From the NCBI RefSeq assembly GCF_001579945.1, contig NZ_CP011971.1, positions 2,568,001-2,632,000 on the forward strand: 64,000 nucleotides of DNA, given 5' to 3'. The notes under the pieces were generated by a model. That model searched no databases and had not been told where the DNA came from. It saw only the letters and a list, made by a program, of their open reading frames with translations. Position 1 is the first letter of the stretch. Each line of letters opens with the position of its first letter. Both the position numbers and the translations under genes were made by a program. This DNA is from Steroidobacter denitrificans. Its GTDB lineage: Bacteria; Pseudomonadota; Gammaproteobacteria; Steroidobacterales; Steroidobacteraceae. Shown piece by piece: positions 1 to 64,000 of this stretch.

Positions 1-679
1 ATAGAATCTCGTAATAGGGTTTACCGTCCAGACCCGCCGGCATCGTCAGGTACGACCAGCCGAACGCCAGCAGCGCCACTGCCGTGGACACCACGCTCGC
101 ATTCAGCCCGAAACGCAGCGCGCCGCCGCCATCGAAGGTCACACCCAGCTTGGGCGCGGTGAACAGGCTGCGCAACACCAGCATTGCACCGCCGGCCGCG
201 AACACCACCAGCCCCGTGATGAACCAACCATCGTCGAGCACCGGGATGTAGTTGGCCATGATGGCTTCACCCCGGCCAAAAAACGGCGCCAGCGACATCA
301 GCACCGCGCCGGCAGTGCACAGCGCCAGCGCGAACCATGCCCATGCCAGTCCCCGCTCCGAGCCGTTGATACTCCACAGCAGACCCGCGAGCGCCACAAA
401 CCAGACAAGCACTGACAAATCGACGTGGACAACCAGGGCAACCCGGAAGAAATCCACGACCGGAAACCACTCGTTGATCACCGGAGTGCGCGACAGCACC
501 AGCAGCACCGAAAACAATCCTGCACCGATCAGCGCCAGCAGTCCCAGCCATAACCAGCTGCGCGCCAGCGTCCGTTGTGCTCCCTCGGGAATGACCAGCA
601 GATAATCGTCGAACGAAGCTGCATTCGGCCGTACATCATGCATCGCCAAGTCGATCGAAGTCCCGGCAGTAGTATTCAT
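1..679 (-). CDS. Heme-copper oxidase subunit I-like protein (3' end outside window)
   Basis: The reverse strand is open from an ATG at 679 to the window edge, giving the first 226 residues of a polytopic membrane protein. Hydrophobic segments lie near residues 41-62, 76-102, 112-128, 150-167 and 187-205. The segment HVDLSVLVWF around His85 resembles the helix-II heme-ligand region of heme-copper oxidase subunit I, more like cbb3/NorB-type proteins than aa3. The ATG overlaps the TGA of the upstream gene by 4 nt (ATGA), so it is the last visible gene of the minus-strand oxidase operon. The CuB and high-spin-heme ligands would lie beyond the window, so whether it is catalytic cannot be judged. 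It could be a second subunit I or a heme-only paralogue. Confidence 0.7.
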   Translation of the reverse strand, partial: MNTTAGTSIDLAMHDVRPNAASFDDYLLVIPEGAQRTLARSWLWLGLLALIGAGLFSVLLVLSRTPVINEWFPVVDFFRVALVVHVDLSVLVWFVALAGLLWSINGSERGLAWAWFALALCTAGAVLMSLAPFFGRGEAIMANYIPVLDDGWFITGLVVFAAGGAMLVLRSLFTAPKLGVTFDGGGALRFGLNASVVSTAVALLAFGWSYLTMPAGLDGKPYYEIL

Positions 680-1179
680 TGCAATGTAATTCCACCTTTT
701 TCGGCGCTGAAATCGATCACCAGGATCTGCGCCGGTTTCAGGCTAAGCACTTCATTACGCTCGAAATCAAATCCCTCGGTACGCATGCTGTCCCGAAGTC
801 TGACATCCAGACGATGAGTGCCGGCAGGAACTTCGATGCGCTGATACACGGAGGCGGCGCCGTCGCGAGACAGCCCGGAAGGTTGCGCCGTCTTGCGCAA
901 GGCGGCGACGCCGTCGATATCGACTTCGACCGTGATCGGCGAGCGTTCGCGCGGGCAAGCCATCGGCGCACGCATGTTCGGCGGCAGTTTTGCCAGTTCC
1001 TCCGGAGTCATTTTCTTGCATTCCTGCAGCCGCTGACCGTGATGAATCAAGCTGAGCTTGATCAGGGCATGATCCTCCGGCAGATGCTGATACGCCGGCC
1101 AGTGCGAGAACACACCGATGAACAGTGCGAAAGCCGCATACAACACCACCTGCCCGATCCATGAAAACACTTTGGTCAT
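676..1179 (-). CDS. Membrane-anchored protein of unknown function in the oxidase operon
   Basis: A protein of 167 residues with one N-terminal hydrophobic segment (about residues 5-25) followed by a soluble, presumably periplasmic domain. Two cysteines (in the stretches ECKKM and MACPRE) lie about 24 residues apart and could form a disulphide or a metal site. I recognise no family. The ATG at 1179 sits in a TGATG overlap with the preceding cytochrome b fusion gene, and the 3' end overlaps the next gene by 4 nt, so it is translationally coupled on both sides. That makes a structural or assembly role in the complex likely. A GTG at 1182 would add one residue. Confidence 0.75.
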   Translation of the reverse strand: MTKVFSWIGQVVLYAAFALFIGVFSHWPAYQHLPEDHALIKLSLIHHGQRLQECKKMTPEELAKLPPNMRAPMACPRERSPITVEVDIDGVAALRKTAQPSGLSRDGAASVYQRIEVPAGTHRLDVRLRDSMRTEGFDFERNEVLSLKPAQILVIDFSAEKGGITLQ

Positions 1180-2720
1180 CACGCTCCTCGTCTCCGTCGG
1201 CGGATCACGCCGGTTCCAAGGGAAAGTGGCAGTTCGCGCAGAACACCCAAGGCAGTCTGCAACGATTTTTCATCTCCCCGGTCGGCCCATACGACCTGAA
1301 GCCGCTCTCGCGGCACGCGCGCGCGCAGCCACGGCTTACGCTTGCCCTGCAGACGCTCTGCAGTCCAGCGGTTGCCCAGGCGGAATTCGCAGCCGCTCTC
1401 GCGGCATCCTGTGACCACCACGCCCGTGGCGCCGGACCGCAATGCATATTCGATGAAGGACGGCGGCAGCATGCCCGTGCAAAGCAGGCTGAATGCCGCC
1501 ACATCGGCTGCCTCCATCGCCTTTACACGGGCGCCGCAGTCGCAGCCGAACACTATGATCTTGCGCTCACCCTGCAGCGTTGCCAGACACGCCTGCAACT
1601 GTCTGCGCAACGCATCGATCGGCGCCTGCGGCATATCGATACCGGTCGTCAATCGTTCGGTGCTGCGGAAAGGTGTCGAGGATGGACAGGCACCGGCGCA
1701 AATGCCGCAGCTCGCGCACAGTTCCTCATGCACCAGCGCCAGCTCCTTGCCCGGCGTACCGTCAGGATGCGGCAGCATGGTGATCGCCGCGTACGGACAA
1801 TCATCGAAGCAATGCCGGCAGCCGCTGCAGTTGTCAGGGTCAACCTGGGCGACCGGCGGCCGAGCGGCGCGCACTGTAAACGGCAGCAAGAACAGCAGCA
1901 GCAGCGCGCCCATCGACAGTGCCCAGGTCCATCCGGCCGACGTGGCGTACATCAGCGGATGAATGAACAGCAGCAACCAGTCGATGGTCAAGGCGCCCTG
2001 CGCAACCGAGAGATCGGCCGGCGCCTGGCTCAGGACCGGAGCGAACAGCGCCAACAACAACAGTGTGACCGCGGCGCCGATCGCCAGAGGCTTTGACGGC
2101 AGCATTTCGGCATGTGAAATACGCTGGACGTGAAACCACGCCAGAAAGAGCAGCAACAGCGAGGCGCCAATGTGGACGAACACGAACAACGAGAACAGGC
2201 GATCGGTGACCGCCTCATTGCTCAAAAAATTGCGCGTGAACGGTGAATTGAAGATCGGTAGCCAGTCGAGCAGCTCCGCCGTCGCGGTCGCCGAGAACTG
2301 TCCGATCTGATCCCATTTCAACCAAAATCCCCCGATGCCGCAGATATAGGCGAACAGCAGCAGCGGCACCCCGGTAAACCATGAATAGCGGCGAAAGCCG
2401 CGGAAATGCCCCAGCAACCACTCCCGCACCAGGTGCAGTACCGTGACCGTCACGAATGCGTCGGCTGCATAGCGATGCAGGCTGCGCAGCAGACCGCCCA
2501 ACCACCACTGGTTACGCGACAGATCATCGATGGAACGATATGCGCCGGCGACCGACGTATCGAGCACTGCATACAAATAGATGCCGCTGAGGGCCAGTAG
2601 CCAGAAAAACAGAAACGCGAGCGCACCGAGGTGTCGCAGCGGATTCAGGGTACCGCCGAACAGGGTATCCAGAACTCGTTCACAGTGGTTCCAGACAGCG
2701 AGGACGGATTCACGCATCAT
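1179..2720 (-). CDS. Cytochrome b / 2x[4Fe-4S] ferredoxin / MvhD-like fusion protein
   Basis: A 513-residue fusion. Residues 30-280 are membrane spanning and carry four histidines (His82, His96, His183, His197) with the 14-residue spacing of the di-heme core of bc1/b6f cytochrome b. Residues 295-350 hold two [4Fe-4S] motifs: Cys298, 301, 304, 308 (CxxCxxCxxxCP) and Cys335, 338, 341, 345. Residues 385-490 resemble the hydrogenase iron-sulfur subunit MvhD, with FGCDCG and further cysteines at 414, 439 and 444. It should move electrons between membrane quinol or hemes and a soluble partner. The ATG at 2720 overlaps the SCO stop (ATGA); the open frame extends further upstream but would run deep into the SCO gene. 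It lies in a heme-copper oxidoreductase operon, so it may be the electron-input module. Confidence 0.85.
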   Translation of the reverse strand: MMRESVLAVWNHCERVLDTLFGGTLNPLRHLGALAFLFFWLLALSGIYLYAVLDTSVAGAYRSIDDLSRNQWWLGGLLRSLHRYAADAFVTVTVLHLVREWLLGHFRGFRRYSWFTGVPLLLFAYICGIGGFWLKWDQIGQFSATATAELLDWLPIFNSPFTRNFLSNEAVTDRLFSLFVFVHIGASLLLLFLAWFHVQRISHAEMLPSKPLAIGAAVTLLLLALFAPVLSQAPADLSVAQGALTIDWLLLFIHPLMYATSAGWTWALSMGALLLLFLLPFTVRAARPPVAQVDPDNCSGCRHCFDDCPYAAITMLPHPDGTPGKELALVHEELCASCGICAGACPSSTPFRSTERLTTGIDMPQAPIDALRRQLQACLATLQGERKIIVFGCDCGARVKAMEAADVAAFSLLCTGMLPPSFIEYALRSGATGVVVTGCRESGCEFRLGNRWTAERLQGKRKPWLRARVPRERLQVVWADRGDEKSLQTALGVLRELPLSLGTGVIRRRRRGA

Positions 2721-3619
2721 CCACAGTTCATTGGCCGGCGTGACGCTGCACGGCTGCGCCACTCCGACAGAGCAAACCAAAGCATGGCAATGAAGAACGT
2801 CACACCACCGGCAATCATGAAGTACAGGGTGTAATCGGCTCGATAGGCGCCGGTCTTCGGATCGTATACCGAGCACAGAATGCGTACTCGATCGATGAGA
2901 TCCGTGAACCCGACATCGCCATCGATGATCCGCATACCCGTGAGCAACTGCTTCAACGGCTCACCGATTTTGGCGGCAGTGAAGCTGTCGCCATAGATCT
3001 GCCGGTAGATCTTCCCGTCCGCATCCAGCACGCTGACCTGCAGCGTATGATCGAAACCGCCCGGCGTAGGGATATAAGTGAAACCGAAATCACGGCTAAG
3101 CGCCGCCACATCAGCGGCATCCGGACTCAGGAATTCCCAGTTCGGATCGTCGATACGCAGTTGCGACGCATAAGCCTTGAGCGCCGTCGGCGAATCCTCC
3201 GGCTGGTTGAAACCGATGGTGATGACGTTGAACTGCTTGTCGCCGAAGCGCTTGTGCATGGAGCGCACGGCCTTGTGAAGCGCCTGTGTACTGGCCGGAC
3301 AAATGTGAAAACAGCCCGTATAGATGAAATTCGCCAGCAGCGGCTTGCCGCGATAGTCCGATAACCGGACAGGCCGTCCTTCCCGATCGCGCAGCGTATA
3401 ATCATCCGGCGTATGGCCTACAGCGGCTCTACTTGCGCGCAGCGCTGCTTGGCCGTCGAGTCCTGCCGTGGCTACGGCGTCGCGTGCCAGGCCGGCCTGA
3501 TGCGGTCGCGCCGCCTGATGCGCAGCCGCTGACGGCACGTGGCCGCCGACACCGAATACTGCCAGCAACAGGCTCAGTACCACCGGACGTATCCAGGCGG
3601 ACATCTGCAATACCTTCAT
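2717..3619 (-). CDS. SCO family copper chaperone (SenC/PrrC-like), first copy
   Basis: A 300-residue thioredoxin-fold protein. A hydrophobic N-terminal signal or anchor (about residues 8-33) precedes the SCO domain. The copper ligands are visible: Cys103 and Cys107 in the CxxxCP motif (TGCFHICP) and a distal His191 in GGFDHT. The C-terminus has an extra membrane helix (about residues 267-287) that short SCO proteins lack. SCO proteins deliver copper to or reduce the CuA site of subunit II, which fits the CuA subunit encoded upstream. It follows the heme O synthase gene by 14 nt and overlaps the cytochrome b fusion by 4 nt. Confidence 0.92.
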   Translation of the reverse strand: MKVLQMSAWIRPVVLSLLLAVFGVGGHVPSAAAHQAARPHQAGLARDAVATAGLDGQAALRASRAAVGHTPDDYTLRDREGRPVRLSDYRGKPLLANFIYTGCFHICPASTQALHKAVRSMHKRFGDKQFNVITIGFNQPEDSPTALKAYASQLRIDDPNWEFLSPDAADVAALSRDFGFTYIPTPGGFDHTLQVSVLDADGKIYRQIYGDSFTAAKIGEPLKQLLTGMRIIDGDVGFTDLIDRVRILCSVYDPKTGAYRADYTLYFMIAGGVTFFIAMLWFALSEWRSRAASRRPMNCG

Positions 3620-3633
3620 CGACTCTTACCGCA

Positions 3634-4530
3634 CTACCGTATCACTGCATCGATACTCGCTGCGATCAGTAGTACGCTCAGTTGCACCAGTGAAGCGAAG
3701 AAAGCGCGCATCGCCGCATCCCTGCCCGGCGCAAGCGCCAGCGTGCGGGCCTTCGCAATGAAATACAGGCCGCCGCCCAGCGCCCCGGCCAGATAGATCA
3801 GCCCGGCGCCGTAAAAGACCGGCAGAACCGATACCGCGATGAGAACCACCGTATTGCCGTACACGACCCGAGCAGCGCGTTGCGGACCGATCGCGACCGG
3901 CAGCATAGGTACGCCGGCGGCAGCATAATCGGCATGATTGGCGATCGCCAGGCTCCAGAAGTGCGGCGGCGTCCACAGGAATAGAATGAGCGCCAGCAGC
4001 GCCGGCAGCGGTCCGATCGCAGGATCGACGGCAGCGGCACCGGCAAGTACGGCAAAGCTCCCGGCGAGGCCGCCGATCACGATGTTCAACCAGGTGCGCC
4101 GCTTGAGCCAGACCGTGTAGACCACCGCATAAAAAAACGCCCCCAGAAACACATACGCCGCCGCGACCGGATTGAGAACCAGCCCGGCAAGCACGACCGC
4201 TCCTGCAAGCATGACGCCGATCATCGCCAGCCACGCAGGCGAGTGCGGCAATGCGCCGGTGGCGAAGGCGCGCCGCCGCGTGCGCGCCATCAGCCGGTCG
4301 GTTTCATGCTCGAAGTACTGATTGAAGGCACCGGCGCTCGCCGAAGCGATGAGCACGGACACCGCCAGCGCGATCACCTGCATCAGACTGAGCGACGGAC
4401 CCGGCGTGATCGCCAAGCCGACCAGCGCAGTGATCATGATGAGCACACCGATCCTGAGCTTGAACAGCCCCAGAATATCGCGCGACAACTGCATCATGCT
4501 GCGAGCAGTCGGCACAGGCATCGTCGTCAT
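3634..4530 (-). CDS. ctaB: Protoheme IX farnesyltransferase (heme O synthase)
   Basis: A 298-residue UbiA-type polytopic prenyltransferase that farnesylates heme B to heme O, the precursor of heme A. It carries the family motif in NQYFEHETDRLMARTRRR (about residues 90-107), with the Asp that binds prenyl diphosphate through Mg2+. About nine membrane segments and normal length agree with CtaB/CyoE. Its place between the subunit I gene and SCO suggests that the oxidoreductase uses a farnesylated heme (o or a). The 94-nt gap to the upstream subunit I gene contains a strong hairpin. Confidence 0.95.
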   Translation of the reverse strand: MTTMPVPTARSMMQLSRDILGLFKLRIGVLIMITALVGLAITPGPSLSLMQVIALAVSVLIASASAGAFNQYFEHETDRLMARTRRRAFATGALPHSPAWLAMIGVMLAGAVVLAGLVLNPVAAAYVFLGAFFYAVVYTVWLKRRTWLNIVIGGLAGSFAVLAGAAAVDPAIGPLPALLALILFLWTPPHFWSLAIANHADYAAAGVPMLPVAIGPQRAARVVYGNTVVLIAVSVLPVFYGAGLIYLAGALGGGLYFIAKARTLALAPGRDAAMRAFFASLVQLSVLLIAASIDAVIR

Positions 4531-4585
4531 GGCAGCGGCCCTTCGATTAATCGTAAAGCTACGCAGCGGCGGCTCTTCGAAGAAC

Positions 4586-4619
4586 CGCTGCGGCGAAGAC
4601 GTTCGTCTTCGCCGCAGCG
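4586..4619 (-). terminator. 16-bp perfect intercistronic hairpin between subunit I and ctaB
   Basis: A perfect inverted repeat (arms 4586-4601 and 4604-4619, two-base centre) lies just downstream of the subunit I stop at 4625. On the minus strand a second short hairpin (GGTTCTTCGAAGAGCC) follows. There is no U-tract, so it is unlikely to be a full intrinsic terminator. It more plausibly acts as an RNA stability or partial attenuation element that lowers expression of the assembly genes relative to the structural subunits. Confidence 0.5.
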
Positions 4620-4624
4620 TGCTC

Positions 4625-6325
4625 TCAGCTCAGCCCCCAAAGCGTCGAGAGATACTTCCAGTTGATGAAGTAATAAAGGACGAAGGCGACCAGGAAGATC
4701 ATCGCGAGTGTGAAAGTGCCGGGTGCGACGAAGCCCATCGAGCCGTAGGTCTGCGCAGCGGCTGCCGGCGCCGTGGGCGGAATCGGCGTCACCTTCTGAC
4801 TCTTCTCGCCGCTCTCGAGCCGCTTGCCCCACAGCAGGGAACCAACGGTGACATAGATGTAGATCGCACCGCCGACGATCGCCACGACACCACCGATGCC
4901 GACCAGGCCCATCATCATGTAGGCTGCGCCGGGCCACTCATACGCCAGCGCGGAACCGTCGAAGGCCATGTCCCAGTGCCGGCGCGAGACACCCAGAGTG
5001 CCCGCCCCCATCATCACCAGACAGAAGAAGTACATCGACAATCCGAACAGGTACGGCTGCCATTTCGCCAGTGTCGGCGCGATCATCTCACGCTTGAACA
5101 GCACCGGAATCAGGTAGTAGGTCAACGCCATGAAGGTCAGCGTGGTGCCCACCACGACCGTAGCGTGGAAATGTCCTGGTACGTAGATCGTGTTGTGAAT
5201 GATCATGTTGAGCTGTTCCGTGCCCATCATGACTCCTGAGATTCCGCCCAGGAAGCCGAAACCGATAATCGAGATGAATACGCCGGAGAATACCGGATTG
5301 CCCCAGGGCGCCTTGCGCAACCACTCGAACAATCCCTTGGTGAATCCCTTCTGACGCTGCGCGACTTCCATCGCCCCCGGAATGGTGAGGCCATGGATCA
5401 TCGAAGCCAGCACCGCGAAATACATGAAATAGCTGGTGTTGACCACCTTCCACTCCGTGCTCACGCCGGGATCGGCCAGCAGGTGATGCGCACTCGCCAG
5501 CTGCAGGAACAGGATATAAAGCAGGAACGCGCCGCGGCTGACGCGCTCCGACATCGGCCGGGCGCCGAACACCACGGCGGCAACCAGATACCAGATCGAA
5601 ATGTGCGCCGCCACGTTGATCTGCTGAGAGGAGTGGCCGAACGCCCACCAGATCATACGATAGATCAGCGGATCCACATGTTCGACGAAGCCGATCGACT
5701 GCAGATACGTCGGAATCAGGATGATCGCCCCCGAGACGATCGTGAAGACCGCAATGATACAGGCGACAATCGCACCGAAGGTCACCAGCGGTACGGACCC
5801 CTGATAGGTCTTGTCGCGCTTGGCGATCACCAGCGTGCCGAAAAATACGAAGCAGCCGATCAGCGCTCCGACGGCAAACAGGATCAGCCCGAGATAGAAC
5901 GACGGCGCGGCCATCATCGGCACATACGACGTCATCATCACGCTCGAGCCGCCCTGATAGACGGCAACGTTGTTCACCACCGCACCGATGAACATCAGCG
6001 CAAATGCGAACCAGGCGATCCTGGGCGTCGCTATCCGGCAGCGCAGCAGCGTCGATGAACAGAAATATAGAACGGCGATTTCGAAAAAGATGATCCAATA
6101 GATCAGCATGTTGATGCCGTGAGCGGTCAACACCTGATAGAACGTGGCCGCTTCCAGCCAGTGCACCGCTGGCCATCGTGTGAGCACCACGCCGATGGCC
6201 AGCAACCCGCCGATCAGCAGGCAAACCACTGCCGCCACGGCATTGGCCAGAATCAGTTTTTCCGCCTGAGCCTCGAATTGAAGGCCCGAGCGCGGGCAGA
6301 TCCGATAAGTCGTTGCGCTAGACAT
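4625..6325 (-). CDS. Heme-copper oxidoreductase subunit I lacking the active-site tyrosine (candidate alternative NO reductase)
   Basis: A 566-residue polytopic protein of the heme-copper superfamily. The low-spin heme ligand His69 (LTAHG), CuB ligands His231, His280 and His281 (GHSSQQ; SAHHLL) and heme ligands His377, His385 and His387 (HNTIYVPGHFH) are present. In oxygen reductases of families A and B the motif is HPEVY, with the cross-linked Tyr four residues after the CuB His. Here that position is Gln235 (HSSQQ). Loss of this Tyr is a feature of proposed alternative NO-reductase families (gNOR, nNOR, sNOR, eNOR types), so either an O2 reductase or an NO reductase is possible. The start is supported by AAAGGAAG before the ATG. 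A CuA subunit lies upstream and ctaB downstream. Confidence 0.9.
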   Translation of the reverse strand: MSSATTYRICPRSGLQFEAQAEKLILANAVAAVVCLLIGGLLAIGVVLTRWPAVHWLEAATFYQVLTAHGINMLIYWIIFFEIAVLYFCSSTLLRCRIATPRIAWFAFALMFIGAVVNNVAVYQGGSSVMMTSYVPMMAAPSFYLGLILFAVGALIGCFVFFGTLVIAKRDKTYQGSVPLVTFGAIVACIIAVFTIVSGAIILIPTYLQSIGFVEHVDPLIYRMIWWAFGHSSQQINVAAHISIWYLVAAVVFGARPMSERVSRGAFLLYILFLQLASAHHLLADPGVSTEWKVVNTSYFMYFAVLASMIHGLTIPGAMEVAQRQKGFTKGLFEWLRKAPWGNPVFSGVFISIIGFGFLGGISGVMMGTEQLNMIIHNTIYVPGHFHATVVVGTTLTFMALTYYLIPVLFKREMIAPTLAKWQPYLFGLSMYFFCLVMMGAGTLGVSRRHWDMAFDGSALAYEWPGAAYMMMGLVGIGGVVAIVGGAIYIYVTVGSLLWGKRLESGEKSQKVTPIPPTAPAAAAQTYGSMGFVAPGTFTLAMIFLVAFVLYYFINWKYLSTLWGLS

Positions 6326-6344
6326 TGTGCCGCTTCCTTTATCT

Positions 6345-6884
6345 TTATCGTACGTAGAGGCGGCCGACCATCATGTGGTGGCCGATTCCGCAATATTCAT
6401 TGCATACGATGGAAAATTCGCCGCTCTGGTTGGGCGTCACCGTCAACACATGCTCGTAGCCGGGTACGATCTGAATATTGAGATTGGTCGGCTGCAGCGA
6501 AAAGCCATGGTTGTAGTCCATGGAGGTAAGGTGCAGACGGTAGGTCTTGTCTTTTTCGAGCTCGAGAATCGGCCAAAAATTCCACAGCCGGGCGATCAGG
6601 TAGATATCGCTGCCGGCAGGCGGCGCCACCACCGGGATCTCCAGATCGGTTTCGGTCCGGACGGTGTACTGATCGACCATGGCCTGCGCATTGGCGATGA
6701 ATGCATCGGGCGTGGTCTTGTAGGTCTCGGTCGACAGGTTCTGATCGCCGTAGACGTGCCATAGCACCATCATGAAAAACATGACCATGCACCAGACGAA
6801 GGCAAGGGCGATCCAGGTACCCTCGACACGATCGATCGGGTGCTTCCACCACAGCCGGTCCGCCGGCGGTAAAATTGCGCTCAT
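6345..6884 (-). CDS. Heme-copper oxidoreductase subunit II with CuA site
   Basis: A 179-residue subunit II with one N-terminal membrane anchor (about residues 24-45) and a periplasmic cupredoxin domain. All CuA ligands are visible: His126 (DYNHGF), Cys161, Glu163 and Cys165 (CNEYC), His169 and Met172. A single helix and short length resemble the ba3-type subunit II rather than the two-helix aa3 form. It accepts electrons from a cytochrome c or cupredoxin. The start has a strong GGGGAGG ribosome-binding site. It is transcribed 19 nt ahead of subunit I. Confidence 0.93.
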   Translation of the reverse strand: MSAILPPADRLWWKHPIDRVEGTWIALAFVWCMVMFFMMVLWHVYGDQNLSTETYKTTPDAFIANAQAMVDQYTVRTETDLEIPVVAPPAGSDIYLIARLWNFWPILELEKDKTYRLHLTSMDYNHGFSLQPTNLNIQIVPGYEHVLTVTPNQSGEFSIVCNEYCGIGHHMMVGRLYVR

Positions 6885-6973
6885 TGACGCTTCCTCCCCA
6901 AATCCTTTGTCATGCTCTTGTTAAGGATGCGCGGATGCATCCCAATGATCACACGGCTGAATTCACGCATGAA

Positions 6974-7135
6974 TTACGGTGCGACCGGTATCGTCAGAAT
7001 GTCGATGACACCCCACAGCGTATAAATGATCATCGGGATCATCACACCGAGGAACAATAATAGAAACGGATTGTCGAGGAGCTGCTGCACCAGCGGAACC
7101 TTCTCGTCGTTTTCGTTGTGATCGTTGTCGCTCAT
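6974..7135 (-). CDS. 53-residue single-helix membrane peptide, first gene of the oxidase operon
   Basis: The small frame starts with MSDNDHNENDEK, a very acidic N-terminus, followed by one long hydrophobic helix (about residues 23-50) and stops with TAA. AGGAG lies five bases before the ATG. Position and topology resemble the small accessory subunits of oxidases, such as subunit IIa of ba3 oxidases or CcoQ-like peptides, but sequence similarity cannot be claimed from inspection. It is 89 nt upstream of subunit II and very probably the first cistron. Confidence 0.72.
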   Translation of the reverse strand: MSDNDHNENDEKVPLVQQLLDNPFLLLFLGVMIPMIIYTLWGVIDILTIPVAP

Positions 7136-7716
7136 GAAAACTCCTGAAGCCACCCGTAAGAAATGGAACTGGCGGGACGGCTAAAGATAGCTATTTCCTA
7201 TGTAAATGACACCGGCTTCTATGATCTGGATCAGGAACGAAGCAGATACCAATCTGGTATTGCGAAAGCGCAATTCATCTACCAGGTATGTTTCAGGCCG
7301 ATGCCGTCCGCCCTTATGGACTCGCCCTTATGATATTCGATGGATAGTCGGTGGATAGTCGAATTATATCGCCCTTGGCCGCAGTCTTTCCCGCCGACCG
7401 TCGATGGCCCGCAGGATACAGACCAAGACTCTGAGAAACAATAAATTATCGCCTGCCGAAGAATCTGCACCACTGGCGACCGGCCCGGTCCGCCGGGGCG
7501 ACAATGCGATCTGCCGCCGTCCATCCGGTGAACGGCGGCGGGACGGCCGAGAGCTATGGAAGGCCGCTCTTTTCAGGGTATTTCCTAATACGGCATGAGG
7601 CTGAAGATGAATGACCCCGATGAATCGATGGAGACGAAACCTGACGGATTTTCACGCCTCCCCGCTTGACGTGCCGTCCGCTTGACGTGGCGCGTCCACA
7701 GGCCAAAGCTTCGGTG
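7136..7716. other. Intergenic region between the oxidase operon and pncC
   Basis: About 580 bases without a convincing gene. It must contain the divergent promoters of the oxidase operon and of pncC. Visible elements are an FNR/Anr-like palindrome at 7222-7233, the inverted repeat ATACCA-ATC-TGGTAT at 7246-7260, the overlapping hairpin ATTGCG-AAAG-CGCAAT at 7259-7274, and a tandem GGATAGTCG-type repeat near 7338-7360. No clear sigma-70 promoter could be chosen. Confidence 0.5.
7221..7234 (-). promoter_or_regulatory. Candidate FNR/Anr/Dnr site of the oxidase operon
   Basis: On the minus strand the sequence reads CTGATCCAGATCAT. It contains the core TGAT-N4-ATCA of the FNR consensus TTGAT-N4-ATCAA, with only the two outermost bases deviating. 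It lies about 87 nt upstream of the first ATG, a distance usual for an activator site at -40. Oxygen- or NO-responsive activation of the downstream operon is inferred. Confidence 0.45.
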
Positions 7717-8244
7717 ATGAACTTGGACGACTTATATTTGCAGAGGCTGGCGGCGCGCACGGGGGCGATACTGCTGGATCGCGACTGGCGGCTGGTCACG
7801 GCCGAATCCTGCACGGGCGGTTGGATCGCCAAGACGCTGACCGATGTTCCAGGCTGTTCGTCGTGGTATCTCGGCGGGGTGGTCACTTACAGCAATGCGT
7901 TGAAGCAGACCCTGCTGGGCGTACGGCCCTCGACCTTGGCGGTACACGGCGCTGTCAGCGAGGCCTGTGCGCGAGAAATGGCGCTCGGTGCACTGAAGAG
8001 TCTCGGCGGCCAGGTGGCAGTGGCCGTGACGGGCATCGCGGGACCGGGCGGAGGGCAGCCAGGCAAACCCGTGGGTACGGTCTGGTTCGGCTGGGCCTGG
8101 CAGGCTGACCGAAACGAAACCGGCCGAATCGAAACCGGTCGAACCCGAACCCATGTTGCGATGGAAACCTTCGCCGGCGATCGCGAGGCGGTACGCCGCA
8201 GCACAGTGGATCGGGCGCTGGCTGAACTTGCCAGACTCGCCTGA
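7717..8244 (+). CDS. pncC: Nicotinamide-nucleotide amidohydrolase (CinA C-terminal domain protein)
   Basis: A 175-residue stand-alone CinA C-terminal domain that deamidates NMN to NaMN in pyridine nucleotide recycling. The motifs TAESCTGG and GIAGPGGG are intact. The ATG at 7717 is preferred over a TTG at 7666 because the family begins close to it. Near the C-terminus, residues about 130-145 (RNETGRIETGRTRT) form a short internal repeat that looks like a repeat expansion inside the coding sequence. A minisatellite starts at its stop codon. It precedes recA, a classical gammaproteobacterial neighbourhood. Confidence 0.92.
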   Translation: MNLDDLYLQRLAARTGAILLDRDWRLVTAESCTGGWIAKTLTDVPGCSSWYLGGVVTYSNALKQTLLGVRPSTLAVHGAVSEACAREMALGALKSLGGQVAVAVTGIAGPGGGQPGKPVGTVWFGWAWQADRNETGRIETGRTRTHVAMETFAGDREAVRRSTVDRALAELARLA

Positions 8245-8322
8245 CTGATCCGGCTTGCCCGACCGACCTGCCCCGCCTGAGCCTCCTGACTCGTCTGACC
8301 GGCCTGACCTGCCTGACTCTTC
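8242..8322 (+). repeat. Degenerate 9-bp tandem repeat between pncC and the recA promoter
   Basis: Nine consecutive 9-base units of the type TGACCxGCC (for example TGACCGGCC, TGACCTGCC, TGACTCGTC) start exactly at the pncC stop codon. On the opposite strand they read as a three-residue periodic open frame (xQA/GQA units) that shows no other sign of being a gene. Similar CCTGA(C/T)-rich stretches follow csrA and mutS in this window. Confidence 0.6.
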
Positions 8323-8405
8323 GACTCGCCAGACCGGACGACCGGGAATCGGCGACCGGCCGGATCGGCGGTTTCACGGAACGGAGGGTGGATGTCCCCG
8401 AATAA

Positions 8406-8421
8406 CTGTGTAAACATACAG
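8406..8421 (+). promoter_or_regulatory. LexA box upstream of recA
   Basis: The 16-base sequence CTGTGTAAACATACAG matches the gammaproteobacterial SOS box CTGT-N8-ACAG exactly. It is centred about 117 nt before the recA ATG. A -10-like TAAAAT follows at 8453-8458. LexA repression of recA, and probably of the co-directional recX, is therefore expected. Confidence 0.85.
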
Positions 8422-8530
8422 ATATTCGAGTACACAAGCGCGCCGAGCCTTGTAAAATGTCAAGCCATTCCCGTCATTGCGGAAGTGGCGGCGACGCTTT
8501 CCCACCCTAGCTTTTCAAGGTCATTATCAA

Positions 8531-9586
<1,056 letters not shown>

Positions 9587-9599
9587 GCAGCGGACGGCA

Positions 9600-10223
9600 G
9601 TGTTTTCCTCGAGGATCGATCAGTCCACCGCGCAGCCGGCGGCAGCCGACCTGGAGCGAAGCATCGAGCACAGTGCGGTGCAGTTGTTGTCCCGTCGTGA
9701 ACATTCCATCCAGGAATTGCGCCTCAAGCTGGAGCGCAAGGGGTATGCATCCGAAGCCGTAGGGCGAGTCATCGACAGACTTAGCGCCCGGCGGCTGGTC
9801 TCCGACGAGCGCTTCGCCGCTGCCGTCATCCGCTATCGTGCCCAGCGCGGACAGGGGCCGGTGCGCATACGCGCCGAGTTGCGCCGCCAGGGTATTTCCG
9901 ATGCCGGAATCCGACAGGCTTTCGACCATGCCGGCCTGACGACTGATGAAGCGGTCCAGGACCCCGAGGCCGCCATCGACTGGGGCGCGCTGGCCGGCCG
10001 GGTACGTCGGCGCAAGTTCGGCGCAACGCTACCGCACGCACCGCAGGCGCGCGCAAAGCAGGCGCGTTTCCTTCAGTATCGCGGCTTCACGGCCGATCAG
10101 ATCCGTATCGCACTAGATGCCGACCCCACTCCCGACTTCGATTCCGATCTCGACTTCGACGCCGGGGCGAATGAGGATTCTGACGAGGATCCGGACTTGG
10201 ATACCGGAGCGGGCGATGGCTGA
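9600..10223 (+). CDS. recX: Regulatory protein RecX with an acidic repetitive C-terminal tail
   Basis: RecX binds and limits RecA filaments. Starting at GTG 9600 the protein has 207 residues. It shows the helical repeats of the family (LLSRREHSIQELRLKLERKG; RLVSDERFAAAVIRYR) and the C-terminal RFLQYRGFTADQIRIAL. An upstream GTG at 9525 would overlap recA by 62 nt and is less likely. After the last conserved helix there is a tail of about 35 residues made mostly of Asp, Glu, Gly, Ser and Pro in a DF/DS/DL pattern, which ordinary RecX proteins lack. Confidence 0.93.
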   Translation: MFSSRIDQSTAQPAAADLERSIEHSAVQLLSRREHSIQELRLKLERKGYASEAVGRVIDRLSARRLVSDERFAAAVIRYRAQRGQGPVRIRAELRRQGISDAGIRQAFDHAGLTTDEAVQDPEAAIDWGALAGRVRRRKFGATLPHAPQARAKQARFLQYRGFTADQIRIALDADPTPDFDSDLDFDAGANEDSDEDPDLDTGAGDG

Positions 10224-10299
10224 AATACGCCGACCTCAGCCTACAAGCAGTCCGCCGGCCGGAGATTCGGCCCGGACATTCAACTGGCGATGCACGCCA

Positions 10300-10355
10300 C
10301 CCATGGTTCCCATTGTCGTGCATTCCTCTTGATACACGACAACGAGAACCATGGG
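10300..10355. repeat. 21-bp near-perfect inverted repeat upstream of alaS
   Basis: Arms at 10300-10320 and 10335-10355 surround a 14-base loop. Two positions differ; on the minus strand both become G-U pairs, so a minus-strand RNA would form an uninterrupted 21-bp stem. It lies directly upstream of a TATAAT box (10372-10377) where a -35 element would sit. E. coli AlaRS is known to bind a palindrome at its own promoter, so an autoregulatory operator is one possible role; a repetitive extragenic palindrome is another. Confidence 0.65.
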
Positions 10356-10371
10356 CGGTACCCGACACCTC

Positions 10372-10377
10372 TATAAT
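10372..10377 (+). promoter_or_regulatory. Putative -10 box of alaS
   Basis: The hexamer TATAAT lies 131 nt before the alaS ATG. No good -35 sequence stands 17 nt upstream; that position is occupied by the right arm of the inverted repeat at 10300-10355. This suggests either an activator-dependent promoter or control by whatever binds the palindrome. Confidence 0.4.
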
Positions 10378-10508
10378 GGCGCGGACATCACCACCTCCGG
10401 AAGCATGGTTTGCGCGCGTGCAGGAACGCTCCCGGGGCCGAAACCGGATCGGGCTGATTGCCGATACTCACGAGACAGCCACTCTCAAAGATAGTCGATG
10501 ATTCTCTT

Positions 10509-13154
10509 ATGACGACTGCACCGCGCCTGTCCAGCGCCGACCTTCGCACCTTGTTTCTGAGGTTTTTCCGTGAACGCGGTCACCAGATCGTGCCGTCCAG
10601 CTCACTGGTGCCGGGGAACGATCCAACCTTGCTGTTCACGAATGCGGGCATGGTTCAGTTCAAGGATGTGTTCCTGGGCCAGGACCAGCGCCATTACAGC
10701 CGGGCAGCCAGCGCCCAGCGCTGCGTGCGCGCCGGCGGCAAACATAACGACTTAGAGAACGTCGGCTACACGGCGCGGCACCATACCTTCTTTGAGATGC
10801 TCGGCAATTTCAGCTTCGGCGATTATTTCAAGCGCGACGCGATCCGCTTCGCCTGGGACTTCGTGACCGGCAGCCAATGGCTGGGCATCGATCCACGGCG
10901 CCTGATGGTGACCGTCTATCACACCGACGAGGAAGCCTACGCGGTGTGGCACCAGGAAATAGGGCTGCCGGCCGAACGGATCGTACGCATCGGCGACAAG
11001 CCGGACGGCGGATCGGACAATTTCTGGCAAATGGGCGAAACCGGCCCCTGCGGACCGTGCAGCGAGATTTTCTACGATCACGGCGCAGATATTCCCGGGG
11101 GACCGCCAGGCTCGCCCGAGGAGGACGGCGACCGCTGGATCGAGATCTGGAATCTGGTGTTCATGCAGTTCGACCGCTCGGCTCAGGGCGAGCTGACGCC
11201 CCTGCCGCAACCCTCCGTCGACACCGGCATGGGCCTGGAACGCACTGCCGCGGTCATGCAAGGCGTGCACTCCAACTACGAAATCGATCTATTCGTCAAT
11301 TTGATCCAGGCCGCCGCGCAGGCAACGAACAGCGACGCGCTGGATTCGAGTTCATTGCGGGTCATCGCCGATCATATCCGCGCCTGCGCGTTCTTGATCG
11401 CCGACGGGGTGTACCCCTCCAACGAAGGACGGGGCTACGTCCTGCGCAGAATCATTCGCCGCGCGGTGCGCCATGGCTACAAGCTGGGGCAGACGCAGCC
11501 GTTCTTTTATTCGCTGGTCGGTGCGCTGGAGCGGGAAATGGGCGCGGCCTATCCCGAATTGGCGGCGCAGCGCGCGCATATCGAGCGGGTATTGCGCCAG
11601 GAGGAGGAACGTTTCGCCGAAACCCTGTCCCAAGGCATGGGACTGCTGGAGGAGGCGATCGCCGCCTTGCAAGGCAAGGAGATCCCCGGCGAGACCGTGT
11701 TCCGTCTATACGACACCTATGGCTTTCCCGTCGACCTGACGGCGGATATCGCCCGCGAACGCGGCCTGGGCATCGATGAGGCCGGCTTCGAGGCGGCCAT
11801 GCAGGCGCAGCGCGAACGCGGACGCGCTGCCAGCCGCTTCGGCGTGGATCTGCGCGCCGGCGTCGTGCTCCAGGAACAGACGCGGTTTGGCGGCTACGAC
11901 GATCTGGCGGGCACCGGCACGGTGCTGACCCTGTTACGCGGTACGCAACGGGTGGACACATTGGAGCCGGGCGAGGAAGGCCAGGTCGTGCTGGACCGCA
12001 CGCCTTTTTATGCGGAAAGCGGCGGCCAGGTCGCAGATACAGGCGTACTGACCGGAGTCGGTGGCGTGACACGGTTCGAGGTGGTGGATACTCGTAAGAT
12101 CGGCCAGGCCTTCGCGCATATCGGCCGTCTGACGGGCGGTCCGCTCCATGTAGGCGAACCGCTGATGGCGCAGGTGGATGAGATGCGCCGGCAGGCCATC
12201 ATGCTCAATCACTCGGCGACGCACCTGCTGCACGCCGCCCTGCGCAAGGTGCTGGGCACGCATGTGACCCAGAAGGGCTCCCTGGTCGCAGCGGACCGGC
12301 TGCGTTTCGATTTCTCGCATCCGGCAGCCGTGACGCCGCTGGAGCTTCGGGAGATCGAAACCCTGGTGAATGCACAGATTCGTGCCAATTTACCTGCGCG
12401 GACCCGATTGATGCCCTATGACGAGGCGATCGCCTGCGGCGCCATGGCCCTATTCGGCGAAAAATACGAGGACGAGGTCCGCGTGCTGAATTTCGGCGAA
12501 TTTTCGACCGAATTGTGTGGCGGTACGCACGTGGAGCGTACCGGCGACATCGGCTTGTTCAAGATCGTGAACGAAGGGGGCGTGGCCTCCGGCATCCGGC
12601 GCATCGAGGCACTCACGGGACAGAAGGCGCTGGACTGGGCCAATGCAGCCGAACAAACCTTGCAGACGCTGGCCACCCTGGTGAAAGGCGGTCGCGAGGA
12701 CGTGGAAGACAAGCTGCGCCAGCTGATCGAGCGTGGCCGCCGGCTGGAGAAGGAGATTGCCAGCCTCAAATCGAAGCTCGCCGGCGGCCAAGGCGGTAGT
12801 TTGGCCGACAAGGCAATCGAAATCGCGGGCCTCAAAGTAGTGGCGGCGCAGGTGGATGGTGCGGATGCGCGAGCCTTGCGGGAAGCCGTCGACCAGCTCA
12901 AGAGCAAGCTAGGATCGGCCGTCATCGTCCTGGGATCCGTTGGCGACGACAAAGTCGTCCTGATCGCCGGCGTCACCGCGGACCGCACCGCCGTACTGAA
13001 AGCCGGCGAACTGGTGAACATGGTGGCGCAACAGGTGGGCGGCAAAGGCGGGGGACGGGCGGATATGGCGCAGGCCGGCGGCAACGACCCGGCTAAACTC
13101 GGCGAAGCCCTGGCCTCCGTAGTGCCCTGGGTGACGAGGAAGCTGGCGGGCTGA
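10509..13154 (+). CDS. alaS: Alanyl-tRNA synthetase
   Basis: An 881-residue class II synthetase that charges tRNA-Ala. The N-terminal catalytic domain begins [20 protein letters not shown]. The editing domain holds the zinc ligands HSATH (about residues 570-575) and CGGTH. A coiled-coil oligomerisation segment and the C-Ala domain ending in [15 protein letters not shown] close the protein. The ATG at 10509 starts at the family position; the longer open frame lacks support. It precedes csrA, the usual gammaproteobacterial order. Confidence 0.99.
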
Positions 13155-13541
13155 GCATGGCCGGCTCGCGACAATCGGAATTCCCGGCGCTCGTCAGCGC
13201 TGAAATCACGTCGATATTTCGACGACCGGACGGCTGAATTTCCGAGTCTTGAATCCTATCATGGAAGATAGAGCAATAAGGGAAATCCCTGATGATCTAT
13301 ACTGAAAATAGAGAGTCTTTCTGGAGATCGTTCTGGAAGGGTGCGGTGGGCTGCTAAAAAATATATTCTGTTTTGTGTGAGGGTGATTTTGAGGGATGTC
13401 TCGATCCCGGAGTTTGGACCACTAACCTACATTCGATTCGGATGACTGGACGATTCGCACAAGCACACTGGGAGGCTGGCAGCGATTCTGCAGCCGGCGA
13501 GCTTGTAGCCGATTCGTTCAGTTACCAGCAAGGAGCGAAAC
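13155..13541. other. alaS-csrA intergenic region
   Basis: About 390 bases with no supported gene. The part 13290-13420 is clearly more A+T rich than its surroundings and probably contains the csrA promoter(s), but no single pair of boxes stands out. A strong AGGAG at 13531-13535 serves csrA and contains the GGA core recognised by CsrA itself, which would allow autoregulation. Confidence 0.45.
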
Positions 13542-13754
13542 ATGTTGATTCTGACAAGGCGCGTCGGTGAGACCGTGATGATAGGAAACGACATCACTGT
13601 GACCGTCCTAGGCGTCAAGGGCAATCAGGTGCGTATCGGCGTGAACGCACCCAAGGAAGTTGCGGTTCATCGCGAAGAAATCTATGAACGCATCAAGCGG
13701 GAAGAGCAGTCCACGGATGATGAACGGCATGAGGTGGACGGCATAGAGCCCTGA
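13542..13754 (+). CDS. csrA: Carbon storage regulator CsrA/RsmA
   Basis: A 70-residue RNA-binding dimer that binds GGA motifs in mRNA leaders and controls translation and stability. The conserved [15 protein letters not shown] start and the [18 protein letters not shown]-contact region are intact. Its C-terminus is about nine residues longer than E. coli CsrA and acidic. AGGAG stands six bases before the ATG. It lies between alaS and tRNA-Ser, as in many gammaproteobacteria. Confidence 0.98.
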
Positions 13755-13799
13755 GCCTGCCCCGGATGGGCGCGGGCCGCCTACGATGAGGATGACGCT

Positions 13800-13925
13800 C
13801 CTGAGTCGACACCCTGACCGGCATCCTTCACCCGGCTCGCTCCCCGACTGATGCTCCAGAGCGATGATCCTGATCGATACCCCATGATTTATCACCCTGA
13901 TCGACGATCCTGACTTGTCGACTTG
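13800..13925 (+). repeat. CCTGA(C/T)C-rich low-complexity stretch downstream of csrA
   Basis: The sequence contains repeated CCTGACCGG, CCTGATCGA, CCCTGATCGACGATCCTGAC elements at irregular 15-30 base intervals. It has no coding potential that I can support. It resembles the stretches after pncC (8242-8322) and after mutS (54536-54600). Confidence 0.35.
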
Positions 13926-14013
13926 CTTTGCTCCTTTACGTTCGCATGCATGGCCAGTATTCTTGCCGGCCTTCGCGGACCGCCAAGCGGTCCGGCAGGT
14001 GAAATCAAGCACC

Positions 14014-14104
14014 GGAGAGATGGCCGAGCGGTCGAAGGCGCGCCCCTGCTAAGGGCGTATGGGTCAAAAGCCCATCGAGGGTTCGAATCCCTCTCTCTCC
14101 GCCA
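14014..14104 (+). tRNA. tRNA-Ser (anticodon GCT)
   Basis: The sequence folds into a class II tRNA: acceptor stem GGAGAGA paired with TCTCTCC, anticodon loop CTGCTAA with GCT at 14048-14050, a long variable arm, the T-loop GGTTCGAATCC, and an encoded CCA end (14102-14104). It reads AGC/AGU serine codons. It follows csrA, the usual gammaproteobacterial position. Confidence 0.97.
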
Positions 14105-14206
14105 CCCCTCCCGAGGTGCCGGGCCGGGAAACCGGGAAACCTGGGTAAGCGAGACACTGAACGATCGCCGATTGAGCACCCTTTGCAGGCATCGTCGCAG
14201 GCATCG

Positions 14207-15298
14207 TCAAAGCGACCGCCCAAGACTTCGGCCCGAAGCTCCGGATAACATCGCGTGAATCTCGCCGGCGATCGCTAAGGCGATCGATTCCGGCGTATTT
14301 GCGCCGATATCCAAACCGATGGGACCATGCAGGCGTCCAACGAGCATCGCCGCCTCGGCGCCTAACTCGTTCAACAGCCGTTCACGACGAGCTACAGGAC
14401 CCAACACACCGATATAAGCCGTCGAACTTCTTGCAAGCGCGCGCAAATAGGCGATATCGGAGATGAGATGATGGCTCATCACGACGGCTGCATCATAGGC
14501 GTTGGGATCGACGGCGGACGCCATGTCGAGCGCCGGCGACAACACCACCGAGGCATTCGGAAAGCGATCGGCGACGGCATACGCAGGCCGATGATCGACG
14601 ATGGTGACCTCCCATCCGAGGAGATCGGCGATCTGGACCAGAGGCAGAACATCCGGACCCGCCCCCAGGATCAGAATCCTCAGGCTCAGCGGCACGGGAA
14701 TCACCCGCAGCAACGCCCCTCCGGCATGCACTTCCCAAGTATTCGAGCGCGCGATCGGCAGCGTCTGTCGGTTCGCATATTCGACCGGGTCCTCTACAAT
14801 GATCTCGGCTTCGCCTTCGAGAGCCTGCAATGCTCGCCCGTCGGAACTCATCTGAAACCATTGCCCCAGCGGCAGCTGCGGGGCGGCTCGGATCACCACC
14901 GCAAATGCCGTTCGCATGCGCGCTACGCGTGCGGCTTCGATCGTGGCAAAAGGCCGATAGCCGCTATCGAGATGCAATGGCGTAAGCAGAATGGTCGTCG
15001 CGCCTTCACAACCCAGGCCGAGGCCCCAGATGAGATCGTCGGATGAACGTGTGTCGTAGGTCACCAACTCTGCTGTGCGCGATTCGAGTACGCGCTGCGC
15101 GCGTTCAAACAGATCGGTTTCCAGACACCCGCCGCTCAGAAGCCCTGCCGCTCTGCCCTCCGGCCCGATCAGCATATGCGCACCGGCCTTACGGTAGGTG
15201 GATCCCGATGTCTGTACGATCGTTGCCAGCACCAGCGGCTCGCCGCGATCCCGCGACTGCATGAAAAATGAATGCAAGTCAGCGTGATAGGCAATCAT
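14207..15298 (-). CDS. XdhC/CoxI family protein
   Basis: A 363-residue protein with an N-terminal XdhC/CoxI domain (GSTYRKAGAHMLIGPEG; GLLSGGCLE) and a C-terminal Rossmann domain (LRILILGAGPDVLPL around residues 208-222). Family members insert or protect sulfurated molybdenum cofactor for xanthine dehydrogenase or CO dehydrogenase type enzymes. No molybdenum hydroxylase gene is adjacent here, so the client enzyme is elsewhere. It is divergent from the acyl-CoA ligase at 15363. Confidence 0.85.
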   Translation of the reverse strand: MIAYHADLHSFFMQSRDRGEPLVLATIVQTSGSTYRKAGAHMLIGPEGRAAGLLSGGCLETDLFERAQRVLESRTAELVTYDTRSSDDLIWGLGLGCEGATTILLTPLHLDSGYRPFATIEAARVARMRTAFAVVIRAAPQLPLGQWFQMSSDGRALQALEGEAEIIVEDPVEYANRQTLPIARSNTWEVHAGGALLRVIPVPLSLRILILGAGPDVLPLVQIADLLGWEVTIVDHRPAYAVADRFPNASVVLSPALDMASAVDPNAYDAAVVMSHHLISDIAYLRALARSSTAYIGVLGPVARRERLLNELGAEAAMLVGRLHGPIGLDIGANTPESIALAIAGEIHAMLSGASGRSLGRSL

Positions 15299-15362
15299 GG
15301 CACTGCATCGGCCGTCCGGCCTCTATCCTGGTTTCCATGTTTTCGAGCGGAGCATGACCTTG

Positions 15363-16934
15363 ATGTTTTCACCTGAAAATGTCGTCACACGATATATTCT
15401 GGAGCGGCACGCCAGGACAACGCCCGATGCCGAGTTCATAAGATTCGAGGATGGATCGTGCTGGACTTATAGACAAGCGCTAGAAATCTCTTATGCCGCC
15501 GCCAACGTGCTGCGTCAGGCCGGACTGCGTCAAGACGACCGGATCGGTATTCTCTATGGAAACGGCCCGGAATTCATCCGCGCCTGGTGGGGAGCGGCGG
15601 CCCTCGGCGTCCAGGTCGTGCCGATCAATATCGGCTATCGGGGCCGTATGCTCGAACACCTGCTGCGATTGAGCCGTCTGGATGCCGTAGTAGGCGACCC
15701 GCAATTGATGGACGTCTTCAGCGGCATCACGGAGCCGGGACTGGTGCCTGAACGCAAATTCACCGCGAACGATCTGTTGTCAACCGATATCACGGCGCCG
15801 GCCTTACAGCGTCCGATCGAAACCTGGGATATCGCCTTCTATCTGCTGACCTCCGGAACCACCGGTCCTTCCAAACTGGCCATCGTCACTTACCGCAATA
15901 TTCATGCCGGCGTCCTGTGCAGCGTACCGTTATCGAGAGGGTATGAGGATTGCGCGTTGATCGATATACCGCTGTTTCACGGCGGTGCGCTGCGCTTGGC
16001 CATGGGTGCTCTGTCATACGGGGCGCGTATGGCGATCCTGGCAAAGCCGCGTATGTCGACCTACTGGCAAACGGTGAAGGAAACCGGTGCAACACTGAGT
16101 TTCCTGGTGAGCACGATGGTGGACTTCGTACTGGCACAACCGGTGAGCAGAATCGAACGTGAACATTCGCTGCGAATTCTGGGGGCCAACCCGCTGCCGA
16201 GCGATCCGCAGGGCTTCATGGAGCGCTTCGGCGTCCAGGAACTGCTGGTGGCTTACGGCTCGACCGAAGCACCCGGCATGCTGCGGGCAGCCAGCGATGA
16301 TCCTCTGGCGCGCGGCTATTGTGGACGGGCGCGACCAGGGTATCACTACCGGATCGTGGATGAAAACGACATCGAGCGTCCCGCCGGTGAACCCGGCGAG
16401 TTGATCGTGCGCCATGACGAACCCTGGGTGATTTCGCCGGCTTATGTCGATAACCCGGCGGCAAGCGCCGCCGTATGGCGCAACGGCTGGTTTCATACCG
16501 GCGACCTGCTGCGCCGGGACGAAGCGGGACGCTTCTTCTACATCGATCGAGTCAAGGATTCGTTGCGGCGCCGTGGCGAGAATATTTCTTCGGCCGAGGT
16601 CGAGTATGAAGTCAAGGCCTTCCCCGGGATCACGGAAGCGGCCTGCGTCGCCTACCGCATGCCGAACACCACCGATGATGAGGTCAAGGTATGGATCGTG
16701 CCCGAGAAGGGGCAACACATCGACCACGAGGCGCTGCTTAAGTTTTGTGTGGAGCGCATGCCCTATTTCATGGTGCCGCGTTTTTTCGAGATGATCGATG
16801 AATTACCGAAGACGCCCAGCCAAAAAATCCTTAAATTCGACTTGCGCGAGCGTGGCAACAGTGCGCGAACCTGGGATCGGGAAGCACACGGCTTTCGGCT
16901 GACGCGAACCGGACTGAGCAAAACCAACGGCTGA
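15363..16934 (+). CDS. AMP-dependent acyl-CoA synthetase (CaiC/long-chain ligase like)
   Basis: A 523-residue member of the ANL superfamily that adenylates a carboxylic acid and forms its CoA thioester. Core motifs are present: TSGTTGPSK (A3), AYGSTEAPG (A5), GWFHTGDLL (A7), the hinge YIDRVKDSLRRRGENIS (A8), and the C-terminal PKTPSQKILK with the adenylation lysine (A10). The start chosen is the ATG at 15363, with GGAG ten bases upstream; an ATG nine bases earlier is possible. It stands alone between xdhC and the second oxidase locus. The substrate is unknown. Confidence 0.9.
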   Translation: MFSPENVVTRYILERHARTTPDAEFIRFEDGSCWTYRQALEISYAAANVLRQAGLRQDDRIGILYGNGPEFIRAWWGAAALGVQVVPINIGYRGRMLEHLLRLSRLDAVVGDPQLMDVFSGITEPGLVPERKFTANDLLSTDITAPALQRPIETWDIAFYLLTSGTTGPSKLAIVTYRNIHAGVLCSVPLSRGYEDCALIDIPLFHGGALRLAMGALSYGARMAILAKPRMSTYWQTVKETGATLSFLVSTMVDFVLAQPVSRIEREHSLRILGANPLPSDPQGFMERFGVQELLVAYGSTEAPGMLRAASDDPLARGYCGRARPGYHYRIVDENDIERPAGEPGELIVRHDEPWVISPAYVDNPAASAAVWRNGWFHTGDLLRRDEAGRFFYIDRVKDSLRRRGENISSAEVEYEVKAFPGITEAACVAYRMPNTTDDEVKVWIVPEKGQHIDHEALLKFCVERMPYFMVPRFFEMIDELPKTPSQKILKFDLRERGNSARTWDREAHGFRLTRTGLSKTNG

Positions 16935-17074
16935 GCGATGATTTCGGATCCTCCGTCCCGACCCCGGATCGAGCGATCCAACGAGGACGCCGATACCGCT
17001 GCGCCAGATTCAATGTAATTCCCCTGTAAGTACGTCCCGGGAGACTTCTCATATCGACCACATGAGGGCTCCCC

Positions 17075-18052
17075 GTGCCAACCCGTCTTCTGAAATGGCT
17101 TTTCGGCAGTCTCGCCAGCCTGATACTGGCTGTCGCCGCAGGCGCGCAGACACCGACCGACCCGGGACGTGTGCTGTTCGAACAGCTGTGTGTCGCGTGC
17201 CATAGCATAGGTGAAGGTGACCGTGTCGGCCCCGATCTGGCCGGCGTCACCCAGCGGCGCGATGAGGCATGGATCGGGCGGATGATTCGCGAGCCCGATG
17301 CCATGATCGCCGCGGGCGACCCGGTCGTCACCGCCCTGGTCAAACGCTTCAACGGCATCATCATGCCCAGGCTCGGGCTGGACGAAGCCCAGGCCGAGGC
17401 GCTCGTGGCTCACTTGCGGGCACTGGATGCCGGTGCCGCCATGACGACGCCGGCACTAGTCTACGACACGCCCGAACTGATGCCGTCGCAGGCGCTGGTG
17501 TGGCGCATGTTCCTGCTGATCGGCGCGCTGATTGCACTGGTCTTTGCGGCCGTCGCCTTCAGCACCAACCGTCCACGCGAGGTCAGCATTGCACGTGCCT
17601 ATGGTCTGCGCCGGGCACTGTTCCTGGCGGCACTGGCCGCGGCCATCGGCATACTTGCAACGACCTTGCCCAAAACGCCATACGCAGCCCATGGCAGTGC
17701 CGCGGTTGCCGACGTCGATCGCATCATCTATGTCGCCGGACGTCAGTTCGAGTTCATCTGGTCGGATGAGCCGATCGTCAGCGCTGCGGATATCGGCCGT
17801 GTACCGCGCCTGCATCAGCTGACGATCGATCCAGGCGCGACAGTGGAATTTCGCGTCACCAGTCTCGATGTCAACCATGGCTTCGGCTTGTACGGACCAC
17901 AGCGTCAGATCGTGGCACAGACCCAGGCCATGCCCGGCTATGTCAATCGCCTGCGGGTGCGGCTGGATGAGCCCGGCGAATATGCCGTGCTGTGCATCGA
18001 ATATTGCGCTGCTGCACATCACCGCATGCGTAACAGCTTGATCGTGCGGTGA
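17075..18052 (+). CDS. Cytochrome c-CuA subunit II fusion (NorS/CoxB-like)
   Basis: A 325-residue protein with an unusual domain order. A signal peptide (to about residue 24) is followed by a class I cytochrome c domain with CVACH (Cys39, Cys42, His43) and a likely Met97 ligand (IIMPRL). Two membrane helices (about 141-162 and 180-197) and a CuA cupredoxin domain follow, with His268 (DVNHGF), Cys307, Glu309, Cys311, His315 and Met318. In most caa3 oxidases the cytochrome c is attached after CuA, not before it. The start is GTG with GAGGG nearby. It precedes subunit I by 26 nt and should be its electron-input subunit. Confidence 0.92.
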   Translation: MPTRLLKWLFGSLASLILAVAAGAQTPTDPGRVLFEQLCVACHSIGEGDRVGPDLAGVTQRRDEAWIGRMIREPDAMIAAGDPVVTALVKRFNGIIMPRLGLDEAQAEALVAHLRALDAGAAMTTPALVYDTPELMPSQALVWRMFLLIGALIALVFAAVAFSTNRPREVSIARAYGLRRALFLAALAAAIGILATTLPKTPYAAHGSAAVADVDRIIYVAGRQFEFIWSDEPIVSAADIGRVPRLHQLTIDPGATVEFRVTSLDVNHGFGLYGPQRQIVAQTQAMPGYVNRLRVRLDEPGEYAVLCIEYCAAAHHRMRNSLIVR

Positions 18053-18078
18053 ATGCCATGACACAGGAGACACAAATT

Positions 18079-19497
18079 ATGCAAACCGCGAACCGCCAGA
18101 TCTTGCGCTGGATGCCGGTGGTGTTCGTGCTGTTCCCGATCCTGATCCTGCTCGGAGCGTTCATGCGCTCGGTGCAAGGTGGCGTGCTGTCCGAATTCGA
18201 AAACTGGTTCTATCCGGTGATGACTCTGCACGGTGTCGGCATGGTCGGGCTGTGGTATGTCGCCGCGATGGCCATCGCCGCCGATCTGTTGACTCGTTAT
18301 GTACGGCCCTCGCCGGCGGTCGCCAACCTCGCCCTGTGGGGCACCGTGCTCGGTGTGGTGTTGCTGCTGGCGAGCGTATTCCTGGGCCGATACGCAGCCG
18401 GCTGGTATTTCTTGTATCCACTGCCGTTCAAGGGCGAGTGGCCGGCCTGGTCGAACGTGGTGTTCCTGCTTTCGCTGACGGTGCTCGGCGCGGTCTGGCT
18501 GGTTTGGACCTTCGATCTATTGCGGGCGATCGCCAGCCGCTACTCGCTGCCGCAGGCGCTGGGCTGGCATTACATCGCCGGACGCAGCGAGCCGGCGGTG
18601 CCGGCAGCCGTGCTGATCATCACCATCAGCCTGATCTCCGGCGTGGCCGCATTGGTGTCGGCAGTGATCCTGATGGTGCTGTTCTTCCTCGAAATATTCA
18701 CCGGCATCGCCAACGATCCGCTGTTGATGAAAAACCTGACCTTCTTTTTCGGTCATACCATCATCAATCTGGCAATGTACCTGGGTGTTGCCGCTGCCTA
18801 CGAGATCCTGCCGCACTACGCCGGACGGCCGTGGAAAAACAACCGCGTGGTGGCAATCGCCTGGAACTGCGTGCTGCTGATCGTTCTGTTCGCCTACTTT
18901 CATCATTTATATATGGACTTTGTGCAGCCCGGTCCGCTGCAGTACATCGGCCAGATCGCTTCCTATGCAAGCGCGGTCCCCTCCACGATCGTCACACTGT
19001 TCGGCGCGCTGCTGCTGGTGTTCCACGCCCGCATGCGCTGGAATCTGACCTCGATCCTGCTGTTTCTGGGGCTGGCCGGTTGGGCCATCGGCGGCATCGG
19101 CGCGATGATCGATTCCACCATCAGCGTCAACGTGCGCCTGCACAACACACTGTGGGTACCGGCGCACTTCCATACCTACAATCTGGCAGGACTGGCATTC
19201 CTGGTGCTGGCCTACTTTCATCACGTGTGCCAGAACGCCACCGGGCTGCCGGAAAACCGCTTACTGCAACGCGCCTCGGCACTGACGATGACCCTCGGTG
19301 CCTATGGGGTGTTTTTGATGTTCTATCTCGCCGGCGCGTATTCGATACCGCGCCGTTTCGCCCTGTATCCGGCAGAATTGGCCCACGGCACCGGCTACGC
19401 CTTCTGGGGCATGCTGTGCGCCCTGTTGTTCCTGCTCGGCTTCCTGCTCTATCTAGGCGAAACCGGCCGCCGCTGGTGGCGGGCGCTCGCAGCTTAG
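18079..19497 (+). CDS. Heme-copper oxidoreductase subunit I lacking the active-site tyrosine (NorY-like)
   Basis: A 472-residue membrane protein with the heme-copper core: His51 (TLHG), CuB ligands His226, His275 and His276 (FGHTIIN; YFHHLY), and heme ligands His355, His363 and His365 (HNTLWVPAHFH). The residue four after the CuB His, Tyr in A- and B-type oxygen reductases, is Asn230. The gene set (CuA subunit, this protein, SCO protein) matches norS-norY-senC of ammonia oxidisers, proposed to encode an alternative NO reductase. The ATG at 18079 is chosen because AGGAGA lies eight bases upstream; GTG 18049 and ATG 18058 are alternatives. It is unlike the 4625-6325 protein in length and motifs, so this is a separate enzyme. 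Confidence 0.9.
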   Translation: MQTANRQILRWMPVVFVLFPILILLGAFMRSVQGGVLSEFENWFYPVMTLHGVGMVGLWYVAAMAIAADLLTRYVRPSPAVANLALWGTVLGVVLLLASVFLGRYAAGWYFLYPLPFKGEWPAWSNVVFLLSLTVLGAVWLVWTFDLLRAIASRYSLPQALGWHYIAGRSEPAVPAAVLIITISLISGVAALVSAVILMVLFFLEIFTGIANDPLLMKNLTFFFGHTIINLAMYLGVAAAYEILPHYAGRPWKNNRVVAIAWNCVLLIVLFAYFHHLYMDFVQPGPLQYIGQIASYASAVPSTIVTLFGALLLVFHARMRWNLTSILLFLGLAGWAIGGIGAMIDSTISVNVRLHNTLWVPAHFHTYNLAGLAFLVLAYFHHVCQNATGLPENRLLQRASALTMTLGAYGVFLMFYLAGAYSIPRRFALYPAELAHGTGYAFWGMLCALLFLLGFLLYLGETGRRWWRALAA

Positions 19498-19500
19498 ATC

Positions 19501-20292
19501 GTGCGTCGCTTGATCCTGCTCCTGGTGCCGGGGTTGCTTGCCCTGGCCGTCATCCCGACCGCCACCCTGGCGGCGACGGAGATTGCACCCTTGCCCGCGA
19601 CTGGAGCCGAAGCACGACTCGAGGGCAGACCGGTACCGGATATCCCCTTGCAGCTGGCCGATGGCCGTAAACGGATGCTGTCGGATCTGAGCCGGGAGCA
19701 GGCCTTGCTGGTGACCTTCTTTTATCGGCGATGTGCCGGCGTGTGCATGCCCTTCCTGGAATGGATCAACAACGCCATCATGGAAGTCGGCGGCCTGGGC
19801 AGCGACTACCAGGTATTGGCACTGAGCTTCGATGAAGCCGACACCGTCACCGATCTGCTCGCCCAGGCACGCGTCTTCGGATTGCTCGGCAACCGCGATT
19901 GGCACTTCGCGGTCACCGATCGGGCGGCGCTTGCCGGCATCACCGAGGCGCTGGACTTCTGGTACCGGCGTCAAGGCAGCTCGAACCAGTACGATCATGG
20001 GTCATTACTGGTGGCCATTCGTAACGGACGTGTGATCCGCGCACTCAGCGGCGGGCCGGGACAGACCCAGCGCCTGCGCGAACTGGTCTGGGAGCTGCGC
20101 GGTCGAGTCACGTCCTACTATGCAGTGGACAACCGGCCGATATTGCGTTGTCTCGATTTCGATCCGCGCACCGGTACGCCGCGGCTGGACTGGGGCATGC
20201 TGCTGCTGGTCACCCCGGCGTTGGCTTCATTGGCGGCGGCGATAAGCGTATTCCGCCCGCGCCGGCATCGCTCCGGAATCCTACGGTCCTGA
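19501..20292 (+). CDS. SCO family protein (SenC-like), second copy
   Basis: A 263-residue protein with an N-terminal signal sequence or anchor, then a thioredoxin-like SCO domain with Cys79 and Cys83 in RRCAGVCMP and the distal His in QYDHGS. A C-terminal hydrophobic helix (about 231-250) recalls the first SCO copy. It likely matures the CuA centre of the fusion subunit II. The GTG start is three bases after the subunit I stop. The 3' end overlaps the convergent regulator gene by 12 nt. Confidence 0.9.
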   Translation: MRRLILLLVPGLLALAVIPTATLAATEIAPLPATGAEARLEGRPVPDIPLQLADGRKRMLSDLSREQALLVTFFYRRCAGVCMPFLEWINNAIMEVGGLGSDYQVLALSFDEADTVTDLLAQARVFGLLGNRDWHFAVTDRAALAGITEALDFWYRRQGSSNQYDHGSLLVAIRNGRVIRALSGGPGQTQRLRELVWELRGRVTSYYAVDNRPILRCLDFDPRTGTPRLDWGMLLLVTPALASLAAAISVFRPRRHRSGILRS

Positions 20293-21765
20293 TCGGATTG
20301 CATGCATGCTCGGCAGACGCCTCTGTTCGACGATCTTGCGTAGCAGTGCATCGTGCCAATCGCTGTCGAAGGCACTACGCTCGCGCGCCTCGGCCAAGGC
20401 TGCCAGCGCCGCGTCGACCCTGCCTTGACGTAGATACAGGTCCACCAGCAGGCGCAACGCCTCGCGATACCGGTCACGGAAGCGTTGCCTCGGCGCTTCG
20501 AAGGCGATGTCATCGGCATCGGCAAACAACTCGCCCCGGTACAGCGGCAGCGTCTGTTCCAGACAGCGGAGCGCCTCGGCCGAATCGCCTCGATGGGCGC
20601 AGCGGCGGGCTTCGTCCAACGCATCGGCGAATTGGAATGCATCCACCGCTCCCAGGATGTCGATGTCCAGCCGATAATGACCATGCCGATGCTGAATGAG
20701 ACGCGCACCTGCATCAGGCAGCGTCTGTCGCAGGACACCGCGCAGGGCGTGTAGAGCGACGTGCAGACGATTGGCACCGGTGTCCGGATCGACTTCCGGC
20801 CACAGATACTCGATCAAGGTATCGCGCGACACTGCGGCGCCGCGCGCCAGAAGCAGATGGCGAAGCAGATCGAGCGCCTTACGCCGAGGAAAGCCGGCAA
20901 CACCCAGCGTCCCGGTCTCAGCGACAATGGCGAATGCGCCCAGGCAACGTATCGTTACGGCGGCGGGCGAAAGCTGCGGCGCGCCGCAGGTCAGACGGGC
21001 AGCGGCCACCGCGATCGGACGTGCCGCCTCGAGCAGATGCAGGATCCAGTCGAGCGGGACGGCGCCCTTCCAGGCGAGCCCGAGATAACCGATGACCCGA
21101 TCGCTTTCGATCAATGGAACGCCGACAAAGGTGCGGATACCTCGCTGCTTGACAGCCGCACGCTGAAAGCGACGATCCCCCTGAAAACACGTCGTGGACA
21201 GCGGCTTGCCGGTGGCGGTGATCCATCCCGGGTAGCCGATCCCGAGCGGCATCCGGGTGCGCTCCAGGAAGGCGGCGCGATCCTGGCCCACACAGCCGCG
21301 CAAGGCGACTTCCTGCTCTCCCGGACCGAGCAGGAACATCTCGCAGTCGTCGGCAGCGCAGGCTCGACGGATCGCCTCCAGCGTGTCCTCGAGCGAACCT
21401 TGCGCCAGACCTTCGGCCAGCGCCCCGCGCAACATCACCCATTCCAGCTGCGCGCTGCCGACAGGACCCTCGGCGATCAACGCCGGCGGCGACCACACCA
21501 ACCAGCCGCAGCCCCCCGAAGGAGCGCGCAGACGCGCGCAGTGGCTCGTTGGCGAAGCATGCTCGTGATCGCCATCGAGGCAGGCCTGGCAGTTGGCATG
21601 CCCGGCCAGCAGCTGCCAGCAGGGCCGGCCCCTGGCCTGGATCTCCGGAATGTCCAGCGTACGGGCAATGGCCTCCGGCCAGACTTGGATCCGCATCTGT
21701 TCATCGATGACGAAATGCGGCCGAAAGCGCTCAGAACTTATCGCGATGGTAGGCAGATTTTGCAT
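20281..21765 (-). CDS. PAS-GAF-BTAD (SARP-like) transcriptional regulator
   Basis: A 494-residue regulator. Residues 1-100 look like a PAS sensor with a cysteine cluster (Cys49, Cys59, Cys62, Cys76, Cys86), as in PAS domains carrying a CxxC after the core. Residues 125-255 resemble a GAF domain. Residues 270-360 form an OmpR-type winged helix (PRRKALDLLRHLLLARG; LWPEVDPDTGANRLHVALHALR). Residues 370-480 are a BTAD tetratricopeptide-like domain. Redox or metal sensing through the cysteines is inference. It converges on the norSY-senC-like locus and is divergent from the semialdehyde dehydrogenase gene, either of which could be its target. Confidence 0.82.
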   Translation of the reverse strand: MQNLPTIAISSERFRPHFVIDEQMRIQVWPEAIARTLDIPEIQARGRPCWQLLAGHANCQACLDGDHEHASPTSHCARLRAPSGGCGWLVWSPPALIAEGPVGSAQLEWVMLRGALAEGLAQGSLEDTLEAIRRACAADDCEMFLLGPGEQEVALRGCVGQDRAAFLERTRMPLGIGYPGWITATGKPLSTTCFQGDRRFQRAAVKQRGIRTFVGVPLIESDRVIGYLGLAWKGAVPLDWILHLLEAARPIAVAAARLTCGAPQLSPAAVTIRCLGAFAIVAETGTLGVAGFPRRKALDLLRHLLLARGAAVSRDTLIEYLWPEVDPDTGANRLHVALHALRGVLRQTLPDAGARLIQHRHGHYRLDIDILGAVDAFQFADALDEARRCAHRGDSAEALRCLEQTLPLYRGELFADADDIAFEAPRQRFRDRYREALRLLVDLYLRQGRVDAALAALAEARERSAFDSDWHDALLRKIVEQRRLPSMHAIRSGP

Positions 21766-21950
21766 GAGGACCAGAAAGTCCGATATCGGTGTGCGGCAAG
21801 GGTACGCTTGCCGGGTGGTGAAGCAAGGATCCGGGACGTTAGCCGCTTCGCCGTCGGCAAATATCTCCTCATTGTCCGGGTACCTTGAGAAGATTTCACT
21901 GCCGGGTCTGCTTATACTACTCGAGGAAATTTCCGATTGGGCGATCGATC

Positions 21951-23381
21951 ATGGCCATATCGAAGCGAGAAGCCTGTTTCATCGGCGGTGAGTGGGTTAC
22001 ATCGGATCAATGGATGGATGTGGATGATCCGGCGACCGGTCAAGTGATCGGCCGCGTTCCAAGACTCGGACGCCGGGAAACGCAGCAAGCCATCGCGATT
22101 GCAGCACGAGCGATGGGCGCCTGGGCCAATCTCACCGGCAAGGAACGCGCCCGAACGCTGCGGCGTTATTACGAACTCATTATCGACAATCAGGAATCGC
22201 TCGCCGCGCTCCTCACACAAGAGCAAGGCAAGCCGCTCACCGAGGCGCTTGCGGAAATCATCTATGCAGCAAGTTTTATCGAATGGTTCTCGGAAGAGGC
22301 CAAGCGCGTCTACGGCGATGTCATTCCGGGTCATGCACCCGACAAGCGTATCATTGTCCTGAAACAACCCATCGGTGTCGTCGCGGCGATCACCCCGTGG
22401 AATTTTCCTGCAGCCATGATCACTCGCAAGATCGGGCCGGCACTTGCCGCAGGTTGTTCCGTCATCGTCAAACCCGCCGCTCAAACGCCGTTCACCGCCT
22501 TGGCGCTCGCCGAGTTAGGCGCCCAGGCGGGTTTACCCAACGGAGTTCTCAATGTTCTGACCGGCGGTGCCGCTGAAATCGGCGGCGCGCTGACGGCGAG
22601 CGAGACCGTGCGCAAACTGTCGTTCACCGGCTCTACCGAGGTCGGCGCCAAGCTGTATGCGCAATGCGCACCCACCATCAAGAAGCTCAGTCTGGAACTG
22701 GGCGGAAATGCACCTTTCATCGTCTGCGACGATGCCGATCTAGACGCCGCGGTCACCGGGGCCATTCAGTCGAAGTTCCGTAACGCGGGACAAACCTGCG
22801 TCTGTGCCAATCGTATTTATGCGCACGAGAAGATCCATGACGCTTTCATCGAAAAGCTTGCTGTCGCCGTCTCGGCTTTGCACGTGGCACCAGGCTGCGA
22901 ACCAGGCTCGCACATCGGACCGCTGATCGACGAGCGCGCCGTTCAGAAGGTCCGCGAACATATCGAAGACGCGGTGCAAAAAGGCGCAAGAATCGTCACC
23001 GGTGGTGCGCCTCATGCGCGCGGCGGCCGATTCTTTACGCCCACGGTGATCGCAGAGGTCAACCAGGACATGATTGTGAGCCGGGAAGAAACCTTCGGTC
23101 CGTTGGCTCCGGTGTTCCGCTTTCGCGACGACGCCGAGGCGATCACCCAGGCAAACGCCACGCCGTTCGGGCTGGCGGCCTACTTTTATGCGCGCGATCT
23201 CGGGCGTGTCTGGCGTATTGCCGAGCAGCTCGAAGCAGGCATCATCGGTGTCAACACCGGCCTGATTTCCACCGAACTGGCTCCCTTCGGCGGAGTCAAG
23301 GCCTCAGGGCTCGGGCGCGAAGGATCGAAATACGGAATGGATGATTTCCTTGAGATCAAATACGTCTGTATGGGCATCTGA
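21951..23381 (+). CDS. gabD: NAD(P)+-dependent succinate-semialdehyde dehydrogenase family protein
   Basis: A 476-residue aldehyde dehydrogenase that oxidises a semialdehyde, probably succinate semialdehyde, to the acid. The motifs PWNFPAAM, SFTGSTEVG, the catalytic Glu in LELGGNAPF, the nucleophilic Cys in NAGQTCVCANR, and PFGGVKASGLGREG match the GabD subgroup. The second Cys two residues after the catalytic one is typical of GabD. The ATG at 21951 is the family start. It stands alone; its substrate could instead be another short semialdehyde from the neighbouring catabolic genes. Confidence 0.88.
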   Translation: MAISKREACFIGGEWVTSDQWMDVDDPATGQVIGRVPRLGRRETQQAIAIAARAMGAWANLTGKERARTLRRYYELIIDNQESLAALLTQEQGKPLTEALAEIIYAASFIEWFSEEAKRVYGDVIPGHAPDKRIIVLKQPIGVVAAITPWNFPAAMITRKIGPALAAGCSVIVKPAAQTPFTALALAELGAQAGLPNGVLNVLTGGAAEIGGALTASETVRKLSFTGSTEVGAKLYAQCAPTIKKLSLELGGNAPFIVCDDADLDAAVTGAIQSKFRNAGQTCVCANRIYAHEKIHDAFIEKLAVAVSALHVAPGCEPGSHIGPLIDERAVQKVREHIEDAVQKGARIVTGGAPHARGGRFFTPTVIAEVNQDMIVSREETFGPLAPVFRFRDDAEAITQANATPFGLAAYFYARDLGRVWRIAEQLEAGIIGVNTGLISTELAPFGGVKASGLGREGSKYGMDDFLEIKYVCMGI

Positions 23382-23542
23382 TCATCGTGTTGCAGCCGCC
23401 AGGAAACCTGTCATCCAAGGCTGGGATGACCATCGTCATCACACAGGAGACATGTAACCGCACCTTGACCGGCCGAATACCGGCCAATCATGATGCGAAC
23501 CGATGGAGCTGATATCTCGTCGCGCAGCGCCGAGTTCACGGA

Positions 23543-24331
23543 TTACGCAGGATTTCTGCTCGGCCGAATGCTCACCACGTTCGCCACACCACCGTCGACA
23601 TTCAAAATGTGACCGGTAACATAACTTGCGGCATCCGAAGCCAAAAAGATCGCAGCACCGCAAATCTCTTCCGGACGGCCGAAGCGATCGAGAGCGATTG
23701 CGTTCACGAACGCCTGCATGAGCGGGGTATCGTCGGCCACCCGCTCTATCATGTCGGTCATGAAGTAACCGGGAGCAATGGCGTTGCAGGTGATACCGTA
23801 GCGTCCAAGCTCACCAGCCAGCGACTTGGTGAGTCCCGCGATGCCGTGCTTGCTTGCGGCATAGGCCTGCATTCGTTCCCGGCCCAGCACCGAACAGTAG
23901 GACCCGACATTGATGATACGACCGGACTGCCGAGGAATCATCACCCGCGCCGCCTCGCGCGCCAGCAGATAGGCGGCGGTGAGATTCGTGTCGAGCGTGC
24001 GACGCCATAGCTCGAGGGTTGAATCCAACAGCTTGCTGGTGATGTACATCCCCGCATTGTTGAGCAGAATGTCCAGACGTCCGAAACGCTCGACGATCCG
24101 GGGAACCGCAGTGACGACCGCCTCCTCATCCAGCAGGTCGAAGGCGTCCACATGAGCCTGATGCCCCTCCCGGCGAAGCTCATCAGCGACTTCCTCCAGG
24201 CGCGCCGCATCGCGAGCCGTCAACACCACCGTCGCTCCGGCACGCGCCAAGGCCTGCGCCATGGCCTTGCCGAGTCCCCGCGAGGCGCCCGTCACGAGTG
24301 CAACCCTGCCGCTGAGTGAAAATAGATTCAT
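23543..24331 (-). CDS. SDR family oxidoreductase (gluconate 5-dehydrogenase-like)
   Basis: A 262-residue classical short-chain dehydrogenase. TGASRGLG binds the nucleotide, NNAG is intact, and Ser-Tyr-Lys catalysis is represented by GSYCS and YAASK. The ATG at 24331 (MNLFSLSGR) fits the family; the open frame upstream runs into the preceding gene. It is the last gene of the minus-strand operon starting at 30206, so it probably oxidises a hydroxyacyl intermediate or a steroid or alicyclic alcohol. Confidence 0.88.
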   Translation of the reverse strand: MNLFSLSGRVALVTGASRGLGKAMAQALARAGATVVLTARDAARLEEVADELRREGHQAHVDAFDLLDEEAVVTAVPRIVERFGRLDILLNNAGMYITSKLLDSTLELWRRTLDTNLTAAYLLAREAARVMIPRQSGRIINVGSYCSVLGRERMQAYAASKHGIAGLTKSLAGELGRYGITCNAIAPGYFMTDMIERVADDTPLMQAFVNAIALDRFGRPEEICGAAIFLASDAASYVTGHILNVDGGVANVVSIRPSRNPA

Positions 24332-24368
24332 CCGTTTCCTGATTCCAATGACTTGTGTTGCCTGGGAA

Positions 24369-24776
24369 CTATGCGGCGGGCTCGGCTGCCCGATCCACCT
24401 GTTCGAACGCTTCGCACGCGTGACCAAAGGCCTCGATCGCGGCGGGAAAACCCGCATAGATCGCCACCTGAAAGATGATTTCGCATATCTCCTGTCGTGT
24501 CAGTCCCTGCTTCAGGCCACCGATGATGTACGCCTTCAACGATCCGGGTTTATTCAACGCAGCCAGCGCCGCAATGGAAATCATGGCTCGATACTTCAAC
24601 TCCAGCCCCGGCCGTGACCAGACATCCCCGAGGACGGTCGACACCGAGAAGTGCCCCCAGTCCTTTTCGATCTCCGACGGATAATGAAACTGCGGCATGG
24701 CGCTCGAACCGACCGGGAAGACCTTCTCCAGCGCCGCCATCCCGCGTGCGAACCGATCTTCGGATGTTTCGGTCAT
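24369..24776 (-). CDS. Carboxymuconolactone decarboxylase (CMD/AhpD-like) family protein
   Basis: A 135-residue all-helical CMD-domain protein. The core LELKYRAMISIAALAALNKPGSLKAYIIGGLKQGLTRQEICEII is typical, but the CxxC of peroxidase-type AhpD is absent, so a decarboxylase- or lactonase-like or structural role is more likely than peroxidase activity. GGAGAAAG lies before the ATG. It sits 46 nt downstream of the CoA ligase and 37 nt before the SDR in the catabolic operon. Confidence 0.85.
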   Translation of the reverse strand: MTETSEDRFARGMAALEKVFPVGSSAMPQFHYPSEIEKDWGHFSVSTVLGDVWSRPGLELKYRAMISIAALAALNKPGSLKAYIIGGLKQGLTRQEICEIIFQVAIYAGFPAAIEAFGHACEAFEQVDRAAEPAA

Positions 24777-24822
24777 GCTCTTTCTCCGCTTGCGTTGTAT
24801 CGATCATCCTCAAATCCTCGGG

Positions 24823-26481
24823 TCACTGAACGGCACCCGTTCCGGAAAGCGCCGCCCGACCGGCCGCATCCTTCTGTAACGCAACCTTCTGGATCTTGCC
24901 CGTCGGAGTCATAGGCATCTCCTCGAGCCGAACGATCACCTCGGGATGCAGGTATTTCATCGCCTTGTGTTCGATAAGAAAATCGCTGATCTCTTCGACA
25001 CCGACTTCCTGCCCGTCACGCGTGACGATGTAGGCGCATACGCGCTCGCCCAGCCGCTCATCAGGCATCCCGACCACGGCGGCCTGAACAATGGCCGGAT
25101 GCTGACACAGCAGTTCCTCAATTTCCTTCGGATGGATCTTCGAGCCACCGCGATTGATGACCTCCCTGGCCCGCCCGACGAAGTGCAGATAGCCGTCTTC
25201 ATCCACGTAACCAAGATCGCCGGTGTAGAACCAGCCTTCCGCATCGCGTGTCTCGGCGGTCTTCTCGGGCTGGTTGTGATAACCGACGAAGAGCGTCGGG
25301 CCGCGGAAACAGATCTCACCGATGGCGCCGGCCGGCTGCACTGCTGCGCGGTCGTTCTGATCGACGATCTTGAGTTCGGCGCCGAATATGGGCCGCCCCA
25401 CGGTGCTGCGAATTCTTTCCTCAGGATCGTCCGGCACGGTGCGGGTGTGGATGATCGTCTCGCCCATGCCATAGGTGTTTGCGGACTTCACGCCCCATAC
25501 GCGCCCCAACTCAGCGATCAATTCGGGCGAGCTGCGCGCACCACCGACCGCGACCGACTTGACTGACGAAGTGTCGTATTTGGTGAATTCAGGATGGTGC
25601 AACAGGCCGAAGAAATGCGCCGGCGTCCCCGACAGCTTCGTTACACGCTCTCGCTCGATCTGTGCCAGGATCTCAGTGGGACTGTAGCGGTCGACGACCA
25701 CCATGGGAAAGCCGGCCAGGTAGGTATAGTACATTTCGAAGTGGCCAAACGTGTGCGTCATGGGCGAACACGTCAGCATCACGGTGTCCGTCGGCATATG
25801 CTGAATGAGCCGCTTGTGCAACGAAATCACAGCATCGTGCACATGCAGGAATCCCTTGGGATTTCCCTCCGTGCCCGACGTGAAATTAAGGTAGAAGATA
25901 TCATCCGCGGCAGTGGTGATGCCGGCGAGGCGTTGCGGGTTGCTGCGGCCGTCCTCGATCAGATCCTCCAAGGTCGACTCGCCCGCTGCCGTATCGGCCT
26001 CTCCCCTGGCAACCACCATCTTGCGCAGCGCGGGAAGCTGGGGCCGCAGCGAGCGCACCATGTCCGCGAAAGCAAAGTCCTTGTAGGTATCAGGGACGAT
26101 AATCGCATCACTCCTGCAGAAAGCGAGAAGATTGGCCGTCTCGCGCTCGCGAAACACCGTGTGTATGGGTTGAATGACGGCGCCGATACGCGATAGCGCT
26201 ATCTGCAGCAAGCAGAACTCGACCCAATTCGGCAACTGCACCGCCACGATATCACCCGGCCCGATGCCGGCTCCCAGGAGCCCGGCGGCCAGCGCAGTGG
26301 ATTCGGCCTTGAACTCTGCAAGAGTGTAGCTTCGGTCCGCGGTGATCAGAACCGCCTTGTCCGGCTGCGAGGCTACCGTCCGGTCGAAACCCTGGTGCAG
26401 GGTCATATCCATCCACAGCCCGGCGTCACGCCAACGCTTGCGGTAGGCAGCGGAAAAGGCGGGAAAACTGTGCTTGGTCAT
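24823..26481 (-). CDS. AMP-dependent acyl-CoA ligase (cyclohexanecarboxylate-CoA ligase-like)
   Basis: A 552-residue ANL enzyme with TSGTEGNPKG (A3), the A5 segment TYGMGETI, GWFYTGDLG (A7), GRAREVINRGGSKIHP (A8) and PMTPTGKIQK (A10 lysine). The N-terminus (FPAFSAAYRKRWRDAGLW) is like the AliA/cyclohexanecarboxylate-CoA ligase group. It starts at ATG 26481 behind GGAGAGAG. It follows the enoyl-CoA hydratase gene after a 326-nt gap and should activate a carboxylic acid for the operon's beta-oxidation-like steps. Confidence 0.88.
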   Translation of the reverse strand: MTKHSFPAFSAAYRKRWRDAGLWMDMTLHQGFDRTVASQPDKAVLITADRSYTLAEFKAESTALAAGLLGAGIGPGDIVAVQLPNWVEFCLLQIALSRIGAVIQPIHTVFRERETANLLAFCRSDAIIVPDTYKDFAFADMVRSLRPQLPALRKMVVARGEADTAAGESTLEDLIEDGRSNPQRLAGITTAADDIFYLNFTSGTEGNPKGFLHVHDAVISLHKRLIQHMPTDTVMLTCSPMTHTFGHFEMYYTYLAGFPMVVVDRYSPTEILAQIERERVTKLSGTPAHFFGLLHHPEFTKYDTSSVKSVAVGGARSSPELIAELGRVWGVKSANTYGMGETIIHTRTVPDDPEERIRSTVGRPIFGAELKIVDQNDRAAVQPAGAIGEICFRGPTLFVGYHNQPEKTAETRDAEGWFYTGDLGYVDEDGYLHFVGRAREVINRGGSKIHPKEIEELLCQHPAIVQAAVVGMPDERLGERVCAYIVTRDGQEVGVEEISDFLIEHKAMKYLHPEVIVRLEEMPMTPTGKIQKVALQKDAAGRAALSGTGAVQ

Positions 26482-26807
26482 CGAGCTCTCTCCGGGTGGC
26501 CAGCTCGTCGTGGCCGGGATTCCTATGCCGGCCGTTCCGCGACCCATCTTTACATCACCTGCGGGTTCATACCCGGTCAGGCTACGTTCAACTATCGGTC
26601 CATCGTTCGAATTACTAATATACAGCGATGGAATACGGCTGCCAAGTACGTTCTTGCTCCTCCACCATCGACGATATCGGTGTCCCGGGGAAGCTACGTT
26701 GCAAAATAAGTCGCTTCGGTCCGTCCGGATTGCATGGCGTAGCTAAGCTCCGCTCAGACGCGAATGCCTACCCCGCCGGGCGGCCTCCGCTGCCTCGTGG
26801 TGCACGA
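26482..26807. other. Gap between enoyl-CoA hydratase and acyl-CoA ligase genes
   Basis: A 326-base interval with no supported gene. It holds two imperfect half-sites related to the island operator, TACGTTCAACTAT at 26583-26595 and ATCGTTCGAATTA at 26602-26614. There is no clear TTGACA box beside them. An internal promoter is possible but not shown. Confidence 0.35.
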
Positions 26808-27602
26808 CTACTCCCCGGTGAAGAGAGGCGGGCGCTTGTCGCGAAACGCATTCACGGCCTCCTGATGGTCCTTCGTCAGGTTCGACAGAGCCTCGTACGC
26901 GAACGAAGCATCGATCACCGCGTTGACGACCTCCTTGAGCCGGATGTTCACCGCCAACTTGGTCCACTGTACGGCCCGCGGTGCGCCGCTTGCCAGCCGC
27001 TGGGCGAATTCATCCACGACCTTGTCGAGATCTGCGGCGGGAACGGCGCGGTTGATCAGCCCGATGCTCGCAGCCTGCTCGCCCGTCAGCGTATCGCCGA
27101 GGAGCAGGTACTCCTTGGCGCGGGCATAGCCGATGAGTTGAGGCCATATGGCCGCGCCGCCATCCCCGGCGACATACCCGATCTTGACGTGCGGATCTGC
27201 GATCTTGGCATGGTCGGCCGCGATGATGAGGTCACAGAACAACGCGATGGTGGCACCGAGGCCGATCGCCGGGCCGTTGACCTTGGCGATGATCGGCTTG
27301 GGACAGTCGAGTATCGAATGAAGCAGTTGCTTGCCGGGAGCCATTCCCTCCAGAAAGATTTCCGGACGATCGATCATGCGCTGCATGTACTCGATGTCGC
27401 CGCCGGCGCTGAACGTACGTCCCGCACCGGTGATCACGAGCACGTTCGTCTCCGGATCCCGGGCCACGTCCGGAAACAGCCTCGCGAGCTCGCACTGCAT
27501 CTCACCGTCCATCGAGTTCAGCGTGTCGGGCCGATTGAAGGTAGCGTATAAAACACGCCCGTCACGGCGGAATTCAATCGAACTGTAAGTGGAGAATTGC
27601 AC
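26808..27602 (-). CDS. Enoyl-CoA hydratase/isomerase (crotonase) family protein
   Basis: A 264-residue crotonase that hydrates or isomerises an enoyl-CoA. The oxyanion-hole segments GAGRTFSAGGDIEYM and GPAIGLGATIALFCDLIIA are present; the second catalytic acid position falls in YVAGDGG, where Asp replaces the usual Glu pattern. The GTG at 27602, eight bases after AAGGAAA, gives the family length; a longer start at 27653 has less support. It is the fourth gene of the operon that starts with the BadI-like gene. Confidence 0.88.
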   Translation of the reverse strand: MQFSTYSSIEFRRDGRVLYATFNRPDTLNSMDGEMQCELARLFPDVARDPETNVLVITGAGRTFSAGGDIEYMQRMIDRPEIFLEGMAPGKQLLHSILDCPKPIIAKVNGPAIGLGATIALFCDLIIAADHAKIADPHVKIGYVAGDGGAAIWPQLIGYARAKEYLLLGDTLTGEQAASIGLINRAVPAADLDKVVDEFAQRLASGAPRAVQWTKLAVNIRLKEVVNAVIDASFAYEALSNLTKDHQEAVNAFRDKRPPLFTGE

Positions 27603-27665
27603 GGTAAAATTTCCTTCGATTATCAGGAAAGATCGGGATTCCTCGAGACGCAATCCCTCCCGTAC

Positions 27666-28121
27666 TCAGCGCCGCCGTATCCAGCGGATCAGCGTCACGT
27701 CATCGGTCACTGGCACAAAAACCGCCTGTACCGGTTCGCCGATCCGGATCGTCTCGGCGCTCACACCGTTGATCGGACCTGCCGGCTCGCTGACCAGATT
27801 TCCCACAAGCCGGATGGCAGGCTCTTCCTCGAGCTCGACTACGATGACGTTATAAGGCGCCAAGGGGTTGAACACGGGAAACAGCGGAGGATGCGGAACA
27901 ATGAACGACCATATTCGACCTCTGCCGGAAAGCTCGCGCCATTGCTGCTGCCGGGAATGACAGGAGGGACACATGGGGCGCGGCGGGAAACGCAGTTTGC
28001 CGCAACTACCGCACGCCTCCATAACGACGACACCGCGTCTGGCACCCTGCCAGAACGGCGCATCGTGGTCATTCGTCGTGGGCAGCGGCCAGGATGCGAT
28101 CATCTTTTCGTCGCCCGCCAT
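27666..28121 (-). CDS. Zn-ribbon/OB-fold protein (DUF35 family)
   Basis: A 151-residue protein with an N-terminal rubredoxin-like zinc ribbon (CGSCGK and CPSC, Cys37 to Cys54) followed by an OB fold (RGRIWSFIVPH; VVELEEEPAIRLVGN). DUF35 proteins pair with thiolase-fold proteins; in steroid side-chain catabolism the Ltp2-ChsH2 DUF35 pair forms a retro-aldolase. It follows the thiolase-like gene by nine nt, which supports such a complex. GAGGAG lies before the ATG. Confidence 0.88.
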   Translation of the reverse strand: MAGDEKMIASWPLPTTNDHDAPFWQGARRGVVVMEACGSCGKLRFPPRPMCPSCHSRQQQWRELSGRGRIWSFIVPHPPLFPVFNPLAPYNVIVVELEEEPAIRLVGNLVSEPAGPINGVSAETIRIGEPVQAVFVPVTDDVTLIRWIRRR

Positions 28122-28130
28122 GATGACTCC

Positions 28131-29273
28131 TCAGTTCCGGAGGATGAGTGCGCTGGTCGGCACGTCGTCACAACTCGTCACCAGGCAGACGTCGGCTCCC
28201 GGCACCTGATTCGCCGAACTGCCACGCATCTGCCGAACTCCCTCATTGATGAGATTGAACCCGTGCACATAGGCTTCGGACAGGCTGCCGCCGCTCGTAT
28301 TGAGTGCAAGCCTTCCACCCGGATCGAGCGCGCCGTTTTCGGTGAATGCGGCGCCCTCGCCTCTGCCGCAGAAGCCGTATGCCTCGAAGGACAGCAGCAC
28401 CATGGTCGTGAAGGCGTCATAAATCTGAGCGACTTTGATGTCGTCGGGCTTGAAATCGCTACCGCGCCAGAGCGCCTTTGCTGCTGCGTAGGAGGGTGTT
28501 CTGAAAGGAGTACCGCAATAGTCGTTCATGAACCCGGGATGAGGTGCAGATATGCCCTGCGCACCGGCATGGATATAGACCGGCCGGTGTCGGCAATCAC
28601 GGGCACGCTCCGCCGAGACAATGACGCAGGCCAGCGCCCCGTCGGTCTCGAGGCAGTTATCGTACAGACACAGTGGCTCCGCAATCCATCGCGCGGCCAT
28701 GTATTGCTCACGCGTCAGCGGTTTGGGGTACATCGCCGCCCGTGGATTGTTATTCGCCATGCGTCGGCATGTCAACGCAACGTTCGCGAGATGCTCGCGC
28801 GTCGCTCCGAACTCGTGCATATATCGACGCGTCAGTACAGCCAATTCGTCGGCCGGACGCACCAGACCATAAGGCCGCGTGTACTTGTATCCATCGTACA
28901 AACGCTCCGCCGACGTCGCCCATACCCGCGGCCCGGAGCCTCGCTTGCGGGAACGCCAGGCTACGGCCACCTCCGCCTGCCCGCTCGCCACTGCCATGGC
29001 CAGATGCAATACCGTGCCGCACCCCGCCCCGCCTCCATACCCCACCTGCGAGAAAAACCGAATATCGCCAAAGCCGAGATTGCCGGCGATTTCGATCTCC
29101 TCCGTTCTTTCCATCGTATACGACGACAAGGCGTCCACTTCGGATGGGGCGATTCCCGCGTCCTCGAGCGCCGCGAGAATCGCCATCGATGCCAGTTCGC
29201 ATTCACTGGCCTCCAGGCGCCTGGCAAAAGCGGTCTCTGCAATACCGACGATGGCAGCCTTGTCCTTGATCAC
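28131..29273 (-). CDS. Thiolase-fold protein (SCPx/Ltp-like, probable aldolase or thiolase)
   Basis: A 380-residue thiolase-superfamily protein of the lipid-transfer-protein group (AIVGIAETAFA start; SQVGYGGGAGCGTVLHLAMAV where the nucleophile loop lies; VAQIYDAFTTMVLL; NTSGGSLSEAYVHG). Whether the Cys of GAGCGTV is the acylated nucleophile is unclear, as the canonical CASG/CSS pattern is missing. Members of this group with a DUF35 partner act as retro-aldolases on CoA esters with a tertiary alcohol. It starts at GTG 29273 behind GGGAGG and is directly followed by the DUF35 gene. Confidence 0.87.
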   Translation of the reverse strand: MIKDKAAIVGIAETAFARRLEASECELASMAILAALEDAGIAPSEVDALSSYTMERTEEIEIAGNLGFGDIRFFSQVGYGGGAGCGTVLHLAMAVASGQAEVAVAWRSRKRGSGPRVWATSAERLYDGYKYTRPYGLVRPADELAVLTRRYMHEFGATREHLANVALTCRRMANNNPRAAMYPKPLTREQYMAARWIAEPLCLYDNCLETDGALACVIVSAERARDCRHRPVYIHAGAQGISAPHPGFMNDYCGTPFRTPSYAAAKALWRGSDFKPDDIKVAQIYDAFTTMVLLSFEAYGFCGRGEGAAFTENGALDPGGRLALNTSGGSLSEAYVHGFNLINEGVRQMRGSSANQVPGADVCLVTSCDDVPTSALILRN

Positions 29274-29315
29274 CCGACCTCCCGAATACTTTTACGAATC
29301 GCCGGCACGAGGGCC

Positions 29316-30206
29316 CTAGTCCTTGTGCCGGCGGGCCTCGTATTCCTCACGAAGCTGCCGGCGCAGCTCGGCCTCACGCTTGCGGATGGTCCAGAATTCC
29401 GGCTTGCGTTTCTCGAGAAAGGCCGCACCGCCCTCCCGGCCCTCGGGCATATCGAAGAAGTCGGGGTACAGCTGTGCGGAAATGGTGCCGAATTCCTTGT
29501 AGCCGTCCATCTCCTGATCGAACGCGGCCTTCAGTATTTCGAGGCATCCCGGACTGACGGCCAGCAGTTCCTCACACCATCGGTCGACCTCCACTTCGAG
29601 CTGCTCCAGCGGAACGACGGTGTTCACGAGTCCCATTTCCAGCGCCTGCTCCGCCTTGTATTTGCGACAGAGCATCCATATCTCGCGAGCCTTCTTCGCC
29701 CCCACGACTTTGCTCAAGTAGGGAACGAAGGCTCCATCCGCCGGTGAGGACACGCGAGGTCCAGCCTGACCGAAGACCGAATTATCCGCGGCAATGGTGA
29801 AGTCGCAGCAGTAGACCATATGATTATGGCCGCCGATGCAGTAACCCTGGACCTGGGCAATGACCGGCTTGGACGACATCCGTACGAGACGATTGTGCGG
29901 ATAGCGGTGATAGAAAACGCTGCGCAGTCCCCACTGCTCCCATTCCACATCACCCCCGACGCCGAAATGCCTGCCGCGTCCGGCCACCACGATCACGCCG
30001 ATCGTCGCATCGTGATTGGCGTCGTAGAAGGCGCGAAACATCTCGTCGATGACATCCGGCGACATCGCATTCATTTTATCCGGCCGGTTGAACGAGATGC
30101 GCGCCACACCGCCGCCGAGATCGCGGTGGTGCTTTTTCTCGTAGGCAATGAATACGAAATTGTCCAGCCCGTGCCCGGTAACGGCACTCCAGTTGGTCCA
30201 GCTCAT
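29316..30206 (-). CDS. Crotonase of the BadI/MenB (ring-cleaving or naphthoate synthase-like) type
   Basis: A 296-residue crotonase. The segments FNRPDKMNAMSPDV, GRGRHFGVGGDVEWEQWG, GPRVSSPADGAFVPYL and GAKKAREIWMLCRKYKAEQALEMGLVN resemble 2-ketocyclohexanecarboxyl-CoA hydrolase (BadI) and dihydroxynaphthoyl-CoA synthase. In BadI-type enzymes the reaction opens a cyclic beta-keto-acyl-CoA hydrolytically. The start at ATG 30206 has GGAGGAGCGAGC. It is the first gene of the operon, 57 nt after a predicted transcription start and directly behind the island operator. With no men genes here, a catabolic ring-opening role is favoured. Confidence 0.85.
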   Translation of the reverse strand: MSWTNWSAVTGHGLDNFVFIAYEKKHHRDLGGGVARISFNRPDKMNAMSPDVIDEMFRAFYDANHDATIGVIVVAGRGRHFGVGGDVEWEQWGLRSVFYHRYPHNRLVRMSSKPVIAQVQGYCIGGHNHMVYCCDFTIAADNSVFGQAGPRVSSPADGAFVPYLSKVVGAKKAREIWMLCRKYKAEQALEMGLVNTVVPLEQLEVEVDRWCEELLAVSPGCLEILKAAFDQEMDGYKEFGTISAQLYPDFFDMPEGREGGAAFLEKRKPEFWTIRKREAELRRQLREEYEARRHKD

Positions 30207-30245
30207 GCTCGCTCCTCCGATGACTGCCGGAACGAACGCTACTAT

Positions 30246-30298
30246 TGAACGACGTTCGAGATTATGAATATCATGCAAGGCGTCACGGGTATTGTCAA
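30246..30298 (-). promoter_or_regulatory. Promoter and palindromic operator of the BadI-like operon
   Basis: On the minus strand: TTGACA (30298-30293), a 17-base spacer, CATGAT (30275-30270), then the operator TGAACGACGTTCG read on the plus strand at 30246-30258. The operator core GAACGACGTTC is a perfect palindrome around one base. Distances between -10 and operator are identical to those in front of the TonB receptor gene. Confidence 0.7.
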
Positions 30299-30529
30299 CG
30301 GATTTGCGGGTACATTGCCGCGTACCGCAAGTTTAGATTCGGCAGCGAGGCAGACATGAAGAATTTTCTCGAGCACATCGCGCTGCGGCCGGAAAGATTG
30401 TGCATCGAACAATGACCGCGGGTTTCCGGCAAGATGCCTCGTATGGAAGGTGGCTGCAGTTATTGCGGGAAAATCATTCAGAACAAGACATTCATCCGCG
30501 GCGAAGTCGATGTCCGCCGGTCATGTCTT

Positions 30530-31522
30530 TCAATTTCTGTTAGATTTCAGGCGCGGCAGAACCTTGGTGCAAAACAGTTCCAGGCTCTTCCAGCCGACAT
30601 CGGGAGGCAGGCCACCGATCAGCGGCTGAACTGTCATCGTGTAGCCCCTCGCCTCGCATTTTTTTGCGAAGGCAACGCACTGATCGGGTGTGAGCACGTG
30701 AAACATGCCGGATCTCCGCACCGCATCATCATCCACAAGAGATTCGAACGGCGACGATGAATTCGACGCCTCTGCAGCCATGCGCGCGTAGGATGACACG
30801 ACGTGGGCAGCGTGCGGCATGAGCTCCGCCCAACCCTTGTCCGGATCCTCCACGATATGCATGCACCACGCCCTGCTGAGAACGATCTTCTGCCCAGGCT
30901 CTCGTCCGAGCTTTCTGCACTCCGCATCGTAGACTGCAAAAAGTTCCGTTTTCAAAGGAAAGAAACCCGCACCGAAGCGTGCGGCACGTACCGCGCTGGC
31001 CTTGATGCCTCCTCCGACGAGCAGCGGCGGATGCGGCTTCTGCAACGGCAGCGGACGAATGAAAATCGGCCGTCCGTTCATCACAAACCGTTCTCCGGAA
31101 AGCGCTCGGATCAATATTTCCATGCCTTCATCGAGCAGCCGGCCGCGATCCGCAAGGGACACACCGAACATGGCAAATTCGGACGGCACATATCCCCCAC
31201 CCACGAGGACATCGAGGCGACCGTCGCTCAAAAGATCGATAACCGCGATTTGTTCCGCTATCTTGACCGGATCGTGCAGCGGCAGGATCACTGCGTTCGG
31301 CATGAGCCGGGCGCGTTTTGTCCGCGCTGCAAGGGCGGCGAGAAAAAGAAGATTGCACGGCATGTAGCCATCTTCGGCACCGTGATGTTCACAAACGGAT
31401 ATCCTGCTGATGCCGTGTTCGTCGGCATAGGCCGCCATCTCGGGTGCTGCGGCATAAAGATCCCGCGGCGCCGCTCCGAAGGAGGGAGCGCGCATATCGA
31501 ACATCAACATCGTATCGAGCAT
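30530..31522 (-). CDS. LLM class flavin-dependent oxidoreductase
   Basis: A 330-residue luciferase-like monooxygenase-fold protein (TIM barrel). SVCEHHGAEDGYMPCNLLFLAALAARTKRARLMPNAVILPLHDPVKIAEQ and DLLSDGRLDVLVGGGY are characteristic. Members use FMN, or F420 in some lineages, for monooxygenation or hydride transfer. GGGAGG precedes the ATG. It lies 141 nt downstream of the TonB receptor gene and may be co-transcribed with it; the next operon has its own promoter. Confidence 0.87.
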   Translation of the reverse strand: MLDTMLMFDMRAPSFGAAPRDLYAAAPEMAAYADEHGISRISVCEHHGAEDGYMPCNLLFLAALAARTKRARLMPNAVILPLHDPVKIAEQIAVIDLLSDGRLDVLVGGGYVPSEFAMFGVSLADRGRLLDEGMEILIRALSGERFVMNGRPIFIRPLPLQKPHPPLLVGGGIKASAVRAARFGAGFFPLKTELFAVYDAECRKLGREPGQKIVLSRAWCMHIVEDPDKGWAELMPHAAHVVSSYARMAAEASNSSSPFESLVDDDAVRRSGMFHVLTPDQCVAFAKKCEARGYTMTVQPLIGGLPPDVGWKSLELFCTKVLPRLKSNRN

Positions 31523-31663
31523 GTAGACCTCCCGCTTCGTCTACGGATCAGGCCCGAGTAACAATACGCCACGGCTGGATTCCGCCGCGGCGTATTTCCC
31601 TCGTTTCAAGCCTTTCGCATACACCGGAATATCCCATTCCCGCGCCTGATCTGTACGTCCGTG

Positions 31664-34075
31664 CTAGAACTCGTATGCCAACTCCAGGCCGTAGGTACGC
31701 GGCTCGCCGACGGCCGCGGCATTGTGGCCGAGCGCCGATGCCAGGGTCATGCCGCCCACGAAATAGGTCTTGTCCAGCAGATTCTTCCCGAACAGCGCCG
31801 CGGACAATCGGGTACCCATGATATTTGCCCACTGAAGACGTCCACTGACAACCCCATAGCCCGGCAATTCGGTATCCAGCGCCACGGAATCCGCCGCGTT
31901 CGAAAAATATTGGCTGGTCTGCGCATAGACTTCGCCCCTCAAGCTGATATCGCCTGTATTTTCGCTCGTCGGAAAATGGACCTGTGCGAAGAAGGTACCC
32001 GAAACCTCCGGTGTATCGCCCACCGGCCCGTACTTGTAGGCCGTCCCGAACAGCTCGACATTGCCGTCACTGAAGCTGGCGTGGGTGTATGCACCCGTAA
32101 GACCGAGTTGCAGCCAATCGGTCGGCATGATCGACGCTTCGAGCTCGAGCCCATAGACCTTGGCGGACGGAACATTCGCCGTCACCGCGATCGATGCCAG
32201 CCCGCCCGGACCGTCCGGATCCGGAAACTCGACGCGCTGTACATCCTGGATCCACTGATGATAGACAGCCAGGCTGAGGTTTGCAGGGCGCCCGAACAGG
32301 CTGCCACGTGACTTCAAGCCCGCCTCGATATCCTGAGTCTGCTCGGACTTGAAGATATTACCGCCTTGTTCGGCAGGCGCGTCGACCGGCGGCGCAGAGC
32401 CATTGAAGCCGCCACTGCGGAAGCTGCCTCGGGTCTTGATATATGCGAACAAGCTTGGTGTAGCCTGATATTCGAGGCCAAGCTCCCAACTCGGATCGCT
32501 GAACGAATTATGCTGGTCGGGCATGCCGTAGGTATATGTCGCGCGGGGCAGCTGCTTGATACGCACCTTCTCCCAGGTGTAGCGAATGCCTGCGGTGAGG
32601 CGCAGATTATCGATCCAGGATGAAACATCCCAGGTACCTTGCGCATAGAGGGCGCTGGTCTTGTTCTCGATACGGAAGGCATTCGTGACGGAACTCGGCA
32701 GCAGGACCGGACTCAAGTCGAAATAGGTCTGTGGCCAGATCGTATCGCCTTCCTCGCGCTGGAAATAGAAACCAACGATATAGTCCAGGCTGCCGCTATC
32801 CGTCCTGCCCTGGAGCTGCAATTCCTCGGAAATCGACTTGATCAGACTTTCGTTGCCGACTTCGCCGGTGTCCAGATTCGCCGTCAGGATGGTGATGAAC
32901 GGCGCGCCGATCTGCGGCCTGTCGGAATCCGATTCCGAACGAGATGCGCCGAAAATATTTCTGATCTGAAGGTTATCGTTCACATCGAAACTGGTCGTAT
33001 TGGACAACAGCCAGTCCTTACCGTCCTGCTTGGCGCCGAGAGGATAGTACGTGGAATAGGCGCCGTTTCGCCTTTGCTCCTCGATATACGCCAGGAGGCC
33101 GGGGGCGTAGGCATCCGGATGGGCGGCGAGATAGTTCGCCCATGCTCCTGGGGTAGCCACCACATCGTCCAGTGCCGGGCTGAACAACAGGCCGCTGGAG
33201 CAAGTGAGAACGAAACCATGATTGGTCGCGCCGCAGGGGTAGGCGCTGTAGGTATAGGATGCACCGGTATTGGTGCCGCCGATATCGGCATACTGGAAGA
33301 CCGTGTCATTGGTCACGGTCTCGCTGGGCTTGATGGTGAGGGAGACTCGGCCGCTGGTACGGCTGAGTTCTCCCAGGTAGCTATTGTTCGCGCGGTTATG
33401 AATATAACCATCGCGGTCGACGATACTGAAGGCGGCACGCAGCAGGACGGTGTTGTCGACGATAGGGATATTGACCATACCTTCGATTTCACGCAGATCC
33501 AGATTTCCGACCCGTCCCCGGAAACGCGCTGCAAACTCGTTGGTCGGTTTTGCCGAGGTATACAGCACGGCACCGCCCGTCGTATTCCTGCCAAACAAGG
33601 TGCCCTGCGGCCCTTTCAGGACTTGAATCGATTCCAGATCATAGAATGATGATGCGCTGCCGATAGTCAACGGCACCTCATTCATATAGGCGATGACCGC
33701 CGACGGCGAACCGCTGAACGTGTCGGCGCTTTGTCCACGAATCGAGTAGGTAAGCGAATTGTTGCCCTGGGTCTGGCGAATGGTAAGTCCGGGAGCCACC
33801 AGTTGCAGATCGGAATCGCTGCGAATAGCACGCTCGATAAGTTGATCCTGGCCAAAGACGGCGATGGTGCCCGGAACACGTGCCAGATCTTCGCTGCGCC
33901 GGCGTGCGGTGACGATGACTTCCTCCACGCCTGCCCTGCTGTCAACGATGCTGGCACCAGATTCCTGTGCCGAGGCGCCGGACGGCACACCAAGCACCAT
34001 CGTAATGAGCGCCGAGGAAGGACCGCCCACTGACAGCAGCCAATGACGACTCCGCTTTGCTGAATCGATAGACAT
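31664..34075 (-). CDS. TonB-dependent outer-membrane receptor
   Basis: An 803-residue receptor. A signal peptide is followed by the TonB box region VEEVIVTARRRSEDL, a plug domain (GTIAVFGQDQLIE; SIRGQSAD; ESIQVLKGPQGTLFGRNTTGGAV) and a beta-barrel ending in YGLELAYEF with the terminal Phe. The ATG at 34075 is chosen because GGAGG lies nine bases upstream. It is of the type abundant in steroid-degrading and sphingomonad-like proteobacteria, and likely imports the hydrophobic substrate of the island. It shares its operator with the catabolic operons. Confidence 0.92.
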   Translation of the reverse strand: MSIDSAKRSRHWLLSVGGPSSALITMVLGVPSGASAQESGASIVDSRAGVEEVIVTARRRSEDLARVPGTIAVFGQDQLIERAIRSDSDLQLVAPGLTIRQTQGNNSLTYSIRGQSADTFSGSPSAVIAYMNEVPLTIGSASSFYDLESIQVLKGPQGTLFGRNTTGGAVLYTSAKPTNEFAARFRGRVGNLDLREIEGMVNIPIVDNTVLLRAAFSIVDRDGYIHNRANNSYLGELSRTSGRVSLTIKPSETVTNDTVFQYADIGGTNTGASYTYSAYPCGATNHGFVLTCSSGLLFSPALDDVVATPGAWANYLAAHPDAYAPGLLAYIEEQRRNGAYSTYYPLGAKQDGKDWLLSNTTSFDVNDNLQIRNIFGASRSESDSDRPQIGAPFITILTANLDTGEVGNESLIKSISEELQLQGRTDSGSLDYIVGFYFQREEGDTIWPQTYFDLSPVLLPSSVTNAFRIENKTSALYAQGTWDVSSWIDNLRLTAGIRYTWEKVRIKQLPRATYTYGMPDQHNSFSDPSWELGLEYQATPSLFAYIKTRGSFRSGGFNGSAPPVDAPAEQGGNIFKSEQTQDIEAGLKSRGSLFGRPANLSLAVYHQWIQDVQRVEFPDPDGPGGLASIAVTANVPSAKVYGLELEASIMPTDWLQLGLTGAYTHASFSDGNVELFGTAYKYGPVGDTPEVSGTFFAQVHFPTSENTGDISLRGEVYAQTSQYFSNAADSVALDTELPGYGVVSGRLQWANIMGTRLSAALFGKNLLDKTYFVGGMTLASALGHNAAAVGEPRTYGLELAYEF

Positions 34076-34278
34076 TGCAGACATCCTCCGTATTACATTC
34101 AAGACATCACGATGGACGACTCCATGCTGCAACCCGGCGGAACTCTCACACCGGTTGGCACAGGATCGAATGCCTGCCGGAGGAAAGGCACGACGGGACA
34201 TGACCGCGCGAAACTCATATCAGATTTCGCGTCCAATCATGCGGCGTAGAAGCCTTCGCTTCACCATAGTTATAATTA

Positions 34279-34331
34279 TGAACGACGTTCCAACTTACGA
34301 ACATCTTGCGTGATGCCGGGGGCGATGTCAA
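34279..34331 (-). promoter_or_regulatory. Promoter and palindromic operator of the TonB receptor gene
   Basis: On the minus strand: TTGACA (34331-34326), 17-base spacer, CAAGAT (34308-34303), then the palindrome with core GAACGACGTTC at 34280-34290, followed by an A+T-rich CATAATTATAA. The geometry equals that of the BadI-like operon promoter. The predicted leader to the ATG is about 220 nt. Confidence 0.68.
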
Positions 34332-34666
34332 CGGATTCATCGAAGCCGCTTGTATCTGCGGCAGCGCAGCAACGATCGAAATAAATCATTGCCTACCACT
34401 ATCGCCGGCATGCAAAGAACTAGTGTTGTAGATAGATATGGCGCGGTGCGGATCGTGGCGCATCCCGCGCATCTTCGGCTCTGGAACGAAAGCTCACGAG
34501 AATTTTCGACGCTGGACGCAAACAGCATCGGAGCACCTCTATGGGCGCTTTGATCAAAGCGGTTCGATCATCGGATCAAGCAGATCTTTCGGCAGAATTA
34601 CGCTGCGATGAGCATTGATACATCCACCGAAACCGATGCTACGGCAACCGTACAGAAACTACCGAT
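34332..34666. other. Intergenic region between the IclR gene and the TonB receptor promoter
   Basis: About 335 bases with no supported gene. The only striking element is a perfect 14-base palindrome GCTTTGATCAAAGC at 34547-34560, close to the 3' end of the IclR regulator gene. It could be an operator for the TonB receptor or part of a weak terminator; no U-tract follows. Confidence 0.35.
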
Positions 34667-35512
34667 CTATCCCACTTTTTTCACGGATGTCACTGCCGCC
34701 GATCTTGCCCGGGCATTGAGCCCCGATGCACGGCCGGCGACATCCCTGATGATCGGCGCCAACTCCGGAAACTTCGGCGGCAGACGTTCCACCGGCCCGC
34801 CGATCACGATTGCAGCCATGACCTTACCGTCAGCCCCCAGGATCGGGGCCGCAATCGCCGCCGATCCTGGGTAGGATTCATTGATGCTCATGGCGATACC
34901 GGATTCATGAACCTCGGCGATCGCCGCACGCAGAGCCTTCTGTGTACTCATCATTCCGGGGGCTCTGGCCTCGAATTTGACCGTGCGCAGATATTCCGCC
35001 TGATACTTCTCGCTCGAAAATGCAAGCAGGGTACGGCCTGCTGCCGTGCAATAGAGCGGAGCCATGCTGCCTATGGGAACCGAGAATCTGACTGGATGCT
35101 GGCTGTCGATGGCATCGACAAAGGTAACCGTATTGCGGACGGGATCGAGCACACCGATATATACCGACTCTCCGGACCGTTCAGCCAATTCCTCGAGATA
35201 AGGCCGGAGCGTACTCGAGAAATTCCAGACGGACATGATGCTCGCCGAGAGCCGGAAGATGGACGTCCCCAACCAGTAACGGCCGTCCTCGTAAGTCAGA
35301 TAGCCCTCGGTGACGAGAGGCCGCAGCAGATTGAGCAAACTGCTTTTTGGAGACTTGAGAAGCGCGTTGAGTTCGGCAAGCGTCAACCCCTTCGAACTCT
35401 TCGCCAACACCTCGAAGAGCCCCAGAAGCCGGGTAAGAGAACGCGGTCCGGCTGCCGCCTGACGCGGGCGGCTCGACGTCTTCTTGCTCTTGACCACGCT
35501 GTTTCTTGCCAC
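34667..35512 (-). CDS. IclR family transcriptional regulator
   Basis: A 281-residue regulator. Residues 22-85 form a winged helix (LTRLLGLFEVLAKSSKGLTLAELNALLKSPKSSLLNLLRPL), and residues 100-265 the IclR effector domain (FVDAIDSQHPVRFSVPIGSMAPLYCTAAGRTLLAF; GIAMSINESYPGSAAIAAPI). The GTG at 35512 is the start. It is the only dedicated regulator gene visible inside the island and so a candidate to bind the shared palindrome, although TetR-type proteins encoded elsewhere are equally plausible. Confidence 0.9.
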   Translation of the reverse strand: MARNSVVKSKKTSSRPRQAAAGPRSLTRLLGLFEVLAKSSKGLTLAELNALLKSPKSSLLNLLRPLVTEGYLTYEDGRYWLGTSIFRLSASIMSVWNFSSTLRPYLEELAERSGESVYIGVLDPVRNTVTFVDAIDSQHPVRFSVPIGSMAPLYCTAAGRTLLAFSSEKYQAEYLRTVKFEARAPGMMSTQKALRAAIAEVHESGIAMSINESYPGSAAIAAPILGADGKVMAAIVIGGPVERLPPKFPELAPIIRDVAGRASGLNARARSAAVTSVKKVG

Positions 35513-35681
35513 GACGCAACCCCACTAGATCCACTGTAAAGAAGCCAACCACAAACCCGGCGGCGCTGTCGCGGCCCTTCGGCTTCGCACAAGCTTCAGT
35601 ATATGCCACCGCCTTCCAGGCCGAGCGATCGCAAGCGACTCTACCGTGGGGCGGATATCGGCCGTTTCGAGCCTGCAAATT

Positions 35682-36197
35682 TCATCGGGCGTCCTGTTTC
35701 GGCGTGAGAAGAAAGATCGGGAACGGCCTGTCCGTTCTATGCACGAACACTCCCCATAGCGGCATGGCCTTGATGAGGGATGGCCACAACTCGGCTCCTT
35801 CCTCAGGCGTCAACTGGCGCACGTCCGCTTCCCATTTTTGATCTTTGATCTGCACCCACGCCTCAGGCGTCTTTTTCAGGTTCTTCGCCCAATGAGGATC
35901 TTCAGCGGTGCCGCCCAGCGAGCCCACCAGCAGGTAACCATCACCGTGCTTGACGAAGTTCAAGGCGGTGGTCACCTGCTTCCCGGACTTGCGTCCCACC
36001 GTAGTCAGCAACAGGACCGGTGCGCCGCCCAGCTCGTAGCCTTCCTTGCCGCCCGTTGCCCGATAAAGTTTAACATGAGCCTTCGAGTCCTGCCGCATGC
36101 GCTCGGCAGACGCCACATTCTCCAGCATCACCTTCCAATCCGCCTCGGACATCCAATCCGGCTTGACGAGTTCATTCAATGGCTTTTCGTAGCTCAT
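35682..36197 (-). CDS. Nitroreductase/deazaflavin-dependent (DDN-like) oxidoreductase
   Basis: A 171-residue split beta-barrel protein. The segment GAPVLLLTTVGRKSGKQVTTALNFVKHGDGYLLVGSLGG with PHWAKNLKKTP is the hallmark of the DDN/F420-dependent quinone-reductase-like family. These enzymes bind F420 in actinobacteria; in proteobacteria the cofactor is often uncertain. Start at ATG 36197 behind GGGGAGAG. It is 89 nt downstream of the flavin oxidoreductase gene and probably in the same transcript. Confidence 0.85.
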   Translation of the reverse strand: MSYEKPLNELVKPDWMSEADWKVMLENVASAERMRQDSKAHVKLYRATGGKEGYELGGAPVLLLTTVGRKSGKQVTTALNFVKHGDGYLLVGSLGGTAEDPHWAKNLKKTPEAWVQIKDQKWEADVRQLTPEEGAELWPSLIKAMPLWGVFVHRTDRPFPIFLLTPKQDAR

Positions 36198-36285
36198 GGC
36201 ACACGCTCTCCCCGGCCTGAAGGCCAATGACCATCGATGCGAAAGGATCCACTATCGACAGCGGACCCGATAAAAGTCGACTTGC

Positions 36286-38286
36286 TCAAATCGTCAGTCC
36301 GATGCGGGCGCCGTGCTGAGTCGCCTCCGCAATACGCCGCGGCGTCCAGGCGGCGCCTGCAATGTACAGCGGACAAATATTCGGCTCCTCGGCTCGCAGC
36401 TCTTCGTAGAGCCTACCATTCGGCACCGCGCCATAAACCAGCACCACCGTATCGAATCCTTCGATCCGATAGATTTTACCGCCGAAGGACGAAACGAAGA
36501 CCAGTTCCCCGGACCGCACCTCGGCGAGGCGACGATTGGAGTGGACCATGATCTCGCGATGTTCCAGACGGCTCAGAACGGCGCCCATCGAATACCTGCC
36601 CGTCGCCAGGCCTACCGAGGGAGATTTGTGAAAAATCGTCACCTGCTTGCCACGCTCGGCCAGGTACTCTGCGACGTTGAGCGTTTCGAACCCATCCTCC
36701 TGTGACACAAGGGCGATGCGCTCCCCGGTATCGGCCTTGCCGAGCAGCACATCCCAACCCTGTACGACATGCTCCAAGTGAATGCCGGGAATACCCTCGG
36801 GCAGCCGCGGTAGTGCTCCCGTGGCGATGACCAGCGCTTCGGGCGCCAAGACCCTGATGGTCTCGCGATCCGCGCGCGTCTCCAGCCGCACCTCCACGCC
36901 AAGGCGGTCGAGAGCGTTTTCTTCGAAATAGACCTGGTCCTCAAAGGAGTCGCGTCCCGGAGCCTTGGCGGCAATGAGAAGTTGTCCGCCAAGGCGCTTG
37001 CCCTGCTCGAGCACCGTTACTCTATGGCCTCGCATCGCGGCGATGCGCGCCGCCTCGGCTCCTGCGACCCCGCCGCCGACCACCAGCAGGCGCTTCGGCT
37101 TGTCCGCCGGACGAAATTTTTCCCGCCATTCCAGCTCGTTGCCGACCACCGGATTGACCGAACAGGTGGGCTTGACGAGGCTGTCCGGCAGATCGCTGTC
37201 GTTCGCCTCCTGGATACACCGGTTGCAGCCGATGCAGCGGCGAATCTCCATCAACCGTCCTTCGCGGGCCTTGTTGGCGAACTCGGGATCGGCGATGCCG
37301 GCTCGCGCCATCCCGACCAGGTCGCAATAATTGCCTTTCAGCAACTCCTCTGCGACCACAGGATCGTTGATCCGACCCGCGAAAATGACCTTGATGCTCG
37401 AATCCAGGTCCGCCCTTGCCGCCCTGCCTACCTCGCGGTACTCGGCTGGACCGTAAAACGAGGGGGGCACATAGGAGTGCGGGCCCCAGGAGTGGCCGAC
37501 ATCGAGATTGACGTAGTTCAGCAGACCCGTCTCCGCGATCGTGTAGGTCATCTCGCGCATCTCGAGATGATCGTACCCGCCCTGGCGGAATTCCTGGCCG
37601 TTGAGCCGCACGCCCAGTGCGAGACCGGTGCCGATACGCTTGCGGACACGCTCCAGGATCTCGATGATGAAGCGGACGCGCTCGGCCGGGCCGCCCCCCC
37701 AGCGATCCGTGCGAAGATTGAGTGCGGGGGACATGAAGCTCTGCGGCAGACTGTCGTGCGAGCAATGAATCTCCACTCCATCTGCCCCGGTTGCCTTGGC
37801 TACGGCTGCGGCGTCGGCATAGATGTCGATATAGGCGTCTATTTCCCCCTCGGTCATGGCGTGCGGCACGAAGTCATTGGCTTCGCTCACCGGTACGGAG
37901 GAAGGCGCCAGCGCACAACTGAACAGCGAAAATTGGAATACCGCGACCGCTCCTGCCTTATGCACTTCCTCGACGTAGCGCGTCGCGCCTTCCAGGAAGG
38001 CCGGAGCCTGGTAAAGTGCCTCGCGAGTCGTGAACGACACGCGCCGCAATAAAAGCTCATCCGGCGCCTCCGGCGGCAGCGGTGAGTTCAGAAGCCAGGT
38101 CTCGCCGCCGATCCAGCCGGTGCCGCCGCGCGCCTTGCCCACGTGGTGGGCGATGAAGGCGTCATCCAGCAATCCGCCGGAACGGGATGCCCAGATTGAG
38201 TTGGTCGTCTCGACGATTCGATTGGGCACGCGCATCGGCCCGACCTGTAGCGGCGAGAAGAGATGCTCGAACTGTTGCTTGCTCAT
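36286..38286 (-). CDS. FMN/[4Fe-4S]/FAD oxidoreductase of the 2,4-dienoyl-CoA reductase (OYE-like) family
   Basis: A 666-residue multidomain enzyme. Residues 1-340 form an Old-Yellow-Enzyme TIM barrel with FMN site (CSHDSLPQSFMSP; RTDRWGGGPAERVRF). The cysteines of RCIGCNRC and a later PTCSVNP bind a [4Fe-4S] cluster. Residues 385-660 hold FAD/NAD(P)H Rossmann folds (LLVVGGGVAGAEAARIAA; VIATGALPRLP). Relatives include FadH, BaiCD and trimethylamine dehydrogenase. In this context it may reduce a conjugated enone or dienoyl-CoA. GGGAG precedes the ATG; the gap to the preceding acyl-CoA dehydrogenase gene is 34 nt. Confidence 0.9.
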   Translation of the reverse strand: MSKQQFEHLFSPLQVGPMRVPNRIVETTNSIWASRSGGLLDDAFIAHHVGKARGGTGWIGGETWLLNSPLPPEAPDELLLRRVSFTTREALYQAPAFLEGATRYVEEVHKAGAVAVFQFSLFSCALAPSSVPVSEANDFVPHAMTEGEIDAYIDIYADAAAVAKATGADGVEIHCSHDSLPQSFMSPALNLRTDRWGGGPAERVRFIIEILERVRKRIGTGLALGVRLNGQEFRQGGYDHLEMREMTYTIAETGLLNYVNLDVGHSWGPHSYVPPSFYGPAEYREVGRAARADLDSSIKVIFAGRINDPVVAEELLKGNYCDLVGMARAGIADPEFANKAREGRLMEIRRCIGCNRCIQEANDSDLPDSLVKPTCSVNPVVGNELEWREKFRPADKPKRLLVVGGGVAGAEAARIAAMRGHRVTVLEQGKRLGGQLLIAAKAPGRDSFEDQVYFEENALDRLGVEVRLETRADRETIRVLAPEALVIATGALPRLPEGIPGIHLEHVVQGWDVLLGKADTGERIALVSQEDGFETLNVAEYLAERGKQVTIFHKSPSVGLATGRYSMGAVLSRLEHREIMVHSNRRLAEVRSGELVFVSSFGGKIYRIEGFDTVVLVYGAVPNGRLYEELRAEEPNICPLYIAGAAWTPRRIAEATQHGARIGLTI

Positions 38287-38320
38287 CGGCTCGCTCCCGG
38301 TTGCATATGATCAGTCTGCA

Positions 38321-39241
38321 TCAACCCCGTCCGGCAGTGTGCGCACGGGTGACGGCCATGCCATGGGCAGCTGCTCCACCTATTTCTTTACACAGTGCGC
38401 GCAGGCGCATAGTCCATCGATGCAACGGAAACTCGCGGGTGTAACCGATCGCGCCGTGCATCTGGTGGGCCTCCTGGAAGACGAGTTCCGCCATGGTCGC
38501 CGCCACCGTGGCTGCGGCGGCGGCCATCTCGGGATCCGGTGCCCGCCAGGCGGCCTCATAAGTCAGGCAGCGTGCTTTCTCGACTTCCACTGCGACTCGT
38601 GCCGCGCGGTGCCGAATGGCCTGATTGGCTGCGATCGGCCGTCCGAATTGCTTGCGATCCTTGATGTACTGGATCGTATGATCGAATGCGGCCCCCGCTG
38701 CCCCTACGATTTCCGCTGCAAGACCGATTCGCCACAAGGCCAGACAGTCCGCTGCCGAGATCGCCAAAGGCCGCCCCTTGGCGCGTACACGGATGCGGCC
38801 GACCGGATAGCCCCAGGCGGCACCGGCGCCGCGCACCTCGCAATCTGCAATATCGACCACCGCAACGACGTTGCGCTCCTCGTCGATGGTCACGATCCCC
38901 CGCGCGCTGTCGGCAAATCGCGTGAGTTCCTCGATACCTACCCTGCAAGGAACGAGCGGCCAGATATCGCTGCCCAGCGAAGGCCAAAGCACCGTTCGCC
39001 AGCCGATGGGAAGGACCGAAATCTCCCGGGTCACCAGCTCCGTCAGCAGCACCGCATCAAGATACGAGCCGCCCGCGGCGGCGATATCCAGGAAACCCGC
39101 ATCCGCGAGTTCGTGTTCGAGTTGCAGGTCGTACTGCGGATCGAGTTTCAGGGTACGGGTATCGGTTCCGCGATGCCTCGCCAGCAAGGTCCGAACGGAA
39201 TCGAGAACGGCTTGCTGCGTTTCATTCAGGGTCGTATCCAT
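38321..39241 (-). CDS. Acyl-CoA dehydrogenase, short subunit type
   Basis: A 306-residue acyl-CoA dehydrogenase-like protein, shorter than the usual 380. The C-terminal helical domain is clear (LAAEIVGAAGAAFDHTIQYIKDRKQFGRPIAANQAIRHRAA; HQMHGAIGYTREFPLHRW), while the N-terminal and beta domains are reduced. In steroid catabolism such short proteins are the second chain of alpha2beta2 enzymes. The ATG overlaps the stop of the upstream full-length dehydrogenase gene (TGATG), which supports a heteromeric complex. Confidence 0.87.
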   Translation of the reverse strand: MDTTLNETQQAVLDSVRTLLARHRGTDTRTLKLDPQYDLQLEHELADAGFLDIAAAGGSYLDAVLLTELVTREISVLPIGWRTVLWPSLGSDIWPLVPCRVGIEELTRFADSARGIVTIDEERNVVAVVDIADCEVRGAGAAWGYPVGRIRVRAKGRPLAISAADCLALWRIGLAAEIVGAAGAAFDHTIQYIKDRKQFGRPIAANQAIRHRAARVAVEVEKARCLTYEAAWRAPDPEMAAAAATVAATMAELVFQEAHQMHGAIGYTREFPLHRWTMRLRALCKEIGGAAAHGMAVTRAHTAGRG

Positions 39242-40389
39242 CACGCGCCCCCTGTTAGGCCGAGCGCCCGTTTCGCAATGATGCCGAGGTTGACCTCGAT
39301 GGAACCCGTCGCATGTCCGGAGGGCAAGGCACTTTTGAGCGCCTCATCTGCAAGAGAACCGGCCTGCAGCGCATCGGGTGAAAGTTCGAAAATCACATCC
39401 ACCGCGAACTGTTCCGCCCAGTTCGATGCCAGGCGGGCCAGGTTCGCCTCCGGTCCCGGAGGCAGGGACCGGGCGCGCGCATCGATGACGCGATAGGCGA
39501 TCGCCCGAGCTGCATGGCACGCAGCGATGGCGCGGCCTACCTTCTCCGCTACTGCGGGCGTCGATAACTCGCCTGATCCATGCAGACGCGCGATGAGTTC
39601 GTCCAGGAGCCGCAGGGCCCGCGCGAAGCGAGCCATGCCGATGCGCTCGAAAGCGAGCGCATCCATGGCGACCTTCCAGCCTTCTCCCTGCGGCCCCAGC
39701 CGCGATGAGACAGGCACCCGAAGATCATCGAAAAACAGTTCGCAAAACCCATGATCCATCAGGTTTGGAATCGGCCTGACGGTGAGGCCAGGCAGATTCA
39801 TGGGAACAAGCAGCACACTCAAGCCTGCCGGTCCGCGTGATGCCGGATCGGTACGCACGACCAGGAAACAGAAATCAGCCGTCAGGGCATAGCTCGTCCA
39901 CACCTTCTGACCGTTGATGAGATAATCCTCGCCGTCGCGGCTGGCCGAGGTTCTGAGAGCGGCAAGATCAGAGCCTGCATCCGGCTCGGAGAATCCCTGG
40001 CAGAACTGTATCTCGCCGCGGGACATCCCCCCAAGAAAATGGGTCTTCTGCTCAGGTGTGCCATAACGCATGATCGCCGGACCGATCCAGTTGACGTTCA
40101 TATATTGTTGACCGCGTGGGTCGCCGTACGCGGACAGCACTTCACTCAGTGCGAATAACTCCCAGGCTCCAGCGTTCCTGCCACCATGCTCCGTCGGCCA
40201 ATGGGGAGTCAGATAGCCGTGTTTGGCAAGTTTGGCGCAGAACTCTCGGCAAAATTCGTGGTGCGGCGTCCCTGCTGCCGCCGTGAGCGTATTCACCCCG
40301 ATGTCCCACCAGGGAGGCAGCTCCCTATCGAGGAAGACGGAAATCTCATTGCGAAAAGCCAGTGCCTCTTCAGGCCAACCGAACTCCAT
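39241..40389 (-). CDS. Acyl-CoA dehydrogenase, full-length
   Basis: A 382-residue FAD enzyme with the family core: GYLTPHWPTEHGG, FCQGFSEPDAGSDLAALRT, GQKVWTSYAL and FFDDLRVPVS. It oxidises an acyl-CoA to the enoyl-CoA, passing electrons to ETF. Of two close ATGs, 40389 is nine bases after GGAGG. It is translationally coupled to the short dehydrogenase downstream, and the pair probably forms one heterotetramer. Confidence 0.9.
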   Translation of the reverse strand: MEFGWPEEALAFRNEISVFLDRELPPWWDIGVNTLTAAAGTPHHEFCREFCAKLAKHGYLTPHWPTEHGGRNAGAWELFALSEVLSAYGDPRGQQYMNVNWIGPAIMRYGTPEQKTHFLGGMSRGEIQFCQGFSEPDAGSDLAALRTSASRDGEDYLINGQKVWTSYALTADFCFLVVRTDPASRGPAGLSVLLVPMNLPGLTVRPIPNLMDHGFCELFFDDLRVPVSSRLGPQGEGWKVAMDALAFERIGMARFARALRLLDELIARLHGSGELSTPAVAEKVGRAIAACHAARAIAYRVIDARARSLPPGPEANLARLASNWAEQFAVDVIFELSPDALQAGSLADEALKSALPSGHATGSIEVNLGIIAKRALGLTGGA

Positions 40390-40451
40390 GGACATTTTCC
40401 TCCAGGCTCGCACCCGCACCGCATTTCGCTGACTGCCGCGGACTTCGCAAC

Positions 40452-42329
40452 TCAGCTGCCATTGGAACCCTTCCACCGGATCACACGCGGCACGACGGGC
40501 TCCTGGAACAGCGCTTCGACCGCGGCGGCGCGCCGGCGCAATACAGCAAGCGGACTGACCGACTGCTTGGCTGTCAATTCTCCGCTATCGATCGTGGGCG
40601 GCTCCGGCTCCAACATCAGCCGCACGATACGGCCGGCACTGCCCTGATCCGCGTTCAATGCTCCAAGACGCTGCTCGAAAGTCCCGCGCACAGCTACGCT
40701 GGCTACGATGCGGTCCGGGTCAGCTCCATCCGGCAGGGACGGATCGAGTGTGCGGCAGACATCCAGGTTCGGAAACACGAGCGCGCCAACCTCGCTTTGC
40801 CCCTCGCCGACGATGACGACATCGCGAGCCAATGCCGCAAAGGCCGCGAGCGCTTTCAGGCGCAGGGTTTCGGTATTGACCCAGGTGCCGGTGATGAGTT
40901 TGAAATTCTCCGCCAACCGACCTTCGAGGCGCAGCCGTAAATCGCCACCGGGCAGATCGACGAAGCTCGCGGCGTCTCCCAGTCGAAAAAAACCCTCTTC
41001 GTCGAAGGCACGCTCGTTGAGTTCCGGCTGCCGCCAGTATCCCGGCGTCACGCTCGGCCCCTTGAAGCGCAGCTCCAGCTTGTCATCGACCGGCGCAAGC
41101 TTCACCTCCATGCCAGGCACGGGCACGCCCATGATCGGCTCGCAGCCAGGATCGCGCATGGTGACCAGCGCACACGGTCCGCACTCGGTCGACCCGCCGA
41201 TGGAGATATACGACACCTCGCCGCCAGCCTGATGTGTGACTTCGTCGAAGCCGCGGCGCACGTGAGGAGGACAAAGTGCGCCGCCGTAGTTCATCACCCT
41301 CAGCCGGCTGAAGAAATTCTTCCGCAGCGGTTCGTCGCTCGACAGATGGGGCAACAGCGCCGCCATCCCGCCCGGCGTGCTGCCATAGAATGTCGGTGCA
41401 ATCTCGCGCAGCGCCTGAAGCGTTCCGTCGATTCGACCGGGCACCGGCTGGCCCGGATCGATGTAGAAGGAGCCACCGCCCGTCAATGCAATACCCACGC
41501 AGAATGTGCCGCCGAAGGTGTGATGCCAGGGCAGCCAGTCCACCAGCACGGGCGGTTGGGCATAGATCGCGGGAAGTGTCTGAATGAGCTGCTGCCGGTT
41601 GCAGCAGATCATCTCGTGCGTGAAGATCACGCCCTTGGGCCTCCCGGTCGTGCCCGAGGTGAAAAGCACCTTGACCGGCTGATTCGGGCTGATGGCTTCA
41701 TAGGCGCGCTCGACAGCCGCTGTCGGCTCCGTGCGCAACAGCGCGTCCAGGGGTGTTGCATCGTCACCGTCGCATTGTCCAGTTACCCACTCAACCTGGG
41801 GAAATGCTGCCTTGACTGCGCGACGATAGGCGACGCTGCTGGACGCATACACCAGGCCTGGCCGGCACAGTGCCGCGAGCCACTTCAGCTGATCATGATC
41901 CTTCGCCTGTAGTGAATAGGCGGGCGCGACCGGGATATAGGGCACTCCGACATGTGAGCAAGCGAGCGCAAGCAGCTGATTCTCGATCTGGTTCTCCGAA
42001 AGGATCATCACCGGACGTTCGACCGACAATCTCCGATCAAGCAATGCTTGACCGAGCGAGCGCACGGCCGCCAGCGTCATGCCGTAGGTCCACTCCTCCC
42101 AGGCATGCTCACGGATCACTTCCCGCGGCCGCTGCGCGATGAATACGCGGTCCGGTACCTCGCGCGCCCAGCGCAGGAGCAGTTCGGTACAGCGATGCGG
42201 ATAGGCTTCCAGTGGAATGTTGCGGCGTATTAGAAAGGATCCGTCGGCACGGCTTTCGACCTTGCAGCTCTCATCGACCGGCAGCAGTCGATCATGGAGC
42301 CGCGGCTTCGCTTCGCCGTGCGTGTTCAT
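40452..42329 (-). CDS. Acyl-CoA synthetase, feruloyl-CoA synthetase-like
   Basis: A 625-residue ANL-type ligase. FTSGTTGRPKGVIFTHEM (A3), the A5 region SIGGSTECGPC, GFFRLGDAASF (A7) and LEGRLAENFKLITGTWVN (A8) follow the feruloyl-CoA synthetase pattern, in which the C-terminal subdomain differs from typical fatty-acid ligases. No clear A10 lysine motif of the PxTxxGK type is seen. The ATG overlaps the stop of the fused dehydrogenase gene (ATGA). It likely activates a carboxylic acid that the adjacent dehydrogenases oxidise. Confidence 0.87.
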   Translation of the reverse strand: MNTHGEAKPRLHDRLLPVDESCKVESRADGSFLIRRNIPLEAYPHRCTELLLRWAREVPDRVFIAQRPREVIREHAWEEWTYGMTLAAVRSLGQALLDRRLSVERPVMILSENQIENQLLALACSHVGVPYIPVAPAYSLQAKDHDQLKWLAALCRPGLVYASSSVAYRRAVKAAFPQVEWVTGQCDGDDATPLDALLRTEPTAAVERAYEAISPNQPVKVLFTSGTTGRPKGVIFTHEMICCNRQQLIQTLPAIYAQPPVLVDWLPWHHTFGGTFCVGIALTGGGSFYIDPGQPVPGRIDGTLQALREIAPTFYGSTPGGMAALLPHLSSDEPLRKNFFSRLRVMNYGGALCPPHVRRGFDEVTHQAGGEVSYISIGGSTECGPCALVTMRDPGCEPIMGVPVPGMEVKLAPVDDKLELRFKGPSVTPGYWRQPELNERAFDEEGFFRLGDAASFVDLPGGDLRLRLEGRLAENFKLITGTWVNTETLRLKALAAFAALARDVVIVGEGQSEVGALVFPNLDVCRTLDPSLPDGADPDRIVASVAVRGTFEQRLGALNADQGSAGRIVRLMLEPEPPTIDSGELTAKQSVSPLAVLRRRAAAVEALFQEPVVPRVIRWKGSNGS

Positions 42330-44620
42330 TGGGGCAAGCCCAGCACCGCCTTGGCGACGATATTGCGCTGGATATCGTTGGTGCCTGCATAAATCGCCGC
42401 GGGGCGCGCCAGGAAATATTGTTTCGCGACATGAATCGAAGTACCGTCGGCCAACGGCTCCTGTTCATCGAGGACGGCACTCTCGCCGCCGATATCGAGC
42501 ATCATGTCTGCGATCCGCTGGAAGGTCTCGCTGATCCAGATCTTGAGGATGGAAACCTCGGGTCCGACCTCTCCGCCGCCTTCCAGCACGTTGACCACGC
42601 GCACGAAGGCCGCACCCAGATCGAGGACATCGAGCCGCAGTTTCTCGAAGCGGGTACGTGCCACCGGTTCATTCCACAGGCCGCGCGAGCGCAGAAGCCT
42701 GCCCAGGAGCTCGAGCGGATATCGGGCAAGCTTGGGGTGGCCGATCATGATCCGCTCCGTGCCGAGAACCGACTTTGCCATCGGCCAGGCACGATTCATT
42801 TCGCCGACCAGGTTCTCCTTGGGCACGCGCACATTGTCGAAGAACATCTCGCAGAAGCTGGTCTCGCCGCAGAGATTGACGATCGGCCGCACGGTGATGC
42901 CGGGCGTCTGCAGATCCACGAGAAGAATGCTCAGACCTTCATGCTTTTTTGCATGCGGATCGGTCCGGACCAATATGAAAGTTCCCTCGTAGTGATCGGC
43001 GTCGCTGGTCCAGATCTTTTGCCCGTTGACCACGAATTCGTTGCCCTCGAGCACCGCAGTAGTCCGCGCTGCGGCCACGTCCGACCCGGCGCCGGGCTCC
43101 GAATAGCCCTGAGCCCACAGCATCTCGCCGGAGAGGATCTTGGGCAGATACTTCTTGCGCTGACTATCCGTGCCGTAGCGGATCAGCAGCGGTCCGAGCA
43201 TGTTCAGCGCCGCATTCGGTGTCAGAAAAATCCCGTAGCGATCAAACTCTTCCTGCAGCCTTACTTGATCGTGGGCCGAAAGCCCCATGCCACCGTATTC
43301 GGTCGGCCAGTTGGGCGCTCCCCAGCCCTTCTGATAGAGCTTGCGTAGCCACGGCCTCGCTTTCACCAGGTTGATGCGATAGGGTGGAAAGCGCCACTCG
43401 GGCGGAAAGTGAGACTCGGCAAAGGCACGAGCCTCCTGCTGTAATGGTGTCCGCACCTCGTCGGCATCCGCCTCTTGTGCGTTCGGATCGGCATCCACCA
43501 GTCTGCCGTAACGCCGGCGATGTACGGTGGCGTTCCCGAGCCACGCCGCCAACACCATGGCGCGCTTGAGAAACAAGCCGACGTTGCATTCATCGGTGTA
43601 GCCCATTCCACCGTAGATATGCACTGCACCCTTCGCTACCTGCAGCGCGGCGTCCGAGGCGCGTGCCTTGAGCTGGCTTGCCGCAAGCGCGCGCCGCCGG
43701 GGATCGGTGGAAGCATCGAATACCGCCGTGGTCTGGTGCAGTACGGCACGGGATACTTCGACCTGCATATACAGATCGACGGCGCGGTGCTGCAGCGCCT
43801 GAAAGCTGCCGATGGGCCGGTCGAACTGGCGCCGAACCTTCATGTATTCGACCGTCATGTCGAAGACACCGGACATCAGCCCGACGAGTTCCGCGCCGGC
43901 AGCGAGGCGAGCCTCGTCCAGCGCTAATTCCAGCGACTCCAGGGCCTGCGGACCGTTCGCGATAAGCGCCTCGGTTCCGAGCGGAACATCCTGTAACGCA
44001 ACATCGCTCCACGTACCACCATCGACTCGTAAGTGCGGCGTGACGGTCACTCCCGCAGCCTCGCGGTCCACCAGATACAGTCCACAGCCATCGATGCCGC
44101 GTGCGGAGACAAGGAAGGCATCAGCCGATTCCGCGATCGGCACGAAACGCTTGCGGCCATGAAGAACATAGCCGCCGTTGCGCGCCTCGACGCGCGTCGC
44201 GATCGGCTCGACGGAATGCGGCTCGGCGCCCAGCTCCTGCCAAGCCAGCGTCGGCAGCCAGGTGCCCGCGGCCAGACGCTGCAGCCATTGCTTATTCGCA
44301 TCATTGAGGCTGTGCGCCAAAACGCCGGCGGCCAGCACGCCGACCGCGACCAGCGGCTCCGGTGCAAGCGATCGTCCGTACTGTTCCAGGATGAGTGCGA
44401 GCTGACGGAAGTTGAGTTGGCTGCCGCCGCAAGTCGACGCTATCCGGCAGCCGACCCAGCCCATCGAGGCCATTTCGTTCCAGGCCTGCCGATCGAAGCT
44501 CGGCGTGGCACCCCGCAGGCCGCGCACTCGTTTGTATTCAGGATCACGCGCGCAATACGCGGCGGCGGCCTCTTCGATCATGCGATCATCATCGCTCATG
44601 CGGTCATCTTCTTCGCTCAT
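42326..44620 (-). CDS. Two-domain fused acyl-CoA dehydrogenase (FadE34-like)
   Basis: A 764-residue protein containing two acyl-CoA dehydrogenase modules in one chain. The first (about 20-365) contains QFDRPIGSFQALQHRAVD and VHIYGGMGYTDE but a divergent FAD region. The second (about 385-764) has PNWPTEYGGMG, WAQGYSEPGAGSDVAAARTT, GQKIWTSDADHYEG and the C-terminal GTNDIQRNIVAK. Fused dehydrogenases of this kind (FadE34/ChsE3) act on steroid side-chain CoA esters in actinobacteria. The ATG at 44620 has GGAG seven bases upstream. It is the first gene of an operon running to about 35.7 kb. Confidence 0.9.
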   Translation of the reverse strand: MSEEDDRMSDDDRMIEEAAAAYCARDPEYKRVRGLRGATPSFDRQAWNEMASMGWVGCRIASTCGGSQLNFRQLALILEQYGRSLAPEPLVAVGVLAAGVLAHSLNDANKQWLQRLAAGTWLPTLAWQELGAEPHSVEPIATRVEARNGGYVLHGRKRFVPIAESADAFLVSARGIDGCGLYLVDREAAGVTVTPHLRVDGGTWSDVALQDVPLGTEALIANGPQALESLELALDEARLAAGAELVGLMSGVFDMTVEYMKVRRQFDRPIGSFQALQHRAVDLYMQVEVSRAVLHQTTAVFDASTDPRRRALAASQLKARASDAALQVAKGAVHIYGGMGYTDECNVGLFLKRAMVLAAWLGNATVHRRRYGRLVDADPNAQEADADEVRTPLQQEARAFAESHFPPEWRFPPYRINLVKARPWLRKLYQKGWGAPNWPTEYGGMGLSAHDQVRLQEEFDRYGIFLTPNAALNMLGPLLIRYGTDSQRKKYLPKILSGEMLWAQGYSEPGAGSDVAAARTTAVLEGNEFVVNGQKIWTSDADHYEGTFILVRTDPHAKKHEGLSILLVDLQTPGITVRPIVNLCGETSFCEMFFDNVRVPKENLVGEMNRAWPMAKSVLGTERIMIGHPKLARYPLELLGRLLRSRGLWNEPVARTRFEKLRLDVLDLGAAFVRVVNVLEGGGEVGPEVSILKIWISETFQRIADMMLDIGGESAVLDEQEPLADGTSIHVAKQYFLARPAAIYAGTNDIQRNIVAKAVLGLPQ

Positions 44621-44788
44621 GGCATCGCTCCGCATTCGAACAACGTGATTCGCACGGCCGGAGCCGAATGGCCGGCGTAGGATCCCGCAACATCGATATC
44701 AGTATCTGCATCTGCCTCTAACCCCTATGTCGCATCCGGATGCAGTTCCGTTCGGATTTCGAATCATTCACGCCATGCGTACATCTTC

Positions 44789-44834
44789 ATGAACAACATA
44801 CTACATCATGAACGGCTATGGAATGACGCGTCAA
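44789..44834 (-). promoter_or_regulatory. Candidate promoter and degenerate operator of the fused dehydrogenase operon
   Basis: On the minus strand: TTGACG (44834-44829), an 18-base spacer, CATGAT (44810-44805), and then GTATGTTGTTCAT, which matches the island operator GAACGTCGTTCAT at 10 of 13 positions. It is about 170 nt before the ATG. It is weaker than the sites at 30.2, 34.3 and 46.5 kb. Confidence 0.45.
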
Positions 44835-44913
44835 GGCGGGCTACCCGCTGTACACCTGTCGTATCGATGCCGGCGGTACCGCGGGCCAGGATCCGGGAAT
44901 AGTCCAGGATCGA

Positions 44914-46170
44914 CTATGTCTTGGACTCCTGTTGCATACCTCGTGCTGCCTTGAGGCGCAGTATCTCGGAGCGATCGGCAGCAAACCCTTCGGCAATCAT
45001 GGCATCGACCTCCGCCGTGCTGTAGCCGGCCTCGGTCAACACCTCGCGTGTATGCTCGCCTTGCATGGGCGGGTGTCTCTTCACCAAGGCTGGGGTGCCC
45101 GAGAAGTGAATCGGAACGCCCGTGACCTCGACATGACCGAGCTCCGGATGCGGCAGGGAAACGATCATATTGTTATGCAGTATCTGCGGATCCTTGACTA
45201 TATCGTCCAAATCGTTGACCGGCGCCGTCAAGACATCGGCGGCGACCAGCCTATCGATCAATTCGTCACGGTCGATCTGACGGGTGCGCTCGCTCATGAG
45301 CCGGTCCAACTCGTCATGGTTGGCGCGTCGCAGCGCAACATCGAGAAAACGTGGATCTTTGTCCCAATCGGCCTCCAGCGCCCTGCAGATCTTGGGAAAG
45401 AACTTCTGGCTCGGCGAGGTGATGATCACCTCCTTGCCATCGCGTGTCGGGTATATTCCGGACGGTGCGAAGACATTGCTGCGGTTGCCGGTGCGAGGCA
45501 TCCGCTCGCCGGTGCCGAGGAACGAGCCGACGAAACCCGCCTGGGCATGCATCATGGCGTCGAGCAGCGATACGTTGACGCATTGACCCTGACCGGTGGT
45601 ATTGCGCACATGCAGGGCCGCAAGTGCCGCGTTGGCCGCCAGGAGCGAAGTCATTACGTCCACGACGGTAACGCCCATTCGCACCGGCCCCCCCGAAGGC
45701 TCGCCGTTGAAGCGAATGGCGCCGGCGTAACCCTGCGCCAGGAAATCCACGCCGGGCCGCCCGGCATACGGACCATCCGCGCCGAACGCGGTGACGCCGA
45801 CCCAGATGATGTCGGGTTTGTGCGCTCTGACCTGCTCGTAATTGATACCAAAGCGGGTCAACCCCGGCTCGCGTACATTTGTGATGAGAATGTCGGCCGT
45901 CGCAGCCAGGCGACCGAAAACCTCCTGCGCCTGCGGTCTGCGTAGATCCAGCACGATACCTCGCTTGCTGCGATTGACGGAGAGGTACGGACCGGACTCG
46001 CCGCCTCGCTGCATACCGAAATGACGGCCTTCGTCACCATGATGAGACTCGATCTTGATGACTTCGGCACCCATGTCGCCCAGCAGCGTGGCAGCGTAAG
46101 GCCCCGCCAGCATGACGCCTACATCGAGCACCCGCAGGCCGGCGAGTGGGCTGGTGGAATTCTCTTGCAT
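44914..46170 (-). CDS. CaiB/BaiF family CoA transferase
   Basis: A 418-residue class III CoA transferase or racemase. PLAGLRVLDVGVMLAGPYAATLLGDMGAEVIKIE, the catalytic Asp region GVDFLAQGYAG, and NRSKRGIVLDLRRP are typical. It transfers CoA between carboxylic acids, or acts as a 2-methylacyl-CoA racemase as known for steroid side chains; sequence inspection does not decide. The ATG at 46170 is preferred over the adjacent 46173, being five bases after AGGAG. It has its own promoter with island operator at 46232-46276. Confidence 0.9.
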   Translation of the reverse strand: MQENSTSPLAGLRVLDVGVMLAGPYAATLLGDMGAEVIKIESHHGDEGRHFGMQRGGESGPYLSVNRSKRGIVLDLRRPQAQEVFGRLAATADILITNVREPGLTRFGINYEQVRAHKPDIIWVGVTAFGADGPYAGRPGVDFLAQGYAGAIRFNGEPSGGPVRMGVTVVDVMTSLLAANAALAALHVRNTTGQGQCVNVSLLDAMMHAQAGFVGSFLGTGERMPRTGNRSNVFAPSGIYPTRDGKEVIITSPSQKFFPKICRALEADWDKDPRFLDVALRRANHDELDRLMSERTRQIDRDELIDRLVAADVLTAPVNDLDDIVKDPQILHNNMIVSLPHPELGHVEVTGVPIHFSGTPALVKRHPPMQGEHTREVLTEAGYSTAEVDAMIAEGFAADRSEILRLKAARGMQQESKT

Positions 46171-46231
46171 CATCGCTCCTCTTGCTCCGCATCTGCGGGC
46201 ATAACGGCATATTCACCGTCACACATAATTC

Positions 46232-46276
46232 TGAACGGCATTCGTAAAACTATGTGCAAGCACCGGACAATGTCAA
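46232..46276 (-). promoter_or_regulatory. Promoter and operator variant of the CoA transferase gene
   Basis: On the minus strand: TTGACA (46276-46271), 16-base spacer, CATAGT (46254-46249), and the palindrome variant GAATGCCGTTC (plus strand GAACGGCATTC at 46233-46243) followed by AGAATTAT. Position relative to the -10 fits a repressor site. Confidence 0.6.
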
Positions 46277-46449
46277 GAAGACAGGGCGCCACACATAGGT
46301 AGGTACCGGACGAACAACATGACGCGCCGCACACAAGTGCAGGAAATACCGCGTCACAAAAGCCGATAACAAGCCGGCTGCGCTCCATATGCGATATCCG
46401 CCGCTGCGAACAGCCGCGACGCGGCGGCGTCGTTCGACCGGCCGATGTC
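46277..46449. other. Spacer between divergent promoters of the CoA transferase and dehydrogenase operons
   Basis: No gene or clear element is seen in these 173 bases. They separate two outward-facing TTGACA promoters, each with its own copy of the island operator. Confidence 0.4.
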
Positions 46450-46489
46450 TTGACAATTCATCCGCTCGGCGTAAAGTGAACGTCGTTCA
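46450..46489 (+). promoter_or_regulatory. Promoter and perfect palindromic operator of the dehydrogenase pair operon
   Basis: TTGACA (46450-46455), 16-base spacer and TAAAGT (46472-46477) are directly followed by the palindrome TGAACGTCGTTCA (46477-46489), which is perfect around the central T. It is followed by ATTATAA, as at the TonB receptor site. The operator abuts the -10, typical of repression. The predicted leader to the ATG at 46732 is long, about 245 nt, and contains no gene that I can support. Confidence 0.68.
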
Positions 46490-46731
46490 ATTATAAGTTT
46501 TTAGCATCATGTGCCTGCGATTGAGCCCAAGGATTGGCCTGGAACGCGGAAACGGCACCGCCGGAGCGGCTGCGGCCGATTGCAATGGCGCGTCCGAGTC
46601 CTCTGTGGTTTGCCATGAGCATGCGCGGCGAATGTGCACCCGGTGAATAGCGCCCGGGCCTTTACCGTGGCCGCGAGAGCGGATCTGCGCGGCGCGAGGA
46701 ACTACACGTCGAGAGTCAAGAGGACCAACTC

Positions 46732-47907
46732 ATGGATTTTGATCTGAGTCCACAGGAACAGAAGTATCAGGAACAGGTCAGGGAGTTCATCCGGGCCAAC
46801 ATCACGCCCGAGGTACGCTGGAGCCTTAGCTACGCAGGGTTGGTCGATACTCCTGAGCGAAATGCCTTCATCGACAAACTGGTCGAGAAAGGTTGGCTGA
46901 AATTCGGCTTTCCCAGCGAATACGGGGGTGACGGCATTGCCAATCCGATGGCGAAATTCATCCTCAACATGGAACTGATGCTGGCCAACTGCCCAATCGT
47001 CGGTAAAAGCCTCGGGCAGATCTGCGGCGCCCTGATGCTCTACGGGAGCGAAGAACTCAAGCGCGAATTCATCGGGCGTACGCTGTGCAACGAAATCCAG
47101 TGGGCGCTGGCCTACAGCGAGCCAGGTGCCGGTTCCGATCTGGCGAATCTGCGTTGCAGCGCAGTGGCGGATGGCGAGGATTTCATCATCAATGGTGAAA
47201 AGCGCTGGATCACTTCAGCTCACTTCGCCGACTATTTCTGGCTGGCGGTACGCACCGATTCCAGCGGCCGCAAGCAGGAGGGAATCAGTCTGTTCATCGT
47301 AGATACGGACTCTCCCGGTGTCACCATCGAGCCCATTCGCATGGTGTTCAAGGGGCATCGCACCAATACCGTACGCTTCGATAACGTACGGGTGCCGCGC
47401 GCGCGCCTGGTGGGTGAATTGAATCAGGGTTGGAAGGAAATCGCGAATGCGCTCAACCTGGAACGATTCCTGATGGCTGCTTCCTTTCCGGCGGTGGGCC
47501 GCTATCGGATGCTGACAGAGTGGGCACGCACCGCAAAGGTCGACGGTAAAAGTCTTCTCGATGATCCTGTCGCACGGCACAAGCTAGCCAGAGTAGACGT
47601 TCTGATCGAAATGGCGCGACTCCTCGAAATTCGCTGCATCGCCCGTTATACGGCAAATCCCGCTGCAATACCGGGTGCGGAAGCCATGATGAATAAAGCC
47701 ATGGCGGCCATCGCCTATGCCGAACTGATCGATACGACGCTGGATTTGATGGGCCCGGACGGCTATGTGCTGGATGAAGACGCACCCATGAGCGGCGAAA
47801 TACCGTCCTGCTATCTGGAGAGCGGCCACATGAAAGTCGCCGCGGCAGGACTGGACGTGGCCAGAAATATGATTGCAAAGCAGCATCTACGCCTGCCGAG
47901 CAGCTAA
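46732..47907 (+). CDS. Acyl-CoA dehydrogenase (alpha-type partner)
   Basis: A 391-residue FAD-dependent dehydrogenase: WLKFGFPSEYGGDG, WALAYSEPGAGSDLANLRC, GEKRWITSAHFADYFW and FDNVRVPRARLVGE are the FAD and substrate-binding signatures. The C-terminus lacks the usual GTSEIQ-like motif and instead ends around ESGHMKVAAAGLDVARNMIAKQHL. It is followed after nine nt by another dehydrogenase gene, so an alpha2beta2 complex of the steroid-degrader type is likely. Confidence 0.9.
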   Translation: MDFDLSPQEQKYQEQVREFIRANITPEVRWSLSYAGLVDTPERNAFIDKLVEKGWLKFGFPSEYGGDGIANPMAKFILNMELMLANCPIVGKSLGQICGALMLYGSEELKREFIGRTLCNEIQWALAYSEPGAGSDLANLRCSAVADGEDFIINGEKRWITSAHFADYFWLAVRTDSSGRKQEGISLFIVDTDSPGVTIEPIRMVFKGHRTNTVRFDNVRVPRARLVGELNQGWKEIANALNLERFLMAASFPAVGRYRMLTEWARTAKVDGKSLLDDPVARHKLARVDVLIEMARLLEIRCIARYTANPAAIPGAEAMMNKAMAAIAYAELIDTTLDLMGPDGYVLDEDAPMSGEIPSCYLESGHMKVAAAGLDVARNMIAKQHLRLPSS

Positions 47908-47916
47908 GGGAGCAGC

Positions 47917-49068
47917 ATGAATATCGATCTGACGCCTGAACAGGAGGAACTCAAGTCGGCGGTACGCCGGTTCCTGGAGAGGGAGTGTTCGCTCCAGGTC
48001 GTGGCAGCGCTCGAAAAAGATCCGCTCGGCTATTCTCCCGAGCTCTGGACTGAAATGGCCAGTATGGGCATGACGGCAATGCCGCTGCCCGAAGCCTACG
48101 GAGGCAGCGGGCTGGGCATGGCCGAGATCGTAACGCTGGCTCGGGAGATCGGCCGCGTTATGCTCCCTAGTCCCTATATCCCAACGGTAATGCTTGCAGG
48201 GGGCATTCTGGTTGCGCTCGGCAACGACGAACAGAAGCGGCGCTACCTGCCCCGCATCGCCCGGGGCGAAGCTGTCCTGAGCTTTGCACTGCAGGAGGCA
48301 GGCGGAGGCTTCGGTACAAATGGTATCGCGGCTTCCGCCCGCGCCGCGAAGGGAGGCGGATTCATACTGAACGGCCAGAAGCGGTTCGTCGAGTTTGCAC
48401 CCGCCGCCGAGCGCATCATCGTAGCGGCACGATCCGGCGATGCGGATTCGGCAGGAAACGACGGATTGATACTATGTTCGGTCGACCCGGAAGATTCCCG
48501 CGTCACCCTGAAACCCATCCGGACCCTGGCGCGCGATCGTCAGTGCCATATCGAGTTTGACGATGTAACAGTCGCCAAGGAGGACGTGATTGGCACACCG
48601 GGACAAATATGGACCAGCTTGAACGGCGTCATCCAACGTGCCGTCGTCGCGTTCTCCGCCTGCATGCTGGGCGCATCGGAGCGCGCACAGGAACTCGGCA
48701 AGGACTATGCTTGCCAGCGTATCCAGTTCGGCAAGCCGATAGCGGCCTTCCAGGCCATCCAGCACCACCTGGCACAGATGGTGATCGAGAACACCGCTGT
48801 GGAGACCATGATCTACTATGCAGCCTGGAATCTCGACAAAGGCAACCCTGCGCAAGCCGAGGTTGCCCGCGCCAAGCTCGCCGCAGGCAATGCAGTCAGA
48901 TTCACCACATCGAAGTCCGCGGAAATCTATGGCGGCATGGGTTTCGTCGACGAGGTCGATATTGCCTACTATTTGCGGCGCGGCAAGCAGTGGCAGCTGC
49001 AAATGGGCGATCCGCGCTACTGGGAGGAGGCTTTGATCCATGCGCTGTACGCTCTGCCGGCAGCATGA
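47917..49068 (+). CDS. Acyl-CoA dehydrogenase (beta-type partner)
   Basis: A 383-residue acyl-CoA dehydrogenase-like protein. The N-terminal PLPEAYGGSGLGMAEIV and C-terminal YACQRIQFGKPIAAFQAIQHHLAQM and AEIYGGMGFVDEVDIAYYLRR are conserved. The FAD-binding SEPGAGSD segment is replaced by FALQEAGGGFGTNG, so it may not bind FAD as its partner does. GGGAGCAGC precedes the ATG. It is coupled to the gene before it. Confidence 0.9.
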   Translation: MNIDLTPEQEELKSAVRRFLERECSLQVVAALEKDPLGYSPELWTEMASMGMTAMPLPEAYGGSGLGMAEIVTLAREIGRVMLPSPYIPTVMLAGGILVALGNDEQKRRYLPRIARGEAVLSFALQEAGGGFGTNGIAASARAAKGGGFILNGQKRFVEFAPAAERIIVAARSGDADSAGNDGLILCSVDPEDSRVTLKPIRTLARDRQCHIEFDDVTVAKEDVIGTPGQIWTSLNGVIQRAVVAFSACMLGASERAQELGKDYACQRIQFGKPIAAFQAIQHHLAQMVIENTAVETMIYYAAWNLDKGNPAQAEVARAKLAAGNAVRFTTSKSAEIYGGMGFVDEVDIAYYLRRGKQWQLQMGDPRYWEEALIHALYALPAA

Positions 49069-49201
49069 GCCGCCCCGAGCGGGATCCTCGAACGCTTCCG
49101 GCTGAAGGAAAGACTCGATCTTCCAAAGGGCATCGCAATCAGATGCTCACGCACGTCAGTCGAATCCGCCACGCCGGTCCATCGACGACACTGAGGCGAA
49201 C

Positions 49202-49963
49202 ATGAAAAACATGCTGAAAGATAAAGTCGTTCTGGTGACGGGTGGCGCATCCGGTATCGGAGCAGTGGCGGCGAACGCCTTTGCACGCGAAGGTGCCGCT
49301 GTCGTTCTTGCGGATATACAGCTCGAGGCTGGTGCCAAGATTGCCGAGTCGATTTGCGATGCAGGCGGGAAAGCCCTCTTCGTGAAAGCCGATGTGACCC
49401 TTGAAGCTGACGTAAAAGACATGGTGACGACGACCGTGAAAACCTTTGGACGTCTGGACTGCGCTTTCAATAACGCCGGGGTCGAAAGCACACCCGGCGA
49501 CACTGTTCAGTGCACCAACGAGAACTGGGACCGTACGATCAATATCAATCTTCGCGGTATCTGGTGGTGTATGAAGTATGAAATTCCCGAAATGATCAAA
49601 ACCGGCGGCGGCGCCATCGTGAACTCATCCTCGATTGCAGGAATGATCGCCTTTCCAGGCCTTCCCGCCTACGTGGCGAGCAAACATGGGGTCATCGGGC
49701 TGAGCAAGAACGCGGCGCTCGAATTTGCAACCCAGAATATCCGTGTCAATGCGCTATGCCCGGGCGTGATTCATACGGCGATGATCGACCGGCTCACCCA
49801 CGGTGAGGAACAGGCTGAGCGCGCAATGGCCGAAGGCGCACCCATGGGACGCATGGGCACTCCGGAAGAGATTGCACGAACGGCGCTCTGGCTCTGTTCG
49901 GACGAATCGTCATTTGTGACGGGCCATGCCCTGGTTGCCGACGGCGGCTGGGTCGCGAGGTAA
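49202..49963 (+). CDS. SDR family oxidoreductase
   Basis: A 253-residue classical SDR: TGGASGIG for the nucleotide, FNNAGVE, the catalytic Ser in NSSSIAG, and Tyr-Lys in YVASKHG. The end LVADGGWVAR is typical. It probably oxidises a 3-hydroxyacyl-CoA or a ring hydroxyl. It follows the dehydrogenase pair by 133 nt; GAGGCGAAC stands before the ATG. It is the last intact gene of the catabolic island. Confidence 0.92.
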   Translation: MKNMLKDKVVLVTGGASGIGAVAANAFAREGAAVVLADIQLEAGAKIAESICDAGGKALFVKADVTLEADVKDMVTTTVKTFGRLDCAFNNAGVESTPGDTVQCTNENWDRTININLRGIWWCMKYEIPEMIKTGGGAIVNSSSIAGMIAFPGLPAYVASKHGVIGLSKNAALEFATQNIRVNALCPGVIHTAMIDRLTHGEEQAERAMAEGAPMGRMGTPEEIARTALWLCSDESSFVTGHALVADGGWVAR

Positions 49964-49979
49964 GCGCAAGGGCGGCAGA

Positions 49980-50360
49980 CTACGGGGTATCCAGGTGACC
50001 AGTCTTCGTAGAATACGCAACGGATATCCCCCGATCCGCTTCGTACGCTTCACGGGATCGGCGCTGACCGAAGGCGTCCAACGCCACCGCATCGAGGGCG
50101 TTGAGGTGGCGATTACCGAGCCGCGCTTCCTCGCCAGCCACACCTCGGAAATCCACGATCACATCGTCAAGTGGTTCGCCAAAGTTGCGCTGCTGGAAGG
50201 CTACGCGCGAAACCGTACGGCCCTCCATGCCAGGCGCATAGGCTTCGCCCAGCAGAGCCGCCAAATAGAAACCGCCGACACCGCCTTCAAAAGTAAAGCC
50301 GGCACCTCCGGCAAGCTCGGAAGATTGAGTCCCGGACGCATTTCTGTTCTGCGTGGTCAT
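49980..50360 (-). pseudogene. Truncated 5' fragment of a large gene of unknown, possibly defence, function
   Basis: From ATG 50360 the frame encodes about 80 residues that look like a genuine protein start (SSELAGGAGFTFEGGVGG; VSRVAFQQRNFGEPLDDVIV) and then changes character before stopping at 49980. The first part resembles the N-terminus of large bacterial proteins found in defence contexts, by memory only. The remainder looks like unrelated sequence after a deletion joint near 50120. It lies directly after the damaged toxin gene. Confidence 0.4.
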
Positions 50361-50403
50361 TGCGCTTGCCGCTAAAGAATTCGCATCAACAGTCTTCCCC
50401 GCT

Positions 50404-50695
50404 CTATCCAATTCGTGCGAGGAGCTGTTCGATCACGTCGCTGACCTCGCGCTGGCGCAACGCTCTCCGTGTCGGCGAGGATCTGGAGATCGATCACGAT
50501 GTCAACATCCATCGTGCCGGCGTGCGCCGGCACAGAGGGCGGCCGCGCCTTCACCAGATACCGCGGGGTGAGTCCGCCGACCAAGTAGACCGACTCCTTC
50601 CAAGGCCCTAGTCCACGCAACAAAGTCACAAGCACACGTTCGCAGTCCCGCGTATATTGATCGGTGTAGCCGTCGAATGTCGCGGGCTTGGCCAT
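50404..50695 (-). pseudogene. AbiEii-like nucleotidyltransferase toxin with an internal deletion
   Basis: The first 76 or so residues are a normal nucleotidyltransferase start (SVYLVGGLTPRYLV, then GTMDVDIVIDL with the metal-binding Asp residues). After LQILADTE the frame becomes unrelated. In another frame, starting at about 50463, the sequence reads ALRQREVSDVIEQLLARIG and then a stop at 50404-50406, which looks like the authentic C-terminus. An out-of-frame internal deletion of perhaps 200 codons is the simplest explanation. The ATG overlaps the antitoxin stop by one base (TGATG). Confidence 0.6.
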
Positions 50696-51777
50696 CAGAA
50701 ACCGATCCTCTCGCGACGCAGGTGTTCGGCCATCTCCTTGGCACGACCTTCACCGCGCAATAGGTCGAGATAGACTTGAATCGGGCTCGCCAGCCAGACT
50801 CCGCCCACTTGCTGGCGGAACAACAGTTCTCCCGCGGACTTCACCTCGATGACGGCGAGGTTTGACCCTTCGCTGACGACACGCGCATCCAGTTCGGCTA
50901 TCGCCACATCGGCGTCGGCATTCGGCAGGAGCCGGGTGCGCACTTGCGAGATACCGGACAAGAACGGTGCATAGCGCTGCGCGGCGGCTTCGTAGCTCAC
51001 AGCGTAGCCAACCTGATGCGCGTCGAGGACCTGACCGAGCCGTTCGATCAGTGCATCGGATTTCAAGCCAGGCACGTAGTAACGACGCAGCGCCGGCGCA
51101 CGCAAAGCCGCAAGCTGCTTGGCCCAGGCATCGAGTAGCGCGCCGGGCTCACGCAAGTGACGCTCCTTACTTGGTCCCTGCCCGCGCGACACCAGCCAGT
51201 CGAACCTATCCAATTGGCTCAACACATCGGAAGCGGTGGACGGCGCCACTTGGGCCTGTTCGGCCACCTCAGTGACACCAAACCAGTCCTGGTGGCGGAC
51301 CAAGAGTGCGTGCACCACCTGTGCACGTCGCCCCGAGAACAGCGACCGCACTGATTTTTCCAAGGTCTTCGGAGGCGGTTTGTCGATGTAGACGTAGGCA
51401 CCGGAGGCAGGCAGAAACAGGCTCCCGCCACTGTCGTAGTAACCGACGCGTTCGTTCCTGAGCAGTTCCTTCGCACCAGGTGACAAGGATTCGGCGATAA
51501 GCAGGGGCTGCTCGTCGGCATGCGGCGGCTGACGTAGCACCTTGAACTGCCATAGCACTTGGCGAACGTCTCGGGGGTAGACGGCTTTCTTCGCCTCGAC
51601 CAGCAGGATGATCGACTTGCCAGCGACGTTCAGATGAATCTTGGCGTCGAGACGGTCACCTGCGGCCGTGGCGATTTCCACACCATTTGATTCGACATGC
51701 ACATCCGGCAATTCCTGGACGGAGACCAAGAACTGGTCAATCAAAGCCTGTTCGGTCGCGGCCGACTCGGTCATCAT
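50695..51777 (-). CDS. AbiEi-like type IV antitoxin / transcriptional regulator
   Basis: A 360-residue protein. Residues 15-110 resemble a restriction-endonuclease-like domain (DAKIHLNVAGKSIILLVEAKKAVYPRDVRQVLWQF). Residues 145-215 hold a winged helix (FGVTEVAEQAQVAPSTASDVLSQLDRFDWLVSRGQG). The C-terminal part (residues 215-360) matches AbiEi-type antitoxins. The gene order antitoxin then nucleotidyltransferase with overlapping codons is that of AbiE systems, whose antitoxin represses its own promoter. The start is one of two adjacent ATGs (51777 or 51774). The gene seems intact although its toxin is broken. Confidence 0.75.
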   Translation of the reverse strand: MMTESAATEQALIDQFLVSVQELPDVHVESNGVEIATAAGDRLDAKIHLNVAGKSIILLVEAKKAVYPRDVRQVLWQFKVLRQPPHADEQPLLIAESLSPGAKELLRNERVGYYDSGGSLFLPASGAYVYIDKPPPKTLEKSVRSLFSGRRAQVVHALLVRHQDWFGVTEVAEQAQVAPSTASDVLSQLDRFDWLVSRGQGPSKERHLREPGALLDAWAKQLAALRAPALRRYYVPGLKSDALIERLGQVLDAHQVGYAVSYEAAAQRYAPFLSGISQVRTRLLPNADADVAIAELDARVVSEGSNLAVIEVKSAGELLFRQQVGGVWLASPIQVYLDLLRGEGRAKEMAEHLRRERIGF

Positions 51778-51784
51778 TGAGGCT

Positions 51785-51802
51785 ATTCTCTGAACAGCGA
51801 AT
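51785..51802. promoter_or_regulatory. Palindromic operator 1 of the AbiEi-like gene
   Basis: The 18-base palindrome ATTCTCTGAACAGCGAAT (ATTC-N-CTG-AA-CAG-N-GAAT) lies eight bases before the ATG. A TATAGT -10-like box sits upstream on the minus strand (51814-51809). The same pattern recurs at 51837-51858. Confidence 0.65.
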
Positions 51803-51836
51803 AACGCCACTATATCGAATATTCGGCGTAATTGCT

Positions 51837-51858
51837 AAATTCACTGTTCAGCGAATTT
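51837..51858. promoter_or_regulatory. Palindromic operator 2 of the AbiEi-like gene
   Basis: A 22-base palindrome with arms AAATTC-N-CTG and CAG-N-GAATTT around TT. It shares the CTG-NN-CAG core with operator 1 and overlaps a -35-like TTAGCA on the minus strand. Two operators flanking the promoter fit the cooperative autoregulation known for AbiEi. Confidence 0.65.
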
Positions 51859-51964
51859 GATAGAATCTCCACCGGACCCGCGCGTACCGGGGCAATATTT
51901 CGAGAATTACCCCAAATTTACCCCAACAGCGAAACCGGATATCAAGTAACCTACTGATTCAAAA

Positions 51965-54538
51965 GTGAAAGATCAAGATACAAGCGCACACGCCGGGCAC
52001 ACTCCCGTGATGCAGCAATATTTGCGCATCAAGGCGCAGCATCCCGATGCCCTGCTGTTCTACCGGATGGGTGATTTCTACGAGCTGTTCTTCGAGGATG
52101 CGCGCCGGGCGGCGCGGTTGCTGGACATCACTCTGACGGCCCGTGGCCAGTCGGGCGGGCAGCCCATTCCCATGGCCGGCGTGCCCCATCACAGTGCCGA
52201 GAACTATCTGGCGCGGCTGGTGCGGCGCGGAGAGTCGGTGGCGATCTGCGAGCAGATCGGCGATCCCGGCAAGGCCAAGGGACCGGTGGAACGCCAGGTG
52301 GTGCGTATCGTGACGCCTGGCACGGTGACGGACGACGCCTTCCTGGAGGAACGCCGCGACACGCTCATTGCCGCACTATGCCGTGAAGCCGACGATTTCG
52401 GACTGGCCTGGCTGGAGCTGGCCAGCGGCCGCTTCTGTGTACTGGAGGCTGCCGGGGATGAAGCCCTGGCCAGTGAAATCGAACGATTGCGGCCGGCCGA
52501 ACTGCTGGTGCCCGAACAGACAAAACCGCTTGCCACGAATACCTTCGTTCGCGAACGTCCGGTCTGGCATTTCGACCTGGAGTCCGCCACTCGCCTGTTG
52601 TGCGAGCAGTTCGGTACGCATGATCTGTCGGGCTTCGGCTGTGAGCAGCGCAGGATGGCGGTACGCGCCGCCGGCTGCCTGCTGCAATATGTGCGCGATA
52701 CCCAGAAAGGCGCGCTGCCCCACCTGCGCGGCCTGCGCACCGAGGAACGCAGCGACGCGGTACTGCTGGACGCGGCCACCCGGCGCAATCTCGAGCTCGA
52801 CGTCAGCATGTCCGACCGGCCGGAGAGCACCGTCGCCGCGGTCCTGGATCATACGGCGACCGCCATGGGCGGGCGTGAACTACGCCGCTGGTTGCACCGT
52901 CCATTGCGTGATCGCCGGCCCATCGAGTTGCGCCTGCAGGCCATCGGTGCCTTGATCGAACTCGCCCAGCACGCAGCGCTGCATGAATTGCTGCGTCATG
53001 TGGGTGACATCGAACGTGGCCTGGCACGCGTCGCCCTGAAAAGTGCCCGGCCACGCGATCTGGCGCAATTGCGTGATGCCCTGGCGCTTTTGCCGACATT
53101 GCAAGACCTGCTGGCGCCCATCGATTCCCCGCTGTTGCGGCAACTGGGTCGGCAAGCGGGTACTCATCCGGAAATTCAAGCACTGCTGACCCGCGCCATC
53201 GTCGCATCGCCACCCGCCCTGCTGCGCGACGGCGGCGTGATCGCTGCCGGCTACGACAGCGAGTTCGACGACCTGAAGCGCATCAGCGAACACAGCGATC
53301 AATATCTGCTCGACCTGGAGGCGCGCGAGCGCGAACGCACGGGCATCGCCACGTTGCGGCTGGGTTACAACCGGGTGCAGGGCTATTTCATCGAGGTCAA
53401 CCGCAGCCTCGCCGACCGCGTGCCGGCGGACTACCATCGCCGCCAGACCGTCAAGAACGCCGAGCGTTACATCACGCCGGAACTCAAACAATTCGAAGAC
53501 AAGGTACTGGGAGCGCGCGACCGGGCGCTGGCACGAGAAAAGCAGCTGTACGATGAACTCCTCGACCATCTGATCGAACGGCTCGCCGGCCTGCAATCCA
53601 CCGCGGCGGCGCTCGCCTCGCTCGATGTGCTGGCCAATCTGGCGGAGCGCGCCGTCACCTTGCGCTATGCCGCTCCCGAACTTTGCGACGAACCCGTCAT
53701 CCAGATCAATGAAGGACGCCATCCGGTCGTCGAACGCTTCATCGAGCAACCCTTCGTTCCCAACGACCTGAACCTGCACGACCGGCGCCGCATGCTGGTC
53801 ATCACCGGACCGAACATGGGCGGCAAGTCGACATTCATGCGCCAGACGGCCCTGATCGTCGTACTGGCGCGTATCGGCAGTTTCGTACCGGCAACCGCCG
53901 CCCGCATCGGCCCGGTGGATCGCGTATTCACTCGCATCGGCGCCTCCGACGATCTGGCCGGCGGACGCTCCACATTCATGCTGGAGATGACCGAGGCCGC
54001 CAACATTCTGAACAACGCGACCACCCACAGCCTGGTGCTCATGGACGAGATCGGCCGCGGCACCAGCACCTACGACGGCCTGTCCCTTGCCTGGGCATGC
54101 GCCAACCATATCGCCAAGCACATCCACGCCTTCACCTTGTTTGCCACGCATTACTTCGAGCTGACGGCGCTGGCGGACGATCTAGATGCCTGCGCCAATG
54201 TGCATCTGGATGCCACCGAGCATGGCGATAAACTGATCTTTCTGCACACGGTCAAGGAAGGCCCGGCGAACCAAAGCTATGGACTGCAGGTCGCAGCGCT
54301 GGCCGGCGTGCCGCCCAAGGTCATCACGGCGGCACGATGTTATCTTCACGAGCTCGAGCGGCGCTCGGCCGCCGCGCATGAGCCGCGGCCGCAACAGGAA
54401 CTGGCACTCGAATTCGCCGAGCCCGAACCGCCGCCCCATCCCGCCGTAAGCGCACTGGAACAATTCGATCCGGATGCCATGACGCCACGCGAAGCACTGG
54501 AGGCAATATACAAGCTCAAGGCGCTGACCCCGGCTTGA
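51965..54538 (+). CDS. mutS: DNA mismatch repair protein MutS
   Basis: An 857-residue MutS that recognises mismatches and recruits MutL. The mismatch-binding Phe-x-Glu in GDFYELF, Walker [10 protein letters not shown], the [12 protein letters not shown] Walker B/signature and ATHYFEL are intact. The C-terminal end ([19 protein letters not shown]) includes the tetramerisation segment. The GTG at 51965 fits the family; an ATG 45 bases later would shorten the N-terminus. A short direct repeat TTACCCCAA (51907-51915 and 51918-51926) lies in its upstream region. Confidence 0.98.
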
Positions 54539-54600
54539 CCTGACCTGCGGGCCAGCTTCAACCTGACCTGTAAATCGGCTTCACCCTGATCGGCAGGCCG
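54536..54600 (+). repeat. CCTGAC(C)-rich stretch downstream of mutS
   Basis: Starting at the mutS stop codon the sequence contains CTTGACCTGACCTG, CTTCAACCTGACCTG and CTTCACCCTGATCGG in succession. It is the third 3'-flanking stretch of this kind in the window, after pncC and csrA. No hairpin with a U-tract was found. Confidence 0.35.
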
Positions 54601-54743
54601 GCTCCCGCGGCTGGTACGGAACTCTCCTGGTGGATTCCCGAATCATTCGTATCGCAATGTCATAAGACACTTAGACATATGATCGTTCGGTGTTCCTACG
54701 ATTCACCGGCCTGAAAAGATCGTCTTTCACTGGAAATCATGAC

Positions 54744-56666
54744 GTGACCAAAACCAAAGAACCCACTGAAAACACCGCACTGGATGATGCGGGACGCAGA
54801 AATTTCCTGAATACCGCCGCATTCGCCGGCTTGGCCGGCGCGTCGCTGGGGCTTGCCGGCTGCCAGCCCGATGGTGAAGGCGGCGCGACTTCCACGGGCG
54901 GAAGCATCGATTACGGCAAGTACCAGGTCCATCCCGGCCAGCTGGATGAGTACTACGCATTCTCCAGCGGCGGTCATTCGGGCGAAGTACGCATTTATGT
55001 GCTGCCCTCCGGCCGTCTGCTGAAGCGCATCCCGGTCTTCAATATCGATTGCATGACGGGTTGGGGAATCACCAACGAGTCCAAGAAAATACTCGGCACC
55101 CATCCCGACGGCACCCTGAAGTATTGGACCGGCGATACGCATCATGTGCATCCGTCCTACACCGACGGCACCTACGACGGCCGTTACCTGTTCGTGAACG
55201 ACAAGATCCATGGCCGCATTGCGCGCGTACGCCTGGATACGATGGAATGCGACAAGATCACCGAGCTGCCGAACATTCAAGGCTTCCACGGTATCTTTCC
55301 CGACAAGTGCGATCCGCTCGACAGCGCCGTCAACTACACCACGCGGGTATTTTGCGGCAGTGAATTTCACACCCCGCTACCCAACGACGGCCGCGATCTG
55401 GACGATCCCACACGCTATTCCTGCGTGTTCACCTGCGTCGATGCCGAGACCCTGGAGCCGCGCTGGCAATGTCAGGTCGACGGCAACATGGATCTGGTCG
55501 CCACGTCCTATGACGGCAAGCTGGTCTGCTCGAACCAGTACAACACCGAAGGCGGTGCGGTGTTCGCCGACATGATGTTGCGGGAACGCGATGCCTGCGT
55601 ATTCCTGAATGTCGCGCGCATCGAAGCGGCGGTAAAGGCAGGTAAAACCTTCACGATCGGCGACTCGAAAGTCCCGGTGGTCGACGGAACGCAAGCGGCG
55701 AACGCCGATCCGGCGACGGCGCTGACTTGCTATGTACCGGTGCCGAAAAATCCGCACGGCGTGAACATCAGTCCTGACGGCAGGTACTACGCCTGTTCCG
55801 GCAAGCTGTCGCCGACGGCCACACTGATCGCCCATGATCGCGTACTGCAATGGTTCGAGGGCCGCCTGCAGGATCCGCGCGAGGCCGTGGTCGCCGAGCC
55901 GGAGATCGGTCTGGGCCCGCTGCACAGTGCATTCGACAACCGCGGTTTCTGCTACACCACTTTGTTTCTGGATAGCCAGATCGTCAAATGGAATATCGAG
56001 GCGGCGATCAAAGCCTATCAGGGCGACTCGTCGGCGCAGGTGGTCGTCGATCGTCTCGATGTGCATTACCAGCCCGGACATGGTTTCACCTCGATGGGCG
56101 AGACCCGTGAAGCAGACGGCAAATACTTCATCTCCGACAATAAATTCGCCAAGGATCGCTTCCTGCCGGTCGGGCCGCTGCATCCGGAGAATTCGCAGTT
56201 GATCGATATCAGCGGCGACAAAATGAAGCTGGTGCACGACACTCCGGTATGGTCGGAACCCCATGATTCGATCGTGGTCCGCCGCGACATCATCAAGACC
56301 CGGCAGATCTACAACATGGACGATTTTCCGCACGCGGTAAAATCGCCCCTGGACTGCCGCGTCGAACGCAACGGCCGCAAAGTCACCGTGTATCTGACTT
56401 CGCAGGCACCGACCTTCGGCTTGACGGAATTCAAGGTAAAGCGCGGCGATGAGGTCACGATCATCCTCACCAATCACGACAAGGTAGAGGATCTGACCCA
56501 CGGCTTCGCAATTCCGAAGCACAACATCAATTTCATCGTCAACCCGCAGGAAACCAAGTCCGTGGCCTTCATCGCCGACAAGCCGGGGGTGTACTGGTGC
56601 TACTGCACGCACTTCTGTCACGCGCTGCATCTGGAAATGCGTTCGCGTATGCTGGTCGAAGCATAA
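54744..56666 (+). CDS. nosZ: Nitrous-oxide reductase NosZ (Tat-exported, clade I type)
   Basis: A 640-residue periplasmic enzyme that reduces N2O to N2. A twin-arginine signal (Arg18-Arg19, GRRNFLNTAAF) marks the clade I type. The seven-bladed propeller with CuZ histidines (GDTHHVHPSYTDG and later HGVNIS, HGFTSM) is followed by the CuA cupredoxin with Cys621, Cys625, His629 and Met632 in CTHFCHALHLEM. The GTG at 54744 gives a standard signal peptide. NosZ is the first gene here, ahead of nosR, whereas the common order is nosR-nosZ. Confidence 0.97.
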   Translation: MTKTKEPTENTALDDAGRRNFLNTAAFAGLAGASLGLAGCQPDGEGGATSTGGSIDYGKYQVHPGQLDEYYAFSSGGHSGEVRIYVLPSGRLLKRIPVFNIDCMTGWGITNESKKILGTHPDGTLKYWTGDTHHVHPSYTDGTYDGRYLFVNDKIHGRIARVRLDTMECDKITELPNIQGFHGIFPDKCDPLDSAVNYTTRVFCGSEFHTPLPNDGRDLDDPTRYSCVFTCVDAETLEPRWQCQVDGNMDLVATSYDGKLVCSNQYNTEGGAVFADMMLRERDACVFLNVARIEAAVKAGKTFTIGDSKVPVVDGTQAANADPATALTCYVPVPKNPHGVNISPDGRYYACSGKLSPTATLIAHDRVLQWFEGRLQDPREAVVAEPEIGLGPLHSAFDNRGFCYTTLFLDSQIVKWNIEAAIKAYQGDSSAQVVVDRLDVHYQPGHGFTSMGETREADGKYFISDNKFAKDRFLPVGPLHPENSQLIDISGDKMKLVHDTPVWSEPHDSIVVRRDIIKTRQIYNMDDFPHAVKSPLDCRVERNGRKVTVYLTSQAPTFGLTEFKVKRGDEVTIILTNHDKVEDLTHGFAIPKHNINFIVNPQETKSVAFIADKPGVYWCYCTHFCHALHLEMRSRMLVEA

Positions 56667-56692
56667 GCGTTCGCTGGAGATAGCTGCATCGG

Positions 56693-56716
56693 GGGAGCCG
56701 CCGCAAGGCGGTTCCC
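56693..56716 (+). other. Intercistronic hairpin between nosZ and nosR
   Basis: GGGAGCCGCC-GCAA-GGCGGTTCCC forms a 10-bp stem (one G-U) with a GNRA tetraloop, 12 bases before the nosR ATG. There is no U-tract. It probably stabilises the nosZ transcript or reduces read-through, giving more NosZ than NosR, and may influence nosR translation because it crowds the ribosome site. Confidence 0.6.
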
Positions 56717-56727
56717 TCTCATGAATT

Positions 56728-59385
56728 ATGTGTTCAAGTCCGCGCCGCTGGCGCACGATCATCGCAACCCTGCTCCTGATCATATTCGCGAACCCGGTTT
56801 TCGCCGATCAAGGGTACGAAGCGCCGCTGCCGCCGCAACTCAGCAGCGATCCGGACATGTGCGCCTACGCGCCCTGCACGGATGTCATGCCGAAGGCACG
56901 GCGGTTCTCGCTGCGCAAGGGTCATCCGGCCTATGTCGAGGCATATCGTGGCGAGCCTCGCCGCCTGCAGGACCATCGCGAACAGAGTGAACGGGATGTC
57001 GATGCAAGGCATGCCGGACGCGACGATGACCTCCTCGGGTACGTCTTCCTATCCACCGACATGATGGACATTCCCGGATACTCCGGTAAACCCATCGTCA
57101 CCCTGATCGGCATGGATACCGCCGGCATCATCACCGGCGTGAAGGTACTGCGCCACTCCGAGCCCATTCTGTTGCTCGGTATTCCGGAATCGCAGCTCGA
57201 TGCCTTCATTCGCCAATATGTCGGCAAGTCGGTCGGCCGGAAGATCGAAGTCGGACGCAGCCGCGCCGACGTGCTGGGCGTCGATGCCATCACCGGTGCG
57301 ACCGTGACCGTGATTGCCGAGCACCAGGTCATACTAGGATCGGCACGCGCGGTCGCCAAACAGGTCGGTATCATCGAGCCGGATGTACGGCCAGCAGTCG
57401 AATTCACCTCCGTCGCCAAGCTGCCTGCCGACCGTCCCGATTGGGCCGACCTGATAAAACAGGGCAGCGTGCGCCGCTTGATGGTGCGACCGCAGGAGGT
57501 CGGTCAGCCGCCGTCACGACAGCGCTATATAGATATGTATTTCGGCTATCTCAACGCCCCGGCGATCGGCATATCGGTACTGGGCGACAGCGGTTACCGG
57601 CGCCTCATGGCGGACCTTGGACCGAATGAGCATGCCATTTTCGTCGTTGCCGACGGCATGGAGTCGTTCAAGGGTTCAGGCTTTGTGCGCGGCGGTATTT
57701 TCGACCGCATCCAGGTGATACAAGGCAGCGACAGCTTCACATTCCGCGATCAGGATTACTTGAATCTCTATGACCTGCATACGCCGGGCGCGCCGCAGTT
57801 TCGCGAATCGGGGATTTTCCTTCTCCGCAGCAGCGCCTTCTCGCCGGCATATCCCTGGAGCCTGGTTTTCCTGGCCAACAGGATCGACACGGGCACCGGC
57901 GCACGCACCTTCCTCAGTTTCGAACAGGAATACTGGCTGCCCGGCCGGTACATTGTCGGTGGTCGGCCCGACTACAAGGCGCCGGCACCGATGTGGATGA
58001 AGATCTGGCGCGATCGCGCGCTGGAGATCGCCATTTTCGTCATCGTGCTCGCCGCCGCCGGTGTTCTTTATGCCTTGCGCGATCGACTGGTACGGCGCTC
58101 CACGCGCAACAACAAGCGCTGGGTATCGTGGCCGAAGTATGCGCTATGGACCATCAGTATCGGGTTTTTCGGCTTCTATCTCATGGCGCAACCGTCGATC
58201 ACGCAGGTGTTGACCTGGTTCAACGCCATCCTGTTCGAATGGCGCTGGAGCCTGTTTCTCAGCGATCCGTTCATTTTCCTGTTCTGGTGTTTCATCATTC
58301 TTACCGTGTTCTTCTGGGGACGCGGCATGTTCTGCGGCTGGCTATGCCCGTACGGCGCACTGAGCGAAGGCGTCTTTCGCATCGCCGGTGCGCTCGGCCT
58401 GCAGCGCTTCCAGTTCAAGCTACCGCAGCGGCTGCATGACCGGCTGAAATGGATCAAGTACCTGGTATTCGCCGGCCTGCTCGTCGTGTCGTTCTACTCG
58501 ATCGGCATGGCGGAAAAACTCGCCGAGATCGAGCCGTTCAAGACCACCTTTCTGGTCGGGGTATGGAATCGCTCCTGGCCGTTTGTCGTTTTCTGGGCCG
58601 TATTGCTCATCCTGGCGCTGTTCATCGAGCGGCCGTTCTGCAAGTACCTTTGCCCGCTCGGCGCCGGCCTTGCCGTACCCTCGACATTTCGCTGGTGGGC
58701 CCTCAAGCGCAAACCGGAATGCACCACCTGTCACGCCTGTGCGGCCGGCTGCGATTCGCTGGCGATCGATACTCGAGGCCGCATCGATCCGCGCGAATGC
58801 CTGTTGTGCCTGGACTGCATGGTCATGTACTACGACGACCATGCCTGCCCGCCGCTGGCGAAGGAACGTAAGCAGCGCACCAAGGCCGGTATTGCACTCA
58901 CGCCCATCGGTGCCGACGGCTATTACATTCCCATTCATCCTCTCACCACTACGCCCCTGCGGCCGGTCGAAGCGAAGCTCGGTCCACTGGCATGGCTGCG
59001 CCGCGAACTGGTCGATCACCTGTTCCCCTGGAATCGGCAATTCCTCACCTATCCGCTGGCGCTGCGCGCGGCAGGCATCGCCTTGGCCATACTGGTGACC
59101 TGGGCATGGCTGCTGGGCGCCACCGGCCGTCTGGGTCCAGGGCTCGTCCTGGGGTGGTGGTTCGCCTGGAGCGTGTATGAATTGATCGTGCGTATGCGAT
59201 GCAAACCCTGGGTCAAGGAAGGCCCCTGGTGGGGACACACCATGCGGCCGGCAACCTGGGCCGACATGGCGGCATACGTTTCGATGAAGAATCTATTGAT
59301 CGGTGCGGCGTTGTTCCTGTTGATGCGCGGAACCGGCGTGCTCGATTTCCTGCACGATCTCGTGGAGCTGCAATGGCTCTACTGA
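56728..59385 (+). CDS. nosR: NosR flavin/iron-sulfur membrane protein
   Basis: An 885-residue protein needed for electron supply to, and expression of, NosZ. A signal peptide precedes a periplasmic FMN domain with the covalent-flavin motif TGATV (Thr192). Several transmembrane helices, two CxxxCP motifs (CGWLCP, CKYLCP) and two cytosolic [4Fe-4S] motifs (CTTCHACAAGC; CLLCLDC) follow. It is rather long for NosR; a polar charged insertion (about residues 75-100) follows the N-terminal cysteine pair. Its stop overlaps the nosD start. Confidence 0.95.
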   Translation: MCSSPRRWRTIIATLLLIIFANPVFADQGYEAPLPPQLSSDPDMCAYAPCTDVMPKARRFSLRKGHPAYVEAYRGEPRRLQDHREQSERDVDARHAGRDDDLLGYVFLSTDMMDIPGYSGKPIVTLIGMDTAGIITGVKVLRHSEPILLLGIPESQLDAFIRQYVGKSVGRKIEVGRSRADVLGVDAITGATVTVIAEHQVILGSARAVAKQVGIIEPDVRPAVEFTSVAKLPADRPDWADLIKQGSVRRLMVRPQEVGQPPSRQRYIDMYFGYLNAPAIGISVLGDSGYRRLMADLGPNEHAIFVVADGMESFKGSGFVRGGIFDRIQVIQGSDSFTFRDQDYLNLYDLHTPGAPQFRESGIFLLRSSAFSPAYPWSLVFLANRIDTGTGARTFLSFEQEYWLPGRYIVGGRPDYKAPAPMWMKIWRDRALEIAIFVIVLAAAGVLYALRDRLVRRSTRNNKRWVSWPKYALWTISIGFFGFYLMAQPSITQVLTWFNAILFEWRWSLFLSDPFIFLFWCFIILTVFFWGRGMFCGWLCPYGALSEGVFRIAGALGLQRFQFKLPQRLHDRLKWIKYLVFAGLLVVSFYSIGMAEKLAEIEPFKTTFLVGVWNRSWPFVVFWAVLLILALFIERPFCKYLCPLGAGLAVPSTFRWWALKRKPECTTCHACAAGCDSLAIDTRGRIDPRECLLCLDCMVMYYDDHACPPLAKERKQRTKAGIALTPIGADGYYIPIHPLTTTPLRPVEAKLGPLAWLRRELVDHLFPWNRQFLTYPLALRAAGIALAILVTWAWLLGATGRLGPGLVLGWWFAWSVYELIVRMRCKPWVKEGPWWGHTMRPATWADMAAYVSMKNLLIGAALFLLMRGTGVLDFLHDLVELQWLY

Positions 59386-60731
59386 AAAACCCGGCAAGAC
59401 GCTGCGGATCGCTCATCCGGTCCGATTCCCGTATAAAAAATCCGGCCTACCACGATTGCTTACGGTTGCTTATTTTTTTCATTGCTTTATTGGGCACGCT
59501 GCAACTGACCACGGCGGCGGCCCGTGCGGCGGAACTAGCGGTACAGCCCGGCGAATCGATCGGCGCCGCCATAGCAGGGGCGCAGCCGCATGACGTGATC
59601 CTCGTGGCTCGTGGTCACTATAAGGAGCGTCTGTTGATCGACAAGCCGCTGACGCTGCGCGGCGTGGATCGGCCCACGCTCGATAGCGCGCTGCAGGGCG
59701 ACACGATTCGTGTGGCGGCAGCGGATGTGACCATCGAAAATTTCATCATCACCGACAGCGGCGATGATCTGACGCAGCAGAATGCGGGCATCTATATACA
59801 GTCCGGCGCCGACCGGGTGACGGTGCAACATTGTGACATCGCCTACAGCCTGTTCGGTGTGTGGGTGGAATCGGTCAAGGATGTACGCATCATCGGCAAT
59901 CTCATCACCGGCAAGCGCGACTACCCCTCCGCGCAGCGCGGCAACGGCATCCAACTGTTCAACACCACCGGGGCGCAAATCATCGGCAATCGCATCAGCT
60001 TCGTGCGTGACGGCATCTATGTCGATGTGTCGCATCATGCTGTATTCCGCGGCAATCGCATTCATGATACGCGCTACGGCACTCATTATATGAACTCCTA
60101 TTACAATCTCTGGGAGGACAACGATGTGTACCGCAACCGCGGCGGGCTGGCACTGATGGAGATACGCAACCAGGTCGTTCGCAACAACCGTGCCTGGGGC
60201 AACAGCGACCACGGCATCATGCTGCGAACCATCCAGGATTCCGTCATCGAGAACAACATCGTCGCCGGCAATCAGCGTGGCCTATTCATTTACGATGCCG
60301 AATACAACATCCTGCGCGGCAACCTGGTGGTGGCCAACGATGTCGGCGTGCACCTGTGGGCCGGATCCATCAATAACCAGGTGGAAGACAACGATTTCAT
60401 CCGCAATCGCCAGCAGATCCGTTATATCGCGACGCGCGACGAACAATGGGGCGCCGAACAAGGAAACTACTGGAGCAACTATGTCGGCTGGGACCGGGAC
60501 GGCGACGGCAGAGGCGATGTACCCTACGAAGCGAACGATCTCGTGGATCGGCTCGTATGGCGGCTGCCTGCGGTCAAATTGTTATTGAACAGCCCGGCGC
60601 TGCAGACGCTGCGCCTGGCGTCGCAACAGTTTCCCCTGCTGCGTGCACCGAGCATCATCGATCAGCAGCCACGAATGCGACCGGCTCATCCCGATTGGAG
60701 CTCATGGACCGATGGCCGGCCCGGTCATTGA
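59373..60731 (+). CDS. nosD: NosD periplasmic copper-processing protein
   Basis: A 452-residue protein with an N-terminal signal sequence (about residues 28-50) and a right-handed parallel beta-helix of NosD/carbohydrate-binding type (repeats such as NRISFVRDGIYV, NNIVAGNQRGLFIYDAEYN). It is needed to build the CuZ centre, working with the NosFY transporter. The ATG at 59373 overlaps the nosR end by 13 nt. The 3' end overlaps nosF by 20 nt. Confidence 0.94.
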   Translation: MALLKNPARRCGSLIRSDSRIKNPAYHDCLRLLIFFIALLGTLQLTTAAARAAELAVQPGESIGAAIAGAQPHDVILVARGHYKERLLIDKPLTLRGVDRPTLDSALQGDTIRVAAADVTIENFIITDSGDDLTQQNAGIYIQSGADRVTVQHCDIAYSLFGVWVESVKDVRIIGNLITGKRDYPSAQRGNGIQLFNTTGAQIIGNRISFVRDGIYVDVSHHAVFRGNRIHDTRYGTHYMNSYYNLWEDNDVYRNRGGLALMEIRNQVVRNNRAWGNSDHGIMLRTIQDSVIENNIVAGNQRGLFIYDAEYNILRGNLVVANDVGVHLWAGSINNQVEDNDFIRNRQQIRYIATRDEQWGAEQGNYWSNYVGWDRDGDGRGDVPYEANDLVDRLVWRLPAVKLLLNSPALQTLRLASQQFPLLRAPSIIDQQPRMRPAHPDWSSWTDGRPGH

Positions 60732-61638
60732 AGTACGCGGCGCAGTCAAGCGCTTCGGCACCATCGTCGCAGTCGACGGCATCGACCTCGACATCGAAGC
60801 CGGCGAGGTGCTCGGGCTGATCGGCCGCAACGGCGCCGGCAAGAGTACCTTGTTCAAGATGATGCTGGGCCTGATACCGCCCACGGCAGGAGAAATCCGC
60901 ATCGACGGCTGCCGGGTCCAGGATGCGGCTTTCCGCGAGGTGCGCCGCCGTCTGGGCTATCTGCCGGAGAATATGGCGCTGTACGACAACCTGACCGGAC
61001 TGGAGACACTGCGCTTCATCGCCGCACTGAAGGACGCACCGCGTGGCGAGTGCGGCGCGCTTCTCGAACGGGTCGGTCTTGCGCATGCCGCCGACCGGCG
61101 GGTGAAAACTTATTCGAAAGGGATGCGCCAGCGGCTTGGATTTGCACAGGCGCTGCTTGGCCGGCCGCTGCTGCTGTTTCTCGACGAGCCGACCAACGGA
61201 TTGGATCCGGAAGGTATCCGCGAGTTCTATCAACTGGTGCGCGAGCAGCGCGATCGGGGCGCCACCATTGTTCTGACCTCGCATATCCTTGCCGAGATCC
61301 AGCAGCGCGTCGATCGCCTGGCGATCCTGAACGGCGGCAAGCTGCAGGCGCTGGGCACATTATCTTCACTGCGCGAGACCATGCAGTTGCCGCTATGGTT
61401 CGAACTGCGCCTGGCGCCGACGGCACACCAGGCGCTGACTCTCGCTCTGGCGCATATCGACGGCGTTACCATCGACCTGCAGGACGAACAGGCATCGATA
61501 CGCTGTGCACGCACTGACAGGATGAGGATATTGGCGGCGTTGTCCGGCCTCGGCGAGCAACTCACCGATCTGGTCATCCACGAGCCGTCGCTCGAAGACG
61601 TGTTCCTGGGCCACAGCGATACCAGGGATGCTTCATGA
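60712..61638 (+). CDS. nosF: NosF ABC transporter ATP-binding protein
   Basis: A 308-residue ABC ATPase: Walker A GRNGAGKST, signature YSKGMRQRLG, Walker B LLLFLDEPTNGLD and the switch His in LTSHI. With NosY it forms the transporter that supports copper-sulfide centre assembly in NosZ. The ATG at 60712 (MAGPVIEVRGAV) is the family start, inside the end of nosD. Its stop overlaps the nosY start (ATGA). Confidence 0.95.
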   Translation: MAGPVIEVRGAVKRFGTIVAVDGIDLDIEAGEVLGLIGRNGAGKSTLFKMMLGLIPPTAGEIRIDGCRVQDAAFREVRRRLGYLPENMALYDNLTGLETLRFIAALKDAPRGECGALLERVGLAHAADRRVKTYSKGMRQRLGFAQALLGRPLLLFLDEPTNGLDPEGIREFYQLVREQRDRGATIVLTSHILAEIQQRVDRLAILNGGKLQALGTLSSLRETMQLPLWFELRLAPTAHQALTLALAHIDGVTIDLQDEQASIRCARTDRMRILAALSGLGEQLTDLVIHEPSLEDVFLGHSDTRDAS

Positions 61639-62459
61639 GTACGATCCAATACCGGGCGATCGGGGTGCTTGCCTATAAGGAGTTTCGCGACTGCATCCGC
61701 AACCGCTGGGTGCTGGCGGTGACGTTGATTTTCGCCGCCTTTGCCTTGGCGATCACTTATTTCGGGGCTGCTCAACAAGGTACGGTGGGTTTTCGCGGCA
61801 TCGAGGCCACCATCGCCAGCCTGGTAAGCCTGGTAATCTATCTTGTGCCCTTGATTGCGCTGATTCTCGGTTTCGATGCCATCGTCGGCGAGCGCGAACG
61901 CGGCTCGCTCGACCTGCTTCTGTCCATGCCGGTAACGCGCGTGGAACTGCTGCTGGGCAAGTTTCTCGGCCTGGCGGCCGCACTGGCCGGGGCGACTCTC
62001 ATCGGCTTCGGCGCGGCAGGCGCGCTGCTCATGTTTTCCGCACCGGCGGGCTCCTGGCACCACTACCTCGGATTCATGTTTAGCGCGGTATTGCTGGGCC
62101 TGGCCTTCCTGAGCCTGTCGATGCTGGTATCCGTACTTGCCGCGGATCGAGGGCGAGCAAGCGCCACGGCTATCGTGGTCTGGTTTTTTTTCGTGCTGGT
62201 CTATGATCTGCTGTTGCTCGGCCTTCTGGTGGCCACGGGGGGACGCTTCGGTGCCGATGCGCTGCCCTACCTGCTGTTGCTGAATCCGGCCGATGTGTTC
62301 CGTATCCTCAATATTTTCGGCATGGACGAAGTGCGAACATGGTACGGACTTACCCAGGTCTTTCCGCAAGGATGGGCGAGCCCGCTGCCGCTGGTGGCGG
62401 TCATGCTTGGCTGGATCATCATCCCACTGGCGCTGGCCTCATGGAGATTCAGAAAATGA
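61635..62459 (+). CDS. nosY: NosY ABC transporter permease
   Basis: A 274-residue ABC-2 type permease with six hydrophobic helices. The segment YKEFRDCIRNRWVLAV and GERERGSLDLLLSMPVTRVELLLGKFLGL are typical of NosY. It pairs with NosF and supplies NosD with its sulfur or copper component. It is translationally coupled on both sides, by ATGA with nosF and with nosL. Confidence 0.95.
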   Translation: MSTIQYRAIGVLAYKEFRDCIRNRWVLAVTLIFAAFALAITYFGAAQQGTVGFRGIEATIASLVSLVIYLVPLIALILGFDAIVGERERGSLDLLLSMPVTRVELLLGKFLGLAAALAGATLIGFGAAGALLMFSAPAGSWHHYLGFMFSAVLLGLAFLSLSMLVSVLAADRGRASATAIVVWFFFVLVYDLLLLGLLVATGGRFGADALPYLLLLNPADVFRILNIFGMDEVRTWYGLTQVFPQGWASPLPLVAVMLGWIIIPLALASWRFRK

Positions 62460-62980
62460 CACTGCATCATGCTCGTCACGCTCTTCTTGTGCTCATACTC
62501 GCCGTCAGCAGCCTGCTGGCGGCCTGCGGCAATGGATCCCAGGCCGACAGAGGTCCCGTGACGATCACCGCCGATTCCTATTGCAGCCTGGATGGCATGG
62601 CGCTTGCGGACTATCCGGGACCGAAGGCGCAGATTCATTATGCGCAGGGCGAACCGGACCTGTTCTGCGACACCGTGGAAATGTTCTCCATCTACCTGCA
62701 GCCTGAACGGCAGCGTCCGATCGTCGCCATGTATGTACACGACATGGCTCGCAACGACTGGGATCATCCCACCGGCGACTGGATCGACGCCCGTACGGCC
62801 TACTACGTGGCCGGATCCAGGCGGCGCGGCTCGATGGGACCGACATTTGCGTCCTTCGCACGGCAGTCGGATGCTGCCGCCTTTGCCGCGCGGGAAGGCG
62901 GCAAGGTGCTCGCCTTCGATGAAATCACGCCCGAGCAGGTGATACTCGATGGCGGAGTGCTCAAGGATCGCGCCATGTAG
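62456..62980 (+). CDS. nosL: NosL copper-binding lipoprotein
   Basis: A 174-residue outer- or inner-membrane lipoprotein that hands Cu(I) to NosZ. A lipobox LLAAC (Cys about residue 22) follows the hydrophobic signal. The NosL core CSLDGM...DYPGPKAQIHY is present; compared with the CxxCGM form, Asp takes the place of the second Cys. The ATG at 62456 overlaps the nosY stop. It ends the nos operon and converges on the gene at 63003. Confidence 0.93.
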   Translation: MTLHHARHALLVLILAVSSLLAACGNGSQADRGPVTITADSYCSLDGMALADYPGPKAQIHYAQGEPDLFCDTVEMFSIYLQPERQRPIVAMYVHDMARNDWDHPTGDWIDARTAYYVAGSRRRGSMGPTFASFARQSDAAAFAAREGGKVLAFDEITPEQVILDGGVLKDRAM

Positions 62981-63002
62981 CGCCATCCGGGTTGCCTGTC
63001 GC

Positions 63003-64000
63003 TCAGGGTATCGCCAGCTCGCGCGCGACATCCTCTATGCGCTCGAGGCCGCGAATCTGTTCCACCAGAGCGTCGATGCGAGAGTCCGGCAGGAGATGCG
63101 AACAGAAGTTCCGGAACTTCCCCCGCACACTGTCCCAGGTGGCATGCGTCGCCTCGGTCCAAGGATCCCCATCCGCATATTCGGACTCGCAAGTGAACTC
63201 CTGACCCTTCGCCCACACCTTCATCGATGCAGGCGTCTTGCGAAAGCGGCGAATGCGGGTCTCGCGAAAAGCGTGCAGCACGTCGTCACGGGCCGACTCA
63301 TCCTCCGTAGTCACGATTCGCGAGGCCAGGTTCCATACTTCCGGGTCGGCGAGATTCTCTGGGGCGTACCATTGCGGTCCCGGCGTGCGTCCGAGCGCGG
63401 CGAGCGCCATTACGTACGGGATATTGAAAGCGCCGTTCAGCGGCGCGCGATGATCGGCGGCGATCGAGCGCGGCGGTTCACGAAAAATGCGCAACGCATA
63501 GCCCATCGGATGCATGCGAATCTCGATACGCTCGATGTCCTTCGCCGCAAGCTTTTCCTTGTGCATGAGGCGCCGTAGCATATCGATCGGGCCGGCCGTA
63601 TAGCGACAGGAGGGGTAATACTTGATGCAGGTCTCGAGGATCCACCACTTCTGCCCGAGTTCCTCCACCATCAACTCGTGATCGGTACTGAGGCTTCCCT
63701 GGGCGCGGATGAACCCTTCCCCGTCCAGACATTCCTGATCACCGACATAACCGCGTTCGGCCAGCGCCAAAGCCATCATCCCACCCAGTGCCGCCCCGGG
63801 ATAGTTCGCATACTTGAAGGACAGATGATCGAGACGCGTCGTCACCTTGCTGACGACCGGCGTCGGTGCCGTCCAGGCGGCCAGACCGAACATGTTGCGT
63901 AACTGCTCGCGCGAAAGCACGCCACGCACGGCCGCGGCGCTTGCCGCCGTGCCGAAGGCGGCAAAGCCCATACCGTTCACGCCAGCCCATTGAAAAGAGC
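63003..64000 (-). CDS. MmgE/PrpD family protein (5' end outside window)
   Basis: At least 332 residues of an MmgE/PrpD-type protein, 2-methylcitrate dehydratase or aconitate decarboxylase-like. The segments GMGFAAFGTAASAAAVRG, KYYPSCRYTAGPIDMLRRL and LNGAFNIPYVMALAALG are typical of its C-terminal two-thirds. The reading frame is open to the window end, so the start lies outside; a GTG at 63980 is internal. Family members are about 450 residues. It is convergent with nosL and functionally unrelated to it. Confidence 0.85.
   Translation of the reverse strand, partial: SFQWAGVNGMGFAAFGTAASAAAVRGVLSREQLRNMFGLAAWTAPTPVVSKVTTRLDHLSFKYANYPGAALGGMMALALAERGYVGDQECLDGEGFIRAQGSLSTDHELMVEELGQKWWILETCIKYYPSCRYTAGPIDMLRRLMHKEKLAAKDIERIEIRMHPMGYALRIFREPPRSIAADHRAPLNGAFNIPYVMALAALGRTPGPQWYAPENLADPEVWNLASRIVTTEDESARDDVLHAFRETRIRRFRKTPASMKVWAKGQEFTCESEYADGDPWTEATHATWDSVRGKFRNFCSHLLPDSRIDALVEQIRGLERIEDVARELAIP

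Follow-up and report, generated by a model that had tools for sequence, protein, structure and literature searches.

A putative eNOR-type heme-copper nitric oxide reductase in Steroidobacter denitrificans, encoded with a homologue lacking the CuB histidine pair

The complex encoded at positions 4625-7135 of the window (the whole stretch of 64,000 nucleotides of Steroidobacter denitrificans DNA analysed here) probably belongs to the eNORs, heme-copper NO reductases that have the B-type oxidases as relatives. Judged by its sequence, it is a new member of an already described NO-reductase family, and the less expected part of its gene cluster is a second heme-copper homologue that lacks two of the CuB histidines. 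In the part of PMC8756737 consulted, which follows Hemp and Gennis, eNORs are recognised by a Gln at the place of the active-site Tyr, where sNORs hold an Asn and cNORs and qNORs a Glu, and one Thermus accession is counted among the eNORs. The family is given as biochemically characterised (PMC11388526). The complex comprises three genes:

4625..6325, minus strand: heme-copper subunit I of putative eNOR type, with Gln235 replacing the cross-linked Tyr (566 aa; Pfam COX1, 218.6 bits)
6345..6884, minus strand: CuA subunit II of 179 aa (Pfam COX2; CuA motif CNEYCGIGHHMM; one hydrophobic stretch, residues 20-46)
6974..7135, minus strand: small membrane peptide of 53 aa; the ATG at 7135, with AGGAG upstream, is the best candidate start

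Subunit I had been described from the letters alone as keeping all six heme and CuB histidines, with HSSQQ (His231 to Gln235) in place of the HPEVY motif, and the alignment bears out both statements: His69, His231, His280, His281, His385, and His387 fall on the six residues that bind the metals in the ba3, aa3, and cbb3 rows, under the ligand numbering of ba3 and cbb3. Residue 235 is Gln, whereas all 12 A and B rows hold a Tyr there, so that the cross-linked Tyr of the A/B-type O2 reductases is indeed absent. Its replacement by the C-type Tyr on helix VII is ruled out, since residue 274, at the corresponding place, is Leu (Tyr in 2/2 cbb3 rows). Gln235 also sets the protein apart from cNOR/qNOR, the sole cNOR row holding a Glu, and from sNOR, with an Asn in 9/9 rows of another clade that includes the subunit I of a second complex in the window (17075-20292). 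The residue is no sequencing oddity, as it recurs in 14/14 rows of the Gln clade, and QQ occupies the Tyr place in all 83 loci scanned (H[S/T][S/T]QQ in 81 and HGAQQ in 2). These loci comprise 80 genome contigs, the best 80 of 484 confirmed and hence the nearest relatives, and three plasmid loci; the plasmid-borne relatives looked at carry annotation as cytochrome c oxidase subunits. Among single residues tabulated with regard to the one proton channel expected of an eNOR, Tyr246, Ser308, and His311 are invariant across the 14 Gln rows, while place 311 is Thr in the eight B-type rows. Two Thermus members of the Gln clade hold a Lys at the place of the low-spin heme ligand, which indicates that the ligand set varies within the clade.

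A phylogeny of subunit I, proposed as a check in the sequence-only reading, places the Gln proteins beside the B-type oxidases. In a tree of 52 rows, none of them dropped, and with neither the Thermus accession named as eNOR in PMC8756737 nor a Rhodothermus eNOR among them, the Gln proteins and the homologues from Thermus and Thermomicrobium make up a single clade (support 97/95), which groups with the B-type oxidases and the clade of CuB-less proteins (99/98). The Gln clade is kept at an SH-aLRT of 100 in a second tree, from which the long-stemmed homologues were removed, and in both trees subunit I stands outside the O2-reductase clades tested. The CuB-less clade is sister to eNOR at 100/98, but on a stem of length 1.98; two alternatives to this placement, picked after the tree had been seen, are rejected (p-AU 0.020 and 0.011). 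In other parts of the tree, too, long branches come together, the Asn group with the A rows and cNOR with the C rows, and the position of the Asn group is therefore unsure. The best-matching solved structures for subunit I are B-type oxidases, and its own AlphaFold model is only fair (pLDDT 67.2, pTM 0.71).

The cupredoxin (CuA) subunit II lies directly upstream of subunit I, as in other eNORs, and is the one-helix protein that had been described, with a homologue in 82/83 loci. The tiny membrane peptide was likewise recovered, with a homologue in 81/83 loci; its reading frame offers an alternative start at 7153, and in the resulting 59-aa reading a hydropathy scan detects two adjoining hydrophobic stretches from residue 21 to the end, which probably form one helix. 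The ba3 oxidases hold a one-helix CuA subunit and a small subunit, and the peptide lies in a place like that of the latter (subunit IIa). The similarity to Thermus thermophilus ba3 (B-type) extends to the fold, the six His ligands, and most of the length of subunit I, but unlike the B-type O2 reductases the eNOR subunit I lacks the active-site Tyr. The sNORs, exemplified by NorSY from Nitrosomonas and by that of Ruegeria/Silicibacter pomeroyi, share with the complex a CuA subunit II, an SCO gene, and the loss of the active-site Tyr, although they hold an Asn in its place and belong to another clade, with the complex at 17075-20292. The cNORs and qNORs share the superfamily and the proposed reaction and differ, according to the portion of the source consulted, in their Glu at the Tyr place and in their electron-entry parts.

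In the proposed mechanism, a periplasmic carrier probably gives electrons to the CuA of subunit II, from where they would first reach the low-spin heme (His69/His387), then the high-spin heme (His385) and CuB (His231, His280, and His281). There, two molecules of NO, the presumed substrate, would be joined to N2O. NO reduction involves no cleavage of an O–O bond, and thus the cross-linked Tyr would be dispensable, with Gln235 in its place. The heme o, if this is the heme type, would be provided by CtaB and the copper by SCO, both encoded in the same cluster:

3634..4530, minus strand: heme o synthase, CtaB/CyoE (TIGR01473, 254.7 bits, cut-off 210.3)
2717..3619, minus strand: SCO1/SenC-type protein (PF02630)
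1179..2720, minus strand: membrane cytochrome b that carries 4Fe-4S motifs and a FlpD-like domain as fusions (alternative start at 2876)
676..1182, minus strand: 168-aa protein with one hydrophobic stretch and no family match
1..679, minus strand: N-terminal part of the heme-copper-oxidase homologue without the CuB His pair, which continues outside the window (genome C1:2567216-2568679)
7221..7234: palindrome of FNR/DNR type, with the core TGATCCAGATCA at 7222-7233; the small-peptide ATG follows 87 bases downstream

FNR/DNR-type cores were found upstream of 37/79 homologous clusters (79 of the 80 loci yielded an upstream stretch) versus 50/1580 control stretches. This enrichment speaks for an NO reductase, although FNR-type boxes also precede high-affinity O2 reductases. 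Counting a gene anywhere in the fetched stretch and on either strand, the 60 proteobacterial loci with enough flank hold the 168-aa protein in every case, the CuB-less homologue in 58, and a cytochrome b fusion of the FlpD type and another of the FNR type in 56 each. Cultured environmental denitrifiers such as Castellaniella defragrans (locus L122) and Simplicispira (L098 and L108) are among the carriers of the cluster. The eNOR family is matched here in its Gln for Tyr, in the CuA subunit II encoded immediately before subunit I, and in its B-type kinship. The cluster adds the 168-aa protein, both cytochrome b fusions, and the CuB-less homologue, none of which occurs in the fetched Thermus and Thermomicrobium stretches; the additional genes are therefore not needed for eNOR as such. 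Among the papers listed from the open-licence literature, none was, to judge by its entry, about an extended cluster of eNOR with cytochrome b and ferredoxin genes.

The homologue was examined in 83 sequences, which include two duplicates and hence represent 81 distinct ones. Both heme sites and the first CuB His are kept in 81/81, and a new His (418) is present in 80/81, but the His pair is found at the aligned place in 0/81, so that the three CuB histidines required in a catalytic heme-copper oxidase are never complete at their aligned places. An HH lies a few residues beyond the lost pair in 9/81, and a single His is common near it (place 285 in 34/81; place 292 in 62/83, duplicates still included), so that another metal site is conceivable. 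Gln234 is common to the homologue and eNOR. The model predicted for one relative (L075; pLDDT 89.1, pTM 0.90) has a cytochrome c oxidase subunit as its best Foldseek match (E 5.0e-08) and reaches a best Z of 30.5 over 427 residues (rmsd 3.7) in structural comparison, so the predicted fold is that of the oxidase subunit I of the heme-copper superfamily. At the level of sequence, a profile search of the PDB with E values of up to 1 recovered none of the heme-copper chains, and tblastn against the plasmid collection gave no match at 1e-5. Among the matches listed from the open-licence literature, none concerned CuB-less heme-copper proteins.

What this protein does can be read in several ways. 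It is possible, if short of probable, that the cluster as a whole serves to remove NO with electrons drawn from the cytoplasm. NAD(P)H or ferredoxin would then reduce the cytochrome b fusions, and these in turn the quinone pool or the complex directly, and the CuB-less homologue would transfer electrons or bind NO as one subunit of a larger assembly. The domain make-up of the cluster proteins and the conservation of these genes in the well-flanked loci argue for such a system, as does the presence of the homologue in 30/31 genomes with eNOR versus 28/367 without it, among 398 genomes of the phylum that are not independent and of which one (G227) was scored as eNOR-positive on an 84-residue fragment. 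Against it speak the Thermus and Thermomicrobium stretches, and the fact that the homologue also occurs where eNOR is absent; 3/8 such loci looked at place it next to ctaA or close to cox genes.

These same loci lend themselves to another reading, which has a comparable though still less than even chance of being right: the homologue would be an assembly factor for heme-copper enzymes, involved in heme handling or heme a/o maturation, rather than a respiratory subunit. It adjoins COX15/CtaA in two loci (L168 and L178), lies near COX3 and an SCO-like gene in a third (L170), has genes for a ResB-like protein and a multiheme cytochrome nearby in L167, and accompanies CtaB and SCO inside the eNOR clusters. 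However, both heme sites are strictly conserved, as in an electron carrier, and the neighbours in L165, L166, L171, and L177, where some of the ORFs were searched against Pfam, are of other kinds or unmatched.

A further proposal, also with less than an even chance, is that the homologue constitutes a separate and widespread family without two of the CuB histidines that branches with eNOR, and that it acts within an extended eNOR complex, fed by cytochrome b modules of the NAD(P)H and ferredoxin types, as a non-catalytic two-heme subunit (an electron carrier, an NO binder, or a heme-handling partner). The other His residues near the lost pair make this proposal slightly less likely. In the main reading of the complex as an eNOR, too, the CuB-less homologue and both cytochrome b fusions would serve it, possibly as an entry for electrons that NAD(P)H or ferredoxin supplies at the cytoplasmic face. 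If the homologue is a real partner, the heme-copper fold would gain a second use without catalytic copper.

It is improbable that the main role of the complex is high-affinity O2 reduction with a tolerance of NO, Gln235 replacing the Tyr by way of another proton or electron route: the B-type O2 reductases are its nearest characterised group in the tree and provide the best solved structures, its CuB His set is intact, and an O2-reductase role has been argued for the sNOR of Nitrosomonas europaea (PMC6967387, in the part consulted), but the Tyr is missing from every member seen, and from the C-type place too, and of the Thermus relatives one lies near nirS and an Rrf2 gene, and another has genes for a multicopper oxidase, an Rrf2 protein, and a DUF542 protein in its vicinity.

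Assignment of the complex to eNOR by its Gln, together with its position outside the O2-reductase clades tested, supports the part of the sequence-only reading that placed it in an alternative NO-reductase family. The other part of that reading was that the complex could supply N2O, the window having nosZ but no norBC; that the complex is needed to feed this nitrous-oxide reductase is not supported. The genes of the window that bear on this are:

17075..18052, plus strand: subunit II, a cytochrome c-CuA fusion, belonging to a second complex of the Asn type
18049..19497, plus strand: second heme-copper subunit I, with Asn replacing Tyr (sNOR-like by alignment and trees)
19501..20292, plus strand: SCO-like protein belonging to this second complex, unmatched in Pfam and scoring 52 bits against the SCO protein of the first cluster
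54690..56666, plus strand: nosZ, TAT-dependent nitrous-oxide reductase (TIGR04244, 1000 bits, cut-off 625)

The nosZ gene is confirmed, and norBC is absent from the window as claimed, but the genome holds a gene for a cNOR-type NorB (L004) and a two-heme NorC-like gene at about C1:635-638 kb. The company of nosZ, a cytochrome cd1 candidate, and a cNOR in one genome is in keeping with NO reduction by the complex. The occurrence of a canonical norBC elsewhere had been named, together with pure O2-reductase activity, as an outcome that would speak against an NO-reductase role, and its cNOR half is what the genome contains. Since a cNOR is already present, the need for eNOR is no argument, and the sNOR-like complex in the window further weakens the claim. 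Nothing on the NOR genes of this genome was found among the matches listed in the open-licence literature. The three types of NO reductase (eNOR, cNOR, and sNOR-like) can be compared here within one organism. The alternative-NOR-type complex at 17075-20292 had gone unmentioned in the sequence-only reading. As for nitrite reduction, the one match to nirK in the genome falls below the family cut-off, and a candidate cytochrome cd1 reductase with two CxxCH motifs is present.

The genome is a single contig of 3,467,246 bases, in which the window spans C1:2568001-2632000, and the Gln-type cluster lies on the minus strand of the window. What the sequence-only reading observed at 4625-7135 is sound; it covered only the first three genes of a longer series, which in transcription order comprises:

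6974-7135, minus strand, peptide of 53 residues (first gene)
6345-6884, minus strand, CuA subunit II (second)
4625-6325, minus strand, subunit I of the Gln type (third)
3634-4530, minus strand, heme o synthase (fourth)
2717-3619, minus strand, SCO protein (fifth)
1179 to about 2720, minus strand, cytochrome b fusion carrying 4Fe-4S motifs and an FlpD-like domain (sixth)
676-1182, minus strand, protein of 168 residues (seventh)
1-679, minus strand, N-terminal part of the CuB-less heme-copper homologue, which exits the window at base 1 (genome 2567216-2568679; eighth)
genome beyond the window, next after the CuB-less homologue, cytochrome b fusion carrying 2Fe-2S, FAD and NAD domains

When 52 heme-copper proteins are aligned, the six ligand places of subunit I are occupied by His69, 231, 280, 281, 385, and 387, from which the NO-reduction mechanism of the complex is proposed. 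Place 235 holds Gln, where eight B-type and four A-type rows hold Tyr, nine Asn-group rows hold Asn, and the cNOR row holds Glu. At the C-type tyrosine place, 274, subunit I has Leu and the two cbb3 rows have Tyr; both known tyrosines are therefore absent from subunit I. Gln234, Asn237, Tyr246, Ser308, and His311 are invariant across the 14 Gln rows, and Gln234 and Gln235 are both invariant in 16 sequences, including that of the window. The QQ pair is also present in all 83 scanned loci, namely three plasmid loci and 80 genome contigs. The contigs were gathered by two peptide patterns, neither containing QQ, although they are the best 80 of 484 and all at least 69% identical.

According to excerpts of PMC8756737, a conserved Gln where oxygen reductases carry Tyr marks subunit I of eNOR, while this place is taken by Asn in sNOR, Asp in gNOR, and Glu in cNOR and qNOR; eNOR also has a cupredoxin subunit II and is known from Proteobacteria. 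Partial texts of other sources list eNOR among the biochemically characterised families (PMC11388526), in Gallionellaceae (PMC10734462), and in a reference set (PMC12569097). All 14 Gln rows cluster together in the tree (support 97/95). This group includes plasmid homologues of Thermus thermophilus and Thermomicrobium roseum, each 45% identical, and stays single after removal of the CuB-less rows (SH-aLRT 100). A larger group (99/98) joins the Gln rows to the CuB-less rows and the B-type oxidases, and searches on both sequence and fold give B-type oxidases as the best-matching solved structures for subunit I. Because of the published Gln criterion, the placement in the Gln group, and these best structures, the complex is assigned by sequence to eNOR, in a tree holding no Rhodothermus sequence. 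It is a new member of an already known family, and, judged by its parts, subunit I, the CuA subunit, and the small peptide probably constitute a complete predicted NO reductase.

A PF00115 search of the genome revealed six genes for subunit I: aa3 type, cbb3 type, Gln type, cNOR, the Asn type of the window, and the CuB-less homologue. The absence of norBC holds for the window and fails for the genome, where the cNOR gene is preceded by a c-type cytochrome gene with two CxxCH motifs. All 13 solved relatives listed for this cNOR are NO reductases.

C1:635-638 kb (L012 7197-9857), cNOR pair, with a NorC-like gene (322 residues, two heme c motifs)
17075-20292, plus strand, Asn-type complex: cytochrome c-CuA fusion, subunit I, SCO-like protein
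20281-21765, minus strand, regulator with GAF, BTAD, and Trans_reg_C domains, adjoining the end of the Asn-type complex on the opposite strand

The usual NorC is shorter than this NorC-like protein. In the Asn-type subunit I, Asn replaces Tyr (motif FGHTIIN), and the protein groups, on its own long branch, with Ruegeria pomeroyi (100/100, 38% identical), previously called Silicibacter. Silicibacter is among the sNOR bearers in the excerpts of PMC8756737. The genome also encodes a cytochrome cd1 protein (open frame of 743 residues, two CxxCH motifs) and a nosZ of the TAT type. The claim that the Gln-type complex must supply N2O is weak, given that the genome also has the cNOR and the Asn type.

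The cluster recurs in relatives. Of the 80 genome-contig loci, 60 extended 8 kb or more past subunit I, and genes were counted anywhere in the stretch on either strand: the 168-residue protein was found in all 60, the CuB-less homologue in 58, and the two cytochrome b fusions in 56 each, with gene order mostly conserved. A further 21 loci (20 from other genomes and our own) commonly carry the small peptide, subunits II and I, and SCO, and the later genes are frequently missing or truncated where the contig stops. Neither fusion, nor the 168-residue protein, nor the CuB-less homologue is present in the stretches fetched from Thermus and Thermomicrobium; that of Defluviimonas has the FlpD-type fusion and the 168-residue protein and lacks the other two. 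The extra genes might provide electron entry from the cytoplasm.

The CuB-less homologue was compared in 81 distinct sequences (60 from the main loci, 20 from other genomes, and our own). In its own numbering, the heme ligands His85, 371, and 373, the first CuB His (His232), and Gln235 are invariant in all 81, and His418 is kept in 80, L167 being the sole one without it. The aligned place of the CuB His pair holds Ala-Tyr (46), Ile-Tyr (10), Ile-His (7), or others, and never His-His (0/81). A few residues beyond, HH occurs in nine of the 81 and a single His is frequent, and His is found at 292 in 62 of 83 sequences (duplicates included); an alternative metal site is therefore possible. An AlphaFold model of the relative in L075 (pLDDT 89.1, pTM 0.90) matches oxidases in Foldseek (best E 5.0e-08) and VIA-align (best Z 30.5 over 427 residues). 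On a long stem, the clade stands as the sister group of the Gln rows (100/98), two alternative placements being rejected (p-AU 0.020 and 0.011). Across 398 genomes of the phylum, eNOR occurs in 31, the homologue in 58, and both in 30; the genomes are not independent, the 31 being spread over 12 family codes with 13 entries in one (f48). Pfam places the homologue in COX1, barely over the cut-off, and no NCBIfam model matches our own or four further members.

Away from eNOR clusters, eight loci were examined: the homologue lies beside COX15/CtaA in two (L168 and L178), close to genes for COX3 and an SCO-like protein in one more (L170), and near ResB-like and multiheme cytochrome genes in a fourth (L167). 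In the remaining four, those neighbours that were submitted to Pfam belong to other kinds or have no match. The protein could be either a partner of the Gln-type complex or an assembly factor. No description of the family or the extended cluster was found in the literature searched, which did not include the main eNOR paper, and both may be new. Some homologues sit in longer open frames, in L167 (4025-6253, plus strand, 743 residues) and L171 (3130-4770, plus strand, 547 residues), which are perhaps fusions.

Upstream of the small-peptide gene lies an FNR/DNR-type core (defined as TGAT-4-ATCA or TTGA-6-TCAA):

7222-7233, TGATCCAGATCA, FNR/DNR-type core

Such cores precede this gene in 37 of 79 homologous clusters, versus 50 of 1580 stretches drawn at random from the same loci. 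Window-wide matches are at chance level (22 against an expectation of 17; as many turned up in 18 of 100 shuffles), and the weight therefore rests on the cross-locus comparison. The box is compatible with low-oxygen or NO control, and does not discriminate NO from O2 reduction.

Near one Thermus homologue lie nirS and an Rrf2 gene, and near another, multicopper oxidase, Rrf2, and DUF542 genes. The Thermus row is the exception in the ligand set, with Lys at place 387: in two T. thermophilus plasmid eNORs, L156 (8980-10665) and L209 (5983-7665), the helix-X motif HFH is replaced by HFK, thus putting Lys at the low-spin heme ligand place. The Thermomicrobium eNOR retains HFH.
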